Virus record (IMG/VR): IMGVR_UViG_3300005613_000063
Location: 1-62,563 of that record
Source: a virus
Length of the DNA stretch: 62,563 nucleotides
Strand: one strand, 5' to 3'
Of this stretch, positions 1 through 62,563 are shown in pieces. Each line of letters opens with the position of its first letter. The first letter of the stretch is position 1. The position numbers and the translations under genes are program-made. The notes under the pieces are model-generated. The model did no database searches, was not told where the DNA came from, and was given only the letters and a program-made list of their open reading frames with translations.

Positions 1-1416
1 GCGAGCAGCGAGGCGATGCGGATCTGCATTTGGGTTTGCCATCTCCTCGATTAGTTCTCTTACACCCGCACGACAAGCCATGATGCGCAGTTCGAGCTGG
101 TCTTTATCAGAGCCAATCATCACGCGGCCAGGTGGCGCTTCAAAGATTACCCGCCAGAGTAGGGCTACATTTTGTACATTAGGAGAGGAACTCCAACGGC
201 TACCTTTTTGTCCGGTGGGATTCCACTTAACATGCATGCGATTATCATTATAGATAGCTCTGGCATAGGCTCCAGGCTTTCCTTTGGGATCGAACGCATA
301 GTCCCCGGCATCCTTGAACATAGTGGAGTAGGCCATTCTGTCCTCGACATATTCAACGAACATACGTACGAATGGTTGCTCGAGGTGGTCAATGATTGCT
401 TTGTAGCTGGTGCTTGGCTCTTGTTCAATGGGCGTAAACTTAGTTGGTTGCAAGCCCAAACAATTGTGGTTGTTGGTGCCTGGTTTATCATACAGAACAT
501 GCCTTGTGTGCAGCGGTTTCTTTGGATTGTACTCCTGCCAATTTAGATATTCACGCATGCCATGGAGATTGCGTGCTATCTTTTCTTTAAGATTCTCCCC
601 GAGCTGTTTGCGTAAAGCTAAATTGATAGGGATGCCATAAATTTCAGCTCGAGCAGCAAGCTGTTGTCCTGCCATTTGATACTGTTCTAGCAGTGGCGTG
701 ACGCCTCTTGCGTATGCTTCCTTTCGCATAGGATGCAGCAGTTTGCCTGTGTTTAATGCATCTTTCCCATTGTAAACCAATAATTCTAGGATATCTGTAG
801 TCTGTGCCTGCTTGCGACCTTCGTGGTTCAGTTTCCATGGTTCGACATCCAACCATTGGTGGCCTATCCAACCCAAATCTTTTGGGTTATCAGGTTGGAT
901 GAGATGCGCATACGCTTGTGAATCAAGCATTGGTCCGTATATTTTATAGCCATGTTGCATGAGCACGGCATAGTCGAAAGGTCCGTTGTGGTATATTTTT
1001 GGAACAGATTCATCAGCCAACAAGCGCCGTAGCATTGCTACCAGTGGAGTTTCAACTTCCCATGGTAATGTATGCAAATCCTCCAACGTAAATGTTACGG
1101 CTGTGTTATAACCATCGACACCTGAGATAGCGATGGACCAAAGCTTGCAAGCCATAAATTCGACTGAGCTTGTTTCAACATCGACAGCGATAGTGCATTT
1201 GTTTTGTAGCCAGCGCTCCATCCAGGCTAGAGCTATTTGTAATGCACCATGCATTCCCAAGGGATTGGAAGGATGAACAACAACTATATTCTCTTCTTGA
1301 TTGGGGCCGAAATGTGCTACGCGCACAGCTTTCTGTAGATCTGCTATAACTACATCAGATAATTGAGCGCCGCGTAGAATGTGGGCGGGATGCAATGTTG
1401 GAATTACGTAAGCCAT
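1..1416 (-). CDS. Family A DNA polymerase with 3'-5' exonuclease domain, 3' part outside the window
   Basis: The frame is open from an ATG at 1416 to the left edge (472 codons). The N-terminus reads AYVIPTLHPAHILRG, which is the C-terminal HPxxLR motif of family 4 uracil-DNA glycosylases and not polymerase sequence. About residues 75-270 form a DnaQ-like proofreading domain with ExoI AVDVETSS, ExoII YHNGPFDYAVL and ExoIII VYNGKDA. Then come the polymerase motif SSPNVQNV and motif A GSDKDQLELRIMA, as in DNA polymerase I (DYSQIELR). The finger and palm motifs B and C lie beyond the edge. It should replicate the phage genome. Its ATG directly follows the stop of the preceding small gene (TAGATG), so translation is probably coupled. 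Confidence 0.93.
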   Translation of the reverse strand, partial: MAYVIPTLHPAHILRGAQLSDVVIADLQKAVRVAHFGPNQEENIVVVHPSNPLGMHGALQIALAWMERWLQNKCTIAVDVETSSVEFMACKLWSIAISGVDGYNTAVTFTLEDLHTLPWEVETPLVAMLRRLLADESVPKIYHNGPFDYAVLMQHGYKIYGPMLDSQAYAHLIQPDNPKDLGWIGHQWLDVEPWKLNHEGRKQAQTTDILELLVYNGKDALNTGKLLHPMRKEAYARGVTPLLEQYQMAGQQLAARAEIYGIPINLALRKQLGENLKEKIARNLHGMREYLNWQEYNPKKPLHTRHVLYDKPGTNNHNCLGLQPTKFTPIEQEPSTSYKAIIDHLEQPFVRMFVEYVEDRMAYSTMFKDAGDYAFDPKGKPGAYARAIYNDNRMHVKWNPTGQKGSRWSSSPNVQNVALLWRVIFEAPPGRVMIGSDKDQLELRIMACRAGVRELIEEMANPNADPHRLAAR

Positions 1417-1632
1417 CTAGAAGAGCACATTCCTGTAATCTACACCGAGTTGCCTTGTTGTTTCGTCTGTCTCTTCTGCCTCTTCTTCAAAGGCATCCGC
1501 TAATATTATTTCCATCATTTCTGTTATGGTAATACCACGTCTCTTCGCTTCATCACTGACTAATTTATATGTTTCACCACGAACGGATGCTTGGGTCGCT
1601 TTAGGCCTTAAGCGCTTTTTTGTCTCTTTCAT
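1417..1632 (-). CDS. Small ribbon-helix-helix-like protein between UDG fragment and polymerase
   Basis: This 71-residue basic-then-acidic protein has the pattern SVRGETYKLVSDEAKRRG followed by ITITEMMEIILADAF, which resembles an Arc/MetJ ribbon-helix-helix fold (beta strand, helix, turn, helix). I chose the ATG at 1632 because GGAAGG lies about 8 bases upstream; the open frame continues to 1782 without better support. It overlaps the end of the upstream 79-residue gene by 32 bases and its stop abuts the polymerase start. A DNA-binding or autoregulatory role is inferred. Together with its neighbour it separates two pieces of what looks like one UDG-polymerase fusion. Confidence 0.65.
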   Translation of the reverse strand: MKETKKRLRPKATQASVRGETYKLVSDEAKRRGITITEMMEIILADAFEEEAEETDETTRQLGVDYRNVLF

Positions 1633-1840
1633 TAGTCTTGCCTTCCAATCTTCGTATGACCGCCAGGCAAGCGGTATAGCTTGCGCAGGGTATAGGTCCG
1701 ATTGCAGGCATAGCAAATCTACCGTTGGCGTCAACGATTCTAATGTCCCAACGGTCAGTCGTACTATCGTGGTATGCGACATAGCGACCCTTCCTTTTGT
1801 CCCATCTATTGGGTATGATTTCGTTATAATCCAAGGGCAT
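1601..1840 (-). CDS. Hypothetical 79-residue protein inserted between UDG and polymerase genes
   Basis: I do not recognise this protein. It starts at an ATG overlapping the last 17 bases of the UDG fragment and ends 32 bases inside the next small gene, so the three are tightly coupled. It has an aromatic, beta-rich centre (RYVAYHDSTTDRWDIRIVD) and a basic tail. There is no clear toxin, nuclease or homing-endonuclease motif. Its position is notable because it occupies the place where a UDG domain would normally continue. Confidence 0.55.
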   Translation of the reverse strand: MPLDYNEIIPNRWDKRKGRYVAYHDSTTDRWDIRIVDANGRFAMPAIGPIPCASYTACLAVIRRLEGKTNERDKKALKA

Positions 1841-2372
1841 CCTTGTATAATTGTTCAGATAAGGCAGCCAAATCTACCTCCATGCGACTGCCTCTGTATG
1901 CGTAAATTCCTGCTTTATCTATTTGTGTTATTTGTTTTAGGGCGGTGCTACCTAATGGAATGCAAATGACAGGATCGACAACCCTAAGTTCATCAATCAG
2001 TCTGCGATAGCAGCAGGCTGCTGCCATTTTCTGCACGGTGTCTTTGGGTAAGATAGCGCCATTCTCCAGCTTTACTTTTTCTGCACGACATAGCCTTGCA
2101 TTTGTAACCCAGCACTCATCACGAGTAAAACCAGCAGCTGGTGCGAATGATTCCCAAAGTAATTGTCCCGATGGACCGACGAAGCCACGGCCTATACGTT
2201 CCTCCTTTCCGCCTGGCTCTTCTCCTATGAAGGCGTATTTCGCAGGCACAGGACCGTCGGGTAGCACTTTTCGTTTATATCTTAATGGGCATCTATCACA
2301 ATCAGGAGCTGTGGAAACGATGCCGTGATAATAGGAGCCTAATACTCTATTAGGTCTTAAGTTAATATCCAT
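1824..2372 (-). CDS. Family 4-like uracil-DNA glycosylase domain, C-terminally truncated
   Basis: The 182-residue product carries family 4 UDG signatures: CDRCPL near residue 22, the active-site motif GEEPGGKEERIGRGFVG near residue 50, VTNARLCR near residue 92, and a later CC pair that can complete four iron-sulfur ligands. It then reaches the AYRGSRME segment and diverges into DLAALSEQ and a stop. The expected final motif (PTxHPxxLR) is missing here but present at the start of the polymerase gene 400 bp downstream. In many phages this domain is fused to the N-terminus of a family A polymerase. Uracil excision activity is therefore doubtful unless the two proteins assemble. Confidence 0.78.
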   Translation of the reverse strand: MDINLRPNRVLGSYYHGIVSTAPDCDRCPLRYKRKVLPDGPVPAKYAFIGEEPGGKEERIGRGFVGPSGQLLWESFAPAAGFTRDECWVTNARLCRAEKVKLENGAILPKDTVQKMAAACCYRRLIDELRVVDPVICIPLGSTALKQITQIDKAGIYAYRGSRMEVDLAALSEQLYKDALGL

Positions 2373-2417
2373 GTAATATTTCTTTATCTCTTTTTAATTT
2401 ATCTAATATCCTGCTAG

Positions 2418-2560
2418 TGTTCCCCTTTGGACTTGAACCAAAGATCTTAATGAATTATATTGTTTATATTCTTTGCTATTAATTATCGCCTGTAAAATTT
2501 AAGCAGTTATTTTCCCTCAAAAAATAATCCATTACGTCTTATCCACTTAGACTAGAGAAC
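2418..2560 (-). ncRNA. tRNA-like structure with interrupted anticodon arm
   Basis: Read on the minus strand, 2560-2554 (GTTCTCT) pairs with 2425-2419 (GGGGAAC) as an acceptor-like stem, allowing G-U pairs. A D-arm follows (GTCT, loop AAGTGGATA with GG, AGAC). Near the 3' end is a canonical T-arm (TTTGG, TTCAAGT, CCAAA) and a discriminator A at 2418. TAATG after the D-arm pairs with CATTA before a five-base variable loop, but about 77 bases lie between them instead of a 7-base anticodon loop, and this stem can extend to 11 pairs. No encoded CCA and no convincing U33 or anticodon are seen. It could be an intron-bearing tRNA, a decayed tRNA or a tRNA mimic. Confidence 0.45.
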
Positions 2561-2694
2561 AAAGCTAGGTTTCCATTGCTCGAGACCAGCTTGCCCCACC
2601 AGTTCTCGTTACATTTCCACCTAGCAATGGCTGGTCAAAGGAGACTACTGCATAATTGCAGTAGCCCTTGCCCTCCTCGACAAGCCACATTTAT

Positions 2695-3549
2695 TTATGA
2701 TTGTGGCACCTGGTCAACCGGTGGGGGTGGTGCAGGAAGTCCAGCTACTGGAGCAGCCGCTGGTTGTGCAACTGCAGGAGGAGCAACTGGCATCGGAACT
2801 CCAGCAGTTGGAGGAGCGACACCAGGAGGTTGTTGAAATGCAGTGGGTGCAGCTGCAGGAGGTGCTGCCATTGGAGGTGGAGCAACTTGCTGCTGTGGTG
2901 CCACTGCTTGCTGCTGTGGTGCCACTGCTTGCTGCTGCATAGGTGCTTGTGCGACTGGTGCTACTGGCGCTGCTGGCTGAGGCTGTCCATAAGTAGCCGG
3001 ATAAGCCGCTGTAGGATTAAATGCATTTTGTGGTGGAGCAGCAACGGGCGGTGCAGCCATTGGAGGTGCTGCAGTTGGCAATGGATTAAGTAGAGAAGCA
3101 GGCGGTGCACCAGCTGGAGCTGCTGCTGGTTGACCTGCGATACCACCATGGGTCCAAGCTGCTAAAGGTCTCTCGCGATCTACATTAGTGTATTCATTCT
3201 TCATGGAGATGCGTGCCATATATTGCTTGCCCGTAAACCAGTCGGTGTCCAACTGGCCGCCAGATGCTGCAATCTGTTCTTGTGTTACACCTGCCGCCAA
3301 AGCAAATCGCATTAAGAAAGGGCGACTCTTTTCAGATAGGTAGTAACTGTGCGTCAATGGTTTATTCTGCATTTCCAAAGATGAATTCGGCCCCATGATG
3401 ATATTGGTTTTGATAACAAGGCGATTGCCTGTACCATCCTTTGTGGGTTCCATTTTAGCTTCTTTCACTGATAAAATGTATTCACCAGCCGGGTAGTTGA
3501 AATCGTCTGCAGGTGCTACGCCCGCCACATTAATTGGTAGGAATCCCAT
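2695..3549 (-). CDS. Putative single-stranded DNA-binding protein (DUF669-like) with Pro/Ala/Gln tail
   Basis: The first ~150 residues look like the phage DUF669 type fold often found beside Sak4 or Erf recombinases: YPAGEYILSVKEAKMEPTK followed by a G-rich beta region. The rest (about residues 140-284) is low-complexity P, A and Q, ending in VDQVPQS, comparable to the flexible tail of SSBs. The coding DNA for this tail contains short tandem duplications (2880-2945). The start has a good AAAGGAG site. The next upstream gene is a RecA-like ATPase, which fits a recombination or replication pair. The SSB role is inferred from fold and context. Confidence 0.6.
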   Translation of the reverse strand: MGFLPINVAGVAPADDFNYPAGEYILSVKEAKMEPTKDGTGNRLVIKTNIIMGPNSSLEMQNKPLTHSYYLSEKSRPFLMRFALAAGVTQEQIAASGGQLDTDWFTGKQYMARISMKNEYTNVDRERPLAAWTHGGIAGQPAAAPAGAPPASLLNPLPTAAPPMAAPPVAAPPQNAFNPTAAYPATYGQPQPAAPVAPVAQAPMQQQAVAPQQQAVAPQQQVAPPPMAAPPAAAPTAFQQPPGVAPPTAGVPMPVAPPAVAQPAAAPVAGLPAPPPPVDQVPQS

Positions 3550-3576
3550 TTAGTTCTCCTTTAAAATTGTTGGGTT

Positions 3577-4419
3577 CTACTTGTAAATAAATTGTCCGAT
3601 TCGAGAGTCCATCGCCCTGAATGTGGGCCAACTACCGAATTCTGGATCAACTAAATGACCTTCTGGAAAAAGATCACCATATTTGTGTCTAACGTCTTTC
3701 GCTTGTAATGTTGGGTCCGTTCTAAATATAGGTCGTGAAACCATCTTACCAGTGGCGTCTGGTACTAATTGCTTATCTGCGTAAATAATGAATTTGCACA
3801 TGGCAGGTAGCTTGATACTTGCAGTTCCTTGCATGGCAGGGGCTACACCCTCTAGAAAAGTCTCACCTTGTTTATCTGGTCTGGACCATTTTTCTTTTTG
3901 TAACGATATCCAAATCACATTTAAGTTAGTTTCATGCAGCCGTTGTGCTAATTCTTTACAGAGATGTGCCTCCAGGAAACCCCAATCTCTTTGTTGCATT
4001 TGAGGCGGCATATTTTTATTTTGATATACATTAATTACTTCTCTTATATATATGTCCATATAAAAAGTGGTTGAGTCTATAACGACAGTTTTCCAACCAT
4101 ATTGTTTATATGTTCTGCATATGTATTCTACTTTGTCCTTCATCTTTTTAGTTGAATCAATATGATAAATAGGGGGCGTCTCTACCCCATAGAGTCTAGG
4201 TAGAAGCGCCAGTGAGTCATCACCACCCTCTTGCCCTGCTGATAGAAATATAGGCTGAGGCCATGTGCCAGCCCATGTAGTTTTTATGGTACCTACACCT
4301 CCGAACAAGAATACTGTAACGCCGTGCTGTGGGGCGCTCTGTCCTGGTATAATCAAATCTGAATCCCATATTTGTGGTTGAGGCGCTGCTGGTTGTGGTG
4401 CTGGTGCTGTGGCTGTCAT
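3577..4419 (-). CDS. Sak4-like RecA-fold ATPase (single-strand annealing or recombination)
   Basis: This 280-residue AAA/RecA-like protein has a phosphate-binding loop FGGVGTIKTTWA near residue 38 (the usual final Gly before Lys is Ile) and a Walker B KTVVIDSTT near residue 112. A QKEKW segment near residue 185 fits sensor strands of Sak4-type phage recombinases. The N-terminus is rich in P, A and Q, like the tail of the neighbouring SSB-like protein. It is 28 bp upstream of that gene and 2 bp downstream of a small gene, in one minus-strand operon with the SNF2 helicase. Other AAA_24 ATPases of unknown function are an alternative. Confidence 0.75.
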   Translation of the reverse strand: MTATAPAPQPAAPQPQIWDSDLIIPGQSAPQHGVTVFLFGGVGTIKTTWAGTWPQPIFLSAGQEGGDDSLALLPRLYGVETPPIYHIDSTKKMKDKVEYICRTYKQYGWKTVVIDSTTFYMDIYIREVINVYQNKNMPPQMQQRDWGFLEAHLCKELAQRLHETNLNVIWISLQKEKWSRPDKQGETFLEGVAPAMQGTASIKLPAMCKFIIYADKQLVPDATGKMVSRPIFRTDPTLQAKDVRHKYGDLFPEGHLVDPEFGSWPTFRAMDSRIGQFIYK

Positions 4420-4421
4420 AT

Positions 4422-4649
4422 TTATCCTTTATCAGCTTTTATATCTTTATTTAATATGCCTTTTATTTCATAGAAACCTTGTGGTGTCCCTATAAAAAAT
4501 ATAGGTATTTCATCTATGTTTTTATTTTGCTTTATGTGTTCTTTTATTTGTGTATTTAATGCATCTTCTATAACTTCTAGGGCGACGCACATTTTATTTA
4601 AATTATCTGCTTCTGTATCGGTTATTGCAGTCTCTATATATTCGACCAT
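4422..4649 (-). CDS. Small hypothetical protein in replication operon
   Basis: This 75-residue protein has a helical N-terminal half and a short beta half (IPIFFIGTPQGFYEIKG). I do not recognise it. Its ATG overlaps the TGA of the SNF2 helicase gene (TGATG) and it ends 2 bp before the Sak4-like gene, so it is translated as part of that operon. A helper role for either neighbour is possible but unsupported by motifs. Confidence 0.75.
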   Translation of the reverse strand: MVEYIETAITDTEADNLNKMCVALEVIEDALNTQIKEHIKQNKNIDEIPIFFIGTPQGFYEIKGILNKDIKADKG

Positions 4650-6487
4650 CAGACATCGTCCTCCGCTAACAAAGCACAGATTTGCTCTAAAGATTCTTTA
4701 GATGTAGCTGCAGGCGCCGTAGATAATTCGGCAACTAGTTTAGAAGACGGATCCCCTGTTTTTAAATTAGCAGTAGCAGCAGCCTTATCAATTAAATGCT
4801 TTATGAATAAATCATCTAATGTATTTCTAACCACCATATAAATAGATTCAACATCTTCATATAATGAACCATCTCTATGTATTCTAGATTCTGCTTGTGT
4901 TAATGTCGCTGGGTTCCAATGCAAGTCTACAAAAAGGACAGCGGAGGCCGCAGATAACTCATTAATTGAGATGCCTGCAGCCCCCAGGGTCGCCACGTAG
5001 ATACCATAACTGTCCTCGGAGAACTGTACGGCAAGCTTCTGCCGTTTAGGCTGCGTCATTGAACCATCAACAGGTCCATAGATTGTAGGCAAGCGAGGAT
5101 AATTCGCATCCCGATGTTTGCCTTCAGTCAGTAGTTTTAATTCTTCTACTATGTATTTAGCTGTTGCTCTTCTCCAGGTAAAAACAACAATGCGATCATG
5201 CTCCGCAGATATAGTTAATAATTCATCTATAACTTTATGTGATTTTAATGTGGATAAAATATCCATCATTTTAGATATAGCTCTGAGCCTTAAAGCCTTT
5301 GGTGCATTATCTTTTTTAGATACTTTTATTGTCTGCCCTTGAAACTCCACAGTGGTGGCACCTTCTACTAATTCACCTGTCTTTTTTAGGTATGACTTTA
5401 TATTATTAGAGGCCTCTATATATTCGGAGAGTTCTTCATTGGTGAAGTCTAGTTCAATAACTCTACGTGTTAATTTTGGTAAGGCACCAGAGACCTCATA
5501 TCTATTATACCAAAGTAAAGTGCCTGCTAATCGGCTACGCAACTCTATATTATTTGTGTCTTCATCATATATAAAGTGTGTACGTTCTGATTCTTCATTG
5601 CCTGCAGCAATCTCACGATGTCCATTGCAGTATCTACAGCCAAATGTGAATGCCTTGTCACTCCATTGTCTAGGTTGTACGCAGCGTAAGGTGTTCCACA
5701 AGTCCATTCTATATTTTGGAATCGGTGTTCCGGTAAGACCCAGCCTTCTTTTAATTGTGTGCCACCTAGATAATTTGGCAGCCTCCTCACTTCTGTTAGC
5801 AGTGACATGCATCAACAGGTGAATCTCATCAAAGATAATCCAAGCCGGTTTCAGCACAGTTGTAATCCATGCAGACCAGGCGGACAGTATGTCGTAATTG
5901 ATATAGATGTGGCGATGCTCCAAAAGATCTTCTAGTCGTGGGTCTTTCTTGCCCCTCACTTTAAATATATTCATATCAAAATATAAAGTGGGGTCGGATG
6001 TTTCACCACACCAGGCAGCGGCTGCACTCAGCGGACCGCAGATAATTCCAGGCTGTTGCAGCAAGCCATCTAAATAAAAGGCCTGCAAAGCCATTGTTAC
6101 CTTGCCTAAACCCATGTCAGCCCCTAAAATCAAACCTTCTCTTTGGGGTGTGCACTGTCGAATAAAGGACACAGACCTTCTTTGATGCAAGCGGAGCGTA
6201 CGACCGCCAAATGGCGTGACCTCGTGCGGGTCTGGAGGATAGCCATCAATCAATCCTGGATACCTGCCAGCATCTACAAGCGATTGCGGTATATAAAAAC
6301 CTTGTGGTATTTTCTTTTTTGGATTCCCTCTGTACGAATAGCGTCCAGGCATCTGCTGAAGGAGCTTGGCCTGCTCTTCATTCGATACTTCCAAGACGTG
6401 AACCAGGCCTGGCCATGCCGTGGGCGAGCTCAAGATGCATCCAGAGAGAACATCGGAACTCAAACTGCTTTGAAGCTCAATTGTCAT
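4649..6487 (-). CDS. SNF2-family superfamily 2 DNA helicase/ATPase
   Basis: The 612-residue protein has helicase motifs in order: motif I ILGADMGLGKVTMA near residue 117, motif II IIFDEIHLL near residue 220, motif III LGLTGTPI, and C-terminal motifs VFTWRRATA, GAAGISINELS, DLHWNPATLTQAESRIHRDG. This last block is typical of SNF2 proteins. Motif I has Val where Thr usually follows Lys. I chose the ATG at 6487 because AGGAAAG lies upstream; the open frame extends 13 codons further without support. It heads a minus-strand operon and faces the plus-strand RepA-like gene across a 237 bp AT-rich gap. It probably remodels DNA during replication or recombination. Confidence 0.9.
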   Translation of the reverse strand: MTIELQSSLSSDVLSGCILSSPTAWPGLVHVLEVSNEEQAKLLQQMPGRYSYRGNPKKKIPQGFYIPQSLVDAGRYPGLIDGYPPDPHEVTPFGGRTLRLHQRRSVSFIRQCTPQREGLILGADMGLGKVTMALQAFYLDGLLQQPGIICGPLSAAAAWCGETSDPTLYFDMNIFKVRGKKDPRLEDLLEHRHIYINYDILSAWSAWITTVLKPAWIIFDEIHLLMHVTANRSEEAAKLSRWHTIKRRLGLTGTPIPKYRMDLWNTLRCVQPRQWSDKAFTFGCRYCNGHREIAAGNEESERTHFIYDEDTNNIELRSRLAGTLLWYNRYEVSGALPKLTRRVIELDFTNEELSEYIEASNNIKSYLKKTGELVEGATTVEFQGQTIKVSKKDNAPKALRLRAISKMMDILSTLKSHKVIDELLTISAEHDRIVVFTWRRATAKYIVEELKLLTEGKHRDANYPRLPTIYGPVDGSMTQPKRQKLAVQFSEDSYGIYVATLGAAGISINELSAASAVLFVDLHWNPATLTQAESRIHRDGSLYEDVESIYMVVRNTLDDLFIKHLIDKAAATANLKTGDPSSKLVAELSTAPAATSKESLEQICALLAEDDV

Positions 6488-6724
6488 GATATTTACTTTC
6501 CTATATTGATGAAATAAATGTGTCAAGAGTTAATCGATAAGTGTAAGTAACCTCTATGTATTTTTTTCTGTGTATCATTTAATGAGCAGAAAAGCTACAA
6601 TATATGTGCATGTGCGTAAAAAATTAAAGCAATGATTATATATGTTTGCAACGACGATATTGACGACCTTTGTGCGTAAGTTGTACTCATAAATAAATTT
6701 TCAAAAAATTTAATGAGGATTTTA
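6488..6724. promoter_or_regulatory. AT-rich divergent intergenic region between SNF2 helicase and RepA-like gene
   Basis: The 237 bp between two divergent replication genes is strongly AT-rich and should hold promoters for both. TTGACG near 6660 with a TACTCA-like element 18 bp downstream is the best plus-strand candidate, but it is weak. No repeat or operator is obvious. Confidence 0.4.
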
Positions 6725-7945
6725 ATGGCGGGCACAAATCACAAGCTCTACAGAATAGAAGATTTGCTCAGTCTCCAAGACGATGGGCGTCACTGGTTGG
6801 TCAAGAATATGCTTCCCAGAATTGGGCGGACGATTGTTTATGGGCATGGAGGCACTTACAAAACAACTATATTATTTGATTTAGCCATTGGCATTGCATC
6901 TGGCGGTGCGTTGCTTAGGCAATTTCCGATTGAGGAGCAAGGTCCTGTATTGATCGTATCGACGGAGAGTTCTAAATACGCAAACAGGGATAGAATACTT
7001 ACACACATTCGTGCAAGAGAAACGCAATCTCCTGAGCTTTTGCTTAGGGGCGGTCGGCCACCTATGCCAAATACAGAAGAGATGCCTATTTATTTTGGGC
7101 ACAAGGCTTTTGAGTTCGATGATATTAGAGAGCAAGAGGCCTTTAAAGAGCAATTAGAGATGATCAAGAAGGATACAGGCCGTTACCCTGTCTTCATTCT
7201 ACTCGACCCATTGGATAGTTTCATAGACGGGGACGAGAACTCTGCCAAGGAAACAAAACCATTCCGCAGGTTCTGCGATTCTGTTGTAGATGATTATGAG
7301 ACAAGTCTCTGCGTCATTCACCACTCGACAAAGAATCAAGAGAATCCATCAATACGTGGTTCAGGTGCTTGGCGTGGCTGGACAGACACAGCTCTGTTCT
7401 TTAAAAAGCAACGAGTCATTTATAATATGATGCAACTTCAATATGTGGATGTTGATTCTGATAAACAGAGGGATGGATCGGAGGGCAGGATATTTTCTGT
7501 GATACCAGAGTTCGACGCTGTTAGAAAGATGACGACGTTCACCTGCATGCAAGAAGGCATAGATCCAGATGTCTTGATGCAGAATGCAATACAACAACAG
7601 GTGCTGCAGCTCATTAGGAACTATGCACCTATTACGCAGAAAGAAATAATCAGCCTTACCCAAAGTACGCATAAGAGAATACGGGAGGCATTAGATGCAT
7701 TAAATGCTGATGGTGTTGTTGCGCAAGATGTTTCTGTCGAGAGGTCGACAAGTGCAGATGGTTCTAGGGCTAGAACAGTCCCAGCGTGGAGAGCAACAAC
7801 AAAAATTAGTCAAGTGGATGCAGCTGCTGCACTATTACAAGCTAAGAAGCGGAATGAAGAAGCAGATGAAGAAGGGTATAACGTGCAAGTAATCGGGCCG
7901 GTTCCGCTCGAAAGGCGTCATGCTATCCAAGAGATCTTTAATTGA
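6725..7945 (+). CDS. RepA-like AAA ATPase (hexameric helicase/primase-loader family)
   Basis: The 406-residue protein resembles the RSF1010 RepA-like AAA_25 ATPases common in phages: LVKNMLPRIGRTIVYGHGG with P-loop GHGGTYKTT near residue 42, VLIVSTESS, Walker B VFILLDPLDSF near residue 155, and SLCVIHHSTK with GSGAWRG near residue 205. The C-terminal ~100 residues contain a winged-helix-like segment (ITQKEIISLTQSTHKRIREA). The ATG at 6725 is chosen because GAGG sits 6 bases upstream; an upstream ATG at 6713 lacks this. It probably acts as a replicative or accessory helicase. Confidence 0.85.
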   Translation: MAGTNHKLYRIEDLLSLQDDGRHWLVKNMLPRIGRTIVYGHGGTYKTTILFDLAIGIASGGALLRQFPIEEQGPVLIVSTESSKYANRDRILTHIRARETQSPELLLRGGRPPMPNTEEMPIYFGHKAFEFDDIREQEAFKEQLEMIKKDTGRYPVFILLDPLDSFIDGDENSAKETKPFRRFCDSVVDDYETSLCVIHHSTKNQENPSIRGSGAWRGWTDTALFFKKQRVIYNMMQLQYVDVDSDKQRDGSEGRIFSVIPEFDAVRKMTTFTCMQEGIDPDVLMQNAIQQQVLQLIRNYAPITQKEIISLTQSTHKRIREALDALNADGVVAQDVSVERSTSADGSRARTVPAWRATTKISQVDAAAALLQAKKRNEEADEEGYNVQVIGPVPLERRHAIQEIFN

Positions 7946-8159
7946 TTTAGTCCTCCTCAGCTACTCCGATGATTTAGCATTCAAGCGATACGTGGATAGA
8001 ACCATAAATGATATCAAGGTGTATCATCCTGAATACTCCACCATGTCCTTTTTGGCTCTGCTAGATTTCATTTATGTAAATGATTCAGATAATTTAGCTA
8101 AAAGGCTTCTGGATAATTACGAGACGTTGAAGGGTAAAGAACCGTATTCAGTCAGTTGA
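7920..8159 (+). CDS. Small hypothetical helical protein after RepA-like gene
   Basis: This 79-residue, mainly helical protein starts 26 bases inside the end of the RepA-like gene and is likely co-translated with it. It has no recognised motif. It ends with a 12-base convergent overlap with the minus-strand gene at 8148-8627. Position suggests an accessory replication protein, which is inference only. Confidence 0.6.
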   Translation: MLSKRSLIDLVLLSYSDDLAFKRYVDRTINDIKVYHPEYSTMSFLALLDFIYVNDSDNLAKRLLDNYETLKGKEPYSVS

Positions 8160-8627
8160 TATGAGTTTCACAGTCAATACGCAAGGCAGGCTGTTGAGAC
8201 ATGCTTGGGCATCTTCATCCAATGTGAACTCTCGTAATAGTTTTATCCTCCTCTGAGAGAAGCCTTGTAACACGAGCCATTTATTGGCCACTTCATCGCT
8301 TTTTACTATTTGAAATAGTGCTTGTACAAGGCAACTTCTTGCTTGATAAATCTTATTAGCAGGCCGTGTGCCAGAAGTGTTTAAGACACGTTGAGGATAC
8401 ACTCTTAGTATAGAGCAAACGATCAAGACCAGCTGCTCCCAAACTCGCATGCTGAAGTCAAATGGGACAGGAACAAGGCCTGCAGTTGGATGATGAATGC
8501 AGGCTCCATGCTCAGTGGCTTGCCTGATATTATCATATGGCAATATAGTTTCATTGTCACCTTGAAGCTGCGCTAGTAAATCTGCGCAGTCATCTTGGAG
8601 TGATGTTTCGTTTTTGTTACAATTCAT
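8148..8627 (-). CDS. Hypothetical protein with possible DnaA domain IV-like helix-turn-helix
   Basis: The 159-residue protein is not firmly recognised. Residues about 65-130 (ILRVYPQRVLNTSGTRPANK, IYQARSCLVQALFQI, GFSQRRIKLL) follow the layout of DnaA domain IV: a variable first helix, a basic loop, an arginine-containing second helix and a final short HTH. Immediately upstream is an AT-rich element with the DnaA-box-like site TTGTCCACA, which makes an origin-binding role attractive. The N-terminal 60 residues hold no ATPase motif. It converges on the plus-strand gene ending at 8159. The ribosome binding site is weak. Confidence 0.6.
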   Translation of the reverse strand: MNCNKNETSLQDDCADLLAQLQGDNETILPYDNIRQATEHGACIHHPTAGLVPVPFDFSMRVWEQLVLIVCSILRVYPQRVLNTSGTRPANKIYQARSCLVQALFQIVKSDEVANKWLVLQGFSQRRIKLLREFTLDEDAQACLNSLPCVLTVKLISTD

Positions 8628-8632
8628 TCTAT

Positions 8633-8742
8633 ATATCCTATAGTATAGGGTGAATTATAAGAATTGTAAGAGTTGTCCACAGGAAAACAGATACAATTCC
8701 AGTACGTTGTTATAATTATGAGCTGGTATATCTAGCTATCAA
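8633..8742 (+). repeat. Origin-like inverted element, copy A, with DnaA-box-like site
   Basis: This AT-rich element matches, with few differences, the reverse complement of 14857-14978. Shared parts in order are GGTGAATTATAAGAATTGTAAGA, a DnaA-box-like TTGTCCACA at 8673-8681, CAGTACGTTGTTATAATTAT at 8702 onward, and GTATATC with CTATCA after that. The part ACGTTGTTATAATT at 8704-8717 recurs in direct orientation at 8774-8787, inside the 3' end of the UvrD gene. It may be an origin or regulatory element. Confidence 0.7.
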
Positions 8743-11700
8743 GCTTCCACCTTGTTTCCCTTATGATTCTCAGACGTTGTTATAATTTCAAGGTGGTATT
8801 GCACTATCAACAAAAAATTCGACACATGCTCATTTTCGCTTGTGTCGATTCCGCATGAATGAGTGAGTACACATTCCTTTTTGGCGCGTGTAATCGCCAC
8901 AAAGAGAAGTCTGAGTTCCTCATCTTCATCTTGTGCCTTGGAATGTGGGAAACGGCCTTCGACCATATCAATGACCCGCACGTTCTCCCATTCCAATCCT
9001 TTGGCTCTATGGATGGTGGATAAAGTAAGAGCTGGTTGTTGATTTCTTTCACTTAATTTGAGCCCACCGGGCTTGCTTGCGGCTGCGATGGCCCGCTCGA
9101 GTGAAGTAACATAGTCCAGAAATTCTGAGGTAGTTTGGAATAACTCTGCGATTCTCTGCAGTTCGTAAATAGCGGCGAGTCGATGGTCGTCTTCTCCTAA
9201 ACCCTCTTCTGCACGCAAAGCGGCAATGTAATCCGTGCGTTGCAATACCATTGCAAGCATCCTGCCTGGATTGTTCCTTGTGATACTTTTCGTACCACCC
9301 TCTTTTGCATCCAAAGCATCTTGTGCACCAGAAACTGCGATGCGATTCAATGAAGTAAGTAAGCTGATGAACTCTTTTAAATTGCGAGCGGAGGAAGGTG
9401 GTGCTTCATCAATTAATTCCTGCAACATATCGAGCATGGCTACATTTTCTTTCCTTGCCTCGCTCTCACACATATCTAAAAAAGGTCTACCAATGAAGCG
9501 GAAAGGTGCATTGACGATCCTGCGTAATGTCTTCGTGCTGCTGTCAGCACCTGAAGCAACTTTGATGTAAGCTAGAAGATCTTTAATCTCTTTGGAGGAG
9601 AAGAAGTTACCCGATGCCATCTTGCGATACGGTATGCGTTGTCTGATGCATTCAATCTCTGCAAGATTCAATGCCATGGATGTGCGAGACAATATAACGC
9701 AGCTATTTAGACCCAGTGGATGATCTACAGCTATCTCTATAGCCCATTTTAATGCACCAGCAGCTTCGCCCTCAGGTGTGCTATACCCCTTGATGACAGG
9801 TAGACTAGCAATCATGTCATCATCGCTGTTAACGCCACTTGGAATCATTTCACCGCAAAGATGCCAAGACTTGTCTGCAACGATGGCTGATCCCAAGGCA
9901 CATATACCAGGTGTGGAGCGATAGTTGTATGGTAGTGGTATTCGTTTAACGCAATCATGCTTAGCAAATTCCACAAAGAGCTTAGGCTCAGCATGTCTGA
10001 AACGGTAGATCGAATTGTGAGTAACAATGCCATTCGCAATATACAATTTATCATGTGATACATCTAATGAATACACAGAGCCTTCGAATTGCCTCGATGT
10101 ATTTCTTACTACAGGCTGCCAATTATTTCGTCCCTCTGGTAATGGGATAGACATTATCCCCTGCATTATATTAGCTGCATGTACAATGAAATATGTAGTG
10201 CGGCCTATTTTTGGTTCTGGCCATGGGTATAGAGGATAGGCACCATCTCTATGGTGTTCTTGCAAGCAGGTGAGTGCCCTTTCTGTATTCTCCCCATTAA
10301 TATTCATATCTTTGTATACTGCCTTTATATTATCCGCAGTGTACAGTGGATTAGTATTTGGTTTGGGCTGAAACATTATAGTAGGTAAGCCCCAATGAGC
10401 TGCAACATAACTTTCATAAATGCTAGCTTCATCTTTGCTGTAATGCACTCTTAGTATCCAGGCAGCATCTGCCTTTTCAATAAGAGCCCGCCGGCCTAAA
10501 TGAAAACTATTATCATTTTCTTTACGGTTTATGAACAATTTACACCAACCAACTCTGTATCCTAAATCTCGGCGATGCATCATGTATGTCACCCATACAC
10601 TTTTGTTGGTTCTATCTGTCCAACGACATAAGAATTTATGGCCTGGTGTACAATCCAAATATGTATCATCTACTTGAATACGATGCATAGAGCCACTATG
10701 CTTATGCACTGCTGTTTCTTTTACGACCCCTGTATGCACTGCATATTGTGCATGTCTATCCCATCGTGTGATAACATCACCCCTAACTAAATCTTCTATA
10801 TTGCGCCACTCCCTCGATCCTATTTGTATTTTAGTGCCGGCTGGATGACATTGTGATGGGTCCCCGTAGACATATAATGCGGTGTTCGCATCATCGCTAC
10901 CTGTGGGCAATTGCCTTGTTCTTGTTTCAATATAGCCACCAGCCCCTTTTGCTTCAGCGCCTTCTGGTCTTAGAATACAAGACTTCATGCCGGCCAGCAG
11001 CCTGGCGAGGTCCCATTGCACAGGATTAGAATCCTGCGCTTCGTCAACAATGATCATATCGTATTGTGAACGCCAATACTGCAGGTTGTCTGCGTTGCCA
11101 ATCAATAACATCCAAGTCCATAGCAGCATGTCATCAAAGTTATACAGCCCTTTAGTTACTCTACGGAAATCTAATTTTTTATATATAGTAGCAAGTTTGC
11201 TATTACCCAAACCAGATTCAGAATACCAACGTTTGCCCTCTATATATACAGAATCGGCTAGCCGCATGTTAACTTGAAAGGGGTCATTTTCTACAATGGC
11301 AGTACCGCGTGATTTACAAGCGGCAATAAAGCTCTGTACTCCCCCTCTATCCATGCCATGTCGGGGCAGGTCTCGACTTCTTTGCATCTCATTTAACAGT
11401 ATCTTTAGTTCTATGTCCATGCGATTGCGGTCATCTAATTTGAGCGCATTCATCATTGAAGGCACAGAAGCGTGTAATATTTTGTTGCATACAGAGTGAA
11501 TGGTGCCCACTGTAACATTAGGAATACCAATTGATAACAATCGAGAGCTCATCTCTCGAGCGGCATTGCGAGTGAACGTCATGGCTAAAATACGTGTCGG
11601 GTTTACTCCGTCGGCGACACAGCGTGCCAACAAACTAATTAATGCGCGAGTTTTACCAGCCCCAGGCACGCCTAAGATGGCAGCCTTGCCTCCATTGAGT

Positions 11701-11780
11701 TGAACAGCATCTAATTGAGCAGGATTTAATTGCAGGAATACCTGCTGCAACCCTTGAGGGTAGCGTGAAATATCTAACAT
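8739..11780 (-). CDS. UvrD/Rep-type superfamily 1 helicase containing an intein
   Basis: The 1013-residue precursor has SF1A helicase motifs: motif I AILGVPGAGKTRALISLLA near residue 35, Ia MTFTRNAAREM, motif II IIVDEAQDSNPVQW near residue 240, motif III split as YGDPSQ and SIYRFRHAEP, motif IV PLPYNYRSTP, and C-terminal STIHRAKGLEWENV and RLLFVAITRAKKE. A 279-residue intein interrupts motif III exactly before Ser, a common intein site. The mature helicase would be about 734 residues. The ATG at 11780 has AAGGAGG 9 bases upstream; an earlier ATG at 11804 does not. It probably unwinds DNA in replication or recombination with the adjacent nuclease. Confidence 0.93.
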   Translation of the reverse strand: MLDISRYPQGLQQVFLQLNPAQLDAVQLNGGKAAILGVPGAGKTRALISLLARCVADGVNPTRILAMTFTRNAAREMSSRLLSIGIPNVTVGTIHSVCNKILHASVPSMMNALKLDDRNRMDIELKILLNEMQRSRDLPRHGMDRGGVQSFIAACKSRGTAIVENDPFQVNMRLADSVYIEGKRWYSESGLGNSKLATIYKKLDFRRVTKGLYNFDDMLLWTWMLLIGNADNLQYWRSQYDMIIVDEAQDSNPVQWDLARLLAGMKSCILRPEGAEAKGAGGYIETRTRQLPTGSDDANTALYVYGDPSQCHPAGTKIQIGSREWRNIEDLVRGDVITRWDRHAQYAVHTGVVKETAVHKHSGSMHRIQVDDTYLDCTPGHKFLCRWTDRTNKSVWVTYMMHRRDLGYRVGWCKLFINRKENDNSFHLGRRALIEKADAAWILRVHYSKDEASIYESYVAAHWGLPTIMFQPKPNTNPLYTADNIKAVYKDMNINGENTERALTCLQEHHRDGAYPLYPWPEPKIGRTTYFIVHAANIMQGIMSIPLPEGRNNWQPVVRNTSRQFEGSVYSLDVSHDKLYIANGIVTHNSIYRFRHAEPKLFVEFAKHDCVKRIPLPYNYRSTPGICALGSAIVADKSWHLCGEMIPSGVNSDDDMIASLPVIKGYSTPEGEAAGALKWAIEIAVDHPLGLNSCVILSRTSMALNLAEIECIRQRIPYRKMASGNFFSSKEIKDLLAYIKVASGADSSTKTLRRIVNAPFRFIGRPFLDMCESEARKENVAMLDMLQELIDEAPPSSARNLKEFISLLTSLNRIAVSGAQDALDAKEGGTKSITRNNPGRMLAMVLQRTDYIAALRAEEGLGEDDHRLAAIYELQRIAELFQTTSEFLDYVTSLERAIAAASKPGGLKLSERNQQPALTLSTIHRAKGLEWENVRVIDMVEGRFPHSKAQDEDEELRLLFVAITRAKKECVLTHSCGIDTSENEHVSNFLLIVQYHLEIITTSENHKGNKVEA
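10014..10850 (-). other. Intein inserted in UvrD helicase motif III
   Basis: The 279-residue element begins with Cys (CHPAGTKIQIGS) and ends IANGIVTHN, followed by Ser of the extein, which are the residues needed for protein splicing. Block B resembles CTPGHKFL. About residues 115-235 form an inserted middle domain that lacks a recognisable LAGLIDADG or HNH motif but includes WILRVHYSKDEASIYESYVA and WGLPTIMF, a pattern I only loosely associate with inserts in other phage inteins. It may be a divergent or decayed homing domain. Confidence 0.9.
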
Positions 11781-11847
11781 TGAGATCCTCCTTGAGTAAT
11801 GCAATGCATGTATAGGATCGAATAAACTACATGCACGCTAGAATGTT

Positions 11848-14004
11848 TTAAGATGGGTAAGCTGCAGTCTCACTGTCGGCTGCAGCTACATTTTGTGTGG
11901 TAGGATTCCACCATTCTTTGGTAATCAGGGTTGTCAATGAGCCCCAAGTCCAAGAGCTTCTCACACCATCAAGATTCCAAATCAAGCCCTTCTCTGTAAT
12001 ACGAATATGAGCCGTTGCATTCTTAGCCCCGAGATGCGCTGCACCTTCTGCCGTAAGCGGTATATCAAATTCGGTACCGACTTCCCATGCATGCTGTATC
12101 TTCTCATTATAAGCAAACTTAACTTCTTTGGCAGACCAACCATGCCCCAACACCTCAGACATTTTGAAACCATCATACCTTTCAAAGTAATGAAATAGCG
12201 CACTGGCTACGAGCTGTTTCGCCCTATCCCGCATAACCTTAGCTGCAGCCCTCTTGTTTGCTGCATTCGTAATCTCTGCTTCAGTTTTACCAGCCTTCTG
12301 CTTGTATTCATTCGTGGGCTGCCGCAGGTTATCCAAATTTTTGATACGGTCTGCATCCACTGTGTACATATCATTCATGATTGCTTCTTCACCGCCTGGA
12401 GGGCAGTCACAAATGTCAAAATAGAAGCATGGTCCATATTGCCCAACGCAGGACGATGTGCACTTAGGCCACTTCTTCATATCATCTGCATCGTTCTTCA
12501 AACGCGTGTAGAAATCAATGGCAAGGGGACGTACTTCGTCTTGATAAAACTCTTCTACAGAGCGGAAGTCACAGGATGTATGGATGCGCTGCAGGTGCTT
12601 GTCTGGATCGATCCTCTTTGGCTTTGCAATCAAAGAGACAATGACACCTGCGAGTTCACCGAATTCAGCTGCTTCTGCATAAGTGTAGATGAGAGCATTC
12701 ATCAAGAATTGTCCATCGCGGCCATATCCTTTTGACAAATCATATGTAATTGCGCGGCAGGTTTTCCAGTCCACAACAAAACAGCCTCCAGGAACGGGTT
12801 GCCCTGGGGGTGTGCAAGGCGCCCCTGGCTTTCTTAAGCCCACAATTAAATCGTGACGACAGGTGAGTGGGATATGAACTGTCCTCCCCCCAATTTTTGC
12901 AGGTGGCATGAACCATGTTCCTTGATTTTCGATGCCACGTACATCCCAAGTGGCGGCTTCATCTCCTCCGAATTTTTGCAATTGGGCGTAGACAAGACGA
13001 CGAGCTTCCGCAGCAATATCCACTGCGCCGGCAGCTGCAACAACATCACATGGTTCGAATGTTCGCTGTCCACCTGTCCTATAATGCATCTCAAAACAGG
13101 CATGCACAAGGGTGCCTACGGCCAAGGCTGAGGACTTAAATTTCTTCTGCAGTCCTAAGACATGTGTAAAGTAAGCCTTTCTGGGGCACTGCTGGAGGGC
13201 CATGAGGTCATGCCAGGAGAAGCCTCCAGATGAAGGACCCCCTTCTAGACCTTCAACTTTGGATAGAACTTCATCGATATTAATTGCTGATTGGTCATCC
13301 ATCCCCGCTAAGTTCATGCCAGGCAAAAAGCTGGTGCTCACAGGTGCAAGTGGTGAAGATTGTGGCAGGTTCAACGGTGCTGCAGGTGGCGGTTGAACGG
13401 TAGGAGGTTGAGCAGGTTGCTGCTGTTCATTCACCAAAGTGACCTGCGGTGATTGCGGTTCAGGCTGAGGCTGCAGCTGCATCTGCTGCTCTTGTGACAC
13501 TTGTGACACTTGTGGCGCTTGTGGCGCTTGTTGCGCTTCAATTGCTGGTGGATTAATATGGGTAGTTAGTGCAGTTGATGGCGTGACTTTGATAGCGCTG
13601 CATGTAGTTTCATTAGGCACGGTAGGTCCTGGCACCTCTGTATTATGTATCTCCCGTACGGGGGTGGAAAACCCAGGACTGGGAATGTTTAATGGCAGCG
13701 CCGGCTCCATCGCTATTGCCATGTGCATTCCTTTGTCTTTGTCGTTGTTTGATGCCGATTTCTCAACGACGGGCGTTAAGGCAGCGGTAGGCACAATTAC
13801 TGCCTGACTGTCTTGACGCCCAATTTTTTGAAATTTCTCAGCGCAATTTAAGCAGACAGCTCGAACGGTTTCAGGAGAAGAGCCCAACATCAGTGATGGA
13901 TTGGGACAATTCTTGTTGGTGTATAACCGCTCAGCCGCAACATCTTGAAATAGGGGAAGCGAAAAGCCGCAAGAGCCTCTGATTTCTAGTTTCTTTTCAG
14001 TCAT
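11848..14004 (-). CDS. PD-(D/E)XK nuclease, RecB/Cas4-like, with long disordered linker
   Basis: This 718-residue protein starts with about 60 residues including paired cysteines (GSCGF, AVCLNCAEKF). A long P, Q and V-rich linker follows to about residue 250. The C-terminal ~450 residues are a RecB-family nuclease: QQCPRKAYFTHVLGLQ, LAVGTLVHACFEMH, the catalytic FVVDWKT motif, and a cysteine cluster KCTSSCVGQYGPCFYFDICD. That cluster, with the first CPRKAY Cys, could bind an iron-sulfur cluster as in Cas4/AddB. ATG at 14004 is preferred because CGGAG lies upstream. It lies between the SF2 half and UvrD, so a helicase-nuclease partnership in recombination is likely. Confidence 0.85.
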   Translation of the reverse strand: MTEKKLEIRGSCGFSLPLFQDVAAERLYTNKNCPNPSLMLGSSPETVRAVCLNCAEKFQKIGRQDSQAVIVPTAALTPVVEKSASNNDKDKGMHMAIAMEPALPLNIPSPGFSTPVREIHNTEVPGPTVPNETTCSAIKVTPSTALTTHINPPAIEAQQAPQAPQVSQVSQEQQMQLQPQPEPQSPQVTLVNEQQQPAQPPTVQPPPAAPLNLPQSSPLAPVSTSFLPGMNLAGMDDQSAINIDEVLSKVEGLEGGPSSGGFSWHDLMALQQCPRKAYFTHVLGLQKKFKSSALAVGTLVHACFEMHYRTGGQRTFEPCDVVAAAGAVDIAAEARRLVYAQLQKFGGDEAATWDVRGIENQGTWFMPPAKIGGRTVHIPLTCRHDLIVGLRKPGAPCTPPGQPVPGGCFVVDWKTCRAITYDLSKGYGRDGQFLMNALIYTYAEAAEFGELAGVIVSLIAKPKRIDPDKHLQRIHTSCDFRSVEEFYQDEVRPLAIDFYTRLKNDADDMKKWPKCTSSCVGQYGPCFYFDICDCPPGGEEAIMNDMYTVDADRIKNLDNLRQPTNEYKQKAGKTEAEITNAANKRAAAKVMRDRAKQLVASALFHYFERYDGFKMSEVLGHGWSAKEVKFAYNEKIQHAWEVGTEFDIPLTAEGAAHLGAKNATAHIRITEKGLIWNLDGVRSSWTWGSLTTLITKEWWNPTTQNVAAADSETAAYPS

Positions 14005-14067
14005 TTCTGAACTCCGTGGTAAAAATGTGGTAAGTGCAGTAACTACTACCAGGGAATTCAAGGAACA

Positions 14068-14841
14068 TCAACTACCACATTGAGAAATTGCACAAAGGAT
14101 AAAGATGATGAGGACAGGCCATTGCAGCCATGCTGTGAGTTCATCACGCTGCTCACAGAAAATTTCTACAGGTGACATGTCAACTTGCTGTAATTGTTCT
14201 TGTTTCTTTCCGTTAGCAGAACCACTGTAATTACAATCAGTTGACTTTCCCGCTCGAGCACCACGTTTCGTGCCAGACTTTGAACTACTTAATATCTTAT
14301 CTAAATCGGGATCACAGAATGTCGCATTTTCGGCAGCTACTTTTGTCCCCGAGTCATCGCAGATGAATCCGGAGATGTCGTAGCCACCGGCAACATAATT
14401 CTTATATCGTGCTTCGAGGTGCTTATCGAAATTAGAGACAGCGACATCATAGATAGTGAAGTCATCTTTATCAGAAGCTAACCTTGTCCCACGACCAGAC
14501 TCTTGCTTCAATCCAATAGGGGCGGAACCACCGGCAGCCCGCACAACGGACTTCAAATTTGGCAAGTCTATCCCGGTTGCCCATACTGAGGTGGCCACAA
14601 CACCAGAAATTTTGCCAGCAACGAAGTCATCGGCAATGCGCTGACGCTCGTCATCTGGCATGCCACCATGCACATGCAAAACAGTTGTTGATAACTCTGT
14701 AGATAGTGCAGTAGCTAAAGCTTCAGTGGAATCTCGCCGCTTAACGAAGCAAACAAATGGCCAAGCTATTTCATTTTCGGAGAAAGCTCCGAGTACATAT
14801 GAAACTATCAACTCAGAATTATAACATGTATCTGATTTCAT
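14068..14841 (-). CDS. SF2 helicase, C-terminal RecA2 half (split gene)
   Basis: The 257-residue protein contains only the second RecA domain: WPFVCFVKRRDS (motif IV), VLHVHGGMPDDERQRIADDF, GVVATSVWATGIDLPNLK (motif V) and QESGRGTRL (motif VI). It lacks motifs I-III, which are encoded 232 bp upstream in the gene at 15074-15871. The ATG at 14841 has a perfect AGGAGG, so it is made as a separate protein. The C-terminus has a Ser/Gly/Lys-rich linker and a hydrophobic end. The two halves could assemble into one UvsW-like helicase. Confidence 0.83.
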   Translation of the reverse strand: MKSDTCYNSELIVSYVLGAFSENEIAWPFVCFVKRRDSTEALATALSTELSTTVLHVHGGMPDDERQRIADDFVAGKISGVVATSVWATGIDLPNLKSVVRAAGGSAPIGLKQESGRGTRLASDKDDFTIYDVAVSNFDKHLEARYKNYVAGGYDISGFICDDSGTKVAAENATFCDPDLDKILSSSKSGTKRGARAGKSTDCNYSGSANGKKQEQLQQVDMSPVEIFCEQRDELTAWLQWPVLIIFILCAISQCGS

Positions 14842-14856
14842 TATATAAACCTCCTG

Positions 14857-14991
14857 CCTACCTGATAGTTTGATATACGTCGCTATAATTATAACAACGT
14901 ACTGTAATTACAAACAAATAGCTGTGGATAAGTCTTACAATTCTTATAATTCACCGTGTATTAATATAGGGGCATAGGAGAATTGTAAGAA
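14857..14991 (-). repeat. Origin-like inverted element, copy B, between SF2 helicase halves
   Basis: This element contains a consensus DnaA box TTATCCACA (minus strand, 14931-14923) and matches copy A at 8633-8742 in opposite orientation. The shared 18-mer ending in ACGTAC is identical (14884-14901). The 12-mer AGAATTGTAAGA occurs here as an inverted pair (14933-14944 and 14979-14990) and once in copy A. The sequence is AT-rich and non-coding in every frame I checked. An origin or regulatory role is inferred. Confidence 0.7.
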
Positions 14992-15070
14992 TCAGCCTTG
15001 TAAAACTGTACAAGAATGCAGCAAACGCCCTTGTAGATGCATGCTATTGATATGAAGCTATGAATTATAG

Positions 15071-15103
15071 TTATCAACAGAAGACCACTTTTCCTGTTGA
15101 TAA
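15071..15103. repeat. 10-bp inverted repeat at the end of the SF2 N-terminal half
   Basis: TTATCAACAG at 15071-15080 is the exact reverse complement of CTGTTGATAA at 15094-15103, with a 13-base loop. It covers the last codons of the SF2 N-terminal half. Each arm is one base away from a DnaA box (TTATCAACA versus TTATCCACA). It has no U-run, so it is not a clear terminator. Confidence 0.6.
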
Positions 15104-15871
15104 AAATCCCGCTGAAGTTAAATCTCGAACTCCAACACGGTAGATAACGGGTCCAAGCAGACCTACAACCAAAGGGTTTTTATCATCGGTTCGATCAAGG
15201 GGCGTGCCAGACAATCCATATCGCAGACCTCCTCTGAAACATGCCATGCATTGTGCCCGAGTGCGCGCCGATATGCCATGGCATTCATCAATGATAATCC
15301 CAGCATAGTCAGCACTCTGAAAATCCCTTTGGTTCCAACCAACAGATGTGATAAGACTAGTATTAGCCTTGAGTTGTGTGGATAGCGTTCGAAATGATGT
15401 AGCAGATTGTGAGACCAGGTCCCGACCATAAACGCAATAGAGCCAGCGTCCTCCTCCTGCTGCATAAGCGAGACCCCAGGCGACCCGAGTCTTACCCGCT
15501 CCAGTTCCTAGCTCGATGATACCTCGGCCCAGCGGTGCTGTCAGGGCGGCCCTGATAGAGGCAATTTGATAGTCTCTCCAACCCTCTTGTTCCAAAGCTG
15601 TCAAGCGCAACTCTAATCCATAATCGCCAACGACATCATACCCAACAGGCCAGTCATGGTCTGGCCAGGCGACGGGCAGCAGGCCAGCCAAACATTTTAT
15701 CAGCCCTGCAGATCTAATGAAGGGAGGTACGCCACGCAATTTAGTGCGGCCCGACACTTGTCTAGAGGCATTTTCTAGTGTATATTCAATGCTATCGAGA
15801 CCAGCTTCTGCCCCTTTAAATTCTGCCCAGATGCTACATGCATCTAACGAAACTGAAACACGGTGGTCCAT
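15074..15871 (-). CDS. SF2 helicase, N-terminal RecA1 half (split gene)
   Basis: The 265-residue protein has motif I ELGTGAGKTRVAWG near residue 130, motif II GIIIDECHGIS near residue 205 and motif III YGLSGTPLDR, preceded by a Q-like WRDYQIASIRAAL segment. It stops after VGVRDLTSAGFLSTGK, where a joined helicase would pass into RecA2. The continuation is the gene at 14068-14841. The start (ATG at 15871 or 15874) follows AGGAG and lies head to head with the start of the terminase small subunit gene. It probably works together with the other half. Confidence 0.83.
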   Translation of the reverse strand: MDHRVSVSLDACSIWAEFKGAEAGLDSIEYTLENASRQVSGRTKLRGVPPFIRSAGLIKCLAGLLPVAWPDHDWPVGYDVVGDYGLELRLTALEQEGWRDYQIASIRAALTAPLGRGIIELGTGAGKTRVAWGLAYAAGGGRWLYCVYGRDLVSQSATSFRTLSTQLKANTSLITSVGWNQRDFQSADYAGIIIDECHGISARTRAQCMACFRGGLRYGLSGTPLDRTDDKNPLVVGLLGPVIYRVGVRDLTSAGFLSTGKVVFC

Positions 15872-15872
15872 C

Positions 15873-16892
15873 ATGGCTCCTAAAATCAGCAACGGCATCC
15901 TTCCTCCAGAAATAGAAGAAGTGCACGATTATATTGAGGAAAGGCGTAGCCAAGTGCTAAAAGCCACGCCTCAAACTTATGAAGGACTACCGCCAATCAC
16001 AGGGATAAATCCTCCTGGCTACAGAATTCCAGAATCAAAAAAAGCACGGGCAGAACGAATCAAGACAGAAAAGGAAGCGCAATACATCATTCATCCACCC
16101 AAACAAGAAGATAGGCATTACGAAATTGAACAAGGATTAACTAAAGACAGTTGGCAAAAAGTATTCAATGCGTTTGCCGTAACGGGCAAGCCGACTATCA
16201 TTTCACAAGCAACAGACATACCCGCCAAGGCAGTCAAACACATACTCGATCATGGCATCTTAAGATTAGGGCTACCCAGCATTAAGCAACACAGCATCGA
16301 TCAAGCCCAACTTAATCTTGACATACAAGAGACAAAAGAAAAGCACAAAAAGAAACTTATGCAGAGCGATGTCACCGAGGCCATCCAAAAGCGAGCAACG
16401 CAGGAAGCTAGTTCGGCAAAGCTCATGCTCGATCAAACAATGGAAGTTGGAACCATCGTTGGTGGTTATGTCAAAGCCTTCTTCAATACGTTAAAGAAAG
16501 GTGACGCTACGCTGGCAATACCGGAACGGGTTGATTTAGATACCTTGGAAAATCTTACGAAGGTACTAGACTCATATACTAAATCAATGGAACGTGCAGT
16601 GAAGCTCGTGAATCTAACGCAGGGCAAACCAACAGAACGAGTTGAGCATCAAATCGGTGCTATGCTAGCAGTCTGCACAACAAGAGAGCTTGAAGAAGCA
16701 CAAAACTCTGGCAAGTTACCTGCGAGGCTCACATCCAGATTAGGAACCGCAGAACCAATGAAAGAAGGAGACAGCAATATCATTGAAGCACATGCCGTAG
16801 AGATACAAAAAAACACAAGCAACAATGACGAAACACCAGAGTGGCTCACAAGTATAAAACCCCCAGAGGGGGAAAGCACAGAAGATGAATGA
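15873..16892 (+). CDS. Putative terminase small subunit
   Basis: The 339-residue hydrophilic protein lies directly upstream of and overlaps the large terminase gene (ATGAATGA). It has a helix-turn-helix-like segment (WQKVFNAFAVTGKPTII, DIPAKAVKHILDHGI) near residues 95-135, then helical, coiled-coil-prone regions and an acidic tail. Recognition of packaging DNA by such a subunit is typical. The sequence itself is not diagnostic, so the call relies on position plus the HTH. The start at 15873 shares bases with the start codons of the divergent SF2 gene. Confidence 0.62.
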   Translation: MAPKISNGILPPEIEEVHDYIEERRSQVLKATPQTYEGLPPITGINPPGYRIPESKKARAERIKTEKEAQYIIHPPKQEDRHYEIEQGLTKDSWQKVFNAFAVTGKPTIISQATDIPAKAVKHILDHGILRLGLPSIKQHSIDQAQLNLDIQETKEKHKKKLMQSDVTEAIQKRATQEASSAKLMLDQTMEVGTIVGGYVKAFFNTLKKGDATLAIPERVDLDTLENLTKVLDSYTKSMERAVKLVNLTQGKPTERVEHQIGAMLAVCTTRELEEAQNSGKLPARLTSRLGTAEPMKEGDSNIIEAHAVEIQKNTSNNDETPEWLTSIKPPEGESTEDE

Positions 16893-18702
16893 TGAATGGA
16901 TGAATGACGAAGAACTAGAAACAGAGATCCCTTCAGTCATAGTATCACCAGATGAAGACGAAGATTATGATGAAAATGGAAGAAAGCACAAAAGATACGT
17001 GCCGCACATCAACGTAGACTTCAACGACTACCCAGAGAGTCAAGCCATCAACAGCAGCAGCAATAGCAATAGCAACAGCGACAATGTCATCTCCCTCACA
17101 GCGAAAAGAAGAGAGCAGCACAGAAGAACGCAATCCACTATCAAGACCGGAGCAAGGCTCGAGAAAATGCTCCGTGAAGCAAGAGAGCATCCATTAGGGC
17201 TCTATCGCCTCTGCTTCAAAGATGATTTCGGTGAAGCCGTGACTCTCAAGTGGTTTCACAAAGAGTGGAGCGACATGATCTTAACTTCATCCCACGTCAT
17301 GATTGAAGCTCCAAGAGGATCGACCAAAACGACCTTCATCATATGTTGTATCTTATGGATATTCGGACACAATCCAGAACTGCGCATCAAATTGATCTGC
17401 GGCAATGATGTCAATGCAGCAAAGAGATTAGATGAAATCAGGAGTCACATAAACAACGATCAACTCTACCAACTCGTGTTCCCGAATGTAAAAGAAGATC
17501 CACAAAGAACCAACAACACACTAGTCCTCAACCTCAAGCGAGCACGGCATACGAAAGATGCAACCCTCGAAGCCAAGGGGGTCCTCTCAGATGGAACTGG
17601 AGACCGAACAGATGTTCTCGTGCTTGATGATGTCTGCACCAGAAAAAATTCAGTGGATGAACCAGCGACCAGACCAAAAGTACTAGGCAAACTACGAAGC
17701 GATTGGTTAAATACGTTAGACCCAAGACAAGGAAAAGTATGGAGTATCTTCACCCCATGGCATGCAGAAGATGCCAACTCAATACTCAAAAAAGAGACCA
17801 AAGGAAGATGGGCCTACAAGCGTTATGCTCATGGCAAACCAGGCAACCCGCACTTCTCTATCTTTCCAGAGCTGTTCTCAGAAACCTATCTAAGGAAAAA
17901 GAGATTAGATATTGGTACGATAGAGTATTCGGCAGCCTATCTGTGCAAAACGGTCTCAGGTGATGTTCAGCTTGTCCGGAGCAATTGGCTCAGACCATAC
18001 AATAAACAAGACCTCGCACCCACCACGCTCAAAAAAGCCACAGTTCTCATCTCTATCGACCCTACAGGTGCTAAAGGCAAACAAAGCAAGAATAAAGACC
18101 CAGATTACACGGGTGTATCAATCTTGCTAATCGATACAGCACCCCATGAAACATACCACCAGCACGGGCGACCTGAAGCACCCAACAGGATCTTCGTCGT
18201 TGACGCTTATCAATTCAGAGCTAGCACCGCACATACAGCCCAGCACACCCTAGAGCTGTACAGAAAATGGAGACCAGATGTAATATGCATAGAAGCACAA
18301 GGAGCACAATCGCTCCACGAGTGGGTCTACGAGTTGGATGCGAGTATACCCATAGAAACAGTGTCGGCCACACTAAGCAAAAGAAGCAGGCTAGAGTCCA
18401 TAACTCCATGGTTACAAGATCACAGGCAAAGAGTACTGTTTCATCCCCAAGTAATCGAACTTGAACCCCAAACTTTCACAGCAAGCATCGGTGGCCCCAA
18501 TCCCACAGTCATTGAATGTCGTAGAACCCTGCGACATCAAATGCTTAATTTTCCCACCACGCATGACGATGTGCTCGATTCGACAGTCCAAGGCCTGAGA
18601 TTCACCAGGCAGTGGATACTACCATATGAGAATGAGGATGAGGACAACCCACCAAGAAATACGGCAGAGGTTGACATGAAGGTTCGTGTTATTTCTGCTT
18701 AA
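16885..18702 (+). CDS. terL: Terminase large subunit (ATPase and nuclease)
   Basis: The 605-residue protein has an acidic and Ser/Asn-rich N-terminal 80 residues, then the packaging ATPase: Walker A EAPRGSTKTTF near residue 145, Walker B VLVLDDVCTR near residue 245, and SIFTPWHAED as the coupling motif. The nuclease domain follows with SIDPTGAKG and DPDYTGVSILL near residue 390, ICIEAQGAQSLHEW near residue 470 and THDDVLDSTVQGLRF near residue 570. It should power DNA entry through the portal and cut the concatemer. It ends in a 14-base convergent overlap with a minus-strand gene. Confidence 0.95.
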   Translation: MNDEWMNDEELETEIPSVIVSPDEDEDYDENGRKHKRYVPHINVDFNDYPESQAINSSSNSNSNSDNVISLTAKRREQHRRTQSTIKTGARLEKMLREAREHPLGLYRLCFKDDFGEAVTLKWFHKEWSDMILTSSHVMIEAPRGSTKTTFIICCILWIFGHNPELRIKLICGNDVNAAKRLDEIRSHINNDQLYQLVFPNVKEDPQRTNNTLVLNLKRARHTKDATLEAKGVLSDGTGDRTDVLVLDDVCTRKNSVDEPATRPKVLGKLRSDWLNTLDPRQGKVWSIFTPWHAEDANSILKKETKGRWAYKRYAHGKPGNPHFSIFPELFSETYLRKKRLDIGTIEYSAAYLCKTVSGDVQLVRSNWLRPYNKQDLAPTTLKKATVLISIDPTGAKGKQSKNKDPDYTGVSILLIDTAPHETYHQHGRPEAPNRIFVVDAYQFRASTAHTAQHTLELYRKWRPDVICIEAQGAQSLHEWVYELDASIPIETVSATLSKRSRLESITPWLQDHRQRVLFHPQVIELEPQTFTASIGGPNPTVIECRRTLRHQMLNFPTTHDDVLDSTVQGLRFTRQWILPYENEDEDNPPRNTAEVDMKVRVISA

Positions 18703-19024
18703 CAAAATCGCTCAATCTCCTTGGAACATCAGCATGTAGAGCTGCATGACGTGCCTTAACAATCCCAGGATTAGCCAAACACACAGCACCTGCATATGTT
18801 CGCAAATCCAAGGCTGTCATACCACACCGATGGCAGTATGCACCAGGAACGTAACCAGCTTCCAAGGCCTTCAGTTGGCGACCCCGGATCAAAGGCGACA
18901 TCTCACTCAAAGCTGACTCAGAGGCCGCAGACAGCACCAATTCATGACTAGGCTCAAAGCCCCAAGGTCGAGACCATATAAAAGTCTTAGGTTTTAAAAA
19001 AGTTTTGAGAAGCTTCCGTTTCAT
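18689..19024 (-). CDS. Hypothetical basic protein, 111 residues
   Basis: I do not recognise this protein. It has a CHRCGM pair and scattered aromatic and basic residues that could bind zinc or nucleic acid. ATG at 19024 is preferred because AGGGAGG lies 8 bases upstream; an upstream TTG at 19102 is poorly supported. It is the first gene of the long accessory minus-strand run and converges on the large terminase. Confidence 0.65.
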   Translation of the reverse strand: MKRKLLKTFLKPKTFIWSRPWGFEPSHELVLSAASESALSEMSPLIRGRQLKALEAGYVPGAYCHRCGMTALDLRTYAGAVCLANPGIVKARHAALHADVPRRLSDFVKQK

Positions 19025-19098
19025 GAAGAGATCCTCCCTCCTTAGACTGCACCCCCCGGCACCTGCGTAGCGAAGCTTAGCACAGATATAGTCGAGGC

Positions 19099-19812
19099 TC
19101 AAGCAGTAAAATGGTTCTCGCTACTGAAAAATAGATAATGTAATAACATCACGCCTGTAGATTTCAGTACCTCAATCACATAATTCGGAACAAATGCTGG
19201 GGAACCACTTGTCCAACTAGGGATCGGCACTGCATATTCTGGCCTGATCAAATCAAGCGGCAGCAGGCGTGCATCCCGTTGCTTTTTGTCTTTTTTCCAA
19301 CGCATTGAGATCTGCTGCGCAGCCAAGGATATAGCATCATGAATGGTGAATAGCGCATAAAAGCCACAAGATTCATTGAAGTCAAATTCTGCTTGGAGAG
19401 CAGCTGCCAATGCACCAAAGCCATCATGCACAGTGAATTGCGCTGTGCCCACATCCTCAAAATTATCATATGTGTGCAAGATAGTATCGCGCTTTCGTGG
19501 TGCTTCAAACAATACTTCGGTTATATACCGCATGGCTGCCGCAGTGGATGGCTGTTCTATTGTCGCTTCTTGGTACATAGACGTAATAGTAAGTACATCA
19601 TCCTTGTACTTGTCGATATCCAATTCATCGTCTGCCATATGAACAATGCGTCCTGGTTCGGCATCATCATGCAGCCCTTGGAAATCGAATAAAGCCAGAG
19701 GAGTGAGACCTGCCATTCGTGGGGATTGCATGTCTCCTTCCTCTGCACGATATGCATTATACAATTCCGTATTCAATGTCTTTTCTAACTCTTCTTTTGT
19801 GTGTTCTTTCAT
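19099..19812 (-). CDS. Hypothetical acidic protein, 237 residues
   Basis: This protein is mixed alpha/beta and acidic in the N-terminal third, with a hydrophobic-aromatic C-terminus (VMLLHYLFFSS). No family is recognised. It starts at ATG 19812 with a weak ribosome binding site and sits between the terminase-convergent gene and an upstream structural or regulatory-looking gene. Confidence 0.7.
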   Translation of the reverse strand: MKEHTKEELEKTLNTELYNAYRAEEGDMQSPRMAGLTPLALFDFQGLHDDAEPGRIVHMADDELDIDKYKDDVLTITSMYQEATIEQPSTAAAMRYITEVLFEAPRKRDTILHTYDNFEDVGTAQFTVHDGFGALAAALQAEFDFNESCGFYALFTIHDAISLAAQQISMRWKKDKKQRDARLLPLDLIRPEYAVPIPSWTSGSPAFVPNYVIEVLKSTGVMLLHYLFFSSENHFTA

Positions 19813-19852
19813 AGAAATAAACTATACACAGAATCATACAATGCACTATATA

Positions 19853-20737
19853 TTATTTAGCTTTAACAGAGGGCGTTTTAATGAAATCTGCTAGTGCCGC
19901 GAAGATGGTATCGGCGGTAGCAGGATCGTCTGTTTCCATTGCAGCTTTGGTAAGGGCTTGCACACCGGCCACAGACAAACGCGTCAGCGATTTTTCGGTC
20001 AAGCCATCTGGGATGGGAGAACCATCGGCTTCCCATTGTTTCAGCAGATTAGATAGCCAGACAACGAACTTGCCACGTAATTCGTAAGAGACAACGGTTT
20101 CAACGTGTGGAGCAATGTCTAGTCCTTCTTTGCGATAGGACTCAATGGTAGCTGGCGTAATTTTTGTGCGGTTTCCGTCTTTGGTTGGGTCATTCAATGA
20201 GACAGTTACTTTACCCCCTGCGCCATCTTCAAATGCAAAAGAGTTAATACCAGGCTCAGCATTGCGAGAGGCGCTACGTGCCAGTCTACGGAAGTCCTCT
20301 TTCATTGCATCTGCTTCATCCTCAAGCCAAGCTAAAGTAGCCAATTTGGCTTGCAGAGCTTTAGCCTGCATCTCATACCCTGGGATGGAGAGTATAGCAG
20401 CTCCCTTGGCTTTTCGTGGTGCAGCTGCTACTGGAGCAGGGATGTTGATGCTAGGGACATCGATAGTTCCGTCATTACCGTTATTAGATTTTTTAGCCAT
20501 GATTACATTCCTTTCATTCATGTACAGACTCATTAAGTCTGCACGAAGTTTGACGGTTACGCCGATCATGTCCTGCCGAACATGAACAGGGTGTCCGCAA
20601 TTGAGTTCACAATACAGCAATCCGTCCCATGACATACGCCATACTCGACCACCTTGGCCTTTATGGCAGCATTCATGGGTTGGATCATCCTTCAGATAAA
20701 TTATGTCGTCATACTTATGTTGTAATAGGTCTTTCAT
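19853..20737 (-). CDS. Hypothetical protein with cysteine-rich leader; may be two genes in one frame
   Basis: The open frame is 294 codons. It starts at an ATG overlapping the upstream stop (TAATG). The first ~75 residues include ECCHKG and LYCELNCGHP, a possible zinc site. A second ATG at 20500 has AAAGGA upstream and begins a different-looking protein (AKKSNNGNDG, Ala/Pro linker, then helical region to the end). Either a single 294-residue protein or two start sites in one frame are possible. Function is unknown. Confidence 0.7.
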   Translation of the reverse strand: MKDLLQHKYDDIIYLKDDPTHECCHKGQGGRVWRMSWDGLLYCELNCGHPVHVRQDMIGVTVKLRADLMSLYMNERNVIMAKKSNNGNDGTIDVPSINIPAPVAAAPRKAKGAAILSIPGYEMQAKALQAKLATLAWLEDEADAMKEDFRRLARSASRNAEPGINSFAFEDGAGGKVTVSLNDPTKDGNRTKITPATIESYRKEGLDIAPHVETVVSYELRGKFVVWLSNLLKQWEADGSPIPDGLTEKSLTRLSVAGVQALTKAAMETDDPATADTIFAALADFIKTPSVKAK

Positions 20738-21027
20738 TAAAATTGTAAATCGGTAAACATTGTTAAGAAGCGCTTCGTTGGTATCACAGTCACCGTTCCA
20801 ATGCCACCTAGCTTTTTATAAATTTCAGCTACGATGTGTTCAGCCCACCAACCAACTTCAGAGCGCAATTTCAATGTCTTGGACACATCTGTATTTATGC
20901 AAGTAACTACAAATGAAATCCACTTTCGTGCAGCAGGGTCGTTGTCTTCTGCAAAGAAATCCAACTTCCAAACGACACCCTCACCCGGCTTCGGCTTGAG
21001 CCTGCGCGGCTTCCGCCCATTTTCCAT
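20737..21027 (-). CDS. Hypothetical 96-residue protein
   Basis: This small basic protein (KPRRLKPKPGEGVVWKLDFF) is not recognised. It overlaps the upstream gene by 47 bases and its stop overlaps the next start, so it is part of a tight operon. No clear motif allows a functional call. Confidence 0.65.
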   Translation of the reverse strand: MENGRKPRRLKPKPGEGVVWKLDFFAEDNDPAARKWISFVVTCINTDVSKTLKLRSEVGWWAEHIVAEIYKKLGGIGTVTVIPTKRFLTMFTDLQF

Positions 21028-21304
21028 ATTGAGATCCTTTCAGCTGCGTTTCAGCTTGTGCGTGGGTTAATGCCGTGACAACTGAGCGATTAGCACCATT
21101 GCCCCTAATTACAAAGTAGACAAGAACTCCATTCAATAAGGCACAACATAGTGTACGTGAATGCGTCTGACGCACAAGATGTAGATGCTTGTTTGCATCT
21201 ATGGCAGCAGCCAAATCCCATGCCGAAGCATTATAACGCTGTACTAATCGTGCGGCAGCATGCTCTGTGACAATACATCCTTCGCCCTTCTTCCGTCTTC
21301 CCAT
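20981..21304 (-). CDS. Hypothetical protein, possible DUF4258-like fold
   Basis: The 107-residue sequence has IVTEHAAARLVQRYNASAWD, an Arg/His-rich strand (QTHSRTLCCALLNGVLVYFV) and SVVTALTHAQ, which resembles DUF4258 proteins (a small RelE/colicin-like fold). The match is by pattern only. It starts 1 bp after the DUF2786 gene ends and overlaps the next gene by 47 bases. A nuclease or toxin-like activity cannot be claimed from the sequence. Confidence 0.6.
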   Translation of the reverse strand: MGRRKKGEGCIVTEHAAARLVQRYNASAWDLAAAIDANKHLHLVRQTHSRTLCCALLNGVLVYFVIRGNGANRSVVTALTHAQAETQLKGSQYGKWAEAAQAQAEAG

Positions 21305-21305
21305 T

Positions 21306-22001
21306 TCATTTATCCTCCAATCGTGGGGCAGGTGCTTTCAATCCCGGACCCCCGTGTAATGTGATTCCAGCCCCAGCTTTTCGACCGGCAGCATGGCCAT
21401 CACTATTATATGTATAGCGTCTTCGTTGCGTTTTAATAAAAGGATATGTAACTTTTAAATACGTATTAACTCTGGCATCCTCTGCACACACCATTGCTTG
21501 TGTCGACCCCTTCATAGCAGCAAACGCATCATTTTTCTGTGCCTTTAGTCGTTCTTCTATAACACAAACACATCCTAATCTAAATGAGTTCATGAATCTC
21601 TGCCGTGAGCTATGCGCAGGCCCTGAAGTCTTGGAAGCTATTTTATTAATCTCTTTAACTAAATACCTGTATAGATACCATACAGCATGCACATCTGATT
21701 CAACGCCGACAATAAGCAATTTAGCAGAACCAACCAAACATTGGCAGTGATGAACTGCACATAATGCATGACAGAGCTGTGATTTCCAAGTCATCACTCT
21801 CTTGGCACCAGCAATTATATTGAGTTCGATTACAGCTTCATTGGCATCTGCATCTAATTCAAGCATAGATATTTTATGCTCAGTCATCAACGCATGCATA
21901 CGTGCAGCTGCAACCTCCGCCTCTGCTACTGAATTATTGCGAGTAACATCGGCAAGAGATTGCAGCTTCCGCAACAAGTCTACGATTTTATCCTTGGACA
22001 C
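21306..22001 (-). CDS. DUF2786/DUF7168-type protein
   Basis: The N-terminal 40 residues (KIVDLLRKLQSLADVTR, SVAEAEVAAARMHALMTEHK) match the DUF2786 domain, which is frequent in phages. The middle contains a compact alpha/beta region with HALCAVHHCQCLV and the C-terminus is basic with tyrosine-rich YTYNSDG and a Gly-rich end, typical of the paired DUF7168 domain. Function of the family is unknown. ATG at 22001 sits near GGAGG. Confidence 0.8.
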   Translation of the reverse strand: MSKDKIVDLLRKLQSLADVTRNNSVAEAEVAAARMHALMTEHKISMLELDADANEAVIELNIIAGAKRVMTWKSQLCHALCAVHHCQCLVGSAKLLIVGVESDVHAVWYLYRYLVKEINKIASKTSGPAHSSRQRFMNSFRLGCVCVIEERLKAQKNDAFAAMKGSTQAMVCAEDARVNTYLKVTYPFIKTQRRRYTYNSDGHAAGRKAGAGITLHGGPGLKAPAPRLEDK

Positions 22002-22007
22002 TATAAA

Positions 22008-23033
22008 TTACCTCCGTAAACGATGCTGTCTATTGATATAGTCTTGATTACGACCATCTTTGTACGTACGTAAATCCCGCGGTGGTCTCGGTCGCGGCAC
22101 TTCTGGAATGGCATTTAATACCACGTCTAATTTATTGCAGGGTATTCTTTTAAGCTTACAACCTTCGCTGCGTATGCCTTGTGAGATGTCTCGCATAGCC
22201 TCCTCATAATACCTGATATTTTTGGACAAGTCGTACACATCGCGCTTGCTATAAACGCCATGCCGTTTAGCATACTGACGCACCTTACGCATTTCAAACT
22301 TCACATCTTTCAAGCCAACTTTCATTCCACAATATTTTGAAGCTTCCATCACCAATGCCCATAGCAGTTCATTATTAACTCCGCTTCTGCAACGCAACAA
22401 CTTACGCACTTTGGGCGTAGCTAATCTTATGGCTTCGGCATATGCAGATCGAGCTTTCAAAAACAGTGTAGTTTCAATACGACGCTGATTAGCCGCTTCA
22501 GCCTCCTTCAATGCTGCCTCACGAAAAGCTTCAGCAACCATTTTGATGTACTTGGGGCGCAAGCTACTTAAATGTGCATGTGCAATGCGTTCATTGGCCA
22601 TACGATTCTTTTTCCATTGCTGAGCGATGCCTGTCATCTTGAGAAACGGCAAATTGGGGCAGCGATCTAAGGCATGCAAGACATGATAAATATCCGTAGG
22701 TCGCTTGCGAATCATAGCCGCAATGACAGTGTTATTGTACTTCACGCTTGCCGCAGATTTATGTAACATGCCGAATGATTTATTCCGCAAGAAAACATAA
22801 GTAGCAAACAGCTTGCGTTGGCACAGCACATTATCAGCTGGTACTGCAGGTAGATACTTCGACAAGTCGCCAGGCAAATTAGTAGCCCAATTATCAGGCA
22901 CAGCAGGAAATTTGGATACATCCACCTTCAATATAGATGTTTCAAACGTTTGCACCGGTGCAACCTGCGCAGCACAAAGAGCAGGCGGCAGTAATGCCAG
23001 GCTAATCGCCAGGACCAGGAATGTATTTCTCAT
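22008..23033 (-). CDS. Secreted hypothetical protein with signal peptide
   Basis: The 341-residue protein begins MRNTFLVLAISLALLPPALC, a good Sec signal peptide (cleavage likely near LCAAQ), preceded by GGAGGG. The mature part is helical and basic with paired cysteines (ADNVLCQRK, LDRCPNL, SKYCGMK, EGCKLKRIPC), suggesting disulfides in the periplasm. No catalytic motif is recognised. It overlaps the DUF7227 gene by 32 bases. It could alter the envelope of infected cells, which is inference. Confidence 0.75.
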   Translation of the reverse strand: MRNTFLVLAISLALLPPALCAAQVAPVQTFETSILKVDVSKFPAVPDNWATNLPGDLSKYLPAVPADNVLCQRKLFATYVFLRNKSFGMLHKSAASVKYNNTVIAAMIRKRPTDIYHVLHALDRCPNLPFLKMTGIAQQWKKNRMANERIAHAHLSSLRPKYIKMVAEAFREAALKEAEAANQRRIETTLFLKARSAYAEAIRLATPKVRKLLRCRSGVNNELLWALVMEASKYCGMKVGLKDVKFEMRKVRQYAKRHGVYSKRDVYDLSKNIRYYEEAMRDISQGIRSEGCKLKRIPCNKLDVVLNAIPEVPRPRPPRDLRTYKDGRNQDYINRQHRLRR

Positions 23034-23796
23034 ATTTACCCTCCATTTCCGTAACAACGGCATCTGCGGCTTTGACGGACCCGTGGGTCGTAAAGCCAAT
23101 TATAAAATCTCGATCAGTCCATGTACACATAGGACCTCTCCGACCTCCACAATTGGTGCACTGAACATTCTTATTAAATTCGGCCGGGCAGCGCAAGACT
23201 CGCACACCCAAAGGCGTACGAGCAGAACGCCAATCTGCAGAGCCCCAATCTGAATGCATTACGGTCACAACTGGAGCAATCCCCAGTAGATATAATGCAT
23301 CGGCTTTATGCAAACCTTCAGCTGAAATATTCAATGCGAACCCATGAGCAATAGCATACTTAACAGCAGCGCGATTATGGCTCGTGATAGCATTGGTAAA
23401 CACCGTGACCGTATTGTCCAAGAAATGCACAGGCTTGTGTGTATATCCAAACCCAAGAAGACCTTGATTGGCGGCACACAATTCACGAATGGCAGTCTTC
23501 GAGATGAAGTGATCAAACATGATACCTTCTCCTGGTAGGTCTCCGGACACGCCGTAGCGCCACACGGTATCAGGCAGTATGCAACGAATGCGCTTCATGA
23601 GTTCATTCCATGAGTAGCCATCTCCGTCGTCGAGATCGTCTTGATGTTTGAGCAATGGCCAAGTGCGAACATAGCAACCTCGATCCATGAATGGACATGA
23701 GGCTGGACATGTACCAGAGCTGCACATAACTACGGGCATAGGCCCAGTTTTGCGGTTCCCGCTCTTCATAATCAATTTATAGATTCCACAAGACAT
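23002..23796 (-). CDS. DUF7227-like cysteine-rich phage protein
   Basis: The 264-residue protein matches my memory of the DUF7227 pattern: NRKTGPMPVV, CSSGTCPASCPFMDRGCY, WRYGVSGDLPGEG, GFGYTHKP, ALNISAEGLHKADAL, a VLRCPAE segment with CTNCGGRRGPMC, and FTTHGSVKAADA. Six or more conserved Cys in two clusters imply metal binding. The family is widespread in phages but has no proven function. It is followed by the secreted protein in the same operon. Confidence 0.8.
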   Translation of the reverse strand: MSCGIYKLIMKSGNRKTGPMPVVMCSSGTCPASCPFMDRGCYVRTWPLLKHQDDLDDGDGYSWNELMKRIRCILPDTVWRYGVSGDLPGEGIMFDHFISKTAIRELCAANQGLLGFGYTHKPVHFLDNTVTVFTNAITSHNRAAVKYAIAHGFALNISAEGLHKADALYLLGIAPVVTVMHSDWGSADWRSARTPLGVRVLRCPAEFNKNVQCTNCGGRRGPMCTWTDRDFIIGFTTHGSVKAADAVVTEMEGKYEKYIPGPGD

Positions 23797-23862
23797 AGTA
23801 ATACCTTCTCCTTTCTCTTAGTAAAGAGTTCGTTACGAGACAGTGCAGTTAATAAAGTTTAC

Positions 23863-24081
23863 TTAATCAGATATTTTATAATCTAGGGCTTGGCGATGTT
23901 CGACAGAGTCGATGCAATCTGCTGCACGGTTCTGCTGTCGAACCAAATCATACCAGTAGTCATCGTCTTCTAGTATCGCCCTAATTTCGTGCGCCTCAGC
24001 CTCAATTGGCACTTCAACTTCAATTGAGGCGGTATAATTAGTAGATTCTGTCCATGCAATTTGAACGTTCACTTTTTTCAT
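23863..24081 (-). CDS. Small acidic hypothetical protein
   Basis: This 72-residue protein has a strand-rich N-terminus (KVNVQIAWTESTNYTASIEVEV) and an acidic, aromatic helix (EDDDYWYDL). It is not recognised. It follows an eight-base gap after a zinc-finger-like gene in the same operon and is acidic like a DNA mimic, though that is speculative. Confidence 0.65.
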   Translation of the reverse strand: MKKVNVQIAWTESTNYTASIEVEVPIEAEAHEIRAILEDDDYWYDLVRQQNRAADCIDSVEHRQALDYKISD

Positions 24082-24089
24082 TCCGGGTT

Positions 24090-24461
24090 CTATTGTTGCT
24101 CCTCCTCTTCGTAGATCACAGATGAATCGAGATCTACAGAAATATCATTCCAGTTGTCTAGCGTTAATGAATACTCCTCAGATGATTTCTCATAGTCAAC
24201 AAACAAGTATATATAGCGCTCACCTTTGGCAATGTCATCTTCCACATGGTCTAAACCTGAGGAGTGTCGGTCTGCTACATACCGCGCCAAGCCAATCCTG
24301 CGAGCACTTTTCAATTCGGCTTCCAATTCATCCAAGGCATCACTACGCCGTTCTTCCCAGCAAGAACAGCCACCTTCGGAGGCATGTACACGAGAGCCAC
24401 ATCCTTCGCACTTAGAATAGTAGCTACCCCAATCATCTGGCAATCCTGGATCTCCTCTCAT
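24090..24461 (-). CDS. Hypothetical zinc-finger-like protein, 123 residues
   Basis: The N-terminus has SKCEGCGSRVHASEGGCSC, a CxxC...CxC cluster likely to bind zinc. The rest is helical then acidic, ending with a Glu run. ATG at 24461 is preferred because AAGGAG lies upstream; an earlier start at 24506 lacks this. No function is recognised. Confidence 0.65.
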   Translation of the reverse strand: MRGDPGLPDDWGSYYSKCEGCGSRVHASEGGCSCWEERRSDALDELEAELKSARRIGLARYVADRHSSGLDHVEDDIAKGERYIYLFVDYEKSSEEYSLTLDNWNDISVDLDSSVIYEEEEQQ

Positions 24462-24468
24462 AATATAT

Positions 24469-24651
24469 CTACTCCTTTTCAACATTGACGGCATAATGCC
24501 AGCCAATCTCTATTAGTGTTGGATCGTACCATGTTTGCATGGCACACTCATGGGCATCTTCCTCAGTCTCCACTGTGAATGTCCCTCCATGACTTGTAGA
24601 AGCGGTACCATCTGGCATTAGCCAGCTAAACTCCACCTTATATCTCTCCAT
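24469..24651 (-). CDS. Small hypothetical beta-strand protein, 60 residues
   Basis: The short frame MERYKVEFSWLMPDGTASTS and FTVETEEDAHECA begins at 24651 right after the upstream stop (TGATAATG), so it is translationally coupled. Sequence upstream in the same frame is a shadow of another gene. It is not recognised, but the layout resembles small phage proteins with an antiparallel sheet. Confidence 0.6.
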   Translation of the reverse strand: MERYKVEFSWLMPDGTASTSHGGTFTVETEEDAHECAMQTWYDPTLIEIGWHYAVNVEKE

Positions 24652-24653
24652 TA

Positions 24654-24953
24654 TCAACCTGACTCCTTTTGCATATGTGGTGTCATGTCCAAGATGACAT
24701 GAATGATTGTTTTTACTTCTGCTGATTTCAGTCGATACAAAGTCAACAGGCGGCGCTGCGCGCCTGCACCGCTTGTTGTAGATTCCACATAAAAACCAGA
24801 CATCGGCTCCACATCCACAACAGAGACGGCAGACAAATGGTCCAATTCCGCAGCACACACAAGGCATCTGTCAACGTGACAAGCATTGGCATCCTCAAAC
24901 CAAGATGACCCACACTCCGTACATGACCATAAGGTCCACTGCAAGGTTTTCAT
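24654..24953 (-). CDS. Small zinc-ribbon-like protein, 99 residues
   Basis: The N-terminal half has CTECGSSWF and HVDRCLVCAAELD, giving two CxxC pairs spaced for a zinc ribbon. The C-terminal half is beta-rich and helical (GAQRRLLTLYRL). ATG at 24953 has a strong GGAGG site. It overlaps the upstream gene by 4 bases. Confidence 0.65.
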   Translation of the reverse strand: MKTLQWTLWSCTECGSSWFEDANACHVDRCLVCAAELDHLSAVSVVDVEPMSGFYVESTTSGAGAQRRLLTLYRLKSAEVKTIIHVILDMTPHMQKESG

Positions 24954-25222
24954 TTGGGACCTCCTACACGATTCCAACGAGCGGGCATGTGGTCACCGCG
25001 AGTGATCCATGTATCAACATCCAAGACCTGCCGGGCTAAATCAAGAGCTAAGATGTAAAACTGTTCTTGCTCAGCCTGACCCCCAGGCAAAGATTCATTG
25101 GCCAATATCTCTTTAGCTCTTTCTAGTAAAGCAGATACCGCTTCATCAATATACATCACTATTCTCCTTTGCTTGCGTTTTGCCTCTTCTCTCCTTTTAT
25201 ATGCAGGCTTATACCTTTTCAC
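24950..25222 (-). CDS. Small hypothetical basic/helical protein
   Basis: A GTG at 25222 (preceded by GGGAGA) gives 90 residues with a highly basic start (KRYKPAYKRREEAKRKQRR). An ATG at 25156, preceded by AAAGGAG, gives 68 residues starting MYIDEAVSALL. Both starts look usable. A 27-codon frame (25222-25302 approx) ends exactly over the GTG and may be a leader peptide. Function is unknown. Confidence 0.55.
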   Translation of the reverse strand: MKRYKPAYKRREEAKRKQRRIVMYIDEAVSALLERAKEILANESLPGGQAEQEQFYILALDLARQVLDVDTWITRGDHMPARWNRVGGPK

Positions 25223-25315
25223 TCTTTATCTCCCATAAAATTCTTAGATGCCACAAGCGACGCTGCACAGACGCACAGTTTGGTTGGAGTCTCTTGTAGC
25301 ATCCGGGAATTCTAC

Positions 25316-25627
25316 TCAAGCGTCAGTAATACAGTCATCGAAGTACTTATCAATTGATTCGGTGCAACCATTTTCTTCAAGCCAAGATAGGGCATCCTCG
25401 GCACTCATTGGGCGAATGCCATCCCCTTCACAGTATCCGCCACCGTGTGCCTCGCTGTATTTAGATGCAGCTCCACCCCAATAGTAGAGGAAGAAAGCAC
25501 CCTTCTTAGTTCGATATAAACGTTCGGACACAGCATGGAAATCTGAGCATCCCCTTCCATTTGTGTAGTGTCCTAATTCTTCGGCAGTATCAGTGTTATA
25601 CCGCTTTTTATTAATTACTCTGATCAT
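25316..25627 (-). CDS. Small conserved phage/mobile-element protein (TAEELG-type)
   Basis: The 103-residue sequence KKRYNTDTAEELGHYTNG, ERLYRTKKGAFFLYYWGG and MSAEDALSWLEENG matches a small family common in phages and conjugative elements with unknown function. ATG at 25627 has AGGAGG 9 bases upstream; the extra 16 codons before it are not supported. Confidence 0.75.
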   Translation of the reverse strand: MIRVINKKRYNTDTAEELGHYTNGRGCSDFHAVSERLYRTKKGAFFLYYWGGAASKYSEAHGGGYCEGDGIRPMSAEDALSWLEENGCTESIDKYFDDCITDA

Positions 25628-25664
25628 TGTATTGTCCTCCTGCCAAAAAAGGGCGATAGAGAAG

Positions 25665-25728
25665 TTAAACGTCACGTCGCTAAATCAAACTAAACGTCAC
25701 GTCACGTCATTAAACGTCACGTCGTACT
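25665..25728. repeat. Short tandem repeat with TAAACGTCACGTC units
   Basis: Between two minus-strand genes the sequence carries three TAAACGTCACGTC-type units plus an extra ACGTC. On the minus strand it lies just upstream of the start of the 103-residue gene, so it could be a regulator binding site. Coordinates are approximate. Confidence 0.6.
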
Positions 25729-25733
25729 GAACT

Positions 25734-26981
25734 CTAATCCAAATTGTTATAGGCTATGTTCTCGACGGTATTTCCAGGCAGTGAAATGCCTGCATAGATA
25801 TGGGCATAAGTCTGTTCTAAATGCTCAATGCTCATAGCATCCGCGGCTTGGATGACTGCATTTTCATCAAAGGACAGCTCTTCAATTGGCGTGTCCTCGA
25901 TGCAAAAACAGAGACGTGCAACATCAGTTGGCTTAGCCCGATACCACAGCAACTCCACAGTGTCGGGCAAATCAACTTCTCCAACTAGTCCAGATGAGGC
26001 TAGCAGCTTTTCAGTGCAGTATTCGCACAAGGACCACCCTTTATCAGCGACGTTGGGATCATAGGCCTCAAGTACAGTGCAACCGGCGTCCGAACAGACC
26101 TGACACATCCCTTCACGGGCACACTCGTCGCACATGACGTCGGTGTAGTGAATGCAGATGCCCCCACCCCCATGGTATCCAGTGGGTTCAGGTTGACCTT
26201 CCCCATCTCCACTAAATTCAATCGCGGCTGAGCACTGTGAGCATTCCCAAGTCAAATACAGCCCATATTCAGACGATGCAACCTCAAGGGCTTTCATCCA
26301 GTATCGCTCGCCCGCAAACGACGCATTGTTTATTGGTTCATCAAACGAACCAACTTCCCAACTATCAATACGCCCTGACGAGTGAGAACCCATTTCACTC
26401 CCGTAGCGAGTGCCATCTAAAGCAAAGGGCCAGGACTCACGGTCGGCCAATGACGATGCATCCTCATCCAGAACAACCTCAAGCAGGTCCGAGAGAGAAT
26501 GAATAGCATCTAAGCCAATTCCCTGCCCCGAAGCATAAAGTGGCCACACACACAACTCAGGTTGCTTCATCGCTGGATATTGCTGAGCGATATCAGCCAT
26601 CTCACAACGCATGATATTTATGGAATCATCCAATTCCATCCATTTATCGAACAGAGTGCAGAGAGATTCTCGCATCTCATCTGTGAACGGCCTGTTCCAA
26701 GAATAGCTGTTTGCATTGATAAAGTCTGACCAGGCGTGTTTGACCGCGCCCAATGCATATTGATGTCTCATCCGCAGGTCTTCATACTTCTTCGAGAATG
26801 TCTCCCGAATAGGGTCATATCGAGACGGGATGTCTGACATCAGCGTCGATTGCAAATCGCACCCAATTGGTGTCACCAACCAGATGTTGGGTTCATAAAA
26901 GCAACCAGAGTACGGTGAATGGACCGTACCGGTTAGATAAAACGGCTTTCCACGCTCCCACGCGGCTTTGATCTCTTCCAA
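25734..26981 (-). CDS. Hypothetical 415-residue protein with two cysteine clusters
   Basis: Residues about 255-340 contain CSQCSAAIEF, then DVMCDECAREGMCQVCSDAGC and LCEYCTEKL, giving many CxxC pairs for two or more zinc sites. The N-terminal two-thirds is helical and Trp-rich. It starts at TTG 26981 with AAAGGAG upstream. No enzymatic motif is visible. It heads a run of small genes and faces an 850 bp non-coding stretch. Confidence 0.7.
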   Translation of the reverse strand: MEEIKAAWERGKPFYLTGTVHSPYSGCFYEPNIWLVTPIGCDLQSTLMSDIPSRYDPIRETFSKKYEDLRMRHQYALGAVKHAWSDFINANSYSWNRPFTDEMRESLCTLFDKWMELDDSINIMRCEMADIAQQYPAMKQPELCVWPLYASGQGIGLDAIHSLSDLLEVVLDEDASSLADRESWPFALDGTRYGSEMGSHSSGRIDSWEVGSFDEPINNASFAGERYWMKALEVASSEYGLYLTWECSQCSAAIEFSGDGEGQPEPTGYHGGGGICIHYTDVMCDECAREGMCQVCSDAGCTVLEAYDPNVADKGWSLCEYCTEKLLASSGLVGEVDLPDTVELLWYRAKPTDVARLCFCIEDTPIEELSFDENAVIQAADAMSIEHLEQTYAHIYAGISLPGNTVENIAYNNLD

Positions 26982-27119
26982 AATCTCACTCCTTTCTGAA
27001 GTCGGCTACGACTCCTGCAAATTTGTCTTCTATCATTACCATTTCGTTCCTCCTCAGGAATATATAGAATTGCATTGACTCAGTCTATTCTACATATTCC
27101 CGAACAGGATGAAGATGAA

Positions 27120-27190
27120 GGGTTGGAACTAAGGGTTGGAACTAGGGGTTGGAACTAAACTAAGTTGGAACTAAACTAAGGGCTGGATTG
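27120..27190. repeat. Tandem GGTTGGAACTAA repeat array
   Basis: Four to five imperfect copies of GGTTGGAACTAA (with interruptions CTAA and AGGG) follow each other. The last copy decays into GGCTGGATTG. There is no coding context. Such an iteron-like array could be a protein binding site. Confidence 0.75.
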
Positions 27191-27486
27191 TAACTTAGGG
27201 AATAATCTGCTATAACCCATAGTTGGGAGACGCTCAATCTACTGCAGGGGGTTGAGTGTATAAAATGTATGGCAAGACACAAAGAATTCCGATTGCCATT
27301 TGTTATGTGTTTCGGGCATACACCATGCCCTGATTTTAGCGCGCTGTTAGGAGGTTAGCTGCTTGAGCTGTCAGATTTCACACGAGTGCAGACTCAGGCT
27401 TAATTCGAGGGCTCACTCTTATGCAGAAATAGCGGAATTCAAGGGTGGAATCAGGAGCTTGAAATCAACATCAGGCAATGATCTGA

Positions 27487-27546
27487 GCTACAAACCCGGG
27501 CAACCATGCCGTCAAAGGCGGCTGAGCGTGTGAACTGGTTTGTAGC
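27487..27546. repeat. 10-bp inverted repeat enclosing small hairpins, possible structured RNA
   Basis: GCTACAAACC (27487-27496) and GGTTTGTAGC (27537-27546) are exact reverse complements. The enclosed 40 bases contain GGCA-ACCA-TGCC, which can form an inner hairpin, so a multi-branch fold is possible. Transcription is unknown. Confidence 0.5.
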
Positions 27547-27830
27547 GTACCTCTGTAGGATTCCCTTGTGTGAGGAGGTAATGCCTCATACACATGCATC
27601 TCCCTCTTTTCCTTCTATGACATTCATAACGGTGGGCTCTGTCGGCTTACACGACACCTCGGGTTGTCACTGATAGCTGTTCCCCACTGCAAATGGGTGC
27701 TGCTTTTAACGTGTGGCTAAAGCTTGCAGATCTCTAGCCTCCCCGTGTTCTCTTATAGTTACCACTATCGGCCCGTATTTTTTCGATAGCTCTAGCACCT
27801 GCATGTGGGTCTTTGCAACCTCTTTTCCTT

Positions 27831-28064
27831 CTATGCTCCGATTGGGATCATATATTCTAGTCTGAGAAATTCATGGACGGCTTCGTATAGGTCGGAGCCC
27901 TCATACATGGAGATTCCCGTACGTCCCAAAACTACCCAGGTTGGACTGGATTGGGTGGCTGTATGGTAGGTCCCAATTGAGTAAACCTGGCCCAACATCA
28001 GACCACGGCTTAGAACTGCTGCGCAGGTCTCGAATAGATCTTCAAATCTAATATGGAACTCCAT
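27831..28064 (-). CDS. Small hypothetical protein, 77 residues
   Basis: The protein has a mixed fold with FHIRFEDLFETCAAVL and LYEAVHEFLRLEYM helices around a beta centre. It is not recognised. It begins at ATG 28064, 18 bp after the neighbouring gene, and ends at the non-coding stretch. Confidence 0.6.
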   Translation of the reverse strand: MEFHIRFEDLFETCAAVLSRGLMLGQVYSIGTYHTATQSSPTWVVLGRTGISMYEGSDLYEAVHEFLRLEYMIPIGA

Positions 28065-28082
28065 GAGTGCGTTCCTTCTGGC

Positions 28083-28379
28083 CTAGTACCAAGTATTCAA
28101 CTCTGTGAGATGCCCTTGGTAGCATTCACACAGTTCAATGTGACTGGTGCCAGTCCTGAGCCAAATTTCAAACCGGCTATCATGCACGGCTTGGATGTTC
28201 ATGAATACCCAAGTCTTTATGCCTAAATACCCTGCTAACCAACAATAACGGGCATGACCCACCAACTCCCCACTATCAGGGTTGAAAATGCTGCGGTATG
28301 CCATGGTTGGCTCTGTGCTATCCGGCACTATAGGCCCAAAGCGCAGATAGTGCGAAGTAATCTGTTTGACCAATAGCAT
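28083..28379 (-). CDS. Small hypothetical protein, 98 residues
   Basis: A beta-rich protein with aromatic strands (FGPIVPDSTEPTMAYRSIF, RFEIWLRTGTSHIELC). Not recognised. The ribosome binding site is weak. It is the start of a two-gene operon with the 77-residue protein. Confidence 0.55.
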   Translation of the reverse strand: MLLVKQITSHYLRFGPIVPDSTEPTMAYRSIFNPDSGELVGHARYCWLAGYLGIKTWVFMNIQAVHDSRFEIWLRTGTSHIELCECYQGHLTELNTWY

Positions 28380-28966
28380 CTATGAACTGGCAGGAGTCAG
28401 ACGCTAGATGTTTAGCTATTCGATGATAGCTCATTGCGTGCTTACGATTCTTACGATTCATGCGAATCTCTCCATGGTCTAGGTGTTTAGAAAAATGACC
28501 GTTCAGTCATAATTCGGCTATACTTAGGATTGAGTGCTTTTAGTTGAGTTTGTATCACAAACCCTTTACATACCAATGCCTAAGTATTGAGAATCTTTCA
28601 TGATTCCTATAAAGTTTACATAATCCAGTTAGTCGGCACTCACTTATTATCAGTGAGAAATCTGTGCCAACATCTGAGTTTCAGACCCTGTTTATGTCAG
28701 ATATAACCCCAGAAAACCCGGAAAACCGCGGTGGAAGTGGGCGTGTTTTCCCTCCTTATATCCCGATATTGGCGTATTTCACCACGAAATATTTTTGCGG
28801 CTTTCCACCCAAAAATTGGTGGCCGGCTTAAGTTGCGGCTTAGTGGTAGCGCCGCCGCGCCCGCGCACGTGCCCGCGTTTCGTCTGCAACCCCCCGTACG
28901 TACTAGGGAATTTTCACTGTGTATCTTTGACTACAAATACACACTACCCTACATGTAACCCCTGGA

Positions 28967-29002
28967 AAGTTGCTTAGAGACTGGATATGAGGATATCAGA
29001 AA
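28967..29002. repeat. 36-bp direct repeat, copy 1
   Basis: AAAGTTGCTTAGAGACTGGA with GGATATCAGAA at its end recurs identically at 29103-29138, 136 bp downstream. Only two copies are seen and no associated cas genes, so it is not called CRISPR. It could be an integration or recombination site or a duplicated operator. Confidence 0.75.
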
Positions 29003-29059
29003 TTGATATCTCAATATAGAGCTATAATCCAAAATGAGGTATCTCAAACACTCTCAAAT

Positions 29060-29109
29060 CAACTTTTATTGAATCAGGGTCAAATCATGCATTGATTCAA
29101 TAAAAGTTG
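29060..29109. repeat. 17-bp perfect inverted repeat
   Basis: CAACTTTTATTGAATCA (29060-29076) and TGATTCAATAAAAGTTG (29093-29109) are exact reverse complements with a 16-base loop. It can form a strong hairpin and overlaps the second direct repeat. Confidence 0.7.
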
Positions 29110-29138
29110 CTTAGAGACTGGATATGAGGATATCAGAA
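29103..29138. repeat. 36-bp direct repeat, copy 2
   Basis: This is identical to 28967-29002. Its first bases are shared with the right arm of a 17-bp inverted repeat. Confidence 0.75.
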
Positions 29139-29142
29139 TATT

Positions 29143-29185
29143 AAATAGAAAACAGGGATGTAAGTACTAGACCTACATCCCTGTT
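29143..29185 (-). terminator. Intrinsic terminator after the 29.2-30.1 kb operon
   Basis: On the minus strand a 12-bp perfect stem AACAGGGATGTA / TACATCCCTGTT (loop of 11) is followed by TTTTCTATTT. It lies 20 bp beyond the stop of the gene at 29206-29745, as expected for a rho-independent terminator. Confidence 0.75.
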
Positions 29186-29205
29186 AGATTTGGTGAGTCT
29201 GAAAG

Positions 29206-29745
29206 TTACTTATTGCCACGCCGTCGTCGACGGTGCCGACGTGACCTCACGGTCCTACTACCGACGAGAGATCTAAGCTGGTCCCAGTGTGGTGAATTGT
29301 CGAATACCAAGTCAGACGTACGAATCTCACGTCCAACCCCGGACACTGACATACACACAGAGCGAATGTCCTCCTCGGTAGCACATCGTGATACACTGCA
29401 TGTCCCACGTTCCACCCTCGACATACGTCGGATAACGGGTGCCAAGGTGCGCTTATCACCCTCGCGTAGGTTAGCTCGGTACGACGCCACCCCCTCGCGT
29501 ACACCGTGGGACATGTAGTCACATTGTGCTACAAGGTCTCGAGTATAGGGTGACGTGGTCACGTCCACCCCTTCGTCGGAGAGTGTGTGTAAAACGGTGC
29601 GGATGTAGGACACGGAAGCGCGATCTGCGACCCTACGTAGTAGGATCATTAGCTCCACATGCCTACCCGCACCTACCTCCCCGTCCGCACGCTGAATCTC
29701 ACGTGCCAGCCATAGGGGAGATAGTGCAGGTATCATCGTAGACAT
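29206..29745 (-). CDS. Hypothetical Arg-rich protein, 179 residues
   Basis: The codon choice here looks more GC-rich than in neighbouring genes. It is a helical, arginine-rich protein with a strongly basic C-terminus (RSRRHRRRRRGNK), suggesting nucleic acid binding. No family is recognised. It overlaps the upstream gene by 1 bp (TAATG-like coupling) and is closed by a strong terminator. Confidence 0.7.
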   Translation of the reverse strand: MSTMIPALSPLWLAREIQRADGEVGAGRHVELMILLRRVADRASVSYIRTVLHTLSDEGVDVTTSPYTRDLVAQCDYMSHGVREGVASYRANLREGDKRTLAPVIRRMSRVERGTCSVSRCATEEDIRSVCMSVSGVGREIRTSDLVFDNSPHWDQLRSLVGSRTVRSRRHRRRRRGNK

Positions 29746-30122
29746 TAGCTCAAATCCTCCGCTACAATGACGTCATCTGTGGTGGGAGGTGCGATATCAG
29801 CAGTCTCGGTTTCGACATCATCCTTAGCAGGTGTGGGAGCTTGGATAGCCGCCTTAGCGTTTTGAACTTTGCTACGGTCAGTCTCAGACAGACCTAACAG
29901 AGCATCGGACTTTGCTACGAGCGCAGCCACGTACTGATCAGCTTTCGCCCGCAACACCCTCGAGTCCATACTCTCCTCTATCTTGCTCACAGCAGCTGTA
30001 ATGCGAACCTCTCGTGCGTGCGTGCACGTGAGCTCGAGTGCCTTTGCCACCAGTTTTTCATTATGCTTAGTACGCTGTTGAGGTGTAGCACTTGCAGCCA
30101 ATTCGTTGATAATATCTGACAT
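29745..30122 (-). CDS. Hypothetical helical protein, 125 residues
   Basis: It is mainly helical with an acidic, Pro/Thr-rich C-terminus (PTPAKDDVETETADIAPPTT). The start has CAGGAG upstream. It is the first gene of the operon with the Arg-rich protein and is preceded by an unusual leader with three palindromes. No function is recognised. Confidence 0.7.
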   Translation of the reverse strand: MSDIINELAASATPQQRTKHNEKLVAKALELTCTHAREVRITAAVSKIEESMDSRVLRAKADQYVAALVAKSDALLGLSETDRSKVQNAKAAIQAPTPAKDDVETETADIAPPTTDDVIVAEDLS

Positions 30123-30132
30123 GTCGTCTCCT

Positions 30133-30228
30133 GTCCCACCGAGGTGGGATTTGATTGTTATCGCACACCGTGTGCGGTTGTAAGCTCGACCTTGTTGGGG
30201 TGCAAGCCTACAACCCCATGCGGGGTAC
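30133..30228 (-). promoter_or_regulatory. Leader with three consecutive palindromes
   Basis: TCCCACCGAGGTGGGA (30134-30149), CGCACACCGTGTGCG (30162-30176) and ACCCCATGCGGGGT (30213-30226) lie in the 5' leader of the minus-strand gene at 29745-30122. They could be operators or an RNA regulatory leader. No riboswitch family is recognised. Confidence 0.5.
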
Positions 30229-30232
30229 TACG

Positions 30233-30454
30233 TTAGCTTACAGTGAACTCTCGTGAGTCCAAAGTAGGACACTCGAGCATGAGCTGTGATAGGAAGGTAC
30301 AACAGTCACCGAATGTGCCTCGGTATACTACACTGTCCCCATGTTTTAATTCCATTGTATGCACGGGTCGTGCAAAGTGTGTAGGGTTCAGTGCAAAGCC
30401 AGCGTGGTCTACAGAAATAACTACATGTGCTACTCGTCGGTTAACTGTGGTCAT
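30233..30454 (-). CDS. Small hypothetical protein, 73 residues
   Basis: It is a beta-rich protein with one Cys pair (GDCCTFLSQLMLECPTL). It is not recognised and shares the GC-rich codon look of its neighbours. It lies upstream of the palindromic leader and downstream of an AT-rich non-coding region. Confidence 0.6.
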   Translation of the reverse strand: MTTVNRRVAHVVISVDHAGFALNPTHFARPVHTMELKHGDSVVYRGTFGDCCTFLSQLMLECPTLDSREFTVS

Positions 30455-31038
30455 GATAAGACTCCTTTGTGAGGACTACAATCGACTACAGTGTAGGAGA
30501 GTCCCCGGTTTTTTGTTTTTTCCCTTTTCAAAGAAAGAATAATGCAAAGTTGATACCACAATATTGAGGTATGAATTGATATAGTAATATCAAGTGGTTA
30601 CATTTCAATACATGTCAGGTCACTATGACAATTATCTCATGTAAGAAATGTAGTTGATATGATTATATAGTGATATCAAGATATTAAGTAGTGTCCAAAA
30701 ATAGGTCAGCATTGACAGAAATGTCATAGTGTGATATTTTGGTATCAAACCATGCAAGCAAGGATCATGCCATGACACATTGTGTCATTTAGGGATCCAA
30801 TGATTTCAATAGGATAGGATCCTTGGATCCATTGGATCCGACTCAATAAAGATCAATGATATCATATAGTTAGAAGGGGGTGGTTACATTCCCTACCTGT
30901 GGGGAGATGTGTTCTTACCGAGGTACACCCCCTCAGAAAAATAGTAATTTTCTGTAAGTTTTTCTCAAAAAATAGTAAATTTCTATAGAAAAAGATGTAT
31001 ACAATGATATCACAGTATCAATATGTAAACAGCTTAAA
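30455..31038. other. AT-rich non-coding stretch dense in palindromes
   Basis: No gene is supported. Palindromes include TTGATATAGTAATATCAA (30576-30593), ATGACACATTGTGTCAT (30772-30788) and four GGATCC hexamers within 47 bp (30793-30839). Several more GATATCA-type elements are scattered through it. This could be a promoter, operator or partition-like region; a function is not shown. Confidence 0.5.
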
Positions 31039-31437
31039 TTATTCAGAAATAGTTTTCAGGCCAGATTCAGCCTTACAGACAGTTTGCTCCAAATCGAGCA
31101 AGGAGGAGAGCACCGGCACAAATGAAGATAAGTCAGCAGCCCCCAACTTCTTTCCTTCTAAGTCCTCAACCACCCCCAACAAAGCCTGAATCAAGCAATG
31201 CCGGGGAGTTCCACACAACAGAGCTTCAGCACATAGGCTCTGCACCAAGTCCTCTAGACGGTCGGCAGAGTGCCCCCAGTGCCCGGCAGCAATTCCCCGC
31301 AAATCAGCCCGAATATACGGAGCATTCGGTAAGACCGAAGCCGAAGCCTCCGCCCGATTTAAGATCACCTCGTTAGGTCCTAATTCTGCCTCATTCATAC
31401 TCATACTCATAGATGTAGATTCAAGCATATTTGGCAT
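31039..31437 (-). CDS. Hypothetical protein, 132 residues
   Basis: The protein has an N-terminal Met/Ser-rich stretch, a helical centre (ADRLEDLVQSLCAEALL) and a helical C-terminus. The exact start is uncertain since several ATG codons cluster. Not recognised. Confidence 0.55.
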   Translation of the reverse strand: MPNMLESTSMSMSMNEAELGPNEVILNRAEASASVLPNAPYIRADLRGIAAGHWGHSADRLEDLVQSLCAEALLCGTPRHCLIQALLGVVEDLEGKKLGAADLSSFVPVLSSLLDLEQTVCKAESGLKTISE

Positions 31438-31555
31438 AGTGAGGGCTGGTCCTTAGCAAAAAAGAAAAAAAAGAAAAAAGGAAGCCCTAATCGTAGCACA
31501 ACACACCCGACAAGACCAAGCAGAGAGTTCTTAATCAAATCCAGCAACTATGAAA

Positions 31556-31972
31556 CTATGAACCAAGGAGCATCTTAAGAGCATCCTTGCACCCGCGACT
31601 CTGCTGAGCCTCCTTCAAATCCCATGCTCGAGCATTCCAACGGGCGCAAGCCTCAGACCATGTGGGAGCCACAGAACCACGCCCACAATCGCAGGGGATC
31701 CAATACGTCAGCCCTTCAGTAATATTGTGTTGCACGCATGATTGAACGGTCTTACACAAAATGCAGGTCATCACCACCCCCTTACCACCCGACATGATCT
31801 TATCCCAAGCCTCCAGCATCTCCTTCCACAAAGCATAGGCCTCATTGCGAGTATAGGCTGAAACCCCAGGCCCACATTTGCAGCCCACTTTATAGAGCTG
31901 CCCTCCATTGCGTTCAGAGGTCATCAAACAATAAGCCCCCTCACACCTAGGACACAATTCTAAATCAAGCAT
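31556..31972 (-). CDS. Tandem Lar-like zinc domain protein (possible restriction alleviation)
   Basis: The 138-residue protein has two similar halves. Each starts with a CxxC (LCPRCEGAYC and CILCKTVQSC), then CKCGPG or CDCGRG, then EAYALWKEM or EACARWNARAW. This order (CxxC, CxCG, EAxxxWN) resembles the Lar-type restriction alleviation domain, here duplicated. Lar eases host restriction in Rac prophage by affecting the EcoKI system. The ATG at 31972 is preferred over TTG 31984. The function is inferred from pattern alone. Confidence 0.6.
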   Translation of the reverse strand: MLDLELCPRCEGAYCLMTSERNGGQLYKVGCKCGPGVSAYTRNEAYALWKEMLEAWDKIMSGGKGVVMTCILCKTVQSCVQHNITEGLTYWIPCDCGRGSVAPTWSEACARWNARAWDLKEAQQSRGCKDALKMLLGS

Positions 31973-32000
31973 CAAATCCAGCAATTATCAACTCCGATCA

Positions 32001-32255
32001 TCAACCTCGATCAAACGTAGGGTCTGTAATATGCCAATACTTCGATACCAATGGTACCCAAGTATGACGCAACTGATTGGTATGCACCACCTGCAAATAA
32101 CCCTTCTCCACCAAAGAGGCCATGTGACGTGAAGCAGCAGCACGAGACACGCCAAAATGAGCAGCCACCCCTGCACAATCTGGACCCGAATAGCACCGAA
32201 TCCTGTGCAGGATCCAATCCAAATACCGAGCTTCAGTATCTGTCAGAGGTTCCAT
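32001..32255 (-). CDS. Winged helix-turn-helix transcriptional regulator
   Basis: The 84-residue protein has a MarR/ArsR-like winged helix: GVAAHFGVSRAAASRHMASL is the HTH, followed by VEKGYLQVV and a wing (LRHTWVPLV). It is about the size of a single DNA-binding domain. It likely controls the small neighbouring genes, though its target is unknown. Confidence 0.7.
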   Translation of the reverse strand: MEPLTDTEARYLDWILHRIRCYSGPDCAGVAAHFGVSRAAASRHMASLVEKGYLQVVHTNQLRHTWVPLVSKYWHITDPTFDRG

Positions 32256-32263
32256 TTTCCTGT

Positions 32264-32515
32264 TTAGACATCTGAATACTCCCTTTGTTTACGGTAGTTC
32301 CTCTCGTTCTTCAGTACATACTCCTCGGTCCTGGTTGCAAACACATCTGCTACATACCAACCATATTGCCATGAGCCATCGATTTTCATCTTAAGCTGCT
32401 TGCCCTTCTTGGCAAACTGCTGAGGGATCCAAGCAGTAGAGATGGTAGTAGAAACTGTACCATCCTCCATCTTTCTAGGCCTTCTCAGGCTGCACTGGGT
32501 GTACATCGTTGACAT
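32264..32515 (-). CDS. Small hypothetical protein, 83 residues
   Basis: The ATG at 32515 (MSTMYTQCSL) has AGGAAG upstream; a TTG at 32590 is less likely. Its centre (STAWIPQQFAKKGKQLKMK, WQYGWYVADVF) resembles small phage proteins of unknown function with a beta-barrel look. Ends 9 bp before the regulator gene. Confidence 0.6.
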   Translation of the reverse strand: MSTMYTQCSLRRPRKMEDGTVSTTISTAWIPQQFAKKGKQLKMKIDGSWQYGWYVADVFATRTEEYVLKNERNYRKQREYSDV

Positions 32516-32670
32516 CACTCTCTTCCTTGATTCAAAAGGGCGTCTGCAGAGCCTGGCTGCCCAATTATCTGCATTTGTAACCATTCCCAAGTATCTGGGT
32601 AGCAGGCTATATACACCCCCGGTCCCCAGCGACGTGAGCGTAGCAATAAGTTAGGGGAATGTCAACCCCC

Positions 32671-32883
32671 TTATAGGTCTTTAAATTCACCTGCAATCAA
32701 CTCATCTGGGTATCGCGTAAAGAGTGTCTCCTTCAGTACATCAATAGCCGCAACTAAGCGTGATTCCTCTGCTTCCAACTTACGCAGTTGCTCTGATACT
32801 GAGATAATGCAGGCTGTTTGGCTCTTAATCAAGGTCACCAATTGAGCCTTGTCATAATGCTCTAACGGCATAATTTTGGCCAT
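32671..32883 (-). CDS. Small helical protein, 70 residues
   Basis: It is a short protein with a helical, coiled-coil-like centre (SVSEQLRKLEAEESRLVAAI). Not recognised. It is separated from the next gene by a strong hairpin. Confidence 0.6.
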   Translation of the reverse strand: MAKIMPLEHYDKAQLVTLIKSQTACIISVSEQLRKLEAEESRLVAAIDVLKETLFTRYPDELIAGEFKDL

Positions 32884-33023
32884 GTGGAATCTCCCATGTT
32901 GTTTTCTGTTTTCTTTTAATCATCAATGCGATATAAAGGCAACCTAAGCACCAAGTCGAAAATTAATGGGTCGCTGAAGAATTCTTGAGCCCTTGCAAGT
33001 GGCGCAGGGATTTCAAAGCAAAG

Positions 33024-33058
33024 ATAAAGCCTAGGGTCATGACCTCCCTAGGCTTTAT
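33024..33058. terminator. Strong hairpin between 32.9 and 33.1 kb
   Basis: ATAAAGCCTAGGG (33024-33036) and CCCTAGGCTTTAT (33046-33058) are perfect reverse complements. On the minus strand it follows the stop of the gene at 33055-33267 and is followed by a short U-containing run (CTTTG). On the plus strand a T-rich tract follows. It is probably an intrinsic terminator. Confidence 0.65.
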
Positions 33059-33267
33059 TTTTCTTTGCAGCTATCTATCTTGTTGCCTATAGCATCCAAT
33101 CTTTTTATTACCATACTTTTGAATTCATGAAATTCTTGGATAAACATAGACAACTTAATATCAGTATTGACTGCTCTATCTAAATCGCCTGTATCTACAG
33201 ATCTGCGAGGCTGCGCTGCCAACCAACGCTCTCGCTCCTGTCTTACTTCATGCTCACTTATTGCCAT
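33055..33267 (-). CDS. Small helical hypothetical protein, 70 residues
   Basis: Helical and charged, with a basic N-terminus (HEVRQERERWLAAQPRRS). It is not recognised. Its stop codon lies inside the terminator hairpin. Confidence 0.6.
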   Translation of the reverse strand: MAISEHEVRQERERWLAAQPRRSVDTGDLDRAVNTDIKLSMFIQEFHEFKSMVIKRLDAIGNKIDSCKEK

Positions 33268-33321
33268 GTTCTACTCCTCCACCATCTTTGCTACCTCCAT
33301 AATTAGTTTGAAAAGTATTCT

Positions 33322-33675
33322 TCATTCACTTTTCCATGCAGGTTCATAGGTAGCCTCAAAGATGTCGTCCTTACAAGGATAGAACTCGCCTTTAACTCCA
33401 GTGATTATCCAATCTCCTGGGCAGACTATCATGAGGCCTTCTAGCGTTTCTACAGACCCATGCTCCAGATATGGTTTTTTGCAACCAGGGCAATTATCTA
33501 CACCAACATACTTAAGGTCTGGGTCATGGAAGCGTCCTACAACTTCACCCTCACTGAGGCAGTATTCATAATTGAGGGGGTTCATTATTGTTACGCTATG
33601 GTCTTTTGGATGATCTCCATTTTTAAACCATTGCACAGCATCGATGACTACTGGTTTTTTTCTATACTTTGCCAT
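33322..33675 (-). CDS. Conserved phage protein of unknown function (PGDWIITGVKGE type)
   Basis: The 117-residue protein matches a very common phage family: it starts MAKYRKKPVVIDAVQW and has MIVCPGDWIITGVKGEFYP and DDIFEATYEPA. A CPGC pair lies in the centre. No function is established. It is in an operon of small proteins. Confidence 0.85.
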   Translation of the reverse strand: MAKYRKKPVVIDAVQWFKNGDHPKDHSVTIMNPLNYEYCLSEGEVVGRFHDPDLKYVGVDNCPGCKKPYLEHGSVETLEGLMIVCPGDWIITGVKGEFYPCKDDIFEATYEPAWKSE

Positions 33676-33693
33676 TTTATTTCCGTCCCCTCT

Positions 33694-33825
33694 TTATCTC
33701 GATGATATTATGGCAATCTGAACAAGAATAAAGCCCAAGCCAAACATCAATACAGATATGAGTAACAGGTGCAACCACCTAGGTTTAACATGGAATAATT
33801 TTTTGTCAGATTTAAATCTGCGCAT
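33694..33825 (-). CDS. Small membrane protein, 43 residues
   Basis: The frame (start MRRFKSDKKL at 33825) is a basic N-terminus followed by a 20-residue hydrophobic helix (WLHLLLISVLMFGLGFILVQ) and SSR at the end. AAGGG lies upstream. It is a short single-pass protein between a coiled-coil gene and the conserved phage gene. A holin-like or anchoring role is possible but not shown. Confidence 0.55.
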   Translation of the reverse strand: MRRFKSDKKLFHVKPRWLHLLLISVLMFGLGFILVQIAIISSR

Positions 33826-33844
33826 CTTTTCCCTTCTCTGTAAT

Positions 33845-34702
33845 TTATGCGTCCGTATCTTCTACGTCATGTATCTTTCCGGCAACACAGGTTATACTAG
33901 GCGGTACTGGATGGCTGTTCACGGATGTATGAGCCTCTTCCAACAGTATAATGCGCTGATTAAATGCAAACAGCTGTGCATCCATCTTTTCAAGAAGCAG
34001 CTCTAATCTAGTCGCAATGCCCTGAGTGACATCATCGCCTATGTCCCAATTCTGCTTCATGACTTTCTCACCTATTTGATCCCAATATTTTCTAAAACTA
34101 TCTGGCATTTCCTCAATTTCGGGTTGACACTCATCGTCAGATGATGCATCGTCACTGGACGCCGGGGTGCGTCCTTTTTCCGTTCTAAGTTGTGCCTCTA
34201 ATTCATGGACGCGATCATTAATTCTTTTCAGATGTTTAGCGTTGCTTTCAAACGTCCGATTCAACCCGGCTATGGCATCCTCTGTTATCGAAGCCTTTAA
34301 CTTTTGTTCTAAGGTAGTAATGCGTTCGGACAGATTCTGGCTACCGCTCCTAAGTGCTGCTCTTTCATCATTAGCTGTGTCAAGCATGTTAGCGTGAAGT
34401 TCACAAGCCGTCTCTGTGCGCTCGACACGACCTGTGATTAAACTCATCACAGCATAAACGGCAGCAGCTACCATCCTTTCGATGTACTCATGCTCCTTCA
34501 ACACATACGTTTTCCACTTAGTATCATTGTCCTCCTTTATTGAAACTGCTTCATTTTCAATATGTTTAACGCAGGTCTGTATGATATCATCTTTGAAATC
34601 ATTATTGAGAATTTTCATTTCTACTTCATTTAAACGGAACTCGAAATCCTTATCCTTGTTTCCATTGCGGCCATTTATGCTATCATGTATCGGCTCTTCC
34701 AA
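33845..34702 (-). CDS. Coiled-coil protein, downstream part of a frame split by a TGA
   Basis: The protein is helical and coiled-coil-rich with a Ser/Asp-rich linker (PASSDDASSDDECQPEI). The only start near the annotated end is TTG at 34702. The same frame stays open without ATG up to the TGA at 34856-34858 that ends the gene at 34856-35476. The intervening 153 bases read as charged, helical sequence (IIGRIEKLEAAHQTREEIL), so the two ORFs look like one longer coiled-coil gene. Confidence 0.6.
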   Translation of the reverse strand: MEEPIHDSINGRNGNKDKDFEFRLNEVEMKILNNDFKDDIIQTCVKHIENEAVSIKEDNDTKWKTYVLKEHEYIERMVAAAVYAVMSLITGRVERTETACELHANMLDTANDERAALRSGSQNLSERITTLEQKLKASITEDAIAGLNRTFESNAKHLKRINDRVHELEAQLRTEKGRTPASSDDASSDDECQPEIEEMPDSFRKYWDQIGEKVMKQNWDIGDDVTQGIATRLELLLEKMDAQLFAFNQRIILLEEAHTSVNSHPVPPSITCVAGKIHDVEDTDA

Positions 34703-34855
34703 TTTATCTACACGCTTAGTTAAATGACCGAGCGAATTTGAGTACTCAGCTTCAAGCTTTGCTTCAATGTATCGCTTTACTTCTGTGATAAGGATCTCTT
34801 CTCTTGTTTGATGCGCTGCCTCTAATTTTTCTATTCTGCCTATGATTTCAAAGTT
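34703..34855 (-). other. Open frame joining two coiled-coil ORFs across an in-frame TGA
   Basis: This stretch keeps the reading frame and coiled-coil composition from 34855 to 34703 but has no ATG or GTG. The stop TGA at 34856-34858 is in frame with both neighbouring ORFs. It may be a readthrough site, a pseudogene lesion or a sequencing error. Confidence 0.6.
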
Positions 34856-35476
34856 TCAATATCCCTGTAACTCCTGCCTATGCTCATCAAGCTGGGCCTG
34901 CAATTTATCAATCTGTACCGATTGTGCGTCCGCTACGGCTGTAAATTCTTGTCGTAAAGAGACACCATACTGTAAAGCTTTAGATTCTAAATCCCTAATA
35001 CTAGCAGTTGCTGCAGTTTCTACTTCAGCTAACTTCGTGTCAATATGAGCCCTCTCTCCATGTTGTAGATTGTCATACTTTTGGTGCAGCGCAATGCTCT
35101 CCTTTTCATATTCTGCTCGTAACAGCTTTAGGTTCTGAATGATTTCATTGTCAGCTCTTGGCGCGTCTGCTTGCAACTTCCGTATATTATCTTCGAGCTT
35201 TAGTAGAAATTGGCTCTGCTCCTCGAATACATTGTTGTTGTGTTTTATGCTGGTATGGATTGCGATTAATTGCATCTCTATATTCTCTACGCGCTTATCC
35301 ACATCAGTAGCTGGGGTGTTCGTGCTCTCAGCACCTCTTTGGCCCTGTATGATTGTATCGAGCATGTGTTGTTGCTTTTGATTTTGTGCTATAATCGTCT
35401 GCAGTAAATCTTTTTGTTTCCTCGCAATTCCATTGCGTTGAGATTCTTCATTAGCCTGTTGTGCTGCGTTCATCAT
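34856..35476 (-). CDS. Coiled-coil protein, upstream part
   Basis: About 200 residues, mainly helical with heptad-like segments (RVENIEMQLIAIHTSI, LRAEYEKESIALHQKYDN) and Gln-rich N-terminus. The start ATG at 35476 (or 35473) follows GAGAGG. It ends QELQGY then TGA, directly in frame with the next ORF. A tape-measure or structural role seems unlikely because it lies in the accessory region. Function is unknown. Confidence 0.65.
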   Translation of the reverse strand: MMNAAQQANEESQRNGIARKQKDLLQTIIAQNQKQQHMLDTIIQGQRGAESTNTPATDVDKRVENIEMQLIAIHTSIKHNNNVFEEQSQFLLKLEDNIRKLQADAPRADNEIIQNLKLLRAEYEKESIALHQKYDNLQHGERAHIDTKLAEVETAATASIRDLESKALQYGVSLRQEFTAVADAQSVQIDKLQAQLDEHRQELQGY

Positions 35477-35816
35477 ATATCCTCTCATTCTCTTTGTTTT
35501 GTGTTGTATGTACGTTGGATGTATTGCCACACCCCTTGGACCAAATATGCTCTTGGTACACTATATGTTCTGTGCATAGAGAACAAATTGGACCCCTAAT
35601 CCGTGGCTCTTCTTCCATTCTATCTATGTTTACTGTGTAACTATTTGCTAGTTCTACTTCACGCTTGCATATGCGACAGACAATATACGAAGGGACGTCA
35701 GATGCATCCATCGTTATTTGATTCTCGCCTGCCTTTTTGAGCAGTCTACGCATTTGTCTTTCTAGTGTGCTTGTGCGTCCGCCAATGGTCATGACTTTAT
35801 TGACGCCTATTTCCAT
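35451..35816 (-). CDS. Hypothetical zinc-binding protein, 121 residues
   Basis: It has VCRICKREVELANS and GPICSLCTEH, two CxxC pairs for zinc, between a basic N-terminal segment (GRTSTLERQMRRLLKK) and a polar C-terminus. It overlaps the coiled-coil gene start by 26 bases and begins 17 bp after a 35-residue ORF. No function is recognised. Confidence 0.65.
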   Translation of the reverse strand: MEIGVNKVMTIGGRTSTLERQMRRLLKKAGENQITMDASDVPSYIVCRICKREVELANSYTVNIDRMEEEPRIRGPICSLCTEHIVYQEHIWSKGCGNTSNVHTTQNKENERIYDERSTTG

Positions 35817-35832
35817 ATTGTCCAGTCTCTCT

Positions 35833-35940
35833 TTAACTGTGTTTTATATACTCATTGATTCTATATAAGGTGGGGTCTAAAAGGGTGCCGAGAAATTCTG
35901 TAATATCCATTGATATTGCCTTTAATTCTTTATCATTCAT
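35833..35940 (-). CDS. Small ORF, 35 residues
   Basis: MNDKELKAISMDITEFLGTL begins at ATG 35940, overlapping the stop of the upstream zinc-binding gene (ATGAATGA), with GGAG and AAGG upstream. It is short and amphipathic. Coupling suggests a real gene, but no family is recognised. Confidence 0.45.
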   Translation of the reverse strand: MNDKELKAISMDITEFLGTLLDPTLYRINEYIKHS

Positions 35941-36424
35941 CTTGCCTTTTTCTCCTTTTTCGTTGCTCAATATCCTGTTCCAACTGCTTGATATCTATAT
36001 CCACTTGGGTATCACCCTGTCCACAGATATCGTGCCAACACGATGCGCATAAATGCTGTCCGTCCGTCCGGACAGTTCTATCATTCTTAATGTCTATTTG
36101 TGCCCCACATATGGAGCATATTTGACGAACCAACCAAACTCTATCTGGCCTAGACAGTAATAAAATTAGGCCTCTAACGAAATCCCTATCTGCTGTAATA
36201 CTCGAGGATGAGGATGAACATGAACTGCTTTGAGTGGAACTGCCTTCGTCTTGATTCACGGAGATATCATACTCATCGGATGATGACAAGCGTCCTATTT
36301 GCTCGGCGCGCAGACGTAGCGTCTTGGGTGTCGGTGATTTAACATGGATGACACCCGATACGGAAGAGGATATTGGGTTGCGGCGCCTATTCCTATCTTT
36401 CCTTTTGGACTCACGTTTACTCAA
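35933..36424 (-). CDS. Hypothetical Ser-rich, zinc-binding protein, 163 residues
   Basis: The N-terminus is very basic (SKRESKRKDRNRRRN) then Ser-rich. The C-terminal half has ICSICGAQIDI and LCASCWHDICG, a zinc-ribbon-like four-cysteine arrangement. It overlaps the upstream gene by 8 bases. It may bind nucleic acid, which is inferred. Confidence 0.65.
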   Translation of the reverse strand: MSKRESKRKDRNRRRNPISSSVSGVIHVKSPTPKTLRLRAEQIGRLSSSDEYDISVNQDEGSSTQSSSCSSSSSSITADRDFVRGLILLLSRPDRVWLVRQICSICGAQIDIKNDRTVRTDGQHLCASCWHDICGQGDTQVDIDIKQLEQDIEQRKRRKRQDE

Positions 36425-36683
36425 CGATTATCCCGGCATCTATCAGCGCGCTCTTGCGCACTGTCAGGTCTATTAGGCGTCCGATAAGATCACACGTGAC
36501 ACCAAAGTCCCCCAATTGTCTTTCGGCTGCCAACATCGTTCTAGCTTGCTCCTCGTTCATCTCAACACCAGCTTCCTCACAGCGCTCAATAGCAGCCTCA
36601 ACTTCAGACTCAACGACCCGAAGGTCTGCTCTGTCCATGACGGTACTCTCCGGTACTTTTCTCGAAATCTTGCGTAACAGCAT
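36417..36683 (-). CDS. Small helical acidic protein, 88 residues
   Basis: The protein is mostly helical and acidic with ERCEEAGVEMNEEQARTML. Its start follows GGAGG. It overlaps the downstream gene by 8 bases. Not recognised. Confidence 0.65.
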   Translation of the reverse strand: MLLRKISRKVPESTVMDRADLRVVESEVEAAIERCEEAGVEMNEEQARTMLAAERQLGDFGVTCDLIGRLIDLTVRKSALIDAGIIVE

Positions 36684-36739
36684 CTTATTAGTACCTCCGA
36701 AATAATGTAACTTGCCTGAATTATGTCTCTCTTTTATAG

Positions 36740-36800
36740 CATATCTGCAACTTTATACCAGTATACCTGTATACAATCATATCTATATATACAGTGTATG
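36740..36800 (-). promoter_or_regulatory. Putative promoter/operator upstream of the 36.4-36.7 kb gene
   Basis: On the minus strand a palindrome GTATACAGGTATAC (36775-36762) lies in an AT-rich context with TATACT and TATAAA elements. It could be an operator over a promoter for the operon starting at 36683. No matching regulator is identified. Confidence 0.4.
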
Positions 36801-36952
36801 CTGATGTGCGCAACACCTAAATGAGGATTAATACTAAATTTATTGAGCTGTGTAGCGTTGAAGCAGCCTATCAGGCGCTGCGCAACCAAGAGAATGATTT
36901 GTATGATCGCATAGATATACCCCTCCCCCACCCGGGTTTTCTTGAGTGAGAT

Positions 36953-37174
36953 TCAGAAGGTCGGTAGTAAGCCTTTTGTCTGCAGTTCGCGGCCCGCAGC
37001 CTGAAAACACTTCAAACAGATTGTGGCTCCGCTACCAGAGACAACGGCAGTACTTAAGGTATCCTGCTTACAGAAAGAACACAACCCTTTTTCTGCCTCG
37101 GTAAGCAGATGGATAAGAGCCCGGCGACCTTCCACTATCAGCACTTGCTTCTCTTCTTCTGTTAGTTTAGTCAT
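36953..37174 (-). CDS. Small zinc-finger-like protein, 73 residues
   Basis: It has CSFCKQDTLSTAV and ICLKCFQAAG, two CxxC pairs separated by 20+ residues, as in a four-Cys zinc finger. Its N-terminus is helical. It overlaps the upstream gene by 8 bases. Function unknown. Confidence 0.65.
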   Translation of the reverse strand: MTKLTEEEKQVLIVEGRRALIHLLTEAEKGLCSFCKQDTLSTAVVSGSGATICLKCFQAAGRELQTKGLLPTF

Positions 37175-37373
37175 CTGAGATCTCTCCTCTTTGAATGCGC
37201 TTTATTATCATAAGATTGACCACATTATTATACATCTTTTCGCACTCCGCTTCTCCGCAAAACGGCAGACGTATTTTCTCGTCAATGATTATGGTCGTCT
37301 CATGACGGCCGCCACAAATACATGTCAGCTGCTCATGTTTGCATTTGCAACCGGGTACGCTACAGGTCATCAT
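37167..37373 (-). CDS. Small cysteine-rich protein, 68 residues
   Basis: It has MTCSVPGCKCKHEQLTCIC and LPFCGEAECEK, a likely zinc-binding cluster. ATG at 37373 follows GAGGCAG; it overlaps the previous gene by 14 bases. Function unknown. Confidence 0.6.
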   Translation of the reverse strand: MMTCSVPGCKCKHEQLTCICGGRHETTIIIDEKIRLPFCGEAECEKMYNNVVNLMIIKRIQRGEISDD

Positions 37374-37728
37374 CTGCCTCACTTAGTAAGGAAGGATTGA
37401 ACACTCTCTCATGTAATTTTGGAGTTAAATATTGCAGCGTCACGGAGATCATCTTCCGGGCCTCAATTCGAGCTTTCTCCTTATCCTCCTCAGATAGCTC
37501 TGCATATGGTGTATGCATCAAGTTGCGCCAACGCCGTGTCCATTCTGCGGGAATTAATTCTATTCCCTCTGCCATTACCCAGACCCGGATCGTTTTCGCA
37601 AAAACATGCTCCATCCAACTTGCCCGCATGCTGTGAGATAACTCTGCAAGTGCTTCAACAATAGGTTCTGCATAACAATACTTCTCTTTATTAAAAAACT
37701 TTTCAAATAGCTCTCTATTAATCTTCAT
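37360..37728 (-). CDS. Hypothetical phage protein with pYxELSEEDK motif
   Basis: The 122-residue protein contains TPYAELSEEDKEKARIEA, a motif seen in several phage proteins of unknown function. It is helical. It overlaps the next small gene and has a good ribosome binding site. No biochemical role is known. Confidence 0.6.
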   Translation of the reverse strand: MKINRELFEKFFNKEKYCYAEPIVEALAELSHSMRASWMEHVFAKTIRVWVMAEGIELIPAEWTRRWRNLMHTPYAELSEEDKEKARIEARKMISVTLQYLTPKLHERVFNPSLLSEADDDL

Positions 37729-37729
37729 C

Positions 37730-37930
37730 TTACTTCCCTCCTGACAGATTCTGAGCGATTTTCCACATCACTAGAAACACGTTTCCATCTATGTGGAATG
37801 TAGAGCGCAGATGCCACCCGCGTTCTCGTTGCTCCTCGATAACATCAGTCACACGCAATGCAATTTCAGTCGGTGTAATCTCCCTGACTAAGACAGGGAA
37901 CGTATTGTAGACAGCTTCTTCTTGCTTCAT
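37730..37930 (-). CDS. Small hypothetical protein, 66 residues
   Basis: The protein is mixed alpha/beta (FPVLVREITPTEIALRVTDV, WHLRSTFHIDG). It is abutted by neighbours with 0-1 bp gaps. Not recognised. Confidence 0.6.
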   Translation of the reverse strand: MKQEEAVYNTFPVLVREITPTEIALRVTDVIEEQRERGWHLRSTFHIDGNVFLVMWKIAQNLSGGK

Positions 37931-38176
37931 CTAAGTATTACTCTTCCATGCTAGTGGTCGCCAACACCGATTGCAAATTGGAAACGTGTAGCCATCATAT
38001 TGATCTTCATCTATTTCGACTTCGTAAAAGCAGCCTACGCAATATAAAGTGACTTTAGGCTTTTGCACCGGTGGCGCTATGGCCAAAGGGCAACCGCAAG
38101 AAGAACACCAAGTGCATGAAGCGGAATCAGAGCAAACGGTTTTTTGCCCACATCTGTGACAGGTGACTGCTTGCAT
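37931..38176 (-). CDS. Zinc-ribbon-like protein, 81 residues
   Basis: It has CHRCGQKTVC, CTWCSSCGCP, YCVGCFYE and ICNRCWRPL, giving two to three zinc sites. This layout resembles small zinc-ribbon proteins, possibly nucleic-acid binding. The stop is immediately before the next gene's start. Confidence 0.65.
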   Translation of the reverse strand: MQAVTCHRCGQKTVCSDSASCTWCSSCGCPLAIAPPVQKPKVTLYCVGCFYEVEIDEDQYDGYTFPICNRCWRPLAWKSNT

Positions 38177-38186
38177 CGCTCATTGA

Positions 38187-38531
38187 TCACTCAGTATAAA
38201 GCTTCCGTTCCCCTGCCGCAGCATAGGCTTCTCGAGCCGCCTGAGATACCAGCAGCCTAGAGCCATCGCTCTGCTCAAGGATGCAGACATCCGGGACGAA
38301 TGTCAGAGCTTCTGCGACGTTATCTCCTTGCTGCGTGGTGACTTGTATAACGCAGCCGATGTCTTTAATCTCCATCGCTTTAGTAGACTTCATCCATCTT
38401 TGCGACTTACTGGAGGCCTTGCAGATAAGCTTGAACAAGTCTCCATCACCAAAGACTTTCAGATCTGTTATATTAGCCTTCGCCCCTTTTATATCCGTGA
38501 TATCCATATCCTTCTCCACATTTATCGTCAT
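38187..38531 (-). CDS. Hypothetical protein, 114 residues
   Basis: Beta-rich and charged, with TDLKVFGDGDLFKLICKASS and IGCVIQVTTQQ. Not recognised. It overlaps the next gene by 4 bases. Confidence 0.65.
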   Translation of the reverse strand: MTINVEKDMDITDIKGAKANITDLKVFGDGDLFKLICKASSKSQRWMKSTKAMEIKDIGCVIQVTTQQGDNVAEALTFVPDVCILEQSDGSRLLVSQAAREAYAAAGERKLYTE

Positions 38532-38983
38532 GCTTTCTCCTTTGCCAGCCCTTGTTCTAGTTCTTTTTCCATAGCGAGCAGTTCCTCTAAGGGCGTTTGT
38601 GCCAGGAATGCAGCCAATCCTAAACGAAACTGTGGTGGGAATACCAGGCCTGAATCTGTGAAATCAGATGCCATTTGGTACAGAGCCTTATTATCTTTTA
38701 TCACCTTAAGCGCATCTCTGTCTGTCATGGCATCTAATGCAGCTTCATCTGTTTGCAATGCTTGCATGCGCGCTGACCCGGCATCAAATTCCATAAGTTT
38801 CTTTGCAAGCGTTGCGGTCTCATCATAGCAGCAAGCTATTTCCTCTTTGGAGAGGAGCCCTTTTTTGATTAAGAGATCGACGAACTGAGCATTAAAGGCC
38901 ATAGATGCCACTTGAATTGCGGACAAAACATCCTTAAAACCACCAGCTATACCCCTAGCTAAATCACCGGATTTATATCCCAT
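38528..38983 (-). CDS. Hypothetical helical protein, 151 residues
   Basis: Mainly helical. ATG at 38983 is chosen because GGAG lies six bases upstream; an earlier ATG at 38995 has no such site. It ends in a charged helix (LEELLAMEKELEQGLAKEK). Function unknown. Confidence 0.65.
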   Translation of the reverse strand: MGYKSGDLARGIAGGFKDVLSAIQVASMAFNAQFVDLLIKKGLLSKEEIACCYDETATLAKKLMEFDAGSARMQALQTDEAALDAMTDRDALKVIKDNKALYQMASDFTDSGLVFPPQFRLGLAAFLAQTPLEELLAMEKELEQGLAKEKA

Positions 38984-39097
38984 TTGTCGCTCCATATTTA
39001 AGTAGGTAAGAGAAACTATTAATGGTATAGATGCACCCCCGGGCCGCTGACGCTTAGCGTCGCACAGTTTGTTCGAGAATGCAACCCCTAATTTGAA

Positions 39098-39925
39098 TTA
39101 TCTTCTGCCAGATTTGGCCTGCTCTTGGGCTATACCTTCCATTTTTTCCAGAGCTTGCTTTCCCGACTGGGTCTCCAGAGCTGCCTTGGCGATTTCATTA
39201 TTCTGTTTGAAGATTTCAGATAGAGCCTGCTCTGAATTCACCAGTCTTTCTTGTAGCTCGGCTACTTCTCTTCCCAATCTTATGATGTCCGCATCTGCAA
39301 TCTTGATTTGAGCTTCATGACTTGTCTCAAGCTGCTTCATCTTGAATTCATATTCGCGTTTAACACTCGCTATCTGCTTGGCAAGTTTGGCTTCTAAGTC
39401 TTGTTTGTATGCTTCTGCTTTGACTTGGATTTCATTTATCTCTGCTTCTTTGCGGCTGATGTCTCGTAGGCGGTCTTGATAGGCTAAGTCCCTTTCTCGG
39501 TCTTGGTCTTCATACTCTGTTTTTCTGCTGCGCTCCTCTGATTTCTCCTTGTATTCTAAATCCTCCTCCGCTTTTTCTTCTATTCTAGCCATTGCATCGA
39601 TAGCTTCTTTATGCTCTTCTTTGATGCGTTCCAGCTCTTTATTGAGTTTGTACTTATTGTCTTTGAACGTCTCCTCTAAATCTTTTATGCTTAGTGCTAA
39701 CTTCTCTTTGCCTATAAGTTCTGTCAGTTCAATTTCTTTGTCACCAATAAGGTTCAGCAATGCGTCCAATTCTGCCTTTTTGGTTATGAAGGCTTCTGTT
39801 AAATCTGAGATGGTCAGTCGAGCTGCGTTTTGCAGTTTTAAAAATTCTTCTGTTAATTGATCTGCAGACTTTGCTGCTACTACTTCGATTTGAGCTGCTT
39901 TTTTGACTGGTCTTTTGCTGGGCAT
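39098..39925 (-). CDS. Large coiled-coil protein, 275 residues
   Basis: Nearly the whole protein from residue 30 to 270 is a charged coiled coil (ISRKEAEINEIQVKAEAYK, LQERLVNSEQALSEIFK). It is basic at both ends. Such proteins in phages can be structural or chaperone-like, but nothing specific is seen. It overlaps the upstream gene by 46 bases. Confidence 0.75.
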   Translation of the reverse strand: MPSKRPVKKAAQIEVVAAKSADQLTEEFLKLQNAARLTISDLTEAFITKKAELDALLNLIGDKEIELTELIGKEKLALSIKDLEETFKDNKYKLNKELERIKEEHKEAIDAMARIEEKAEEDLEYKEKSEERSRKTEYEDQDRERDLAYQDRLRDISRKEAEINEIQVKAEAYKQDLEAKLAKQIASVKREYEFKMKQLETSHEAQIKIADADIIRLGREVAELQERLVNSEQALSEIFKQNNEIAKAALETQSGKQALEKMEGIAQEQAKSGRR

Positions 39926-40221
39926 TCTAATATATTCCTTTCTTTCGCTGTCGCTTTCAGTGCATCATAGGCACTTAAGGCTAGGTTTTTAATTACTACA
40001 TTCAATGTATCGAGGACGTGCGCACGATCCCATAAAGGGAATCCGCTCCATACATGAAGTAATGAATTTATCTTATATGAATAGTTTGCTTTTTGTATCA
40101 CCCGGCTTGGTTTTAATTGGGATAGAATGAGTTCGCGCCATAGAGCTAGTAGGTCTTCGTCAGGTAGTTCTGCTATGCACGCATCGGTGAATGCAACAAC
40201 CATACGCTCATTGATTGCCAT
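39880..40221 (-). CDS. Hypothetical helical protein, 113 residues
   Basis: Helical with acidic N-terminus (ELPDEDLLALWREL) and a basic C-terminus (AKDQSKKQLKSK). It overlaps neighbours on both sides and is part of the same operon. Not recognised. Confidence 0.6.
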   Translation of the reverse strand: MAINERMVVAFTDACIAELPDEDLLALWRELILSQLKPSRVIQKANYSYKINSLLHVWSGFPLWDRAHVLDTLNVVIKNLALSAYDALKATAKERNILECPAKDQSKKQLKSK

Positions 40222-40450
40222 CTATTGCACCCTCTGCCCTTAACTTCTCATTTATTTCTTGGGAAGCCTGCTTTGCTGTTTTGATGTGATCTAACCGTTT
40301 CAGTTGTATTTTAAATCCAACCCAGTCACATTCAATGCATTGTACTGTATAACCGCCAAGTGACTTCATTCCTTGTGTGCAGCTTGCAGTCTCTAATTCT
40401 TGAGATTCGCATTTGGGGCAGCATGCTTGCGTGCTATGAACTCTGGCCAA
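40208..40450 (-). CDS. Small zinc-ribbon-like protein, 80 residues
   Basis: It has CCPKCESQELETASC and VQCIECDWVGF, a C-x2-C...C-x2-C ribbon. The start is TTG at 40450 with GGAG upstream. Function unknown. Confidence 0.6.
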   Translation of the reverse strand: MARVHSTQACCPKCESQELETASCTQGMKSLGGYTVQCIECDWVGFKIQLKRLDHIKTAKQASQEINEKLRAEGAIDGNQ

Positions 40451-40455
40451 TTGCT

Positions 40456-40905
40456 TTACTCCGTTGCTGTTGTTTCCGCTTGCTTCATCGCGATGGCATC
40501 TTCCTTTATTATTTCATCTGCCATCTTGGATGTCGCGATTTTAACTTCTTCTTGTTTGGATGTTGGTTTTGCCGCATGCATCTGTTCAATCTTCCGCTTC
40601 GCTGCAGCTAATTCATCTTCTTGTTTTACCTTCTTTGCTAATCCCTGCGCCCGTCGTATGAGGGCCAGCATCTCTTGATAATGATCTAAAGGTACAATCG
40701 CAAAGCGGTCCAGCTTTATTAGCATCTGTCCGCTTGCTAATACCTGTTTTGGTTCTGGGCCTCGGAGATTGACTAAGCTGTTGGTTGTTTGAAAGATGGC
40801 ATTACTGAACGCATCGGGTATGTCATCCTTTATTTCAATGCGTTCTTTCTGCGTTGCTAAACTTGCTGCTTGCTTTTTTCTTTTAGCTCGATTGCTTTTG
40901 CTCAT
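40456..40905 (-). CDS. Hypothetical basic/helical protein, 149 residues
   Basis: It begins with a basic stretch (SKSNRAKRKKQAASLA) and contains a helical C-terminal half. It overlaps the metalloprotease-like gene by 23 bases. Not recognised. Confidence 0.65.
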   Translation of the reverse strand: MSKSNRAKRKKQAASLATQKERIEIKDDIPDAFSNAIFQTTNSLVNLRGPEPKQVLASGQMLIKLDRFAIVPLDHYQEMLALIRRAQGLAKKVKQEDELAAAKRKIEQMHAAKPTSKQEEVKIATSKMADEIIKEDAIAMKQAETTATE

Positions 40906-41605
40906 TGCTTGCCTTTCGTTTCTCTGCTGTATCTACTGCGAAATGAGCTGCCTGTAAAAACATAGGTGCGCCATATGTAATAGGCAATGACCATCCATAT
41001 TTTCCAGAGCAGACTGTTCCTGCAAATGCGATTGCTCTATTATGAATATAGTCTGTAGTGTATGTACCCAATTGTAGACCTATTGTCCAAGCATACATGC
41101 ATGCATCTGATTCGAACCAGCATCGTAGATAAGCAAAGCCCAAAGGTAAAGGGGTTAATAGATATAAAATGGCATAAATTGGCAGTCCAACCCATGGATG
41201 AATACCAAAGCTGCACCAGCGTGCCTGTTGTGTGTGTCGTCCTTCATGTAGGATACTACGCAGTACGCCGGCTATCGATTTGCTTTTTGGATAGAAGTGC
41301 AAAGGCCCTATTGTTGTTGAGAATTTCTCCATAAATGTTTTGCGTGGCATTGAACCAAAAGTGCATATGACTAAAAGCCATGCAAGCAATTTGCAAAACC
41401 AATTGTCTTTTGTGTAGAGCTTTATGCTGGGGTCTATAGCACGTGCTAAATTTGTTAAGCGCCGTTTGTCATATATCCAGCTTATCTTTTCTCGATCAAC
41501 TATCTCACCAGGAAAAAGAAGGCTGCGATATGAATCAAAGTACGGATATGCATCCGTAAATGGTTTCATATCCATCCTTTGAATATTGTCTTTGATGAAT
41601 GACAC
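40883..41605 (-). CDS. Membrane-associated protein with HExxH motif (possible metalloprotease)
   Basis: The 240-residue protein has SILHEGRHTQQARW (HExxH-type zinc-binding motif) near residue 126, with two to four hydrophobic segments around it (LLAWLLVICTFGS, PIYAILYLLTPLPLGFAYL). GTG at 41605 with GGAGG upstream is preferred. It resembles phage or prophage peptidases of unknown target. Cleavage of a host protein or of the cell envelope is possible; the motif alone does not prove catalysis. Confidence 0.6.
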   Translation of the reverse strand: MSFIKDNIQRMDMKPFTDAYPYFDSYRSLLFPGEIVDREKISWIYDKRRLTNLARAIDPSIKLYTKDNWFCKLLAWLLVICTFGSMPRKTFMEKFSTTIGPLHFYPKSKSIAGVLRSILHEGRHTQQARWCSFGIHPWVGLPIYAILYLLTPLPLGFAYLRCWFESDACMYAWTIGLQLGTYTTDYIHNRAIAFAGTVCSGKYGWSLPITYGAPMFLQAAHFAVDTAEKRKASNEQKQSS

Positions 41606-41609
41606 GCAT

Positions 41610-41759
41610 TTACCTCCAGCAGACAAACCAGTGCTTTAGACGTTTCCATCTGGTGTCTAATGATCTATTGCAATAAATACATTCTACATTGCACCACTTC
41701 AATTTGCGACTTTGCGCCGTACTGCTCTTAAGACAGTTTTGGATTTGCCACCTGTTCAT
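41610..41759 (-). CDS. Small Cys/Trp-rich protein, 49 residues
   Basis: MNRWQIQNCLKSSTAQSRKL starts at ATG 41759 and has CNVECIYC followed by WKRLKHWFVC, a possible zinc knuckle. It overlaps by sequence none of the neighbours and has AAGG upstream. It lies between the amidase and the HExxH gene. Confidence 0.5.
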   Translation of the reverse strand: MNRWQIQNCLKSSTAQSRKLKWCNVECIYCNRSLDTRWKRLKHWFVCWR

Positions 41760-41769
41760 TGCATACACC

Positions 41770-42936
41770 TTATACATTGTATCCAAATTGTTTTAACCTA
41801 TATATTAATTCAGCCCTTGTCTGAAGCCCCGGTATGCTATCAACCTTGAGTTTATTACCTTTGTACTTGGGGTCATGCGTTGAATATTGAAATATATTGG
41901 TAGCAGTATATAGCTCTTTTTCAACTGCGTTTACATCTTCAACATAATCATTAGGTAGTATGCAATAACCCAATACACGTAGGTTGGCCCTGATTTCACG
42001 CAGATGGTTACGCCAGGACTTTCCTTTCGATTCATCAAAATCCAAGGGATCTAGTGGCTCATATATTTTTTCGAATACAGCGTAATCTTGATCTCTATCT
42101 GTATCCAAGATTGTTGTGTCCAGTTCTTCTACCAATTCGGTTAGTGGCAAAGTCATAGAGCAGTCATAACTCATGAGCCATGGTATGCGTTCTGCAGGTA
42201 CGTCGGAGAATATAGCATCCCGTATCAATTCTGTAGGATAAGCTATTCCTGGATCCATCTTAGATCCCCAGACAGCTGAATGACCAAGGACCCAACAAGG
42301 ATCAAACTTACAACCCCTCCAACGGCGTAGCATTTTACCAATATTAATTGTGCAAACGAGTTGGTCTTTGGTATATGGTTCCCAATATCTATTGCGTATG
42401 TATATTGGTATCTTGTCCTGCCTGGTGTAGTATTTTCGACGGCCAGACCTACGATAAGGTCTACCCCTAGCGGCGCCAGATAACATACCTAAATTGCGAT
42501 GTTCTACGCCTATCGTGCGATTGTTAGTCCAGTTGCCGTGCCGGGTGCCTTTATGGATATCAGCGTGCAAAAGTGCAGTGACCGGTAAAAATTTTGCTAC
42601 TAAAGGGTAGTCCTGAGTTAATTCTTTTAGTTCCTTTATTCGGTGATCTAATATAGTTATGTGCCATGAAGATCCCCGATTATCTTGATTCTCATTGCTC
42701 CAACGCATGGATGCTATGCCATTGGGTCCACCCGTATAATGCAGCAGCATACCTACAGGTCCGTCTGGATCTAGCCATGGACGGGTCTTGGCTACTCTAA
42801 TCCCAGAATCATTTGTGTAATATGGAAATAAAGGACATCTCGGGGCAATAATATTCAGGGCATCACGAGTGAAATCCAACCACTGTGCAAAGAAAGCCAA
42901 AGCATCTATGGCATCCTGATTCAAAAACGAAGACAT
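41770..42936 (-). CDS. N-acetylmuramoyl-L-alanine amidase (endolysin, Amidase_2) with possible C-terminal binding domain
   Basis: The 388-residue protein has an Amidase_2/PGRP-like fold: MLLHYTGGPNGIASMRW, GSSWHITILDHRIKEL, NNRTIGVEHRNLG, WVLGHSAVWGSKMDPGIAYP. The His and Lys/Asp of these strands fit zinc ligands. About residues 290-388 may be a peptidoglycan-binding domain (ILPNDYVEDVN, IFQYSTHDPKY, YRLKQFGYNV). It would cleave the amide bond between muramic acid and peptide. No signal peptide is seen, so it needs a holin; a holin-like gene lies at 58780. Confidence 0.85.
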   Translation of the reverse strand: MSSFLNQDAIDALAFFAQWLDFTRDALNIIAPRCPLFPYYTNDSGIRVAKTRPWLDPDGPVGMLLHYTGGPNGIASMRWSNENQDNRGSSWHITILDHRIKELKELTQDYPLVAKFLPVTALLHADIHKGTRHGNWTNNRTIGVEHRNLGMLSGAARGRPYRRSGRRKYYTRQDKIPIYIRNRYWEPYTKDQLVCTINIGKMLRRWRGCKFDPCWVLGHSAVWGSKMDPGIAYPTELIRDAIFSDVPAERIPWLMSYDCSMTLPLTELVEELDTTILDTDRDQDYAVFEKIYEPLDPLDFDESKGKSWRNHLREIRANLRVLGYCILPNDYVEDVNAVEKELYTATNIFQYSTHDPKYKGNKLKVDSIPGLQTRAELIYRLKQFGYNV

Positions 42937-42957
42937 AGCTCCTCCTGGGTGAGGGGG

Positions 42958-43275
42958 TTAGCCTCTACCTTTTATTCGTACAACAGAACCATTGTACAAG
43001 ATAAGGTCCCAGCAGCCATCCTTCTCTGACATTTGTGCACTTTTCCAATGGTCCTTCAATTCTACTAAGAGAGCTTCCTTGAAGATCAATCGGTTATCTG
43101 CATCATCACACTCTATCGTAATGAGTGCATCAGAAGTTACGAGAATTGCGCGAGCTACCTCTTTGATTTGCATATTATTTTCGTCAAATTGCCACTGCTG
43201 TTTACCAAGCGGTAATTGCAATTCATTAGTAATTTCGTCTTTTTTGGCTTGTCGGGCTGCTGATGTTGAATACAT
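42958..43275 (-). CDS. Hypothetical protein, 105 residues
   Basis: The protein is beta-rich with LVELKDHWKSAQ and DLILYNGSVVRIKG. It is not recognised. It lies between the HTH gene and the amidase in one operon. Confidence 0.6.
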   Translation of the reverse strand: MYSTSAARQAKKDEITNELQLPLGKQQWQFDENNMQIKEVARAILVTSDALITIECDDADNRLIFKEALLVELKDHWKSAQMSEKDGCWDLILYNGSVVRIKGRG

Positions 43276-43289
43276 TGGACACTCCTTAT

Positions 43290-43778
43290 TTACTTGTTGT
43301 AGCCGTTGCGGTATTGCAATAAATCTGCTGTGGTGAGTCCCACACTCGCTAAGTGAAAGGCGAGGTTGTGTCTATTGATCGCTAACCTCTTGCTGATTGC
43401 TGTCATGTTCCCATTGTATTGTTTGCCGACTGCCAACAGCAGTTCCCTTCCTGCTTCGATTTTGGCCATGCGCATGTGGAATGCTAGAATGGATTCGCCT
43501 TGCCTGGGTCCCAATTTTTTCAATATGTTTACATAGTCCGGACCCGGTATACCTTCTTCTGGGTGCTTCAAGGATTTCCCCTTCGCAGGCTTTCTTTTCA
43601 AAACAGCCTCTGGTACCTCTTGCATAGGCAAATAATCCAGCTTGGCCGCTGGTACCTCTTTTTGAATTTCTGTTGGTGGATGAACAGGTGATTCCGAATC
43701 ACCCAGTTTATCCAATTCATCCCATCCAGGTGGTGGTATGTATCCAATAATAAACGTGTTTTCTTTTTCTTTCGTCAT
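43290..43778 (-). CDS. Transcriptional regulator with Fis-like helix-turn-helix
   Basis: The 162-residue protein has a Pro/Lys-rich N-terminal half and a C-terminal HTH near residue 118-155: LLAVGKQYNGNMTAISKRL, INRHNLAFHLASVGL, as in Fis or the NtrC C-terminus. ATG at 43778 with AGGGA upstream is chosen. It is divergent from the RHH protein at 43970 across a palindromic region, suggesting both control this switch region. Confidence 0.7.
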   Translation of the reverse strand: MTKEKENTFIIGYIPPPGWDELDKLGDSESPVHPPTEIQKEVPAAKLDYLPMQEVPEAVLKRKPAKGKSLKHPEEGIPGPDYVNILKKLGPRQGESILAFHMRMAKIEAGRELLLAVGKQYNGNMTAISKRLAINRHNLAFHLASVGLTTADLLQYRNGYNK

Positions 43779-43969
43779 CGGCTGGTCCCTCACTTTTTGT
43801 TTTGTTATATGTTCATATTGACATATACGGCTATCAAGTCAAGTGTCACATGCACAATTTTTGTGCATTTTATGCACATTTTTTTGCAACAAAATTGGTG
43901 ACGGGGATTGACATGTAACAAAATCATTGAGATACATCAAGTTTGAAATATATTTTCAGGAGTGTTTCT
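43779..43969. promoter_or_regulatory. Divergent promoter region with TGCACA palindromes
   Basis: The region has TGCACAATTTTTGTGCA (43851-43867) and a third half-site TGCACA at 43873-43878. A plus-strand promoter-like TTGACA (43908-43913) with 17-bp spacing to GATACA is downstream. On the minus strand TTGACT lies near 43838. It separates early minus genes from late plus genes, so it may be the main switch. Confidence 0.55.
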
Positions 43970-44230
43970 GTGACTACTAGAGTACGGAGACAGAAAAGTA
44001 GGAAGTCCAAACGCAAGACTTTCTTTATTGACCACCCAACTTTAATGGATCTGAATCTGATACAAGTGGCACAAAGAACCACCTCTACGTCAGAGGCAAC
44101 TCGTATAGCCATACGTAAGATGGCTGAGCTAATTCGGTATGTGGATACAGGTAAGGTGGTGCATGTTTTAGATCCCGAGCATGCAGAAGAGCGCATCGTG
44201 TTAGATATACCTACCAGTGAAGTGATTTAA
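43970..44230 (+). CDS. Ribbon-helix-helix-like DNA-binding protein
   Basis: The 86-residue protein begins with a basic arm (TTRVRRQKSRKSKRKTFF), then LMDLNLIQVAQRTTSTSEAT and RIAIRKMAELIRY, an RHH-like strand-helix-helix. GTG at 43970 with AGGAG upstream is preferred. It likely binds operators in the divergent region just upstream. It is the first gene of the late run. Confidence 0.65.
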   Translation: MTTRVRRQKSRKSKRKTFFIDHPTLMDLNLIQVAQRTTSTSEATRIAIRKMAELIRYVDTGKVVHVLDPEHAEERIVLDIPTSEVI

Positions 44231-44559
44231 TGCCAGATAAAACGATTACAGAGGAAAACTTGTTGGATGGACTTTTAGACAAGTTGGATAAAGACGAGCT
44301 CCGTTGCATAAATAGTATCATTTTAAAAGCGAGAGGCTTTGAAGATGCATGCACATATTGGCAGCAACAGTGTGCTCATTCTCAATTATTTCTTGCTGCT
44401 GTCATTCGCCATTTGGGCGGCATATATAAAATGAAGGCTCTGGATTTACAAAGTACACCTATGGATTCAGTTGTTGCTGTTTATCCAATAGAAGAGGCCG
44501 GCGTGCCATTTTTGCATTTTAAGTATAGCAGTGATGCTGCTTCTACAGGAGGCAATTAA
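44230..44559 (+). CDS. Hypothetical protein, 109 residues
   Basis: Its start overlaps the stop of the previous gene. It is helical in the N-terminal half and beta-rich in the C-terminal half. Not recognised. It is 2 bp from the dNMP kinase gene. Confidence 0.65.
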   Translation: MPDKTITEENLLDGLLDKLDKDELRCINSIILKARGFEDACTYWQQQCAHSQLFLAAVIRHLGGIYKMKALDLQSTPMDSVVAVYPIEEAGVPFLHFKYSSDAASTGGN

Positions 44560-44561
44560 GC

Positions 44562-45131
44562 ATGTCGAGACTTATTATAGGCATTGGTTATCAGAGCCGT
44601 GTAGGTAAAACAGAATGCGGGAATATATTTAGGGAATATCTTGATGATTTTCAAATATGCTCTAATGAATTGAATTTCTCAGATGGTATAAAGCGTACTG
44701 CCGCTGATGTTTTCGGTCTAAATGCTGCGCAGCTATATGGGGATGAGAAGGATACGGTGGATGCTTATTGGAAAATAGCACCCAGGATGATGTTTCAGCG
44801 TATAGGTGACATGATGCGCGACCTTTTTGGTTACGATGTTTGGATAAAGTCGTGGTCTCGTGCGGTAGAATGTCTTGATCCCAAGTTGGCTGTTGTGTGT
44901 TGTGATGTAAGATTGACTGGTGAAGCTAGGAAGATTAGAGAGTTGGGTGGCTTTTTGATTAAGGTGGAACGGGGGTCCACGGCTCTTAGATCGGAGCATC
45001 CTACTGAGGTTGATTTGGATGAATGGACAGATTGGGATCATACAATTTGGAATAATAAGGCACATGGCAAACTTGTGACTCAGGCTCGATCTGTTATGGA
45101 AAAGATATTAAAAGCCAGGGATCTATCATAG
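44562..45131 (+). CDS. Deoxynucleoside monophosphate kinase (T4 gp1-like)
   Basis: The 189-residue protein has the P-loop GIGYQSRVGKTECG near residue 7, the lid-associated region PRMMFQRIGDMMRDLFGYDVW near residue 75 (two-segment motif), and VVCCDVRLTGEARKI near residue 108, as in phage dNMP kinases. It would convert dNMP to dNDP for phage DNA synthesis. It is in the late plus-strand operon. Confidence 0.82.
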   Translation: MSRLIIGIGYQSRVGKTECGNIFREYLDDFQICSNELNFSDGIKRTAADVFGLNAAQLYGDEKDTVDAYWKIAPRMMFQRIGDMMRDLFGYDVWIKSWSRAVECLDPKLAVVCCDVRLTGEARKIRELGGFLIKVERGSTALRSEHPTEVDLDEWTDWDHTIWNNKAHGKLVTQARSVMEKILKARDLS

Positions 45132-45581
45132 ATGCTCCTCGTACATTTTTGGCTTTCTATATTTAGTGGTATAGGAATTTCCCATGTAGAAACAGGTCGG
45201 CTCTCTATGTATCATCCAGGCGATGGCCATTGTGGTACGCAAACGGCCTGTGGCAATACCTTCACAATGAAGTCTCATCACATTGCTCATCGAAGATGGT
45301 ATCGGTTGGGATGTGGTCGAGAGGTCATCGTTTGTGCTGACGCTACTGAACGCTGCATTGCTACTACTGTTCAGGATGGTGGCCCTTATGGTATTTACTA
45401 TGGAAAGATGAAGCACGCCGTGAAGCAGGGTAGATGGAAGGTGTGGACAAAGTATAAACCACCTAAGGGGTGGAAATGGCGAGCGATTGTAGATCTGTCT
45501 TGGGCCCTATGGGTGGATCTAGGAAAACCTAGGGCATTATCCCGAGTTCAGTTATACTTTCTCGTGCAACCGCAGGAGTAA
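45132..45581 (+). CDS. RlpA-like double-psi beta-barrel protein with signal-like N-terminus
   Basis: The 149-residue protein starts with a hydrophobic stretch (MLLVHFWLSIFSGIGISHVE). It then follows the RlpA/DPBB pattern: GRLSMYHPGDG, CGTQTACGNTFTMKSH, HIAHRRWYRLGCGREVIVC, TTVQDGGPYG, RAIVDLSWALWVDLG and RVQLYFLVQ. RlpA proteins are lytic transglycosylases acting on naked glycan. Here the catalytic Asp in DGGPYG and His in AHRRW are conserved. It may help DNA entry or lysis. Confidence 0.7.
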   Translation: MLLVHFWLSIFSGIGISHVETGRLSMYHPGDGHCGTQTACGNTFTMKSHHIAHRRWYRLGCGREVIVCADATERCIATTVQDGGPYGIYYGKMKHAVKQGRWKVWTKYKPPKGWKWRAIVDLSWALWVDLGKPRALSRVQLYFLVQPQE

Positions 45582-45583
45582 TG

Positions 45584-45880
45584 ATGTCGAACATTTACAA
45601 GGGCACGGTAGGTTTGAGAATGCGTGTACACCTAGGCATCGATATATCCGGAAGTGGTGTTGCACAAATCAGGGTAGTTAAGCCTAACGCAGATATTGTT
45701 GAATGGAGTGCCATAATTGAATCTGCAGAGATGGGTATCATTTATTACGACACGCAGGCAAATGACTTAGATGTAGCAGGCTTATGGTACCTCAATGGTG
45801 TGTGGGATCCCACCGGTGATAACATTTTCTATGGCAAAACTACATGCTTTGATGTTCTTGAACTAGGTGTTACTTGTTAG
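45584..45880 (+). CDS. Small phage structural/adaptor-like protein, 98 residues
   Basis: It fits the common pattern of small phage beta proteins near tail or fiber genes: YKGTVGLRMRVHLGIDISGSGV, RVVKPNADIVEW, YYDTQANDLDVAGLWYLNG. The GGAG before ATG 45584 is good. A head or tail surface role is likely but not specific. Confidence 0.6.
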   Translation: MSNIYKGTVGLRMRVHLGIDISGSGVAQIRVVKPNADIVEWSAIIESAEMGIIYYDTQANDLDVAGLWYLNGVWDPTGDNIFYGKTTCFDVLELGVTC

Positions 45881-45903
45881 CGCTCTTATAAGGGGTTTAT
45901 TGC

Positions 45904-46218
45904 ATGCGGTTAACGCCTTCCATAAATATTGTCGATGGCGATCCATCCCTATGTAACCTCCGCCGTAATATAGTTTTGTTAGGTGATAAGAATGGGGTTA
46001 ACCTTGTTTTTACCACGCCTGAGATATTCTTGCGTGTGCCATTTACTGAAACATTGTTCAGAAATGGAGTAATACAAGAAGAGGGTGCTAGCAATGACTA
46101 CATAGTTAGTGAAGGGGGTGGTGTAGGCACAGGATTTAATACGATCACATTAACAGACGCACAAAATGCTCCTCTTGCTTGGGAGAAGTTATCTATGGAC
46201 TATTTGACAGGCACATAA
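45904..46218 (+). CDS. Hypothetical protein, 104 residues, likely structural
   Basis: The protein is beta-rich (IFLRVPFTETLFRNG, NTITLTDAQNAPL). It lies directly before the large repeat protein and may be a fiber or decoration component. Not recognised. Confidence 0.6.
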   Translation: MRLTPSINIVDGDPSLCNLRRNIVLLGDKNGVNLVFTTPEIFLRVPFTETLFRNGVIQEEGASNDYIVSEGGGVGTGFNTITLTDAQNAPLAWEKLSMDYLTGT

Positions 46219-46277
46219 ACTGTCTAAAGTTCCGCTTCTTCATATAATGGTTAATAGCAATATATGGAGGAGCATAG

Positions 46278-49200
46278 ATGGCCAGGACCTTCGTTCGACC
46301 TCAAGCACAGATCAAGAAAACCAATACATATGACGATACTAAGACGGTTGGTGCATCTTTAGAAACCGGCCAGTCTAACTTAGCTGATGACCTCAATGCT
46401 TTAAGATCTCAATGCAAGCGTGCCTTATGGGCAGATGAGTCCGGCAATTGGTATGATGATGTTCCAACACATACTGCCAAGAAGCGCGGCTTGGACGCAC
46501 TGAATGAAGATCTGAACGATATTGAAGTAAAAACCTTTCTTGTCTGTAATGCCAATTTAATAGATGTCTCTGTTGCAACAGGCACTAAAGCAAATGGCAC
46601 TCTCACTTTAACAGGGCAACCTGAAGAAGGGCATGAAGCTGAGGGCATATTAGAATTTACAGGGAATGCAAATAATGCTGACACAGTTACCATTGGTTCT
46701 AAGACTTATACTTTCCAAGATACTCTCACTGATGTCGACGGTAATGTTAAGATTGGCGCAAGTGCTTCTGCTACCATTGACAACTTGATTGCGGGTATCA
46801 ATCTTGGGGCTGGTGCGGGCACTGCTTATGCCGCTTCGATGACAGCCAATGCGGATGTTGCAGCTGCTACTGAATTCGGAGATTCCATGCGTGTTACTGC
46901 ATTGGATAAAGGCACGGATCCCAATTCGACTGCAACAACAGAGACTGGTGATAATCTATCTTGGCGTGATGCAACTTTAGTAAACGGAACAAATGCAAAA
47001 CGTGCTGGAGGCGTTTTGACATTAGCTTCTAATTTTATTGGAGAAGTGGCGGCTACCGGAACATTGACTGCATCTGCAAATGTCTCTGGTGGAGTTGCAG
47101 CTACTCAAACGTTGACTCTTGGTAGCAATCTCAATGGTATCCTGCCCGCTAAATTTCGTATTCAGATGGCCTTGAATATTACTAGTGCTCCTACCAACGG
47201 TTCTACAATTACTATTGATAGTACCGTTTACACATTCACCAATTCTGTAAGTTCGGCATATGATGTTTATATTGGTTCTTCTCCAAATTCTAATCAAGCC
47301 GCTTCGCATTTAGTAACTGCTATTAATTTAACTGGTACACCCGGTGTAGAATATGGTTCAGGCACTGCCATTCATCCCACAGTATCTGCCGTTTTGAATC
47401 TCTCGTCTGCAGTTATGACAATAGAGCTTACTGCCAAGACTGCTGGAGCTGCCGGAAACGCTATAACCGTAAGCGATTCAGGAAATTATGCTTGGTGGAA
47501 GTTTTTTGATAATCCGCCTAATCAAGCTACTCCAAATACATTTTGTAATGGTCGTGACGCAGATACAGTCACCATCGATACGAAGACCTACACTTTTCAA
47601 GAGACATTGACCAACGTCGATGGCAATGTGCACATAGGAGGTAATGCTTCTGCTACCTTGGATAACTTAATTGACGCTATCAATCTGGGGTCGGGCGCAG
47701 GTACAGATTATGCTGCAGCAATGACTGTACATCCCACTGTCTCCGCAGCAGCGGGTGCCGGTGACACTATGGATATTACTGCGAAAACAGGAGGTACAGG
47801 TGGTAATTCTATTGAAGTTGATGCTACCAATGGCGATGCTTATTGGACTGAGTGGAAACTGACTGGGGGTGCTGTAGGGGTTAAAGCTACTGGCACTATT
47901 ACTTTTGATAGCAATGCCGTGCGAGGGGAATCAGCCAGAGCTAATATATTTGGTGATACTATAAATGTTTATGACGGTAATACGGTAACCATTGATGGCA
48001 AGACTTACACATTTAGAAGTAGTTTAACAGGTTACCAAACTGTAAATGGAGTAGTTCTTAGGGGTGCATCAACATGGATTAGTATAGTTAATTTGGTTGC
48101 GGCTATTAATCTGGCATCTGGTTCTGGTACCACCTATTCATCTGCCACTACAATACATACAACAATGGGAGCAGCCGGTGGTTATGTAGAAGGAATTAGA
48201 GGTTTCTTACGTGTAGCTGCCAAAGTTCCGGGGTATGAGGGCTCTGGCATCTCGCTTAGTGATTCCAGCCCTTGGACAAGGATGCCTAGCTCAACTACAT
48301 ATCTACCGACTGAAGGAGATTCAGTAACAATAGATGGCGAGACCTATATATTTGTTGGAGATATCTCTAGTTCTTATTATAGCAATCAGAACATACCTAA
48401 TTTAGTTGAGGTAGGGGCTACAGCAAATGTCTCTATTAATAATTTAGTTTATGCAATAACAGAAAATGCTACGTGGAAAGGTACATTTTATTCTAACTCA
48501 ACTACTGCTCATTCAACTGTAACCGCGTCTAATGGAACAGGTGATACTTTAGATATTGAGGCATTATCTGCAGGTACCGGTGGCAATTCTATTGTATTTA
48601 GTGTCACTAGAGCATTGGGTAATTTGTCTATCGCCACCGACACAATGTCTGGGGGCGGTGACGGTGACACGGTCACGATGGACTCCAAGACTTATACTTT
48701 CCAAGATACATTAACGGACGTGAATGGAAATGTGAAAGTTGGAGCTTCTGCTTCTGATTCTTTAGATAATCTTATTGCTGCTGTTAATTTAGGTGCAGGT
48801 GCAGGTACTAAATATGCCAATTCCATGACATTACACTCCACAATGTCTGCTGCAGCTGGAGCAGGTGACACTATGGATGTCACAGCTAAAACCGCGGGCA
48901 CAGTTGGTAACTCTTTAGATACCACAGAAACAGGAGCTAATTTAAGCTGGGGTGGTTCTACACTATCTGGTGGATTAAATGGAGAAACTATAACTATAGA
49001 CGCGAAAGTCTATACGATGACTAATTCCCTCACTGATGTTGATGGACGAGTATTAATAGGCGCCGGGTCTGCAGACTCGATTAACAATTTGGTTGCTGCC
49101 ATTGGTCTGTTGCCCGGCGCCAATTCTTTATATGCCAATTCCATGACGATACATCCTACTTGCTTGGCTGAAGTAGGAACTGGGACATCTATTGATGTTT

Positions 49201-50876
49201 CAGCTAAGACGGGCGGTACGGCCGGAAATTCAATTGCTACGACAGAGACGGCTAGTAATGCTTCATTCGGTGGTTCCACTTTGAGTGGAGGCCTGGCAGA
49301 AGAAACAGTAACAATTGATACCAAGACTTATACATTTCAATCTTCTTTAACTGATGTTGATGGTAATGTCAAAATTGGTTCTGATGTAGATACAACTATT
49401 GCTAATTTGGTCAATGCAATCCTTCTGGGTCCTGGCACTGGTACAGCTTATGCAGATTCTATGACAGAACATTCTACTGTCACGGCAGCTGAAGGTGCTG
49501 GCGATACCATGACGGCAGCTGCAAAGACGGCCGGCACTGGTGGCAATTCAATTGCTACTACGGAAACCTTAGCCAACGGTAGTTGGGGCAATTCAACTTT
49601 ATCTGGTGGTACGGCAGGACCTGGTGGTGAAGTAAACTTTGTTGTTTTGTCTAAGGCTGCTGGAGAGATACCAAATTTGGATGCAGCTGTCGATGCCGTT
49701 TTAACTAGTGGGATGGTCGTGGCCTACAATTCTTCATTTGGTGCACATTCATTGAATGCGGTAGCTGGACAAACTGCTATATCACCTAAGAATATATGTG
49801 CAATAAAGCGGGTGTCCGACGGTCAACGCATATATTCTGGGGGCAAAGTTGTGCACGCACTACTTCAGTGCGAGGATAATACGGATGGTCACACATTTGA
49901 CGATACAAGCAAACGTGCAATGCTCTCATTTGTTCGTGAGAATTCTACTGGGGATGCTTTAGAGGCTTGTCCTGTTGCAGATATCGATGGGGAAGCTGTG
50001 CATTACAGTTACATCGAGCGCGTTGATTATGATTCTATTGATGAATCTGCCTTCCTAAATAACTATCATGATGTTGTTACGATACCTGCAGTGGATGTGA
50101 ATTTGAATGATTGCATCGACAATCAATCTGGTGCTGCGACTCAAGCTCAAGATATTGATGTGGACATCCTGGATACCAAAGCTTGGGTCTTTAGAGATTC
50201 AGCTGCTGCTGATTTGTTCAAAGTATATGGCAATGCTGCTAGCAGTTCAACAGAGGTTGAAATTGGTTCTGCTGTAGACATTTATGATAATAATGCAGCA
50301 GATGTAGACTTTCATAATGGGGCCGCTATAGGTTCTGCTGGGACTGAAATTGCTATTAATGAAACTGCTGGTGTGATCGAACGAGCGGCTAATTTAATAT
50401 TGCGAGCTTCCGGCTCTGGGGAATTATACCTAGATGATGGTAATCAACCAGGCAGTTGGGCACAAACGGATGGGATTAAATTATCGGAAAATGAAACTGA
50501 GTGGTCTGATTTCGAAACGGAGTTTGGTGGTGAGGTCTCATTGCTCAAGGCCATTACTCAAGCTTCCAATGCAGCTGCAAGGTCTATAGGTACGGCTGTA
50601 TTACAAGATGATGTTTCAGCAAACAATGATGTAGATGCGACCACGACTAGCAATTTGGACGTAGACTTGCCAGATTATTCTGGGGTTACTTCTTTTGTGA
50701 CAGATGTGGATGTGTTTTTAAATGGTAAATTACTTAATAATGGTGCGGATGCGGCTGCCAATGAAGATGTATACCCAGGCACTACACCTGCACAAGGTAT
50801 GCTTAAATTCGAATTTGACTTAGACGGCACGAGTCCAAATCCTGACGTCTTGTCAATGATAGTCTGGGGTGAATAA
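46278..50876 (+). CDS. Large repeat-containing structural protein (eight copies), likely fiber or decoration
   Basis: The 1532-residue protein has an N-terminal 100-residue domain (TFVRPQAQIKKTNTYDDTK, LWADESGNWYDD), then eight beta-rich repeats of about 100-130 residues (starting near residues 135, 309, 428, 568, 681, 797, 904, 1009). Each carries TVTIDxKTYTF, DGNVxIG, DNLIxAINLG, and a GDTMDxTAKTxG strand. The C-terminal ~420 residues are shared with the next gene. Such repeats occur in phage tail and fiber-like surface proteins. Confidence 0.8.
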   Translation: MARTFVRPQAQIKKTNTYDDTKTVGASLETGQSNLADDLNALRSQCKRALWADESGNWYDDVPTHTAKKRGLDALNEDLNDIEVKTFLVCNANLIDVSVATGTKANGTLTLTGQPEEGHEAEGILEFTGNANNADTVTIGSKTYTFQDTLTDVDGNVKIGASASATIDNLIAGINLGAGAGTAYAASMTANADVAAATEFGDSMRVTALDKGTDPNSTATTETGDNLSWRDATLVNGTNAKRAGGVLTLASNFIGEVAATGTLTASANVSGGVAATQTLTLGSNLNGILPAKFRIQMALNITSAPTNGSTITIDSTVYTFTNSVSSAYDVYIGSSPNSNQAASHLVTAINLTGTPGVEYGSGTAIHPTVSAVLNLSSAVMTIELTAKTAGAAGNAITVSDSGNYAWWKFFDNPPNQATPNTFCNGRDADTVTIDTKTYTFQETLTNVDGNVHIGGNASATLDNLIDAINLGSGAGTDYAAAMTVHPTVSAAAGAGDTMDITAKTGGTGGNSIEVDATNGDAYWTEWKLTGGAVGVKATGTITFDSNAVRGESARANIFGDTINVYDGNTVTIDGKTYTFRSSLTGYQTVNGVVLRGASTWISIVNLVAAINLASGSGTTYSSATTIHTTMGAAGGYVEGIRGFLRVAAKVPGYEGSGISLSDSSPWTRMPSSTTYLPTEGDSVTIDGETYIFVGDISSSYYSNQNIPNLVEVGATANVSINNLVYAITENATWKGTFYSNSTTAHSTVTASNGTGDTLDIEALSAGTGGNSIVFSVTRALGNLSIATDTMSGGGDGDTVTMDSKTYTFQDTLTDVNGNVKVGASASDSLDNLIAAVNLGAGAGTKYANSMTLHSTMSAAAGAGDTMDVTAKTAGTVGNSLDTTETGANLSWGGSTLSGGLNGETITIDAKVYTMTNSLTDVDGRVLIGAGSADSINNLVAAIGLLPGANSLYANSMTIHPTCLAEVGTGTSIDVSAKTGGTAGNSIATTETASNASFGGSTLSGGLAEETVTIDTKTYTFQSSLTDVDGNVKIGSDVDTTIANLVNAILLGPGTGTAYADSMTEHSTVTAAEGAGDTMTAAAKTAGTGGNSIATTETLANGSWGNSTLSGGTAGPGGEVNFVVLSKAAGEIPNLDAAVDAVLTSGMVVAYNSSFGAHSLNAVAGQTAISPKNICAIKRVSDGQRIYSGGKVVHALLQCEDNTDGHTFDDTSKRAMLSFVRENSTGDALEACPVADIDGEAVHYSYIERVDYDSIDESAFLNNYHDVVTIPAVDVNLNDCIDNQSGAATQAQDIDVDILDTKAWVFRDSAAADLFKVYGNAASSSTEVEIGSAVDIYDNNAADVDFHNGAAIGSAGTEIAINETAGVIERAANLILRASGSGELYLDDGNQPGSWAQTDGIKLSENETEWSDFETEFGGEVSLLKAITQASNAAARSIGTAVLQDDVSANNDVDATTTSNLDVDLPDYSGVTSFVTDVDVFLNGKLLNNGADAAANEDVYPGTTPAQGMLKFEFDLDGTSPNPDVLSMIVWGE
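46674..49611 (+). repeat. Coding tandem repeats, eight units of about 100-130 codons
   Basis: Eight copies with the consensus (V/I)TIDxKxYTF...DGNVxIG...NLIxAINLG...GxGNSI occur in tandem inside the structural gene. Units 3, 6, 7 and 8 are most alike, suggesting recent duplication; units 2, 4 and 5 are divergent and carry insertions. The paralog has only one. Confidence 0.8.
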
Positions 50877-50969
50877 CTCTTTGTAAAATGTTTTTTAAAA
50901 ACTGTAGATGTAGTAAAACTATTTACTGCTGATACACCGCTAATGAGAAGTATGCAGGAGGAAAATTAA

Positions 50970-52874
50970 ATGGGTAGAACATTTCTGCGACAGGCCGCAC
51001 AAGTTCGTGAAAGCCAAGTTTATGATGACACCAAATCTGCTGGATCTACTCTAGAATCCGGTCAGACTCACATTGAAGACGATCTTAATGCATTGCGCTC
51101 GCAATTCAAAAGAGCAATTTGGGCTGATGAGTCTGGTAATTGGTATGACGACATTACCACACACAATTCCAAAAAGCGCGCTATCGATAAGCTGAATGAG
51201 GATCTCGATGATGTTGAAGAACATCGATTTCTGTTCAGAACACAGGTTCTGACAGACATCTCTGTGCCAGCTGATGCCGCGGCAACTGGCACCTTAACTT
51301 TTGGTTCAAATCCTTCTGCTACCCAAACTGTAACAATCGACACAAAGACTTATACGTTCCAAGCCACCTTAACGGATGTTGATGGCAATGTTCATATTGG
51401 AGCTACTGCTTCTGACTCCCTTGACAACTTGATTGCCGCTATCAATTTGGGTGCTGGTTCTGGTACTGCTTATGCAGCCTCCATGACACTCCATCCGACA
51501 GTTTCTGCTGCTGCAGGCGCTGGTGATACGATGGATGCAACTTGCATATTAGGTGGAACTCAAGGTAACTTGATTGCGACTACTGACACTGTTACAGGCA
51601 ATCCAAACTGGGGGGCTGTAACTCTGACAGGCGGTACTGGAAACTCTGTTGTTCTTTCTGTTGCAGGTTCTGAAGCTCCAAGTCTTACAGCTGCAATTGG
51701 TGCTGTAACTACTGAAGGCGCCGTCGTTGCTTACAGCGCTAGTTTTCCTAATCATACAATGACAGAAGTTGCTGGACCAAGTGCGATACGACCAGACAAT
51801 CTTTGTATTGTCCGTCAGCAACAATCTGGTGACCCTATCCTCTCTGGTGGGAAACAAGTTTATGCCCTAATCCAATGTGAGGATAATACAGACGGGCATA
51901 CGTTTGATGATGATGATGAGCGAGTCATGTTAGCCTTCATTATTGAAAACTCAACAGGTGATGACTTGATCATTTGCCCAGCAGCTGATATCGCTGGGGA
52001 AGACATTAACTATTCTTATGTGCAACGTCTGAAATTCGATTCGTTACCAGAAAGTGCCTTCTTGCAGGGTGTGTTTGTCGATCAAGCCGCAGCGGTTGAC
52101 GTAACACTCGACAATGCAATTGATAATCAATCTGGTGCAGCAACCCAGGTTCAGGATATCGATGTTGATATCACTGATACCAAGGCATGGGCCTTCCGCG
52201 ACAGCGCGTCTGCAGATCTCTTAAAGATCTATGGAAACGCTGGTGGTTCTACCTCTGAGGTAGAGATTGGTGCTGATGTCGATATATATGACAATAATGC
52301 AGCCGATGTTGATTTCTCCTCTGGTGCCGCTTTTGGCTCCGCTGGAACAGAGATCGCTATCAATGAGACAGCCGGTGTTGTTGAACGCGCCGCTGATTTA
52401 ATATTGCGAGCATCTGGTTCTGGTGAGCTGTACCTTGATGATGCAAATCAACCTGGCAGCTGGGCTCAAACAGATGGTATCAAGCTGTCAGAGACAGAGA
52501 CTGAATGGTCAGACTTTGAGACCGAATTCGGTGGTGAAGTCTCACTGTTGAATGCCATCGTGCAAGCTTCTAATGCTGCGGCTCGAACCAAAGGTTCAGC
52601 TACTCTTCAAGCTGATGTTGCGGCTGACACGGACGTTGATGCAACCACTTCGTCTAATTTAGATGTGGACCTTCCAGATTATTCTGGCGTTACCTTTTTA
52701 ACTGATGTTGATGTGTTCTTAAATGGGGTGCTGCTTCGTAATGGTGCTGATGCTGCAGCCAACCATGATGTTTATCCTGGTACAACGCCTGCTCAAGGTA
52801 TGCTCAAGTTCGAGTTTGCTTTGGAGGGTACGTCTGATCCCGATCAGCTCACCATGATCGTCAACGGCGACTAA
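50970..52874 (+). CDS. Paralogous structural protein with a single repeat
   Basis: The 634-residue protein shares the N-terminal domain (TFLRQAAQVRESQVYDDTK, WADESGNWYDDITTH) and the long C-terminal region (IYDNNAADVDF, GELYLDDANQPGSWAQTDG, FLNGVLLRNGADAAAN) with the 1532-residue neighbour. It has one repeat (TVTIDTKTYTFQATLTDVDG). It is the product of gene duplication, with the repeat array either lost or never expanded. AGGAGG lies upstream of the ATG. Confidence 0.82.
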   Translation: MGRTFLRQAAQVRESQVYDDTKSAGSTLESGQTHIEDDLNALRSQFKRAIWADESGNWYDDITTHNSKKRAIDKLNEDLDDVEEHRFLFRTQVLTDISVPADAAATGTLTFGSNPSATQTVTIDTKTYTFQATLTDVDGNVHIGATASDSLDNLIAAINLGAGSGTAYAASMTLHPTVSAAAGAGDTMDATCILGGTQGNLIATTDTVTGNPNWGAVTLTGGTGNSVVLSVAGSEAPSLTAAIGAVTTEGAVVAYSASFPNHTMTEVAGPSAIRPDNLCIVRQQQSGDPILSGGKQVYALIQCEDNTDGHTFDDDDERVMLAFIIENSTGDDLIICPAADIAGEDINYSYVQRLKFDSLPESAFLQGVFVDQAAAVDVTLDNAIDNQSGAATQVQDIDVDITDTKAWAFRDSASADLLKIYGNAGGSTSEVEIGADVDIYDNNAADVDFSSGAAFGSAGTEIAINETAGVVERAADLILRASGSGELYLDDANQPGSWAQTDGIKLSETETEWSDFETEFGGEVSLLNAIVQASNAAARTKGSATLQADVAADTDVDATTSSNLDVDLPDYSGVTFLTDVDVFLNGVLLRNGADAAANHDVYPGTTPAQGMLKFEFALEGTSDPDQLTMIVNGD

Positions 52875-52992
52875 GTTCTAAATCTGAGTCAACACATCCA
52901 GTAATCTAGCGAAATCCTACACCTACTGTATATTTTTGCAGTACTCCGTGTTCTTTCCTACAATTCAAGTAAATATAAGGAATGAGGGACTT

Positions 52993-53691
52993 ATGAATTT
53001 TTTGACGAAGATTGCAGTTAAGAAAGGAACGATTGACGAAATCGGCAATAAATTAGATGGTTTAAGGGAGGAGGCAGAGCGGCACTCGCAGCAATTTGAG
53101 GGATCAATTACCTCATTGAAGCGCGCCGCTAACCATGTGCTCAACTTGCACAAGAACATTGATGCTGATTTTGATGCTGGGAAGATAGCTGAGGGTATGA
53201 CAGCCAATGAGGCTCGCGGATTACTGAAGCGCTGGATCGAACGGGCTTACGGTGTTGTAGACAATTTAGCAGAACAGGCTGGAGCTTTGAAGCAACAGGC
53301 CATTGGTAAACAGACAGCTTTTAAGACATCAATCGAATTTGCTAAAAAAATGATGGAGGCGGAAATCATTAAGGAAGAGCGATTCATTGCTAGCCAAAAT
53401 GGAGAAGTTATAGGGGACGTGGATAAAACAGGCCGCCCACAGAGCAGGCCTGATGGCGTTCATCCCGGAGCTTCAATTAAGCAGCGTAGATTACAGGTCG
53501 TAAAGGATGTGCCAGCTAAAGATAAAGAAGTGAATAAAGAGATACCAAAAGCTTCAAAGGCTTCGAAGGTCTCGAAGGTGTCCAAGCTCGGAAAGGTGCC
53601 TGCGGCCAAAAATGGTAAAACAAAGCCAGTTGCTAAGAAGATGTTAAAGAAGGCCGTGAAGAGCAGGCCTAAGGCTGCCCGTAAAAAGTAA
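52993..53691 (+). CDS. Coiled-coil protein with histone-like lysine-rich tail
   Basis: The 232-residue protein has a helical N-terminal 140 residues (GLREEAERHSQQFEGSITSL) and a strongly basic C-terminal 60 residues (KASKVSKVSKLGKVPAAKN, KPVAKKMLKKAVKSRPKAA) like an H1-type or Alba-like tail. ATG at 52993 with GAGGG is used. It may bind packaged DNA or scaffold a complex. The tail is composition-based. Confidence 0.65.
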   Translation: MNFLTKIAVKKGTIDEIGNKLDGLREEAERHSQQFEGSITSLKRAANHVLNLHKNIDADFDAGKIAEGMTANEARGLLKRWIERAYGVVDNLAEQAGALKQQAIGKQTAFKTSIEFAKKMMEAEIIKEERFIASQNGEVIGDVDKTGRPQSRPDGVHPGASIKQRRLQVVKDVPAKDKEVNKEIPKASKASKVSKVSKLGKVPAAKNGKTKPVAKKMLKKAVKSRPKAARKK

Positions 53692-53756
53692 GTTAGTTGA
53701 GTGGGGTGATATATTATATTGCTAGATTTTAATAGCAACTGACAGGAGTGGTACAG

Positions 53757-54665
53757 ATGACGATAGATCCAAAGTATGTTTTGTATACGGAAGATGGGGC
53801 GCCCATTGGGGCTATCCTTGACGGTTCAACTTGGCGTTTGGCCGTTGAAGGTGCAGCGCCAGGTACTAATATTGGTGATGTGGGCGTCTTGAATTCTAGT
53901 GACGTTCAGATTGATCCAGCCACAGAGCCTACAGCGATTGCTGCTAAAGGTGTCTTGGATACGATAGATGCTGCTATTGCTTCCGTCAAGGATACAGATG
54001 GTGTTAAGAAAATTACGGATGCGTTACCAGCAGGCACTAACAAACTTGGTACCATTGAGATATCGGATTCGATCTTAGCTGGCGACAATACTATCGGACG
54101 GGTTAAACTGACGGATGGTACCAATGTTGCTGGTGTGGATGCCAATAATCAACTTAAGGTTATTGCAGCAGCTAATACAATACCCGCAGTGTTAGCTAAC
54201 TTCGTTGATACAGAATTATTAAATGGTGCCGCAAGTCATATGGGCGTAGATGGCTCTGTTACACCAGTAGAATTTTCTTACACTCCAGGTGTTGGAGAGA
54301 CTATCAGCTTAACCGAACTACGCTTTGTCTTCGTCTCCGACGATATTTTGTGGGACCCCACGAAGTTTGGTACGGAAGCTGCTTTAACGAATGGTATGGC
54401 CATAAAAATAAAAACAAATGGTGTGGAAACAACACTTCGCACTATCAAGACCAATATTGACTTCCTTAAACTTGCATCTGCTGACGGTGTTTACTCTGAT
54501 CTATCCGGGGCCAAAGATATATTAATAGCTTCCCTGTACATGGGTGGTTCTATTTTACTGAAGAATAGTACTACAGATCATATTAAGGTAGTGATCAGCG
54601 ATGACATGGACAAAGGTTCATATCAAAGTCTGACTGCAACTATTAAAGGTTCAAAGGTGGTATGA
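53757..54665 (+). CDS. Structural protein, 302 residues, unknown
   Basis: It has a long Gly/Ala/Asp-rich, beta-prone sequence (NNTIG-like turns, GTNVAGVDANNQLKV) and a compact C-terminal domain (FVDTELLNGAASHMGVDGSV). Likely virion protein by position and composition. ATG at 53757 follows AGGAG. No family is recognised. Confidence 0.7.
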   Translation: MTIDPKYVLYTEDGAPIGAILDGSTWRLAVEGAAPGTNIGDVGVLNSSDVQIDPATEPTAIAAKGVLDTIDAAIASVKDTDGVKKITDALPAGTNKLGTIEISDSILAGDNTIGRVKLTDGTNVAGVDANNQLKVIAAANTIPAVLANFVDTELLNGAASHMGVDGSVTPVEFSYTPGVGETISLTELRFVFVSDDILWDPTKFGTEAALTNGMAIKIKTNGVETTLRTIKTNIDFLKLASADGVYSDLSGAKDILIASLYMGGSILLKNSTTDHIKVVISDDMDKGSYQSLTATIKGSKVV

Positions 54666-55639
54666 TGAATTTTCTGCATATTTCGTACCCTGTTTGGAAA
54701 ACAATAGCACAAGCGAACACATTCCCTTTCTATCACAAGGTCGACGGCAGTGATAGCATCGTTGCCTTTACGGGGGATAGGGCAATGGTGTACAGAACGT
54801 ACGCAATTGGTGCTGATTATACTGATTGGGCTGCAGCCTTTTTAGCTGATTCTGCTGTTGTTACTGAGTTAGCAGATGGACAAGCTTCTGTATATGGATT
54901 GAGCAGCGTTGCTGCACCGGTGGCAAAAGATGGTCGAAGAATACAAATAGCTTCCGCTATTGGTGACGATCAAGACGTGCAATATACAGGTGCTGGCGAT
55001 AATATTGTAACTGGCGCCCGTTTAGTCGGCCAGGACTTCCGCAGTGCTATCGAAGAAATTTCATTAATTACTGTTGATTGGCAATTTATGGAGTGGATAG
55101 AAATAACTGGTGGTAGAGTTCGTAATGTTGGAAGCACAGATGGTGATTTTTATCATTATGATATTTATGCACCAGCAACAACTGGCGTATCGAATCCTGG
55201 TGCAGGCGCATTCGATAAATATAATCTTGGAGGACCCAATAACATGTTCGTGCCCAATCCTACTAATGAAGGGGATTGGGATGTAGATATTGCAGAAAAG
55301 CACAATGCTAATGTTGTATTTACTAAAGCAGTTCCAGTTATAGCTAAGGCTAAGGATGGCTATTTTGATTGGGACCCGGTTACATACGCCTTGACTGTGA
55401 ATGCGACTGGTACTGGAAAATATTATCTATTTGATTTTGAAGTGGCGTTGATACGCGTGATAAATAAACATTGGATGGTGCCTGGAACATTAGATGAATT
55501 CCTTGCGCCAGCTGCTTATGCTGCTAAAAAATTGCTGCCGCAATATATACATCAGATGACAATCAACAAATCTGCGGAAGCGGTTTCCACTTATCTGTAT
55601 TGGGAACTTCTTTTAGGCAGGGCCGACACTACATTGTAG
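54662..55639 (+). CDS. Structural-region protein, 325 residues, unknown
   Basis: Its start overlaps the stop of the previous gene (ATGATG). The protein is beta-rich with aromatic residues (YHKVDGSDSIVAFTGDRAM, ITVDWQFMEWIEITGG). Likely part of the virion or adsorption apparatus. Not recognised. Confidence 0.65.
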   Translation: MMNFLHISYPVWKTIAQANTFPFYHKVDGSDSIVAFTGDRAMVYRTYAIGADYTDWAAAFLADSAVVTELADGQASVYGLSSVAAPVAKDGRRIQIASAIGDDQDVQYTGAGDNIVTGARLVGQDFRSAIEEISLITVDWQFMEWIEITGGRVRNVGSTDGDFYHYDIYAPATTGVSNPGAGAFDKYNLGGPNNMFVPNPTNEGDWDVDIAEKHNANVVFTKAVPVIAKAKDGYFDWDPVTYALTVNATGTGKYYLFDFEVALIRVINKHWMVPGTLDEFLAPAAYAAKKLLPQYIHQMTINKSAEAVSTYLYWELLLGRADTTL

Positions 55640-55649
55640 GAGTTATGTT

Positions 55650-55781
55650 ATGGGCAAGGATATATCGAAGATGCCTACGTTAGATGCAATCAGTAAGATA
55701 ATAAAGGAGACAGGGGTTAAAGAAAAATACAAAGAAAAAGTGGAAAAAGCGGAGAAGGAAAAAGCCAAAAAACAAGACTAG
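55650..55781 (+). CDS. Small lysine/glutamate-rich protein, 43 residues
   Basis: MGKDISKMPTLDAISKIIKE begins at ATG 55650 with AGGAG upstream. The remainder is a charged helix ending in EKEKAKKQD. Not recognised. Confidence 0.6.
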   Translation: MGKDISKMPTLDAISKIIKETGVKEKYKEKVEKAEKEKAKKQD

Positions 55782-55802
55782 CTGTAAGAGGAGATCTGCA
55801 AC

Positions 55803-56663
55803 TTGAAGAACGCCTTAGTGATAAGTGGTGGCGGGAGTAAGGGCGCATTCGCGATAGGCGCCATAGAGCACTTGCTTGAACTTGGTATCAAGTTCGATAT
55901 TCTTATTGGAACCAGCACAGGTGCTTTAATAGCACCTATGCTGGCCACGGGGCATTTTGAGACAGTAAAGCATGTTTATCAGAACGTGAGGACCAGAGAT
56001 CTGCTGCGAAGGCATTGGTGGATAACTATGCCTTGGCGTAGATCTATTTACAGCACCAAAGGATTGAAAAGTTTAATAGATAAGCTGCTGCTCCCTGGTA
56101 TCTATTCGGACTTATTGTCTTTGGGTCTGCGAGAAGATAAGCTTGTATTAATTTGTACTACTAACTTAAATACTGGAAGTACACATTATTGGGCACCGCA
56201 TGACACCCCCAACAGAGAAGCTTATGTAGATTGCCTTTTAGCAAGCTGTAATCAACCAGGTCTGATGACCCCTGTAAAACTTCGTGGCAATGAGTGGCAT
56301 GTAGATGGTGGCGTTAAGGAAATAGCGCCAGTGCAAGCTGCTATTGATGCTGGTGCTACTAATATTTATGCAATCGTATTAGATACACCTAGACCATTAT
56401 ATATACCAGATGAGTACAAACGTATTCCTCAAATACTATTGCGTGCATTGGACTTGATGTTTTATGAGATCAGGGAAAATGATATTAGTATTGTGGAAGA
56501 AGAGTGTTGTAAGGCTATATATAAACGCAAGCTTGTTCTAATTAGACCGGAAGAATCATTGTTTACAGATGGCCTTGAATTTATACCAGAGCAAATGCAA
56601 TCAATGATGCGCATTGGGTATGAAAGAGCGAAGGAAGTTATGTGTGAAGAGAAGCATGAATAA
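55803..56663 (+). CDS. Patatin-like phospholipase
   Basis: The 286-residue protein has the patatin fold markers: oxyanion hole GGGSKGAFAIG near residue 9, nucleophile serine in GTSTGALIAP near residue 39, and DGG near residue 167 (WHVDGGVKEIAP). It starts at TTG 55803 with AGGAG upstream. It would cleave membrane lipids as an acyl hydrolase. It overlaps the receiver-like gene by 8 bases. In phages it might aid lysis, entry or counter-defense; none is shown. Confidence 0.85.
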   Translation: MKNALVISGGGSKGAFAIGAIEHLLELGIKFDILIGTSTGALIAPMLATGHFETVKHVYQNVRTRDLLRRHWWITMPWRRSIYSTKGLKSLIDKLLLPGIYSDLLSLGLREDKLVLICTTNLNTGSTHYWAPHDTPNREAYVDCLLASCNQPGLMTPVKLRGNEWHVDGGVKEIAPVQAAIDAGATNIYAIVLDTPRPLYIPDEYKRIPQILLRALDLMFYEIRENDISIVEEECCKAIYKRKLVLIRPEESLFTDGLEFIPEQMQSMMRIGYERAKEVMCEEKHE

Positions 56664-57153
56664 TATTATACATGTTCTTATTATTAATAATTGCTTGGAT
56701 GATGTGAAAGAATACAGGAATCTTTTATGCAAGGAAAACACTGACGGCAATATTTATCATGTAAGTTATACCAATGATTTTAATGAAGCATTAATATCTT
56801 TGGTTAGAAATAAATTTGATGTTGTTCTTATGAGTCACGCAACGCCAAATATGGAGGTAACTGCATCTGAATTAATTGGCAGAGCAAATGCAGGTGGTTG
56901 CAGGACGCCTGTGATCATAGTGGATGAAATCCCGCATGATGAAAAAGATGAAGCTGCAATGCAACAAGGTGCTGTAGATTGTTTGTATAAAAGTTATGAT
57001 CTTATGGGTACGCATGCTGCTAGAGTGTTGAAGCGTTCTATTAAGCATGCCATACAGTATCATGCGCATTTGCAAATTATGCAGGAAAAGACCGATCTAT
57101 TGTTGAAGCAAGTGCAGATACTTATCAAAGAAGTAAAGATGCATATAAAATGA
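56656..57153 (+). CDS. Degenerate response-regulator receiver-like protein
   Basis: The 165-residue protein fits a CheY-like fold: HVLIINNCLDDVKEYRNLL, KFDVVLMSHATPNM and GAVDCLYKSYDL (conserved Lys). The phospho-acceptor Asp is replaced (VLMSHATP) and the N-terminal acidic pair is partly lost, so it is a pseudo-receiver. The C-terminal 50 residues form a helix. It starts with ATG 56656 inside the patatin gene. A partner or regulator of the patatin is a reasonable guess. Confidence 0.65.
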   Translation: MNNIIHVLIINNCLDDVKEYRNLLCKENTDGNIYHVSYTNDFNEALISLVRNKFDVVLMSHATPNMEVTASELIGRANAGGCRTPVIIVDEIPHDEKDEAAMQQGAVDCLYKSYDLMGTHAARVLKRSIKHAIQYHAHLQIMQEKTDLLLKQVQILIKEVKMHIK

Positions 57154-57497
57154 ATCTGCATGAAATTTCTATGAAGTTAGTAGAGCATGGGGCTGTAGGC
57201 CTCATGGCTTATATTTTTTATAAACTATATGTAAAGGAAAAGTTGGGACGAGAAAAATCAGACGAGAGGTATGTGCGATTGCTGAAGGACTGTCTAAAAA
57301 TGACAGATTCATTTGAGGATATGTCAGGTGCTATGACTAATCTGGTTAAACACAAAGACCCATCTATTGTAGAGATACTGAACAATACAAGAGAGCTACG
57401 TAAAGACTATGACGTAGAGAAAGAAGTGCAGCAGCGATTACATTCTAGCCCATATATTCAAGTGCGTGGACGGGATAGAGGAGGCGAAAAGCCATGA
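57150..57497 (+). CDS. Single-pass membrane protein with coiled coil, 115 residues
   Basis: A hydrophobic segment near residues 14-26 (GAVGLMAYIFYKLY) is followed by a charged helix (REKSDERYVRLLKDCLK). The start overlaps the upstream stop by 4 bases. It may anchor a complex with the two preceding genes. No family recognised. Confidence 0.6.
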   Translation: MNLHEISMKLVEHGAVGLMAYIFYKLYVKEKLGREKSDERYVRLLKDCLKMTDSFEDMSGAMTNLVKHKDPSIVEILNNTRELRKDYDVEKEVQQRLHSSPYIQVRGRDRGGEKP

Positions 57498-57856
57498 AGC
57501 AAGAGCGCACCGCAATACAAGAGCTCACAAAGCTATTTAGGGACATCGATTTGTTAACAATTGAGGAATCTAAATACATACAGACAGTGCAACTTGAAGA
57601 TGCTACACATATCCTACTTCAACTTTTATTAGAACGTGGCATTTACAATATGAAAGAAATAAAATTATTAAGGCCTGATATAGAGGCGTGGGCTAGAGGT
57701 AATATAAAGTGGGGTAAAAGAATTGAGTTGCGTAATGGTCTGTATGAAGCTATGGCTAGATATTACAAGTGTAAGATACAAGGGACCAACAATAAGATTA
57801 AAAGGAATCGCAAAGAAACAGCTGAATGGCCTGCTGTTTGCATTGAAGCAAAGTAG
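57494..57856 (+). CDS. Hypothetical protein, 120 residues
   Basis: A basic, helical protein (RPDIEAWARGNIKWGKR, NNKIKRNRKE) of unknown family. It overlaps the membrane gene by 4 bases. Likely part of the same four-gene cassette. Confidence 0.6.
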   Translation: MKQERTAIQELTKLFRDIDLLTIEESKYIQTVQLEDATHILLQLLLERGIYNMKEIKLLRPDIEAWARGNIKWGKRIELRNGLYEAMARYYKCKIQGTNNKIKRNRKETAEWPAVCIEAK

Positions 57857-57876
57857 ATAAAGTAAAGTGAGGCTCT

Positions 57877-58428
57877 ATGAATTCCAGTGTATCGACAGGT
57901 GTTATCATTCCTATAGAGGTAGTTCCTTTAATCAATCGTACAACGAATGCATTGGTTACAGGTGCAACGAACATCAAAGCTAAAATACGTCGGCAATCGG
58001 ATAGTCTTATCTTAGATTGGGACGATATGACGTTTAAGGCAGCACCTGTTACACAACTGTTGCAAGCCTTAACTGAAGTAGACAATGTAAATTTCCCTGG
58101 CGAATATGCATATAACTTTGATCCATCTTTAATAACTAATTATGTATCTAATGATTCATATTTTGTAACAGTTATAGAAGATGGTACTTCAATTATAGGT
58201 AATTTACCACAAGCCGGTCAGGTTGATGTCAGTCTCGCACAGGATGATGCCATATTAGCACGCAAATTAATGGACAATAAACATACATTGGAAGATGGTG
58301 ATACTAATAATATGGTAATATATGATGATAATAAAACATCTATATTGCGAATATATAATGTTAAAGATAAGACAGGAGGTCCTATTGCTATTGGAAATAG
58401 TGTACCTGCCAATCGGGAACCTGTATAG
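57877..58428 (+). CDS. Likely fiber/appendage protein, 183 residues
   Basis: The N-terminal 120 residues match a small structural domain pattern (EVVPLINRTTNALVTGATN, FPGEYAYNFDPS, DSYFVTVIEDG), as in phage fiber or head decoration proteins. The C-terminal part is charged. Not otherwise recognised. Confidence 0.55.
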   Translation: MNSSVSTGVIIPIEVVPLINRTTNALVTGATNIKAKIRRQSDSLILDWDDMTFKAAPVTQLLQALTEVDNVNFPGEYAYNFDPSLITNYVSNDSYFVTVIEDGTSIIGNLPQAGQVDVSLAQDDAILARKLMDNKHTLEDGDTNNMVIYDDNKTSILRIYNVKDKTGGPIAIGNSVPANREPV

Positions 58429-58438
58429 TTAATACAAC

Positions 58439-58633
58439 ATGTTACCTACTAGAGGATATGGCGTTGGTAGTTGCATTGTTACTTGGGGCTATGGTTGTCC
58501 TTCCACCCTTCTCGCGCCTGCTACATGTAATTTTTATTCAACGATTACAAAACAGTTAAATATTGCAACACCTATAACTACTATTTTTACAGATATTTCT
58601 TTAATTGATTTAGAAATAAATTTGAATCATTAA
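58439..58633 (+). CDS. Small structural-like protein, 64 residues
   Basis: MLPTRGYGVGSCIVTWGYGC repeats the GYG element seen in small phage structural proteins that follow fiber genes. Its ribosome binding site is weak. Downstream 140 bp to the next gene contains no other feature. Confidence 0.5.
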   Translation: MLPTRGYGVGSCIVTWGYGCPSTLLAPATCNFYSTITKQLNIATPITTIFTDISLIDLEINLNH

Positions 58634-58779
58634 CTGCTATTAAAATACTGTTAGAATCTAAGATCACCCTACAGCTGGATTTCTCTTCTATTCCCTGCGA
58701 TTGTTAGTCACAATATAGTTATTAGTATTTAAATACGATACTGCTGTATCATATACAGAAAACATCGAAGGAGAACGTC

Positions 58780-59289
58780 ATGCAAAATGGGCATCTATTG
58801 CGTCTTATGTTATTGATGGTATTCGTAGCAACTATTACAGCATTGTCGACGGTAACATTATGCTACGGCGCGTCTGATGCTCAAGTTGGAATAAGTACAA
58901 TCGTGACGGGCCCAATGGCACCTAAGGATGTGGGTGTTGTCAATACCATACCTGGTGCACCGCTACCTGCTGTAAATGCAGAAGATCCTGGACAAATTGT
59001 CAAATTCATATTGCAAGCTATTAAAGAATCCAAGTGGGCCTGGTTGGTCGGTCTCTTATTAATGTTGCTTACATGGCTCGTTAATAAGATATTGAAAAAT
59101 AAAATACCAAAGAAGGTGTTACCATGGATAGCAATAAGTCTGGGCGTGGCGACGAGCATAGCGATGTCCTTCGCATCCGGGATGCTTTGGTACGAAGCGA
59201 TAGGCAACGGAATATCATTAGGGCTCGCTGCCGCAGGCGGGTGGTCAGTGGTTGGCAAACAGCTGTTGCCAACGCAAAAGAAGATGTGA
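58780..59289 (+). CDS. Holin-like membrane protein with signal peptide
   Basis: The 169-residue protein begins with a signal-like helix (LLRLMLLMVFVATITALS) and has two or three more membrane segments (WAWLVGLLLMLLTWLV, VLPWIAISLGVATSIAM, ISLGLAAAGGWSVVG). This resembles phage holin-like proteins. It ends a few bases before a gene with a spanin-like layout. It would form lesions that release the amidase. Function is inferred. Confidence 0.6.
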   Translation: MQNGHLLRLMLLMVFVATITALSTVTLCYGASDAQVGISTIVTGPMAPKDVGVVNTIPGAPLPAVNAEDPGQIVKFILQAIKESKWAWLVGLLLMLLTWLVNKILKNKIPKKVLPWIAISLGVATSIAMSFASGMLWYEAIGNGISLGLAAAGGWSVVGKQLLPTQKKM

Positions 59290-59294
59290 GTCAC

Positions 59295-59630
59295 ATGCAA
59301 TGGTGGAGAAGAAACTGGAGGTATATGTTGGCTTTAAGTGTGGCTTCTATTGGTTGCTTTGTAGTCGTGTTACTTTATGCGTTGAAGAAAAAGGCTGACG
59401 CTTATAAGCTTGCAGATGAGTTAAGGGTTCTGCAAGCAGGGGCAGAAGTTCAAGGCCTTCTCGCAGACAAACAAGCACGAGCTGTAAAACTAAAGACCAA
59501 TGAAGCAGAGAGTGTCAAATTAGAAAAGGAGATTGCAGCAGCGAAGAGGAAGACTGTTGCAGTCCTGCGTGAGGTTAGTAATCTATCAGACGCTGATATA
59601 TCGAGTGCCTTTAAACGGATGGGATACTGA
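59295..59630 (+). CDS. Single-pass membrane protein with coiled coil, spanin-like (111 residues)
   Basis: The ATG at 59295 follows the holin-like gene closely. An N-terminal helix (YMLALSVASIGCFVVVLLY) is followed by a periplasmic coiled coil (EAESVKLEKEIAAAKRKTV), a layout like an inner-membrane spanin. An upstream start in the same frame overlaps the holin gene and is not preferred. The partner could be one of the two downstream genes. Confidence 0.5.
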   Translation: MQWWRRNWRYMLALSVASIGCFVVVLLYALKKKADAYKLADELRVLQAGAEVQGLLADKQARAVKLKTNEAESVKLEKEIAAAKRKTVAVLREVSNLSDADISSAFKRMGY

Positions 59631-60256
59631 TGGCACATCCTCATTTCATGCATCGGTCCCGAGCAACCAAACTGATACGCATACTCCTAGTGATTATGGC
59701 ATTCACGTACGTTTTCGTTCTAAATACAGACGCGAAAGCACAAGAACGAGTTGGCTCTACACTCGGCAGTATCATACGCAAGAAGCTAAATTCCGGAAAG
59801 CTGAAGATAGAGACGAGCGTAAAGCTAAGCGCAGGTCAAAAGCTAGCACAGATTGGGCCCCAGAACATTACATGCCCATATCACGGACGCGATTTAGCAA
59901 CAAAGGAATCCTCAGGGGTTCTGTGCTTAAGGGATACCCCAGGGATGTGGTTCCCGTGGGGCGTAGCCCGCCTAATGTTACAAGATTTGGTAAGGGGTCG
60001 ATCTGCAATCAACCTCTTACCAACCCTAGAAATGCAGATGGCAAAAAAAGAGCGTACTATCTTCTTGCTAAAAGAGCAGGCACAGAGCGATCAAGAGATA
60101 TCCAACCGTTACAAGCAACTCAGCATAGCACAGCATAACCAGTTGAAATCACAGTATAAGTGGTACAAATCAAAACCATTTTGGTTCACAGTAGGGGTCG
60201 TCACAACAATAGTTGTGGGAATTACTGGTGCTAAAATTTATCAAGGATTGAAATAA
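59630..60256 (+). CDS. Membrane protein with two hydrophobic segments, 208 residues
   Basis: An N-terminal signal-anchor (LIRILLVIMAFTYVFVLN) and a C-terminal segment (FWFTVGVVTTIVVGITGA) flank a periplasmic or cytoplasmic region with paired Cys (CPYHGRD, VLCLRD) and a helix. It starts with ATG overlapping the previous stop. It may be a spanin or lysis control protein, but no family is recognised. Confidence 0.5.
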   Translation: MAHPHFMHRSRATKLIRILLVIMAFTYVFVLNTDAKAQERVGSTLGSIIRKKLNSGKLKIETSVKLSAGQKLAQIGPQNITCPYHGRDLATKESSGVLCLRDTPGMWFPWGVARLMLQDLVRGRSAINLLPTLEMQMAKKERTIFLLKEQAQSDQEISNRYKQLSIAQHNQLKSQYKWYKSKPFWFTVGVVTTIVVGITGAKIYQGLK

Positions 60257-60894
60257 TGAGCGATACTAAAGATACGCACGATGGGCCCCCTCATAGAAAA
60301 CTCGAAGGTGAAAAAACGGCTGGTCTATCACCTTCGGGCTCCTTTTTAATTCTTAAGGGGGCCCGCTTTAAAAAATGGATAGTAGTTATACAGGCAATCA
60401 CAGTTGCTATTGTGGCTGCCTATGGTGCCACTCGATCAACCGGTGAAACGGATGCACGCATTGGTTACAACGAAACGACTAAGCATCTGCGCACCCTGCA
60501 GTCTTATGCAAAAGCCAATGACAAAGAGATAGAAGCATTACGTAGGGAAATTACTAAAGCCAACAATGAAGTGTCCATGCATTGTAAAGCGGAGGTTCAT
60601 GCCATCCGTCTCTATGTCACTGGCTACCTATTAGCATTAAGCAACAGGAGTCCTATCATTAATAGAAGGGAAGACAGAAAAACGAAAGCAGCTTTACGCG
60701 TTTTGTTGAAACAATCCGCTGCAAATGGTGTAAAGCCTAGTGATATCAAGATACTAAGGAAATCGATTATGATAAGAAAGCGACCCAAGCTTAAGTCACC
60801 TCCACCTTCTTTGGACGAGTTGCTCCAGAAGCAGAATATGTCTTCTTTGAAGCAGCAATCTTCTGCGCAATCAAAACAGCCTGCTGCGCCTTAG
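60256..60894 (+). CDS. Membrane protein with coiled coil, 212 residues
   Basis: It has a membrane segment near residue 40-60 (WIVVIQAITVAIVAAYG), then a charged helix (YAKANDKEIEALRREITKA) and a basic Pro/Ser tail. A 9-bp stem (CGAAGGTGA/TCACCTTCG) is encoded inside it (60305-60340). Its 3' end overlaps the antisense HTH gene by about 100 bases. Function unknown. Confidence 0.55.
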   Translation: MSDTKDTHDGPPHRKLEGEKTAGLSPSGSFLILKGARFKKWIVVIQAITVAIVAAYGATRSTGETDARIGYNETTKHLRTLQSYAKANDKEIEALRREITKANNEVSMHCKAEVHAIRLYVTGYLLALSNRSPIINRREDRKTKAALRVLLKQSAANGVKPSDIKILRKSIMIRKRPKLKSPPPSLDELLQKQNMSSLKQQSSAQSKQPAAP

Positions 60895-61156
60895 CCTTAG
60901 CTAAGTTCTTTTCCTTTATCTTACTTCGATCTATGCCTGACTGAGCCTTTCGTGCCACCTGCTCCAAATAAATAGATACCCTCTCTATTGTGTTCAAATG
61001 AGGCGTGAACTTCTGCAGATTCTTCAAAGTAACCAGGTCCACCCCAGTTTCGCGAGATACCACCCTGAGATTCAAATCATATCTTTTGATGACCTCCATG
61101 AGCCTCCTGCCCGCCCCACGACGGGCAACAGATTGTTTATTTGCTTTTGCTGTCAT
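60791..61156 (-). CDS. HTH regulator, antisense to the end of the membrane cassette
   Basis: The 121-residue protein has a helix-turn-helix like Cro/CI: MEVIKRYDLNLRVVSRETG and VDLVTLKNLQKFTP, followed by VSIYLEQVA and a basic Ala/Lys tail. ATG at 61156 has AGGAGG upstream. It is the only minus-strand gene in the late run. Its transcript would overlap the 3' end of the membrane gene, which may regulate it. Confidence 0.65.
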   Translation of the reverse strand: MTAKANKQSVARRGAGRRLMEVIKRYDLNLRVVSRETGVDLVTLKNLQKFTPHLNTIERVSIYLEQVARKAQSGIDRSKIKEKNLAKAKAQQAVLIAQKIAASKKTYSASGATRPKKVEVT

Positions 61157-61248
61157 GCCATTATGCCTCCTATAAGATTTTGCCCAGAACAAGAATGTAG
61201 TCTAGCCTAACGACTAGACCTTTATGCCCCTAATACAGGAGTAAAGCT

Positions 61249-61620
61249 ATGCCTGTCAGTTTGTATGTTAATCAAAATCGTTTCATGACGGTGCGTCATC
61301 ATGCCACCGTTATTGACAATGATACCCTGCCAATACCTATGAGTCTAGCGAATGATCAACGCTTCGATGCTCAGGGCGCACGCAATATTGTATTTTATTG
61401 GTCCAAGGTTGGCGGCGTTCTTGCCGATATGGACATAACTGTTTATTACCTAGACGGCGATGAAGGTAAGTTCTTGATCGGCGACAAGGTTTCAAGTCTC
61501 CCGCCGGACACACCGGCAGAACTTCAGTGTCTATTTTCATCTAATGCGGTCCTTGCAATATCAGGTATTGGAGCACCTGTGTCTGCGAGTTACAAAATAA
61601 GGGCTATGGGCATTACGTAG
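61249..61620 (+). CDS. Small structural protein, 123 residues
   Basis: Beta-rich with polar loops (SLYVNQNRFMTVRHHAT, DITVYYLDGDEGKFLIG). Located just before the portal gene, it is likely a virion component. Not recognised. Confidence 0.6.
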   Translation: MPVSLYVNQNRFMTVRHHATVIDNDTLPIPMSLANDQRFDAQGARNIVFYWSKVGGVLADMDITVYYLDGDEGKFLIGDKVSSLPPDTPAELQCLFSSNAVLAISGIGAPVSASYKIRAMGIT

Positions 61621-61635
61621 GAAAGAGGCAAACAC

Positions 61636-62563
61636 ATGACAGCACGAGTTAAGGGTGTCGAGCATCTGCCACCGGCTTCGGCTGAGGCATTGATTACTAG
61701 AACTAATCTCGGTGAGGTATTAGTTCAAAAGGCAGAGCCCACCAAAGCTGATGATTCGGAAGATGCTGCCAAGGGCGGAACTGAATTAAGTACTAGGTAC
61801 ATTGATTATGTGACACCGGCTAATGATAGATCGGAATCAGAATTTCCGAACATGAGCGTAGTCAGCGGTGTGACATTCCTAGAACCACCAGAGCACCCAG
61901 AATCTATGTACAAAATGTATCAATTATCGGCATATGTTGAGCCTGTAATTGATGCCCTACAAACGAATGTTTACAAAGCGCCTTACACATTACACTCCGT
62001 GATTCCCTTTGATCGACCAATTGAAGCTGCCATCATGGTTAAAAATGCCATGATGTGGGAGCGAGTATCTCAGACTGCCCGCATTAATTTTGACAACATC
62101 CCAGAAATTTCGGATGAGGAAGTGGAAAAGCGCATCGAGATATTGAAGAAGCGTGCTGTCTTAGAAAAGCACTATCTTGATCGATTTTTTGAAGAAGCTG
62201 TCCCAGACATGTCATATCGAGAATTGGGCGCTTTGACTGGTCAAGACTATGAGATTACAGGCAATGCATATTGGGAAGTTAGTCGTGATACAGCGGGTAA
62301 TATTTCAAGATTTCAATGGGTGCCGTCTTTATCAATGCGCTGCACACCACAGAGGCACGAACAAATAGGCTCAACTAAATATGTACGCAATTCTGTTTTG
62401 AGTTGGGTTAAGACTCCACAGATCAGACGCTTTCGGCAGTATGGACAAATGCGCACTTTGCGCAATGAGACAGACATCATTGCTTGGTTCAAAGAGTTTG
62501 GTGATCCACGCGTCATGTCCAGAAAGTCAGGTAAATACTATGATACCATGGAAGAATTCCAAG
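61636..62563 (+). CDS. Phage portal protein, 3' part outside the window
   Basis: The first 309 residues fit HK97/PBSX-type portals: YVEPVIDALQTNVYKAPYTL, FFEEAVPDMSYRELGALTG, YEITGNAYWEVSRDTAGNI, SRFQWVPSLSMR, and IIAWFKEFGDPRVMSRKSG, the Gly-Asp-Pro-Arg segment typical of this family. ATG 61636 is preceded by AAAGAGG. The portal is the vertex through which TerL pumps DNA. The frame is open to the right edge. Confidence 0.88.
   Translation, partial: MTARVKGVEHLPPASAEALITRTNLGEVLVQKAEPTKADDSEDAAKGGTELSTRYIDYVTPANDRSESEFPNMSVVSGVTFLEPPEHPESMYKMYQLSAYVEPVIDALQTNVYKAPYTLHSVIPFDRPIEAAIMVKNAMMWERVSQTARINFDNIPEISDEEVEKRIEILKKRAVLEKHYLDRFFEEAVPDMSYRELGALTGQDYEITGNAYWEVSRDTAGNISRFQWVPSLSMRCTPQRHEQIGSTKYVRNSVLSWVKTPQIRRFRQYGQMRTLRNETDIIAWFKEFGDPRVMSRKSGKYYDTMEEFQ

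Follow-up and report, generated by a model that had tools for sequence, protein, structure and literature searches.

The DNA analyzed here, hereafter the window, is the whole 62,563-base virus record IMGVR_UViG_3300005613_000063, in which a terminal repeat was looked for and none was found. No close relative of the window was present among the phage records searched, an exact 21-mer search of IMG/VR returned no match, single-protein searches with HelC and UvrD confirmed no relative, and the genome collection searched held no useful one; the window is a phage contig of an undescribed lineage. At the locus of interest, genes for an SF2 helicase in two halves (HelN and HelC), a PD-(D/E)XK nuclease-like protein, a UvrD-like helicase, and a small protein termed g8148 follow one another on the minus strand, and the gene of a RepA-like ATPase comes next on the plus strand (Table 1). 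HelC carries its own Shine-Dalgarno sequence, AGGAGG, as seen by sequence inspection. Two related elements border the HelC-nuclease-UvrD block: E1 runs from the UvrD stop codon to a point 13 nt short of the g8148 start codon, and E2 separates HelN from HelC, i.e., the two halves of the helicase.

Table 1. Genes, inverted arms, and sequence boxes at the locus, in window coordinates.
Feature	Position	Strand	Basis
RepA-like AAA_25 ATPase, putative replicative helicase adjoining g8148	6713-7945	+	Pfam AAA_25
g8148, 159 aa, fold predicted to resemble DnaA-DBD (domain IV); candidate E1/E2 binder	8148-8627	-	Two AlphaFold2 models
E1, 102-bp arm between UvrD stop and g8148 start	8641-8742	- (P-box to Q-box direction)	Self-comparison, self-BLAST
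E1 core: P-box TAACAACG, 34 nt, Q-box CTTACAATTC	8661-8712	-	Pattern common to relatives, 0 mismatches; PWM rank 1 in window
DnaA-box-like TTGTCCACA in E1	8673-8681	+	DnaA-box scan
UvrD-like helicase with intein	8739-11804	-	Pfam UvrD-helicase, UvrD_C, Intein_splicing
Extra P-type box ACGTTGTTATAATT within UvrD 3' end	8774-8787	+	Box search
PD-(D/E)XK nuclease-like protein	11848-14061	-	Pfam PDDEXK_1
HelC, C-terminal half of SF2 helicase, first gene of flanked operon	14068-14841	-	Pfam Helicase_C
E2, 102-bp arm between HelN and HelC	14862-14963	+ (inverted relative to E1)	Self-comparison, self-BLAST
Near-palindromic P-box ACGTCGCTATAATTATAACAACGT in E2	14877-14900		Repeat and box search
E2 core: P-box TAACAACG, 34 nt, Q-box CTTACAATTC	14892-14943	+	Relatives' pattern; PWM rank 2 in window
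Exact DnaA box TTATCCACA in E2	14923-14931	-	DnaA-box scan
Extra Q-type box AGAATTGTAAGA, inverted versus E2's copy	14979-14990	+	Box search
HelN, N-terminal half of SF2 helicase	15074-15898	-	Pfam ResIII

The initial annotation of this DNA had described two AT-rich copies that face each other and share a nearly identical 18-mer and 23-mer, and both statements held up. Compared with the reverse complement of E2, E1 was identical at 77 of 102 positions in an ungapped alignment, with exact matches of 23 nt (8649-8671) and 20 nt (8700-8719), and the two arms are separated by 6,119 bp. The repeat was recovered by self-BLAST of the window at E=7e-15, making it the strongest one present when repeats internal to tail-protein genes and short local repeats are left aside, and shuffling both intergenic regions 200 times never reached the score of the pair. 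The AT content of the arms, 68% and 71%, compares with 56% for the window, other intergenic regions being AT-rich too. Conservation between the arms is concentrated in tandem 9-mers that include the Q-box CTTACAATTC, a DnaA-box-like TTRTCCACAG, the P-box ACGTTGTTATAATT, and a block containing CTATCA, with spacers between these blocks that have diverged in sequence and kept their length. In both arms, a sigma70-like promoter (10/12) lies at a homologous place and points outward.

The claim that two sequences occur three times each, one of them once in the UvrD 3' end, was likewise confirmed, with AGAATTGTAAGA located at 8660 (+), 14933 (-), and 14979 (+) and ACGTTGTTATAATT at 8704 (+), 8774 (+, in the UvrD 3' end), and 14887 (-). 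Further box copies flank the arms at 8774, 14815-14826, and 14979, and TTACAATTC lies beyond the other side of E1 at 8617-8625. As to DnaA-box sites in the arms, E2 contains the exact box TTATCCACA and E1 the similar TTGTCCACA; one-mismatch DnaA boxes as such are no commoner in the window than expected from shuffles (70 versus 75.6). Elsewhere in the window, an intergenic tandem of CTTACGATTC and TTACGATTC at 28440-28460, with no P-box at 42 nt, is reminiscent of the Q-box tandems in E1/E2. An AT-rich gap between divergent gene blocks (43794-43943), located where cumulative GC skew reaches its minimum, contains TTATGCACA and repeated GTGCA(T) and is a candidate origin or regulatory region.

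Relatives were identified by protein alignments, which led from UvrD to loci L012, L013, L026, L017, and L023, from the PDDEXK protein to L089 and L090, and from RepA to L096 and L097; L090 and L012 represent the same phage, as their g8148 proteins are identical, and were counted once. Three distant relatives, L013, L089, and L090, share approximately 40% protein identity with the window, and each carries an inverted pair at the same two borders, upstream of HelC and in the gap between UvrD and the g8148 homologue. The arms agree at 25 of 32 positions in L013 (17 of 19 in the core) and 29 of 32 in L089, and those of L090 share an identical 13-mer; by ungapped local score, shuffles reached the score of the pair in 0 of 200 trials for L013 and for L089 and in 2 of 200 for L090. 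Whole-contig searches with the L013 and L089 arms returned just these two copies each, and the arm sequences differ from phage to phage. Altogether, the inverted pair is real, conserved, and probably functional, and an origin by chance is disfavored.

The break in the helicase falls at one and the same position in the window, L013, and L090, L089 has HelC with no HelN in front of it, and L017 and L023 encode the helicase as one fused ORF. Neither the element nor a g8148 homologue was found in the stretches of L017 and L023 examined. In L026, the Q-box lies farther from the start, at about 58 nt. The full element was not found in L096, where a Q-like CTTACGTTCC follows UvrD and the contig stops short of the HelC side. 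In L097, the RepA-like gene is present, with no UvrD downstream.

Several side observations were made on these loci. The split falls between the two RecA-like halves of the helicase in the lineage of the window, L013, L090, and L089, the halves being fused in L017 and L023, and the split helicase was searched for RNA elements, group I introns included, with no match. HelC proteins end in a hydrophobic segment that is probably membrane-spanning. UvrD inteins are present in the window (Table 1), in L096, and in L023 (9183-12359), the L023 insertion being large and differently placed. At L096:12088-14682, a 631-aa TnpB/Cas12-like ORF with a weak match to IS607 TnpB, whose N-terminus we take to resemble that of Cas12m, adjoins a CRISPR-like array of 9 to 10 repeats of approximately 36 nt with a period of mostly 71 to 76 nt.

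Common to the copies is a grammar consisting of TAACAMGT (P-box), 34 nt, and CTTACNNNTC (Q-box), with a DnaA-box-like stretch just before the Q-box. When the copies were set on the Q-box without gaps, TAACA fell at -42, AT at -27, G/A at -8/-6, CTTAC at 0, and C at +9; six E1-type copies additionally share AATCA at -97 to -99, and the conserved columns of E1-type copies between -125 and -51 beat 500 of 500 random registers. E1-type copies occupy partly orthologous positions, so the similarity among them is not independent, whereas that between E1 and E2 within each genome is. Genome-wide matches to the grammar at 0 to 1 mismatches are confined to E1 and E2 in three cases, the window and the contigs of L089 and L090; in the L013 genome, the search returned E1, E2 (2 mismatches), and a third copy (L113:3931-4015), which contains a full palindrome, TAACAAGTACTTGTTA, and lies upstream of a 188-aa gene with no homologue in the loci examined. 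When a PWM was built with the genome in question left out, E1 and E2 took the top two ranks in the window, L089, and L090; their lead over the next site in the window was small (18.0 versus 16.6). For L013, such a PWM found E1 and the third copy, with E2 in fifth rank.

The distances from these elements to neighboring start codons were also conserved. The end of the Q-box lies 33 nt from the ATG of g8148 in the window and 34, 35, and 35 nt from that of its homologue in L089, L013, and L090, respectively, and the third copy in L013 places it 33 nt upstream of the ATG of the 188-aa gene. On the HelC side, the start of the reversed P-box is 25 nt from the HelC ATG in L089, L013, and L090 and 59 nt in the window. 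Distances of this kind would be expected of sites that control genes. On the Q side of E2, there is no conserved start codon, and its own direction runs antisense into HelN or an upstream gene; sigma70-like hexamers do not occur at the same place in the relatives.

We modeled the L012 homologue of g8148 (pLDDT 81) and the window protein itself (pLDDT 68, core mostly 81 to 91) with AlphaFold2, the two models being not fully independent, as they drew on one shared, reordered five-sequence alignment. Foldseek matched both to the DNA-binding domain (domain IV) of DnaA, with probabilities (L012 homologue and window protein, respectively) of 0.99 and 0.98 for PDB 3pvp and 0.84 and 0.90 for 1j1v and TM-scores by target of 0.60 to 0.67 at an E value of about 0.2; no other fold was of comparable probability. 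Sequence profiles of g8148 gave no match in Pfam or NCBIfam, and a profile search of the PDB found no DnaA. The AAA+ ATPase domain of full DnaA is absent from g8148, which has a small, all-helical fold. Because of the E value and because the sequence profiles find nothing, the predicted resemblance to the DnaA DNA-binding domain (DBD) is a good but not decisive structural lead.

We propose, with a little better than an even chance of being right, that E1 and E2 are co-evolving operator/promoter sites of a DnaA-DBD-like protein, which would control its own gene and the HelC-nuclease-UvrD operon. The two arms would be copies of one multi-box element bound by a phage-specific protein, with E1 controlling transcription of g8148 and E2 that of the operon. 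The likeliest binder is g8148 itself, in which case E1 would serve autoregulation and E2 would be a second target; less likely, the binder is another phage protein. Protein and sites may change jointly between phages, such that the sequence turns over and the layout stays. We infer that g8148 binds the sites and that binding has a transcriptional outcome, which may be activation or repression at either site. The initial annotation had offered regulatory sites as one of three options, next to two replication origins and a recombination-based inversion system; regulatory sites are the best supported of these because start-codon distances are fixed in several phages and an unrelated gene is preceded by an extra copy.

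The second option drew partial support. E1 and E2 could be paired origins, or an origin and a fork barrier, with g8148 as the initiator working with the RepA-like helicase, a possibility that we regard as rather unlikely. The predicted DnaA-DBD-like protein encoded beside E1, the RepA-like helicase gene next door, the DnaA box, the AT-rich arms, and the repeated boxes in fixed register would all suit origins, and phage SPP1 may offer a precedent by analogy: gp38 binds its two similarly organized origins, one of which lies within the initiator gene (PMC6316719), and its replication fork is thought to stall at oriR-bound gp38 (PMC3485210). However, the fixed start-codon distances and the extra L013 copy before an unrelated gene fit gene control better, and a spacing of 6 kb between two initiator sites would be unusual. 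GC skew, a check suggested at the outset and a weak test in phages, revealed no origin-like change: in L013, the coding-strand 4-fold GC skew was -0.123 ahead of the sites, -0.145 between them, and -0.130 beyond them, while in the window the skew at 4-fold sites shifts at the elements with a terminus-like sign and the cumulative minimum lies near 44 kb. A broader scheme, which we consider doubtful, would unite both functions: g8148 would be a stand-alone DnaA-DBD-like initiator, and the inverted elements would act as promoters and as an origin and fork barrier around a recombination operon, coupling replication start, fork arrest, and recombination-gene expression, with sequence and protein co-evolving fast and the geometry (42-bp pitch, 25 and 33 to 35 nt) kept.

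The remaining explanations account for the inverted orientation itself. If the arms paired as RNA in one transcript, a long stem would form around the HelC-nuclease-UvrD message, for RNase III-type processing or translational control; the orientation is inverted in four of four phages, and the computed duplex energy is far below that of shuffles in three (z of -7 to -15). We nevertheless think this very improbable, since the differences between the arms show no wobble bias (10 sense wobbles, 7 antisense wobbles, and 18 transversions in three phages, i.e., no G-U preference); the L090 sense duplex is no better than shuffles (z of -1.1), the boxes recur at fixed spacing, E1-type copies gave no consensus RNA fold, and the third copy in L013 stands alone. 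Rfam returned no match at gathering scores; weaker matches on E2, to a hairpin resembling unrelated microRNA families, were rejected. Even less probable is that the helicase gene was split by a transposon or small mobile element whose ends are the arms. E2 does lie exactly between the two helicase halves, which L017 and L023 encode in fused form, but both copies and the split recur at unchanged positions in diverged phages whose arm sequences differ, whereas a mobile element would be expected to change its location and retain its sequence, and no transposase was found by Pfam among the proteins scanned in the flanked segment. Inversion of the 6.1-kb segment by a recombinase, as flanking inverted repeats might suggest and as the initial annotation had envisaged, is scarcely credible because the arms have diverged and the orientation is constant. 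Rather than identical recombination sites, the arms are only 75% identical in the window (77/102), and the cores are unequal in L013 and L089 (25/32 and 29/32 over the arms); segment orientation and gene order are the same in the window, L013, L089, and L090, inversion would rebuild no gene, and no recombinase domain was detected by Pfam in the nine proteins scanned at 2.7 to 15.9 kb.

Under the operator/promoter reading, a place and geometry conserved at approximately 40% protein identity, with the sequence replaced, would mark a control circuit that this undescribed lineage of phages has conserved. A within-genome repeat can be read as functional though neither copy readily aligns between genomes, and with a candidate protein, g8148, and its sites named, binding, autoregulation, and origin activity are directly testable.

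Compared with known systems, the locus is linked to DnaA domain IV (PDB 3pvp and 1j1v) by the predicted g8148 fold and by the DnaA-box-like sequence in the elements, but g8148 proteins, at 156 to 180 aa, have no room for AAA+ and are unmatched by Pfam and NCBIfam models. Hin and Gin are site-specific inversion systems and likewise have inverted repeats around a gene block; here, in contrast, the arms have diverged, no recombinase was found among the proteins scanned, and no orientation variants were seen in the four phages. With SPP1 oriL/oriR and gp38 (G38P), the locus shares two distant, similar AT-rich repeat regions, one of them at the (here putative) initiator gene, and an early region of initiator, helicase, and recombination genes (PMC6316719, PMC3485210). 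There are three such distant regions with shared repeats in the L013 genome and two each in the window and the L089 and L090 contigs, initiator binding being putative. Unlike in SPP1, the copies are 6 kb apart, are inverted, flank one operon, and keep fixed start-codon distances, the candidate binder is DnaA-DBD-like, and origin function is putative. Upstream of plasmid rep genes lie autoregulated operators with repeated boxes, and E1 resembles these in that its repeated boxes immediately precede the gene encoding the presumed binder, beside a RepA-like helicase gene; it differs in that P and Q form no tandem iteron array and in having a second, inverted copy for which control of another operon is proposed.
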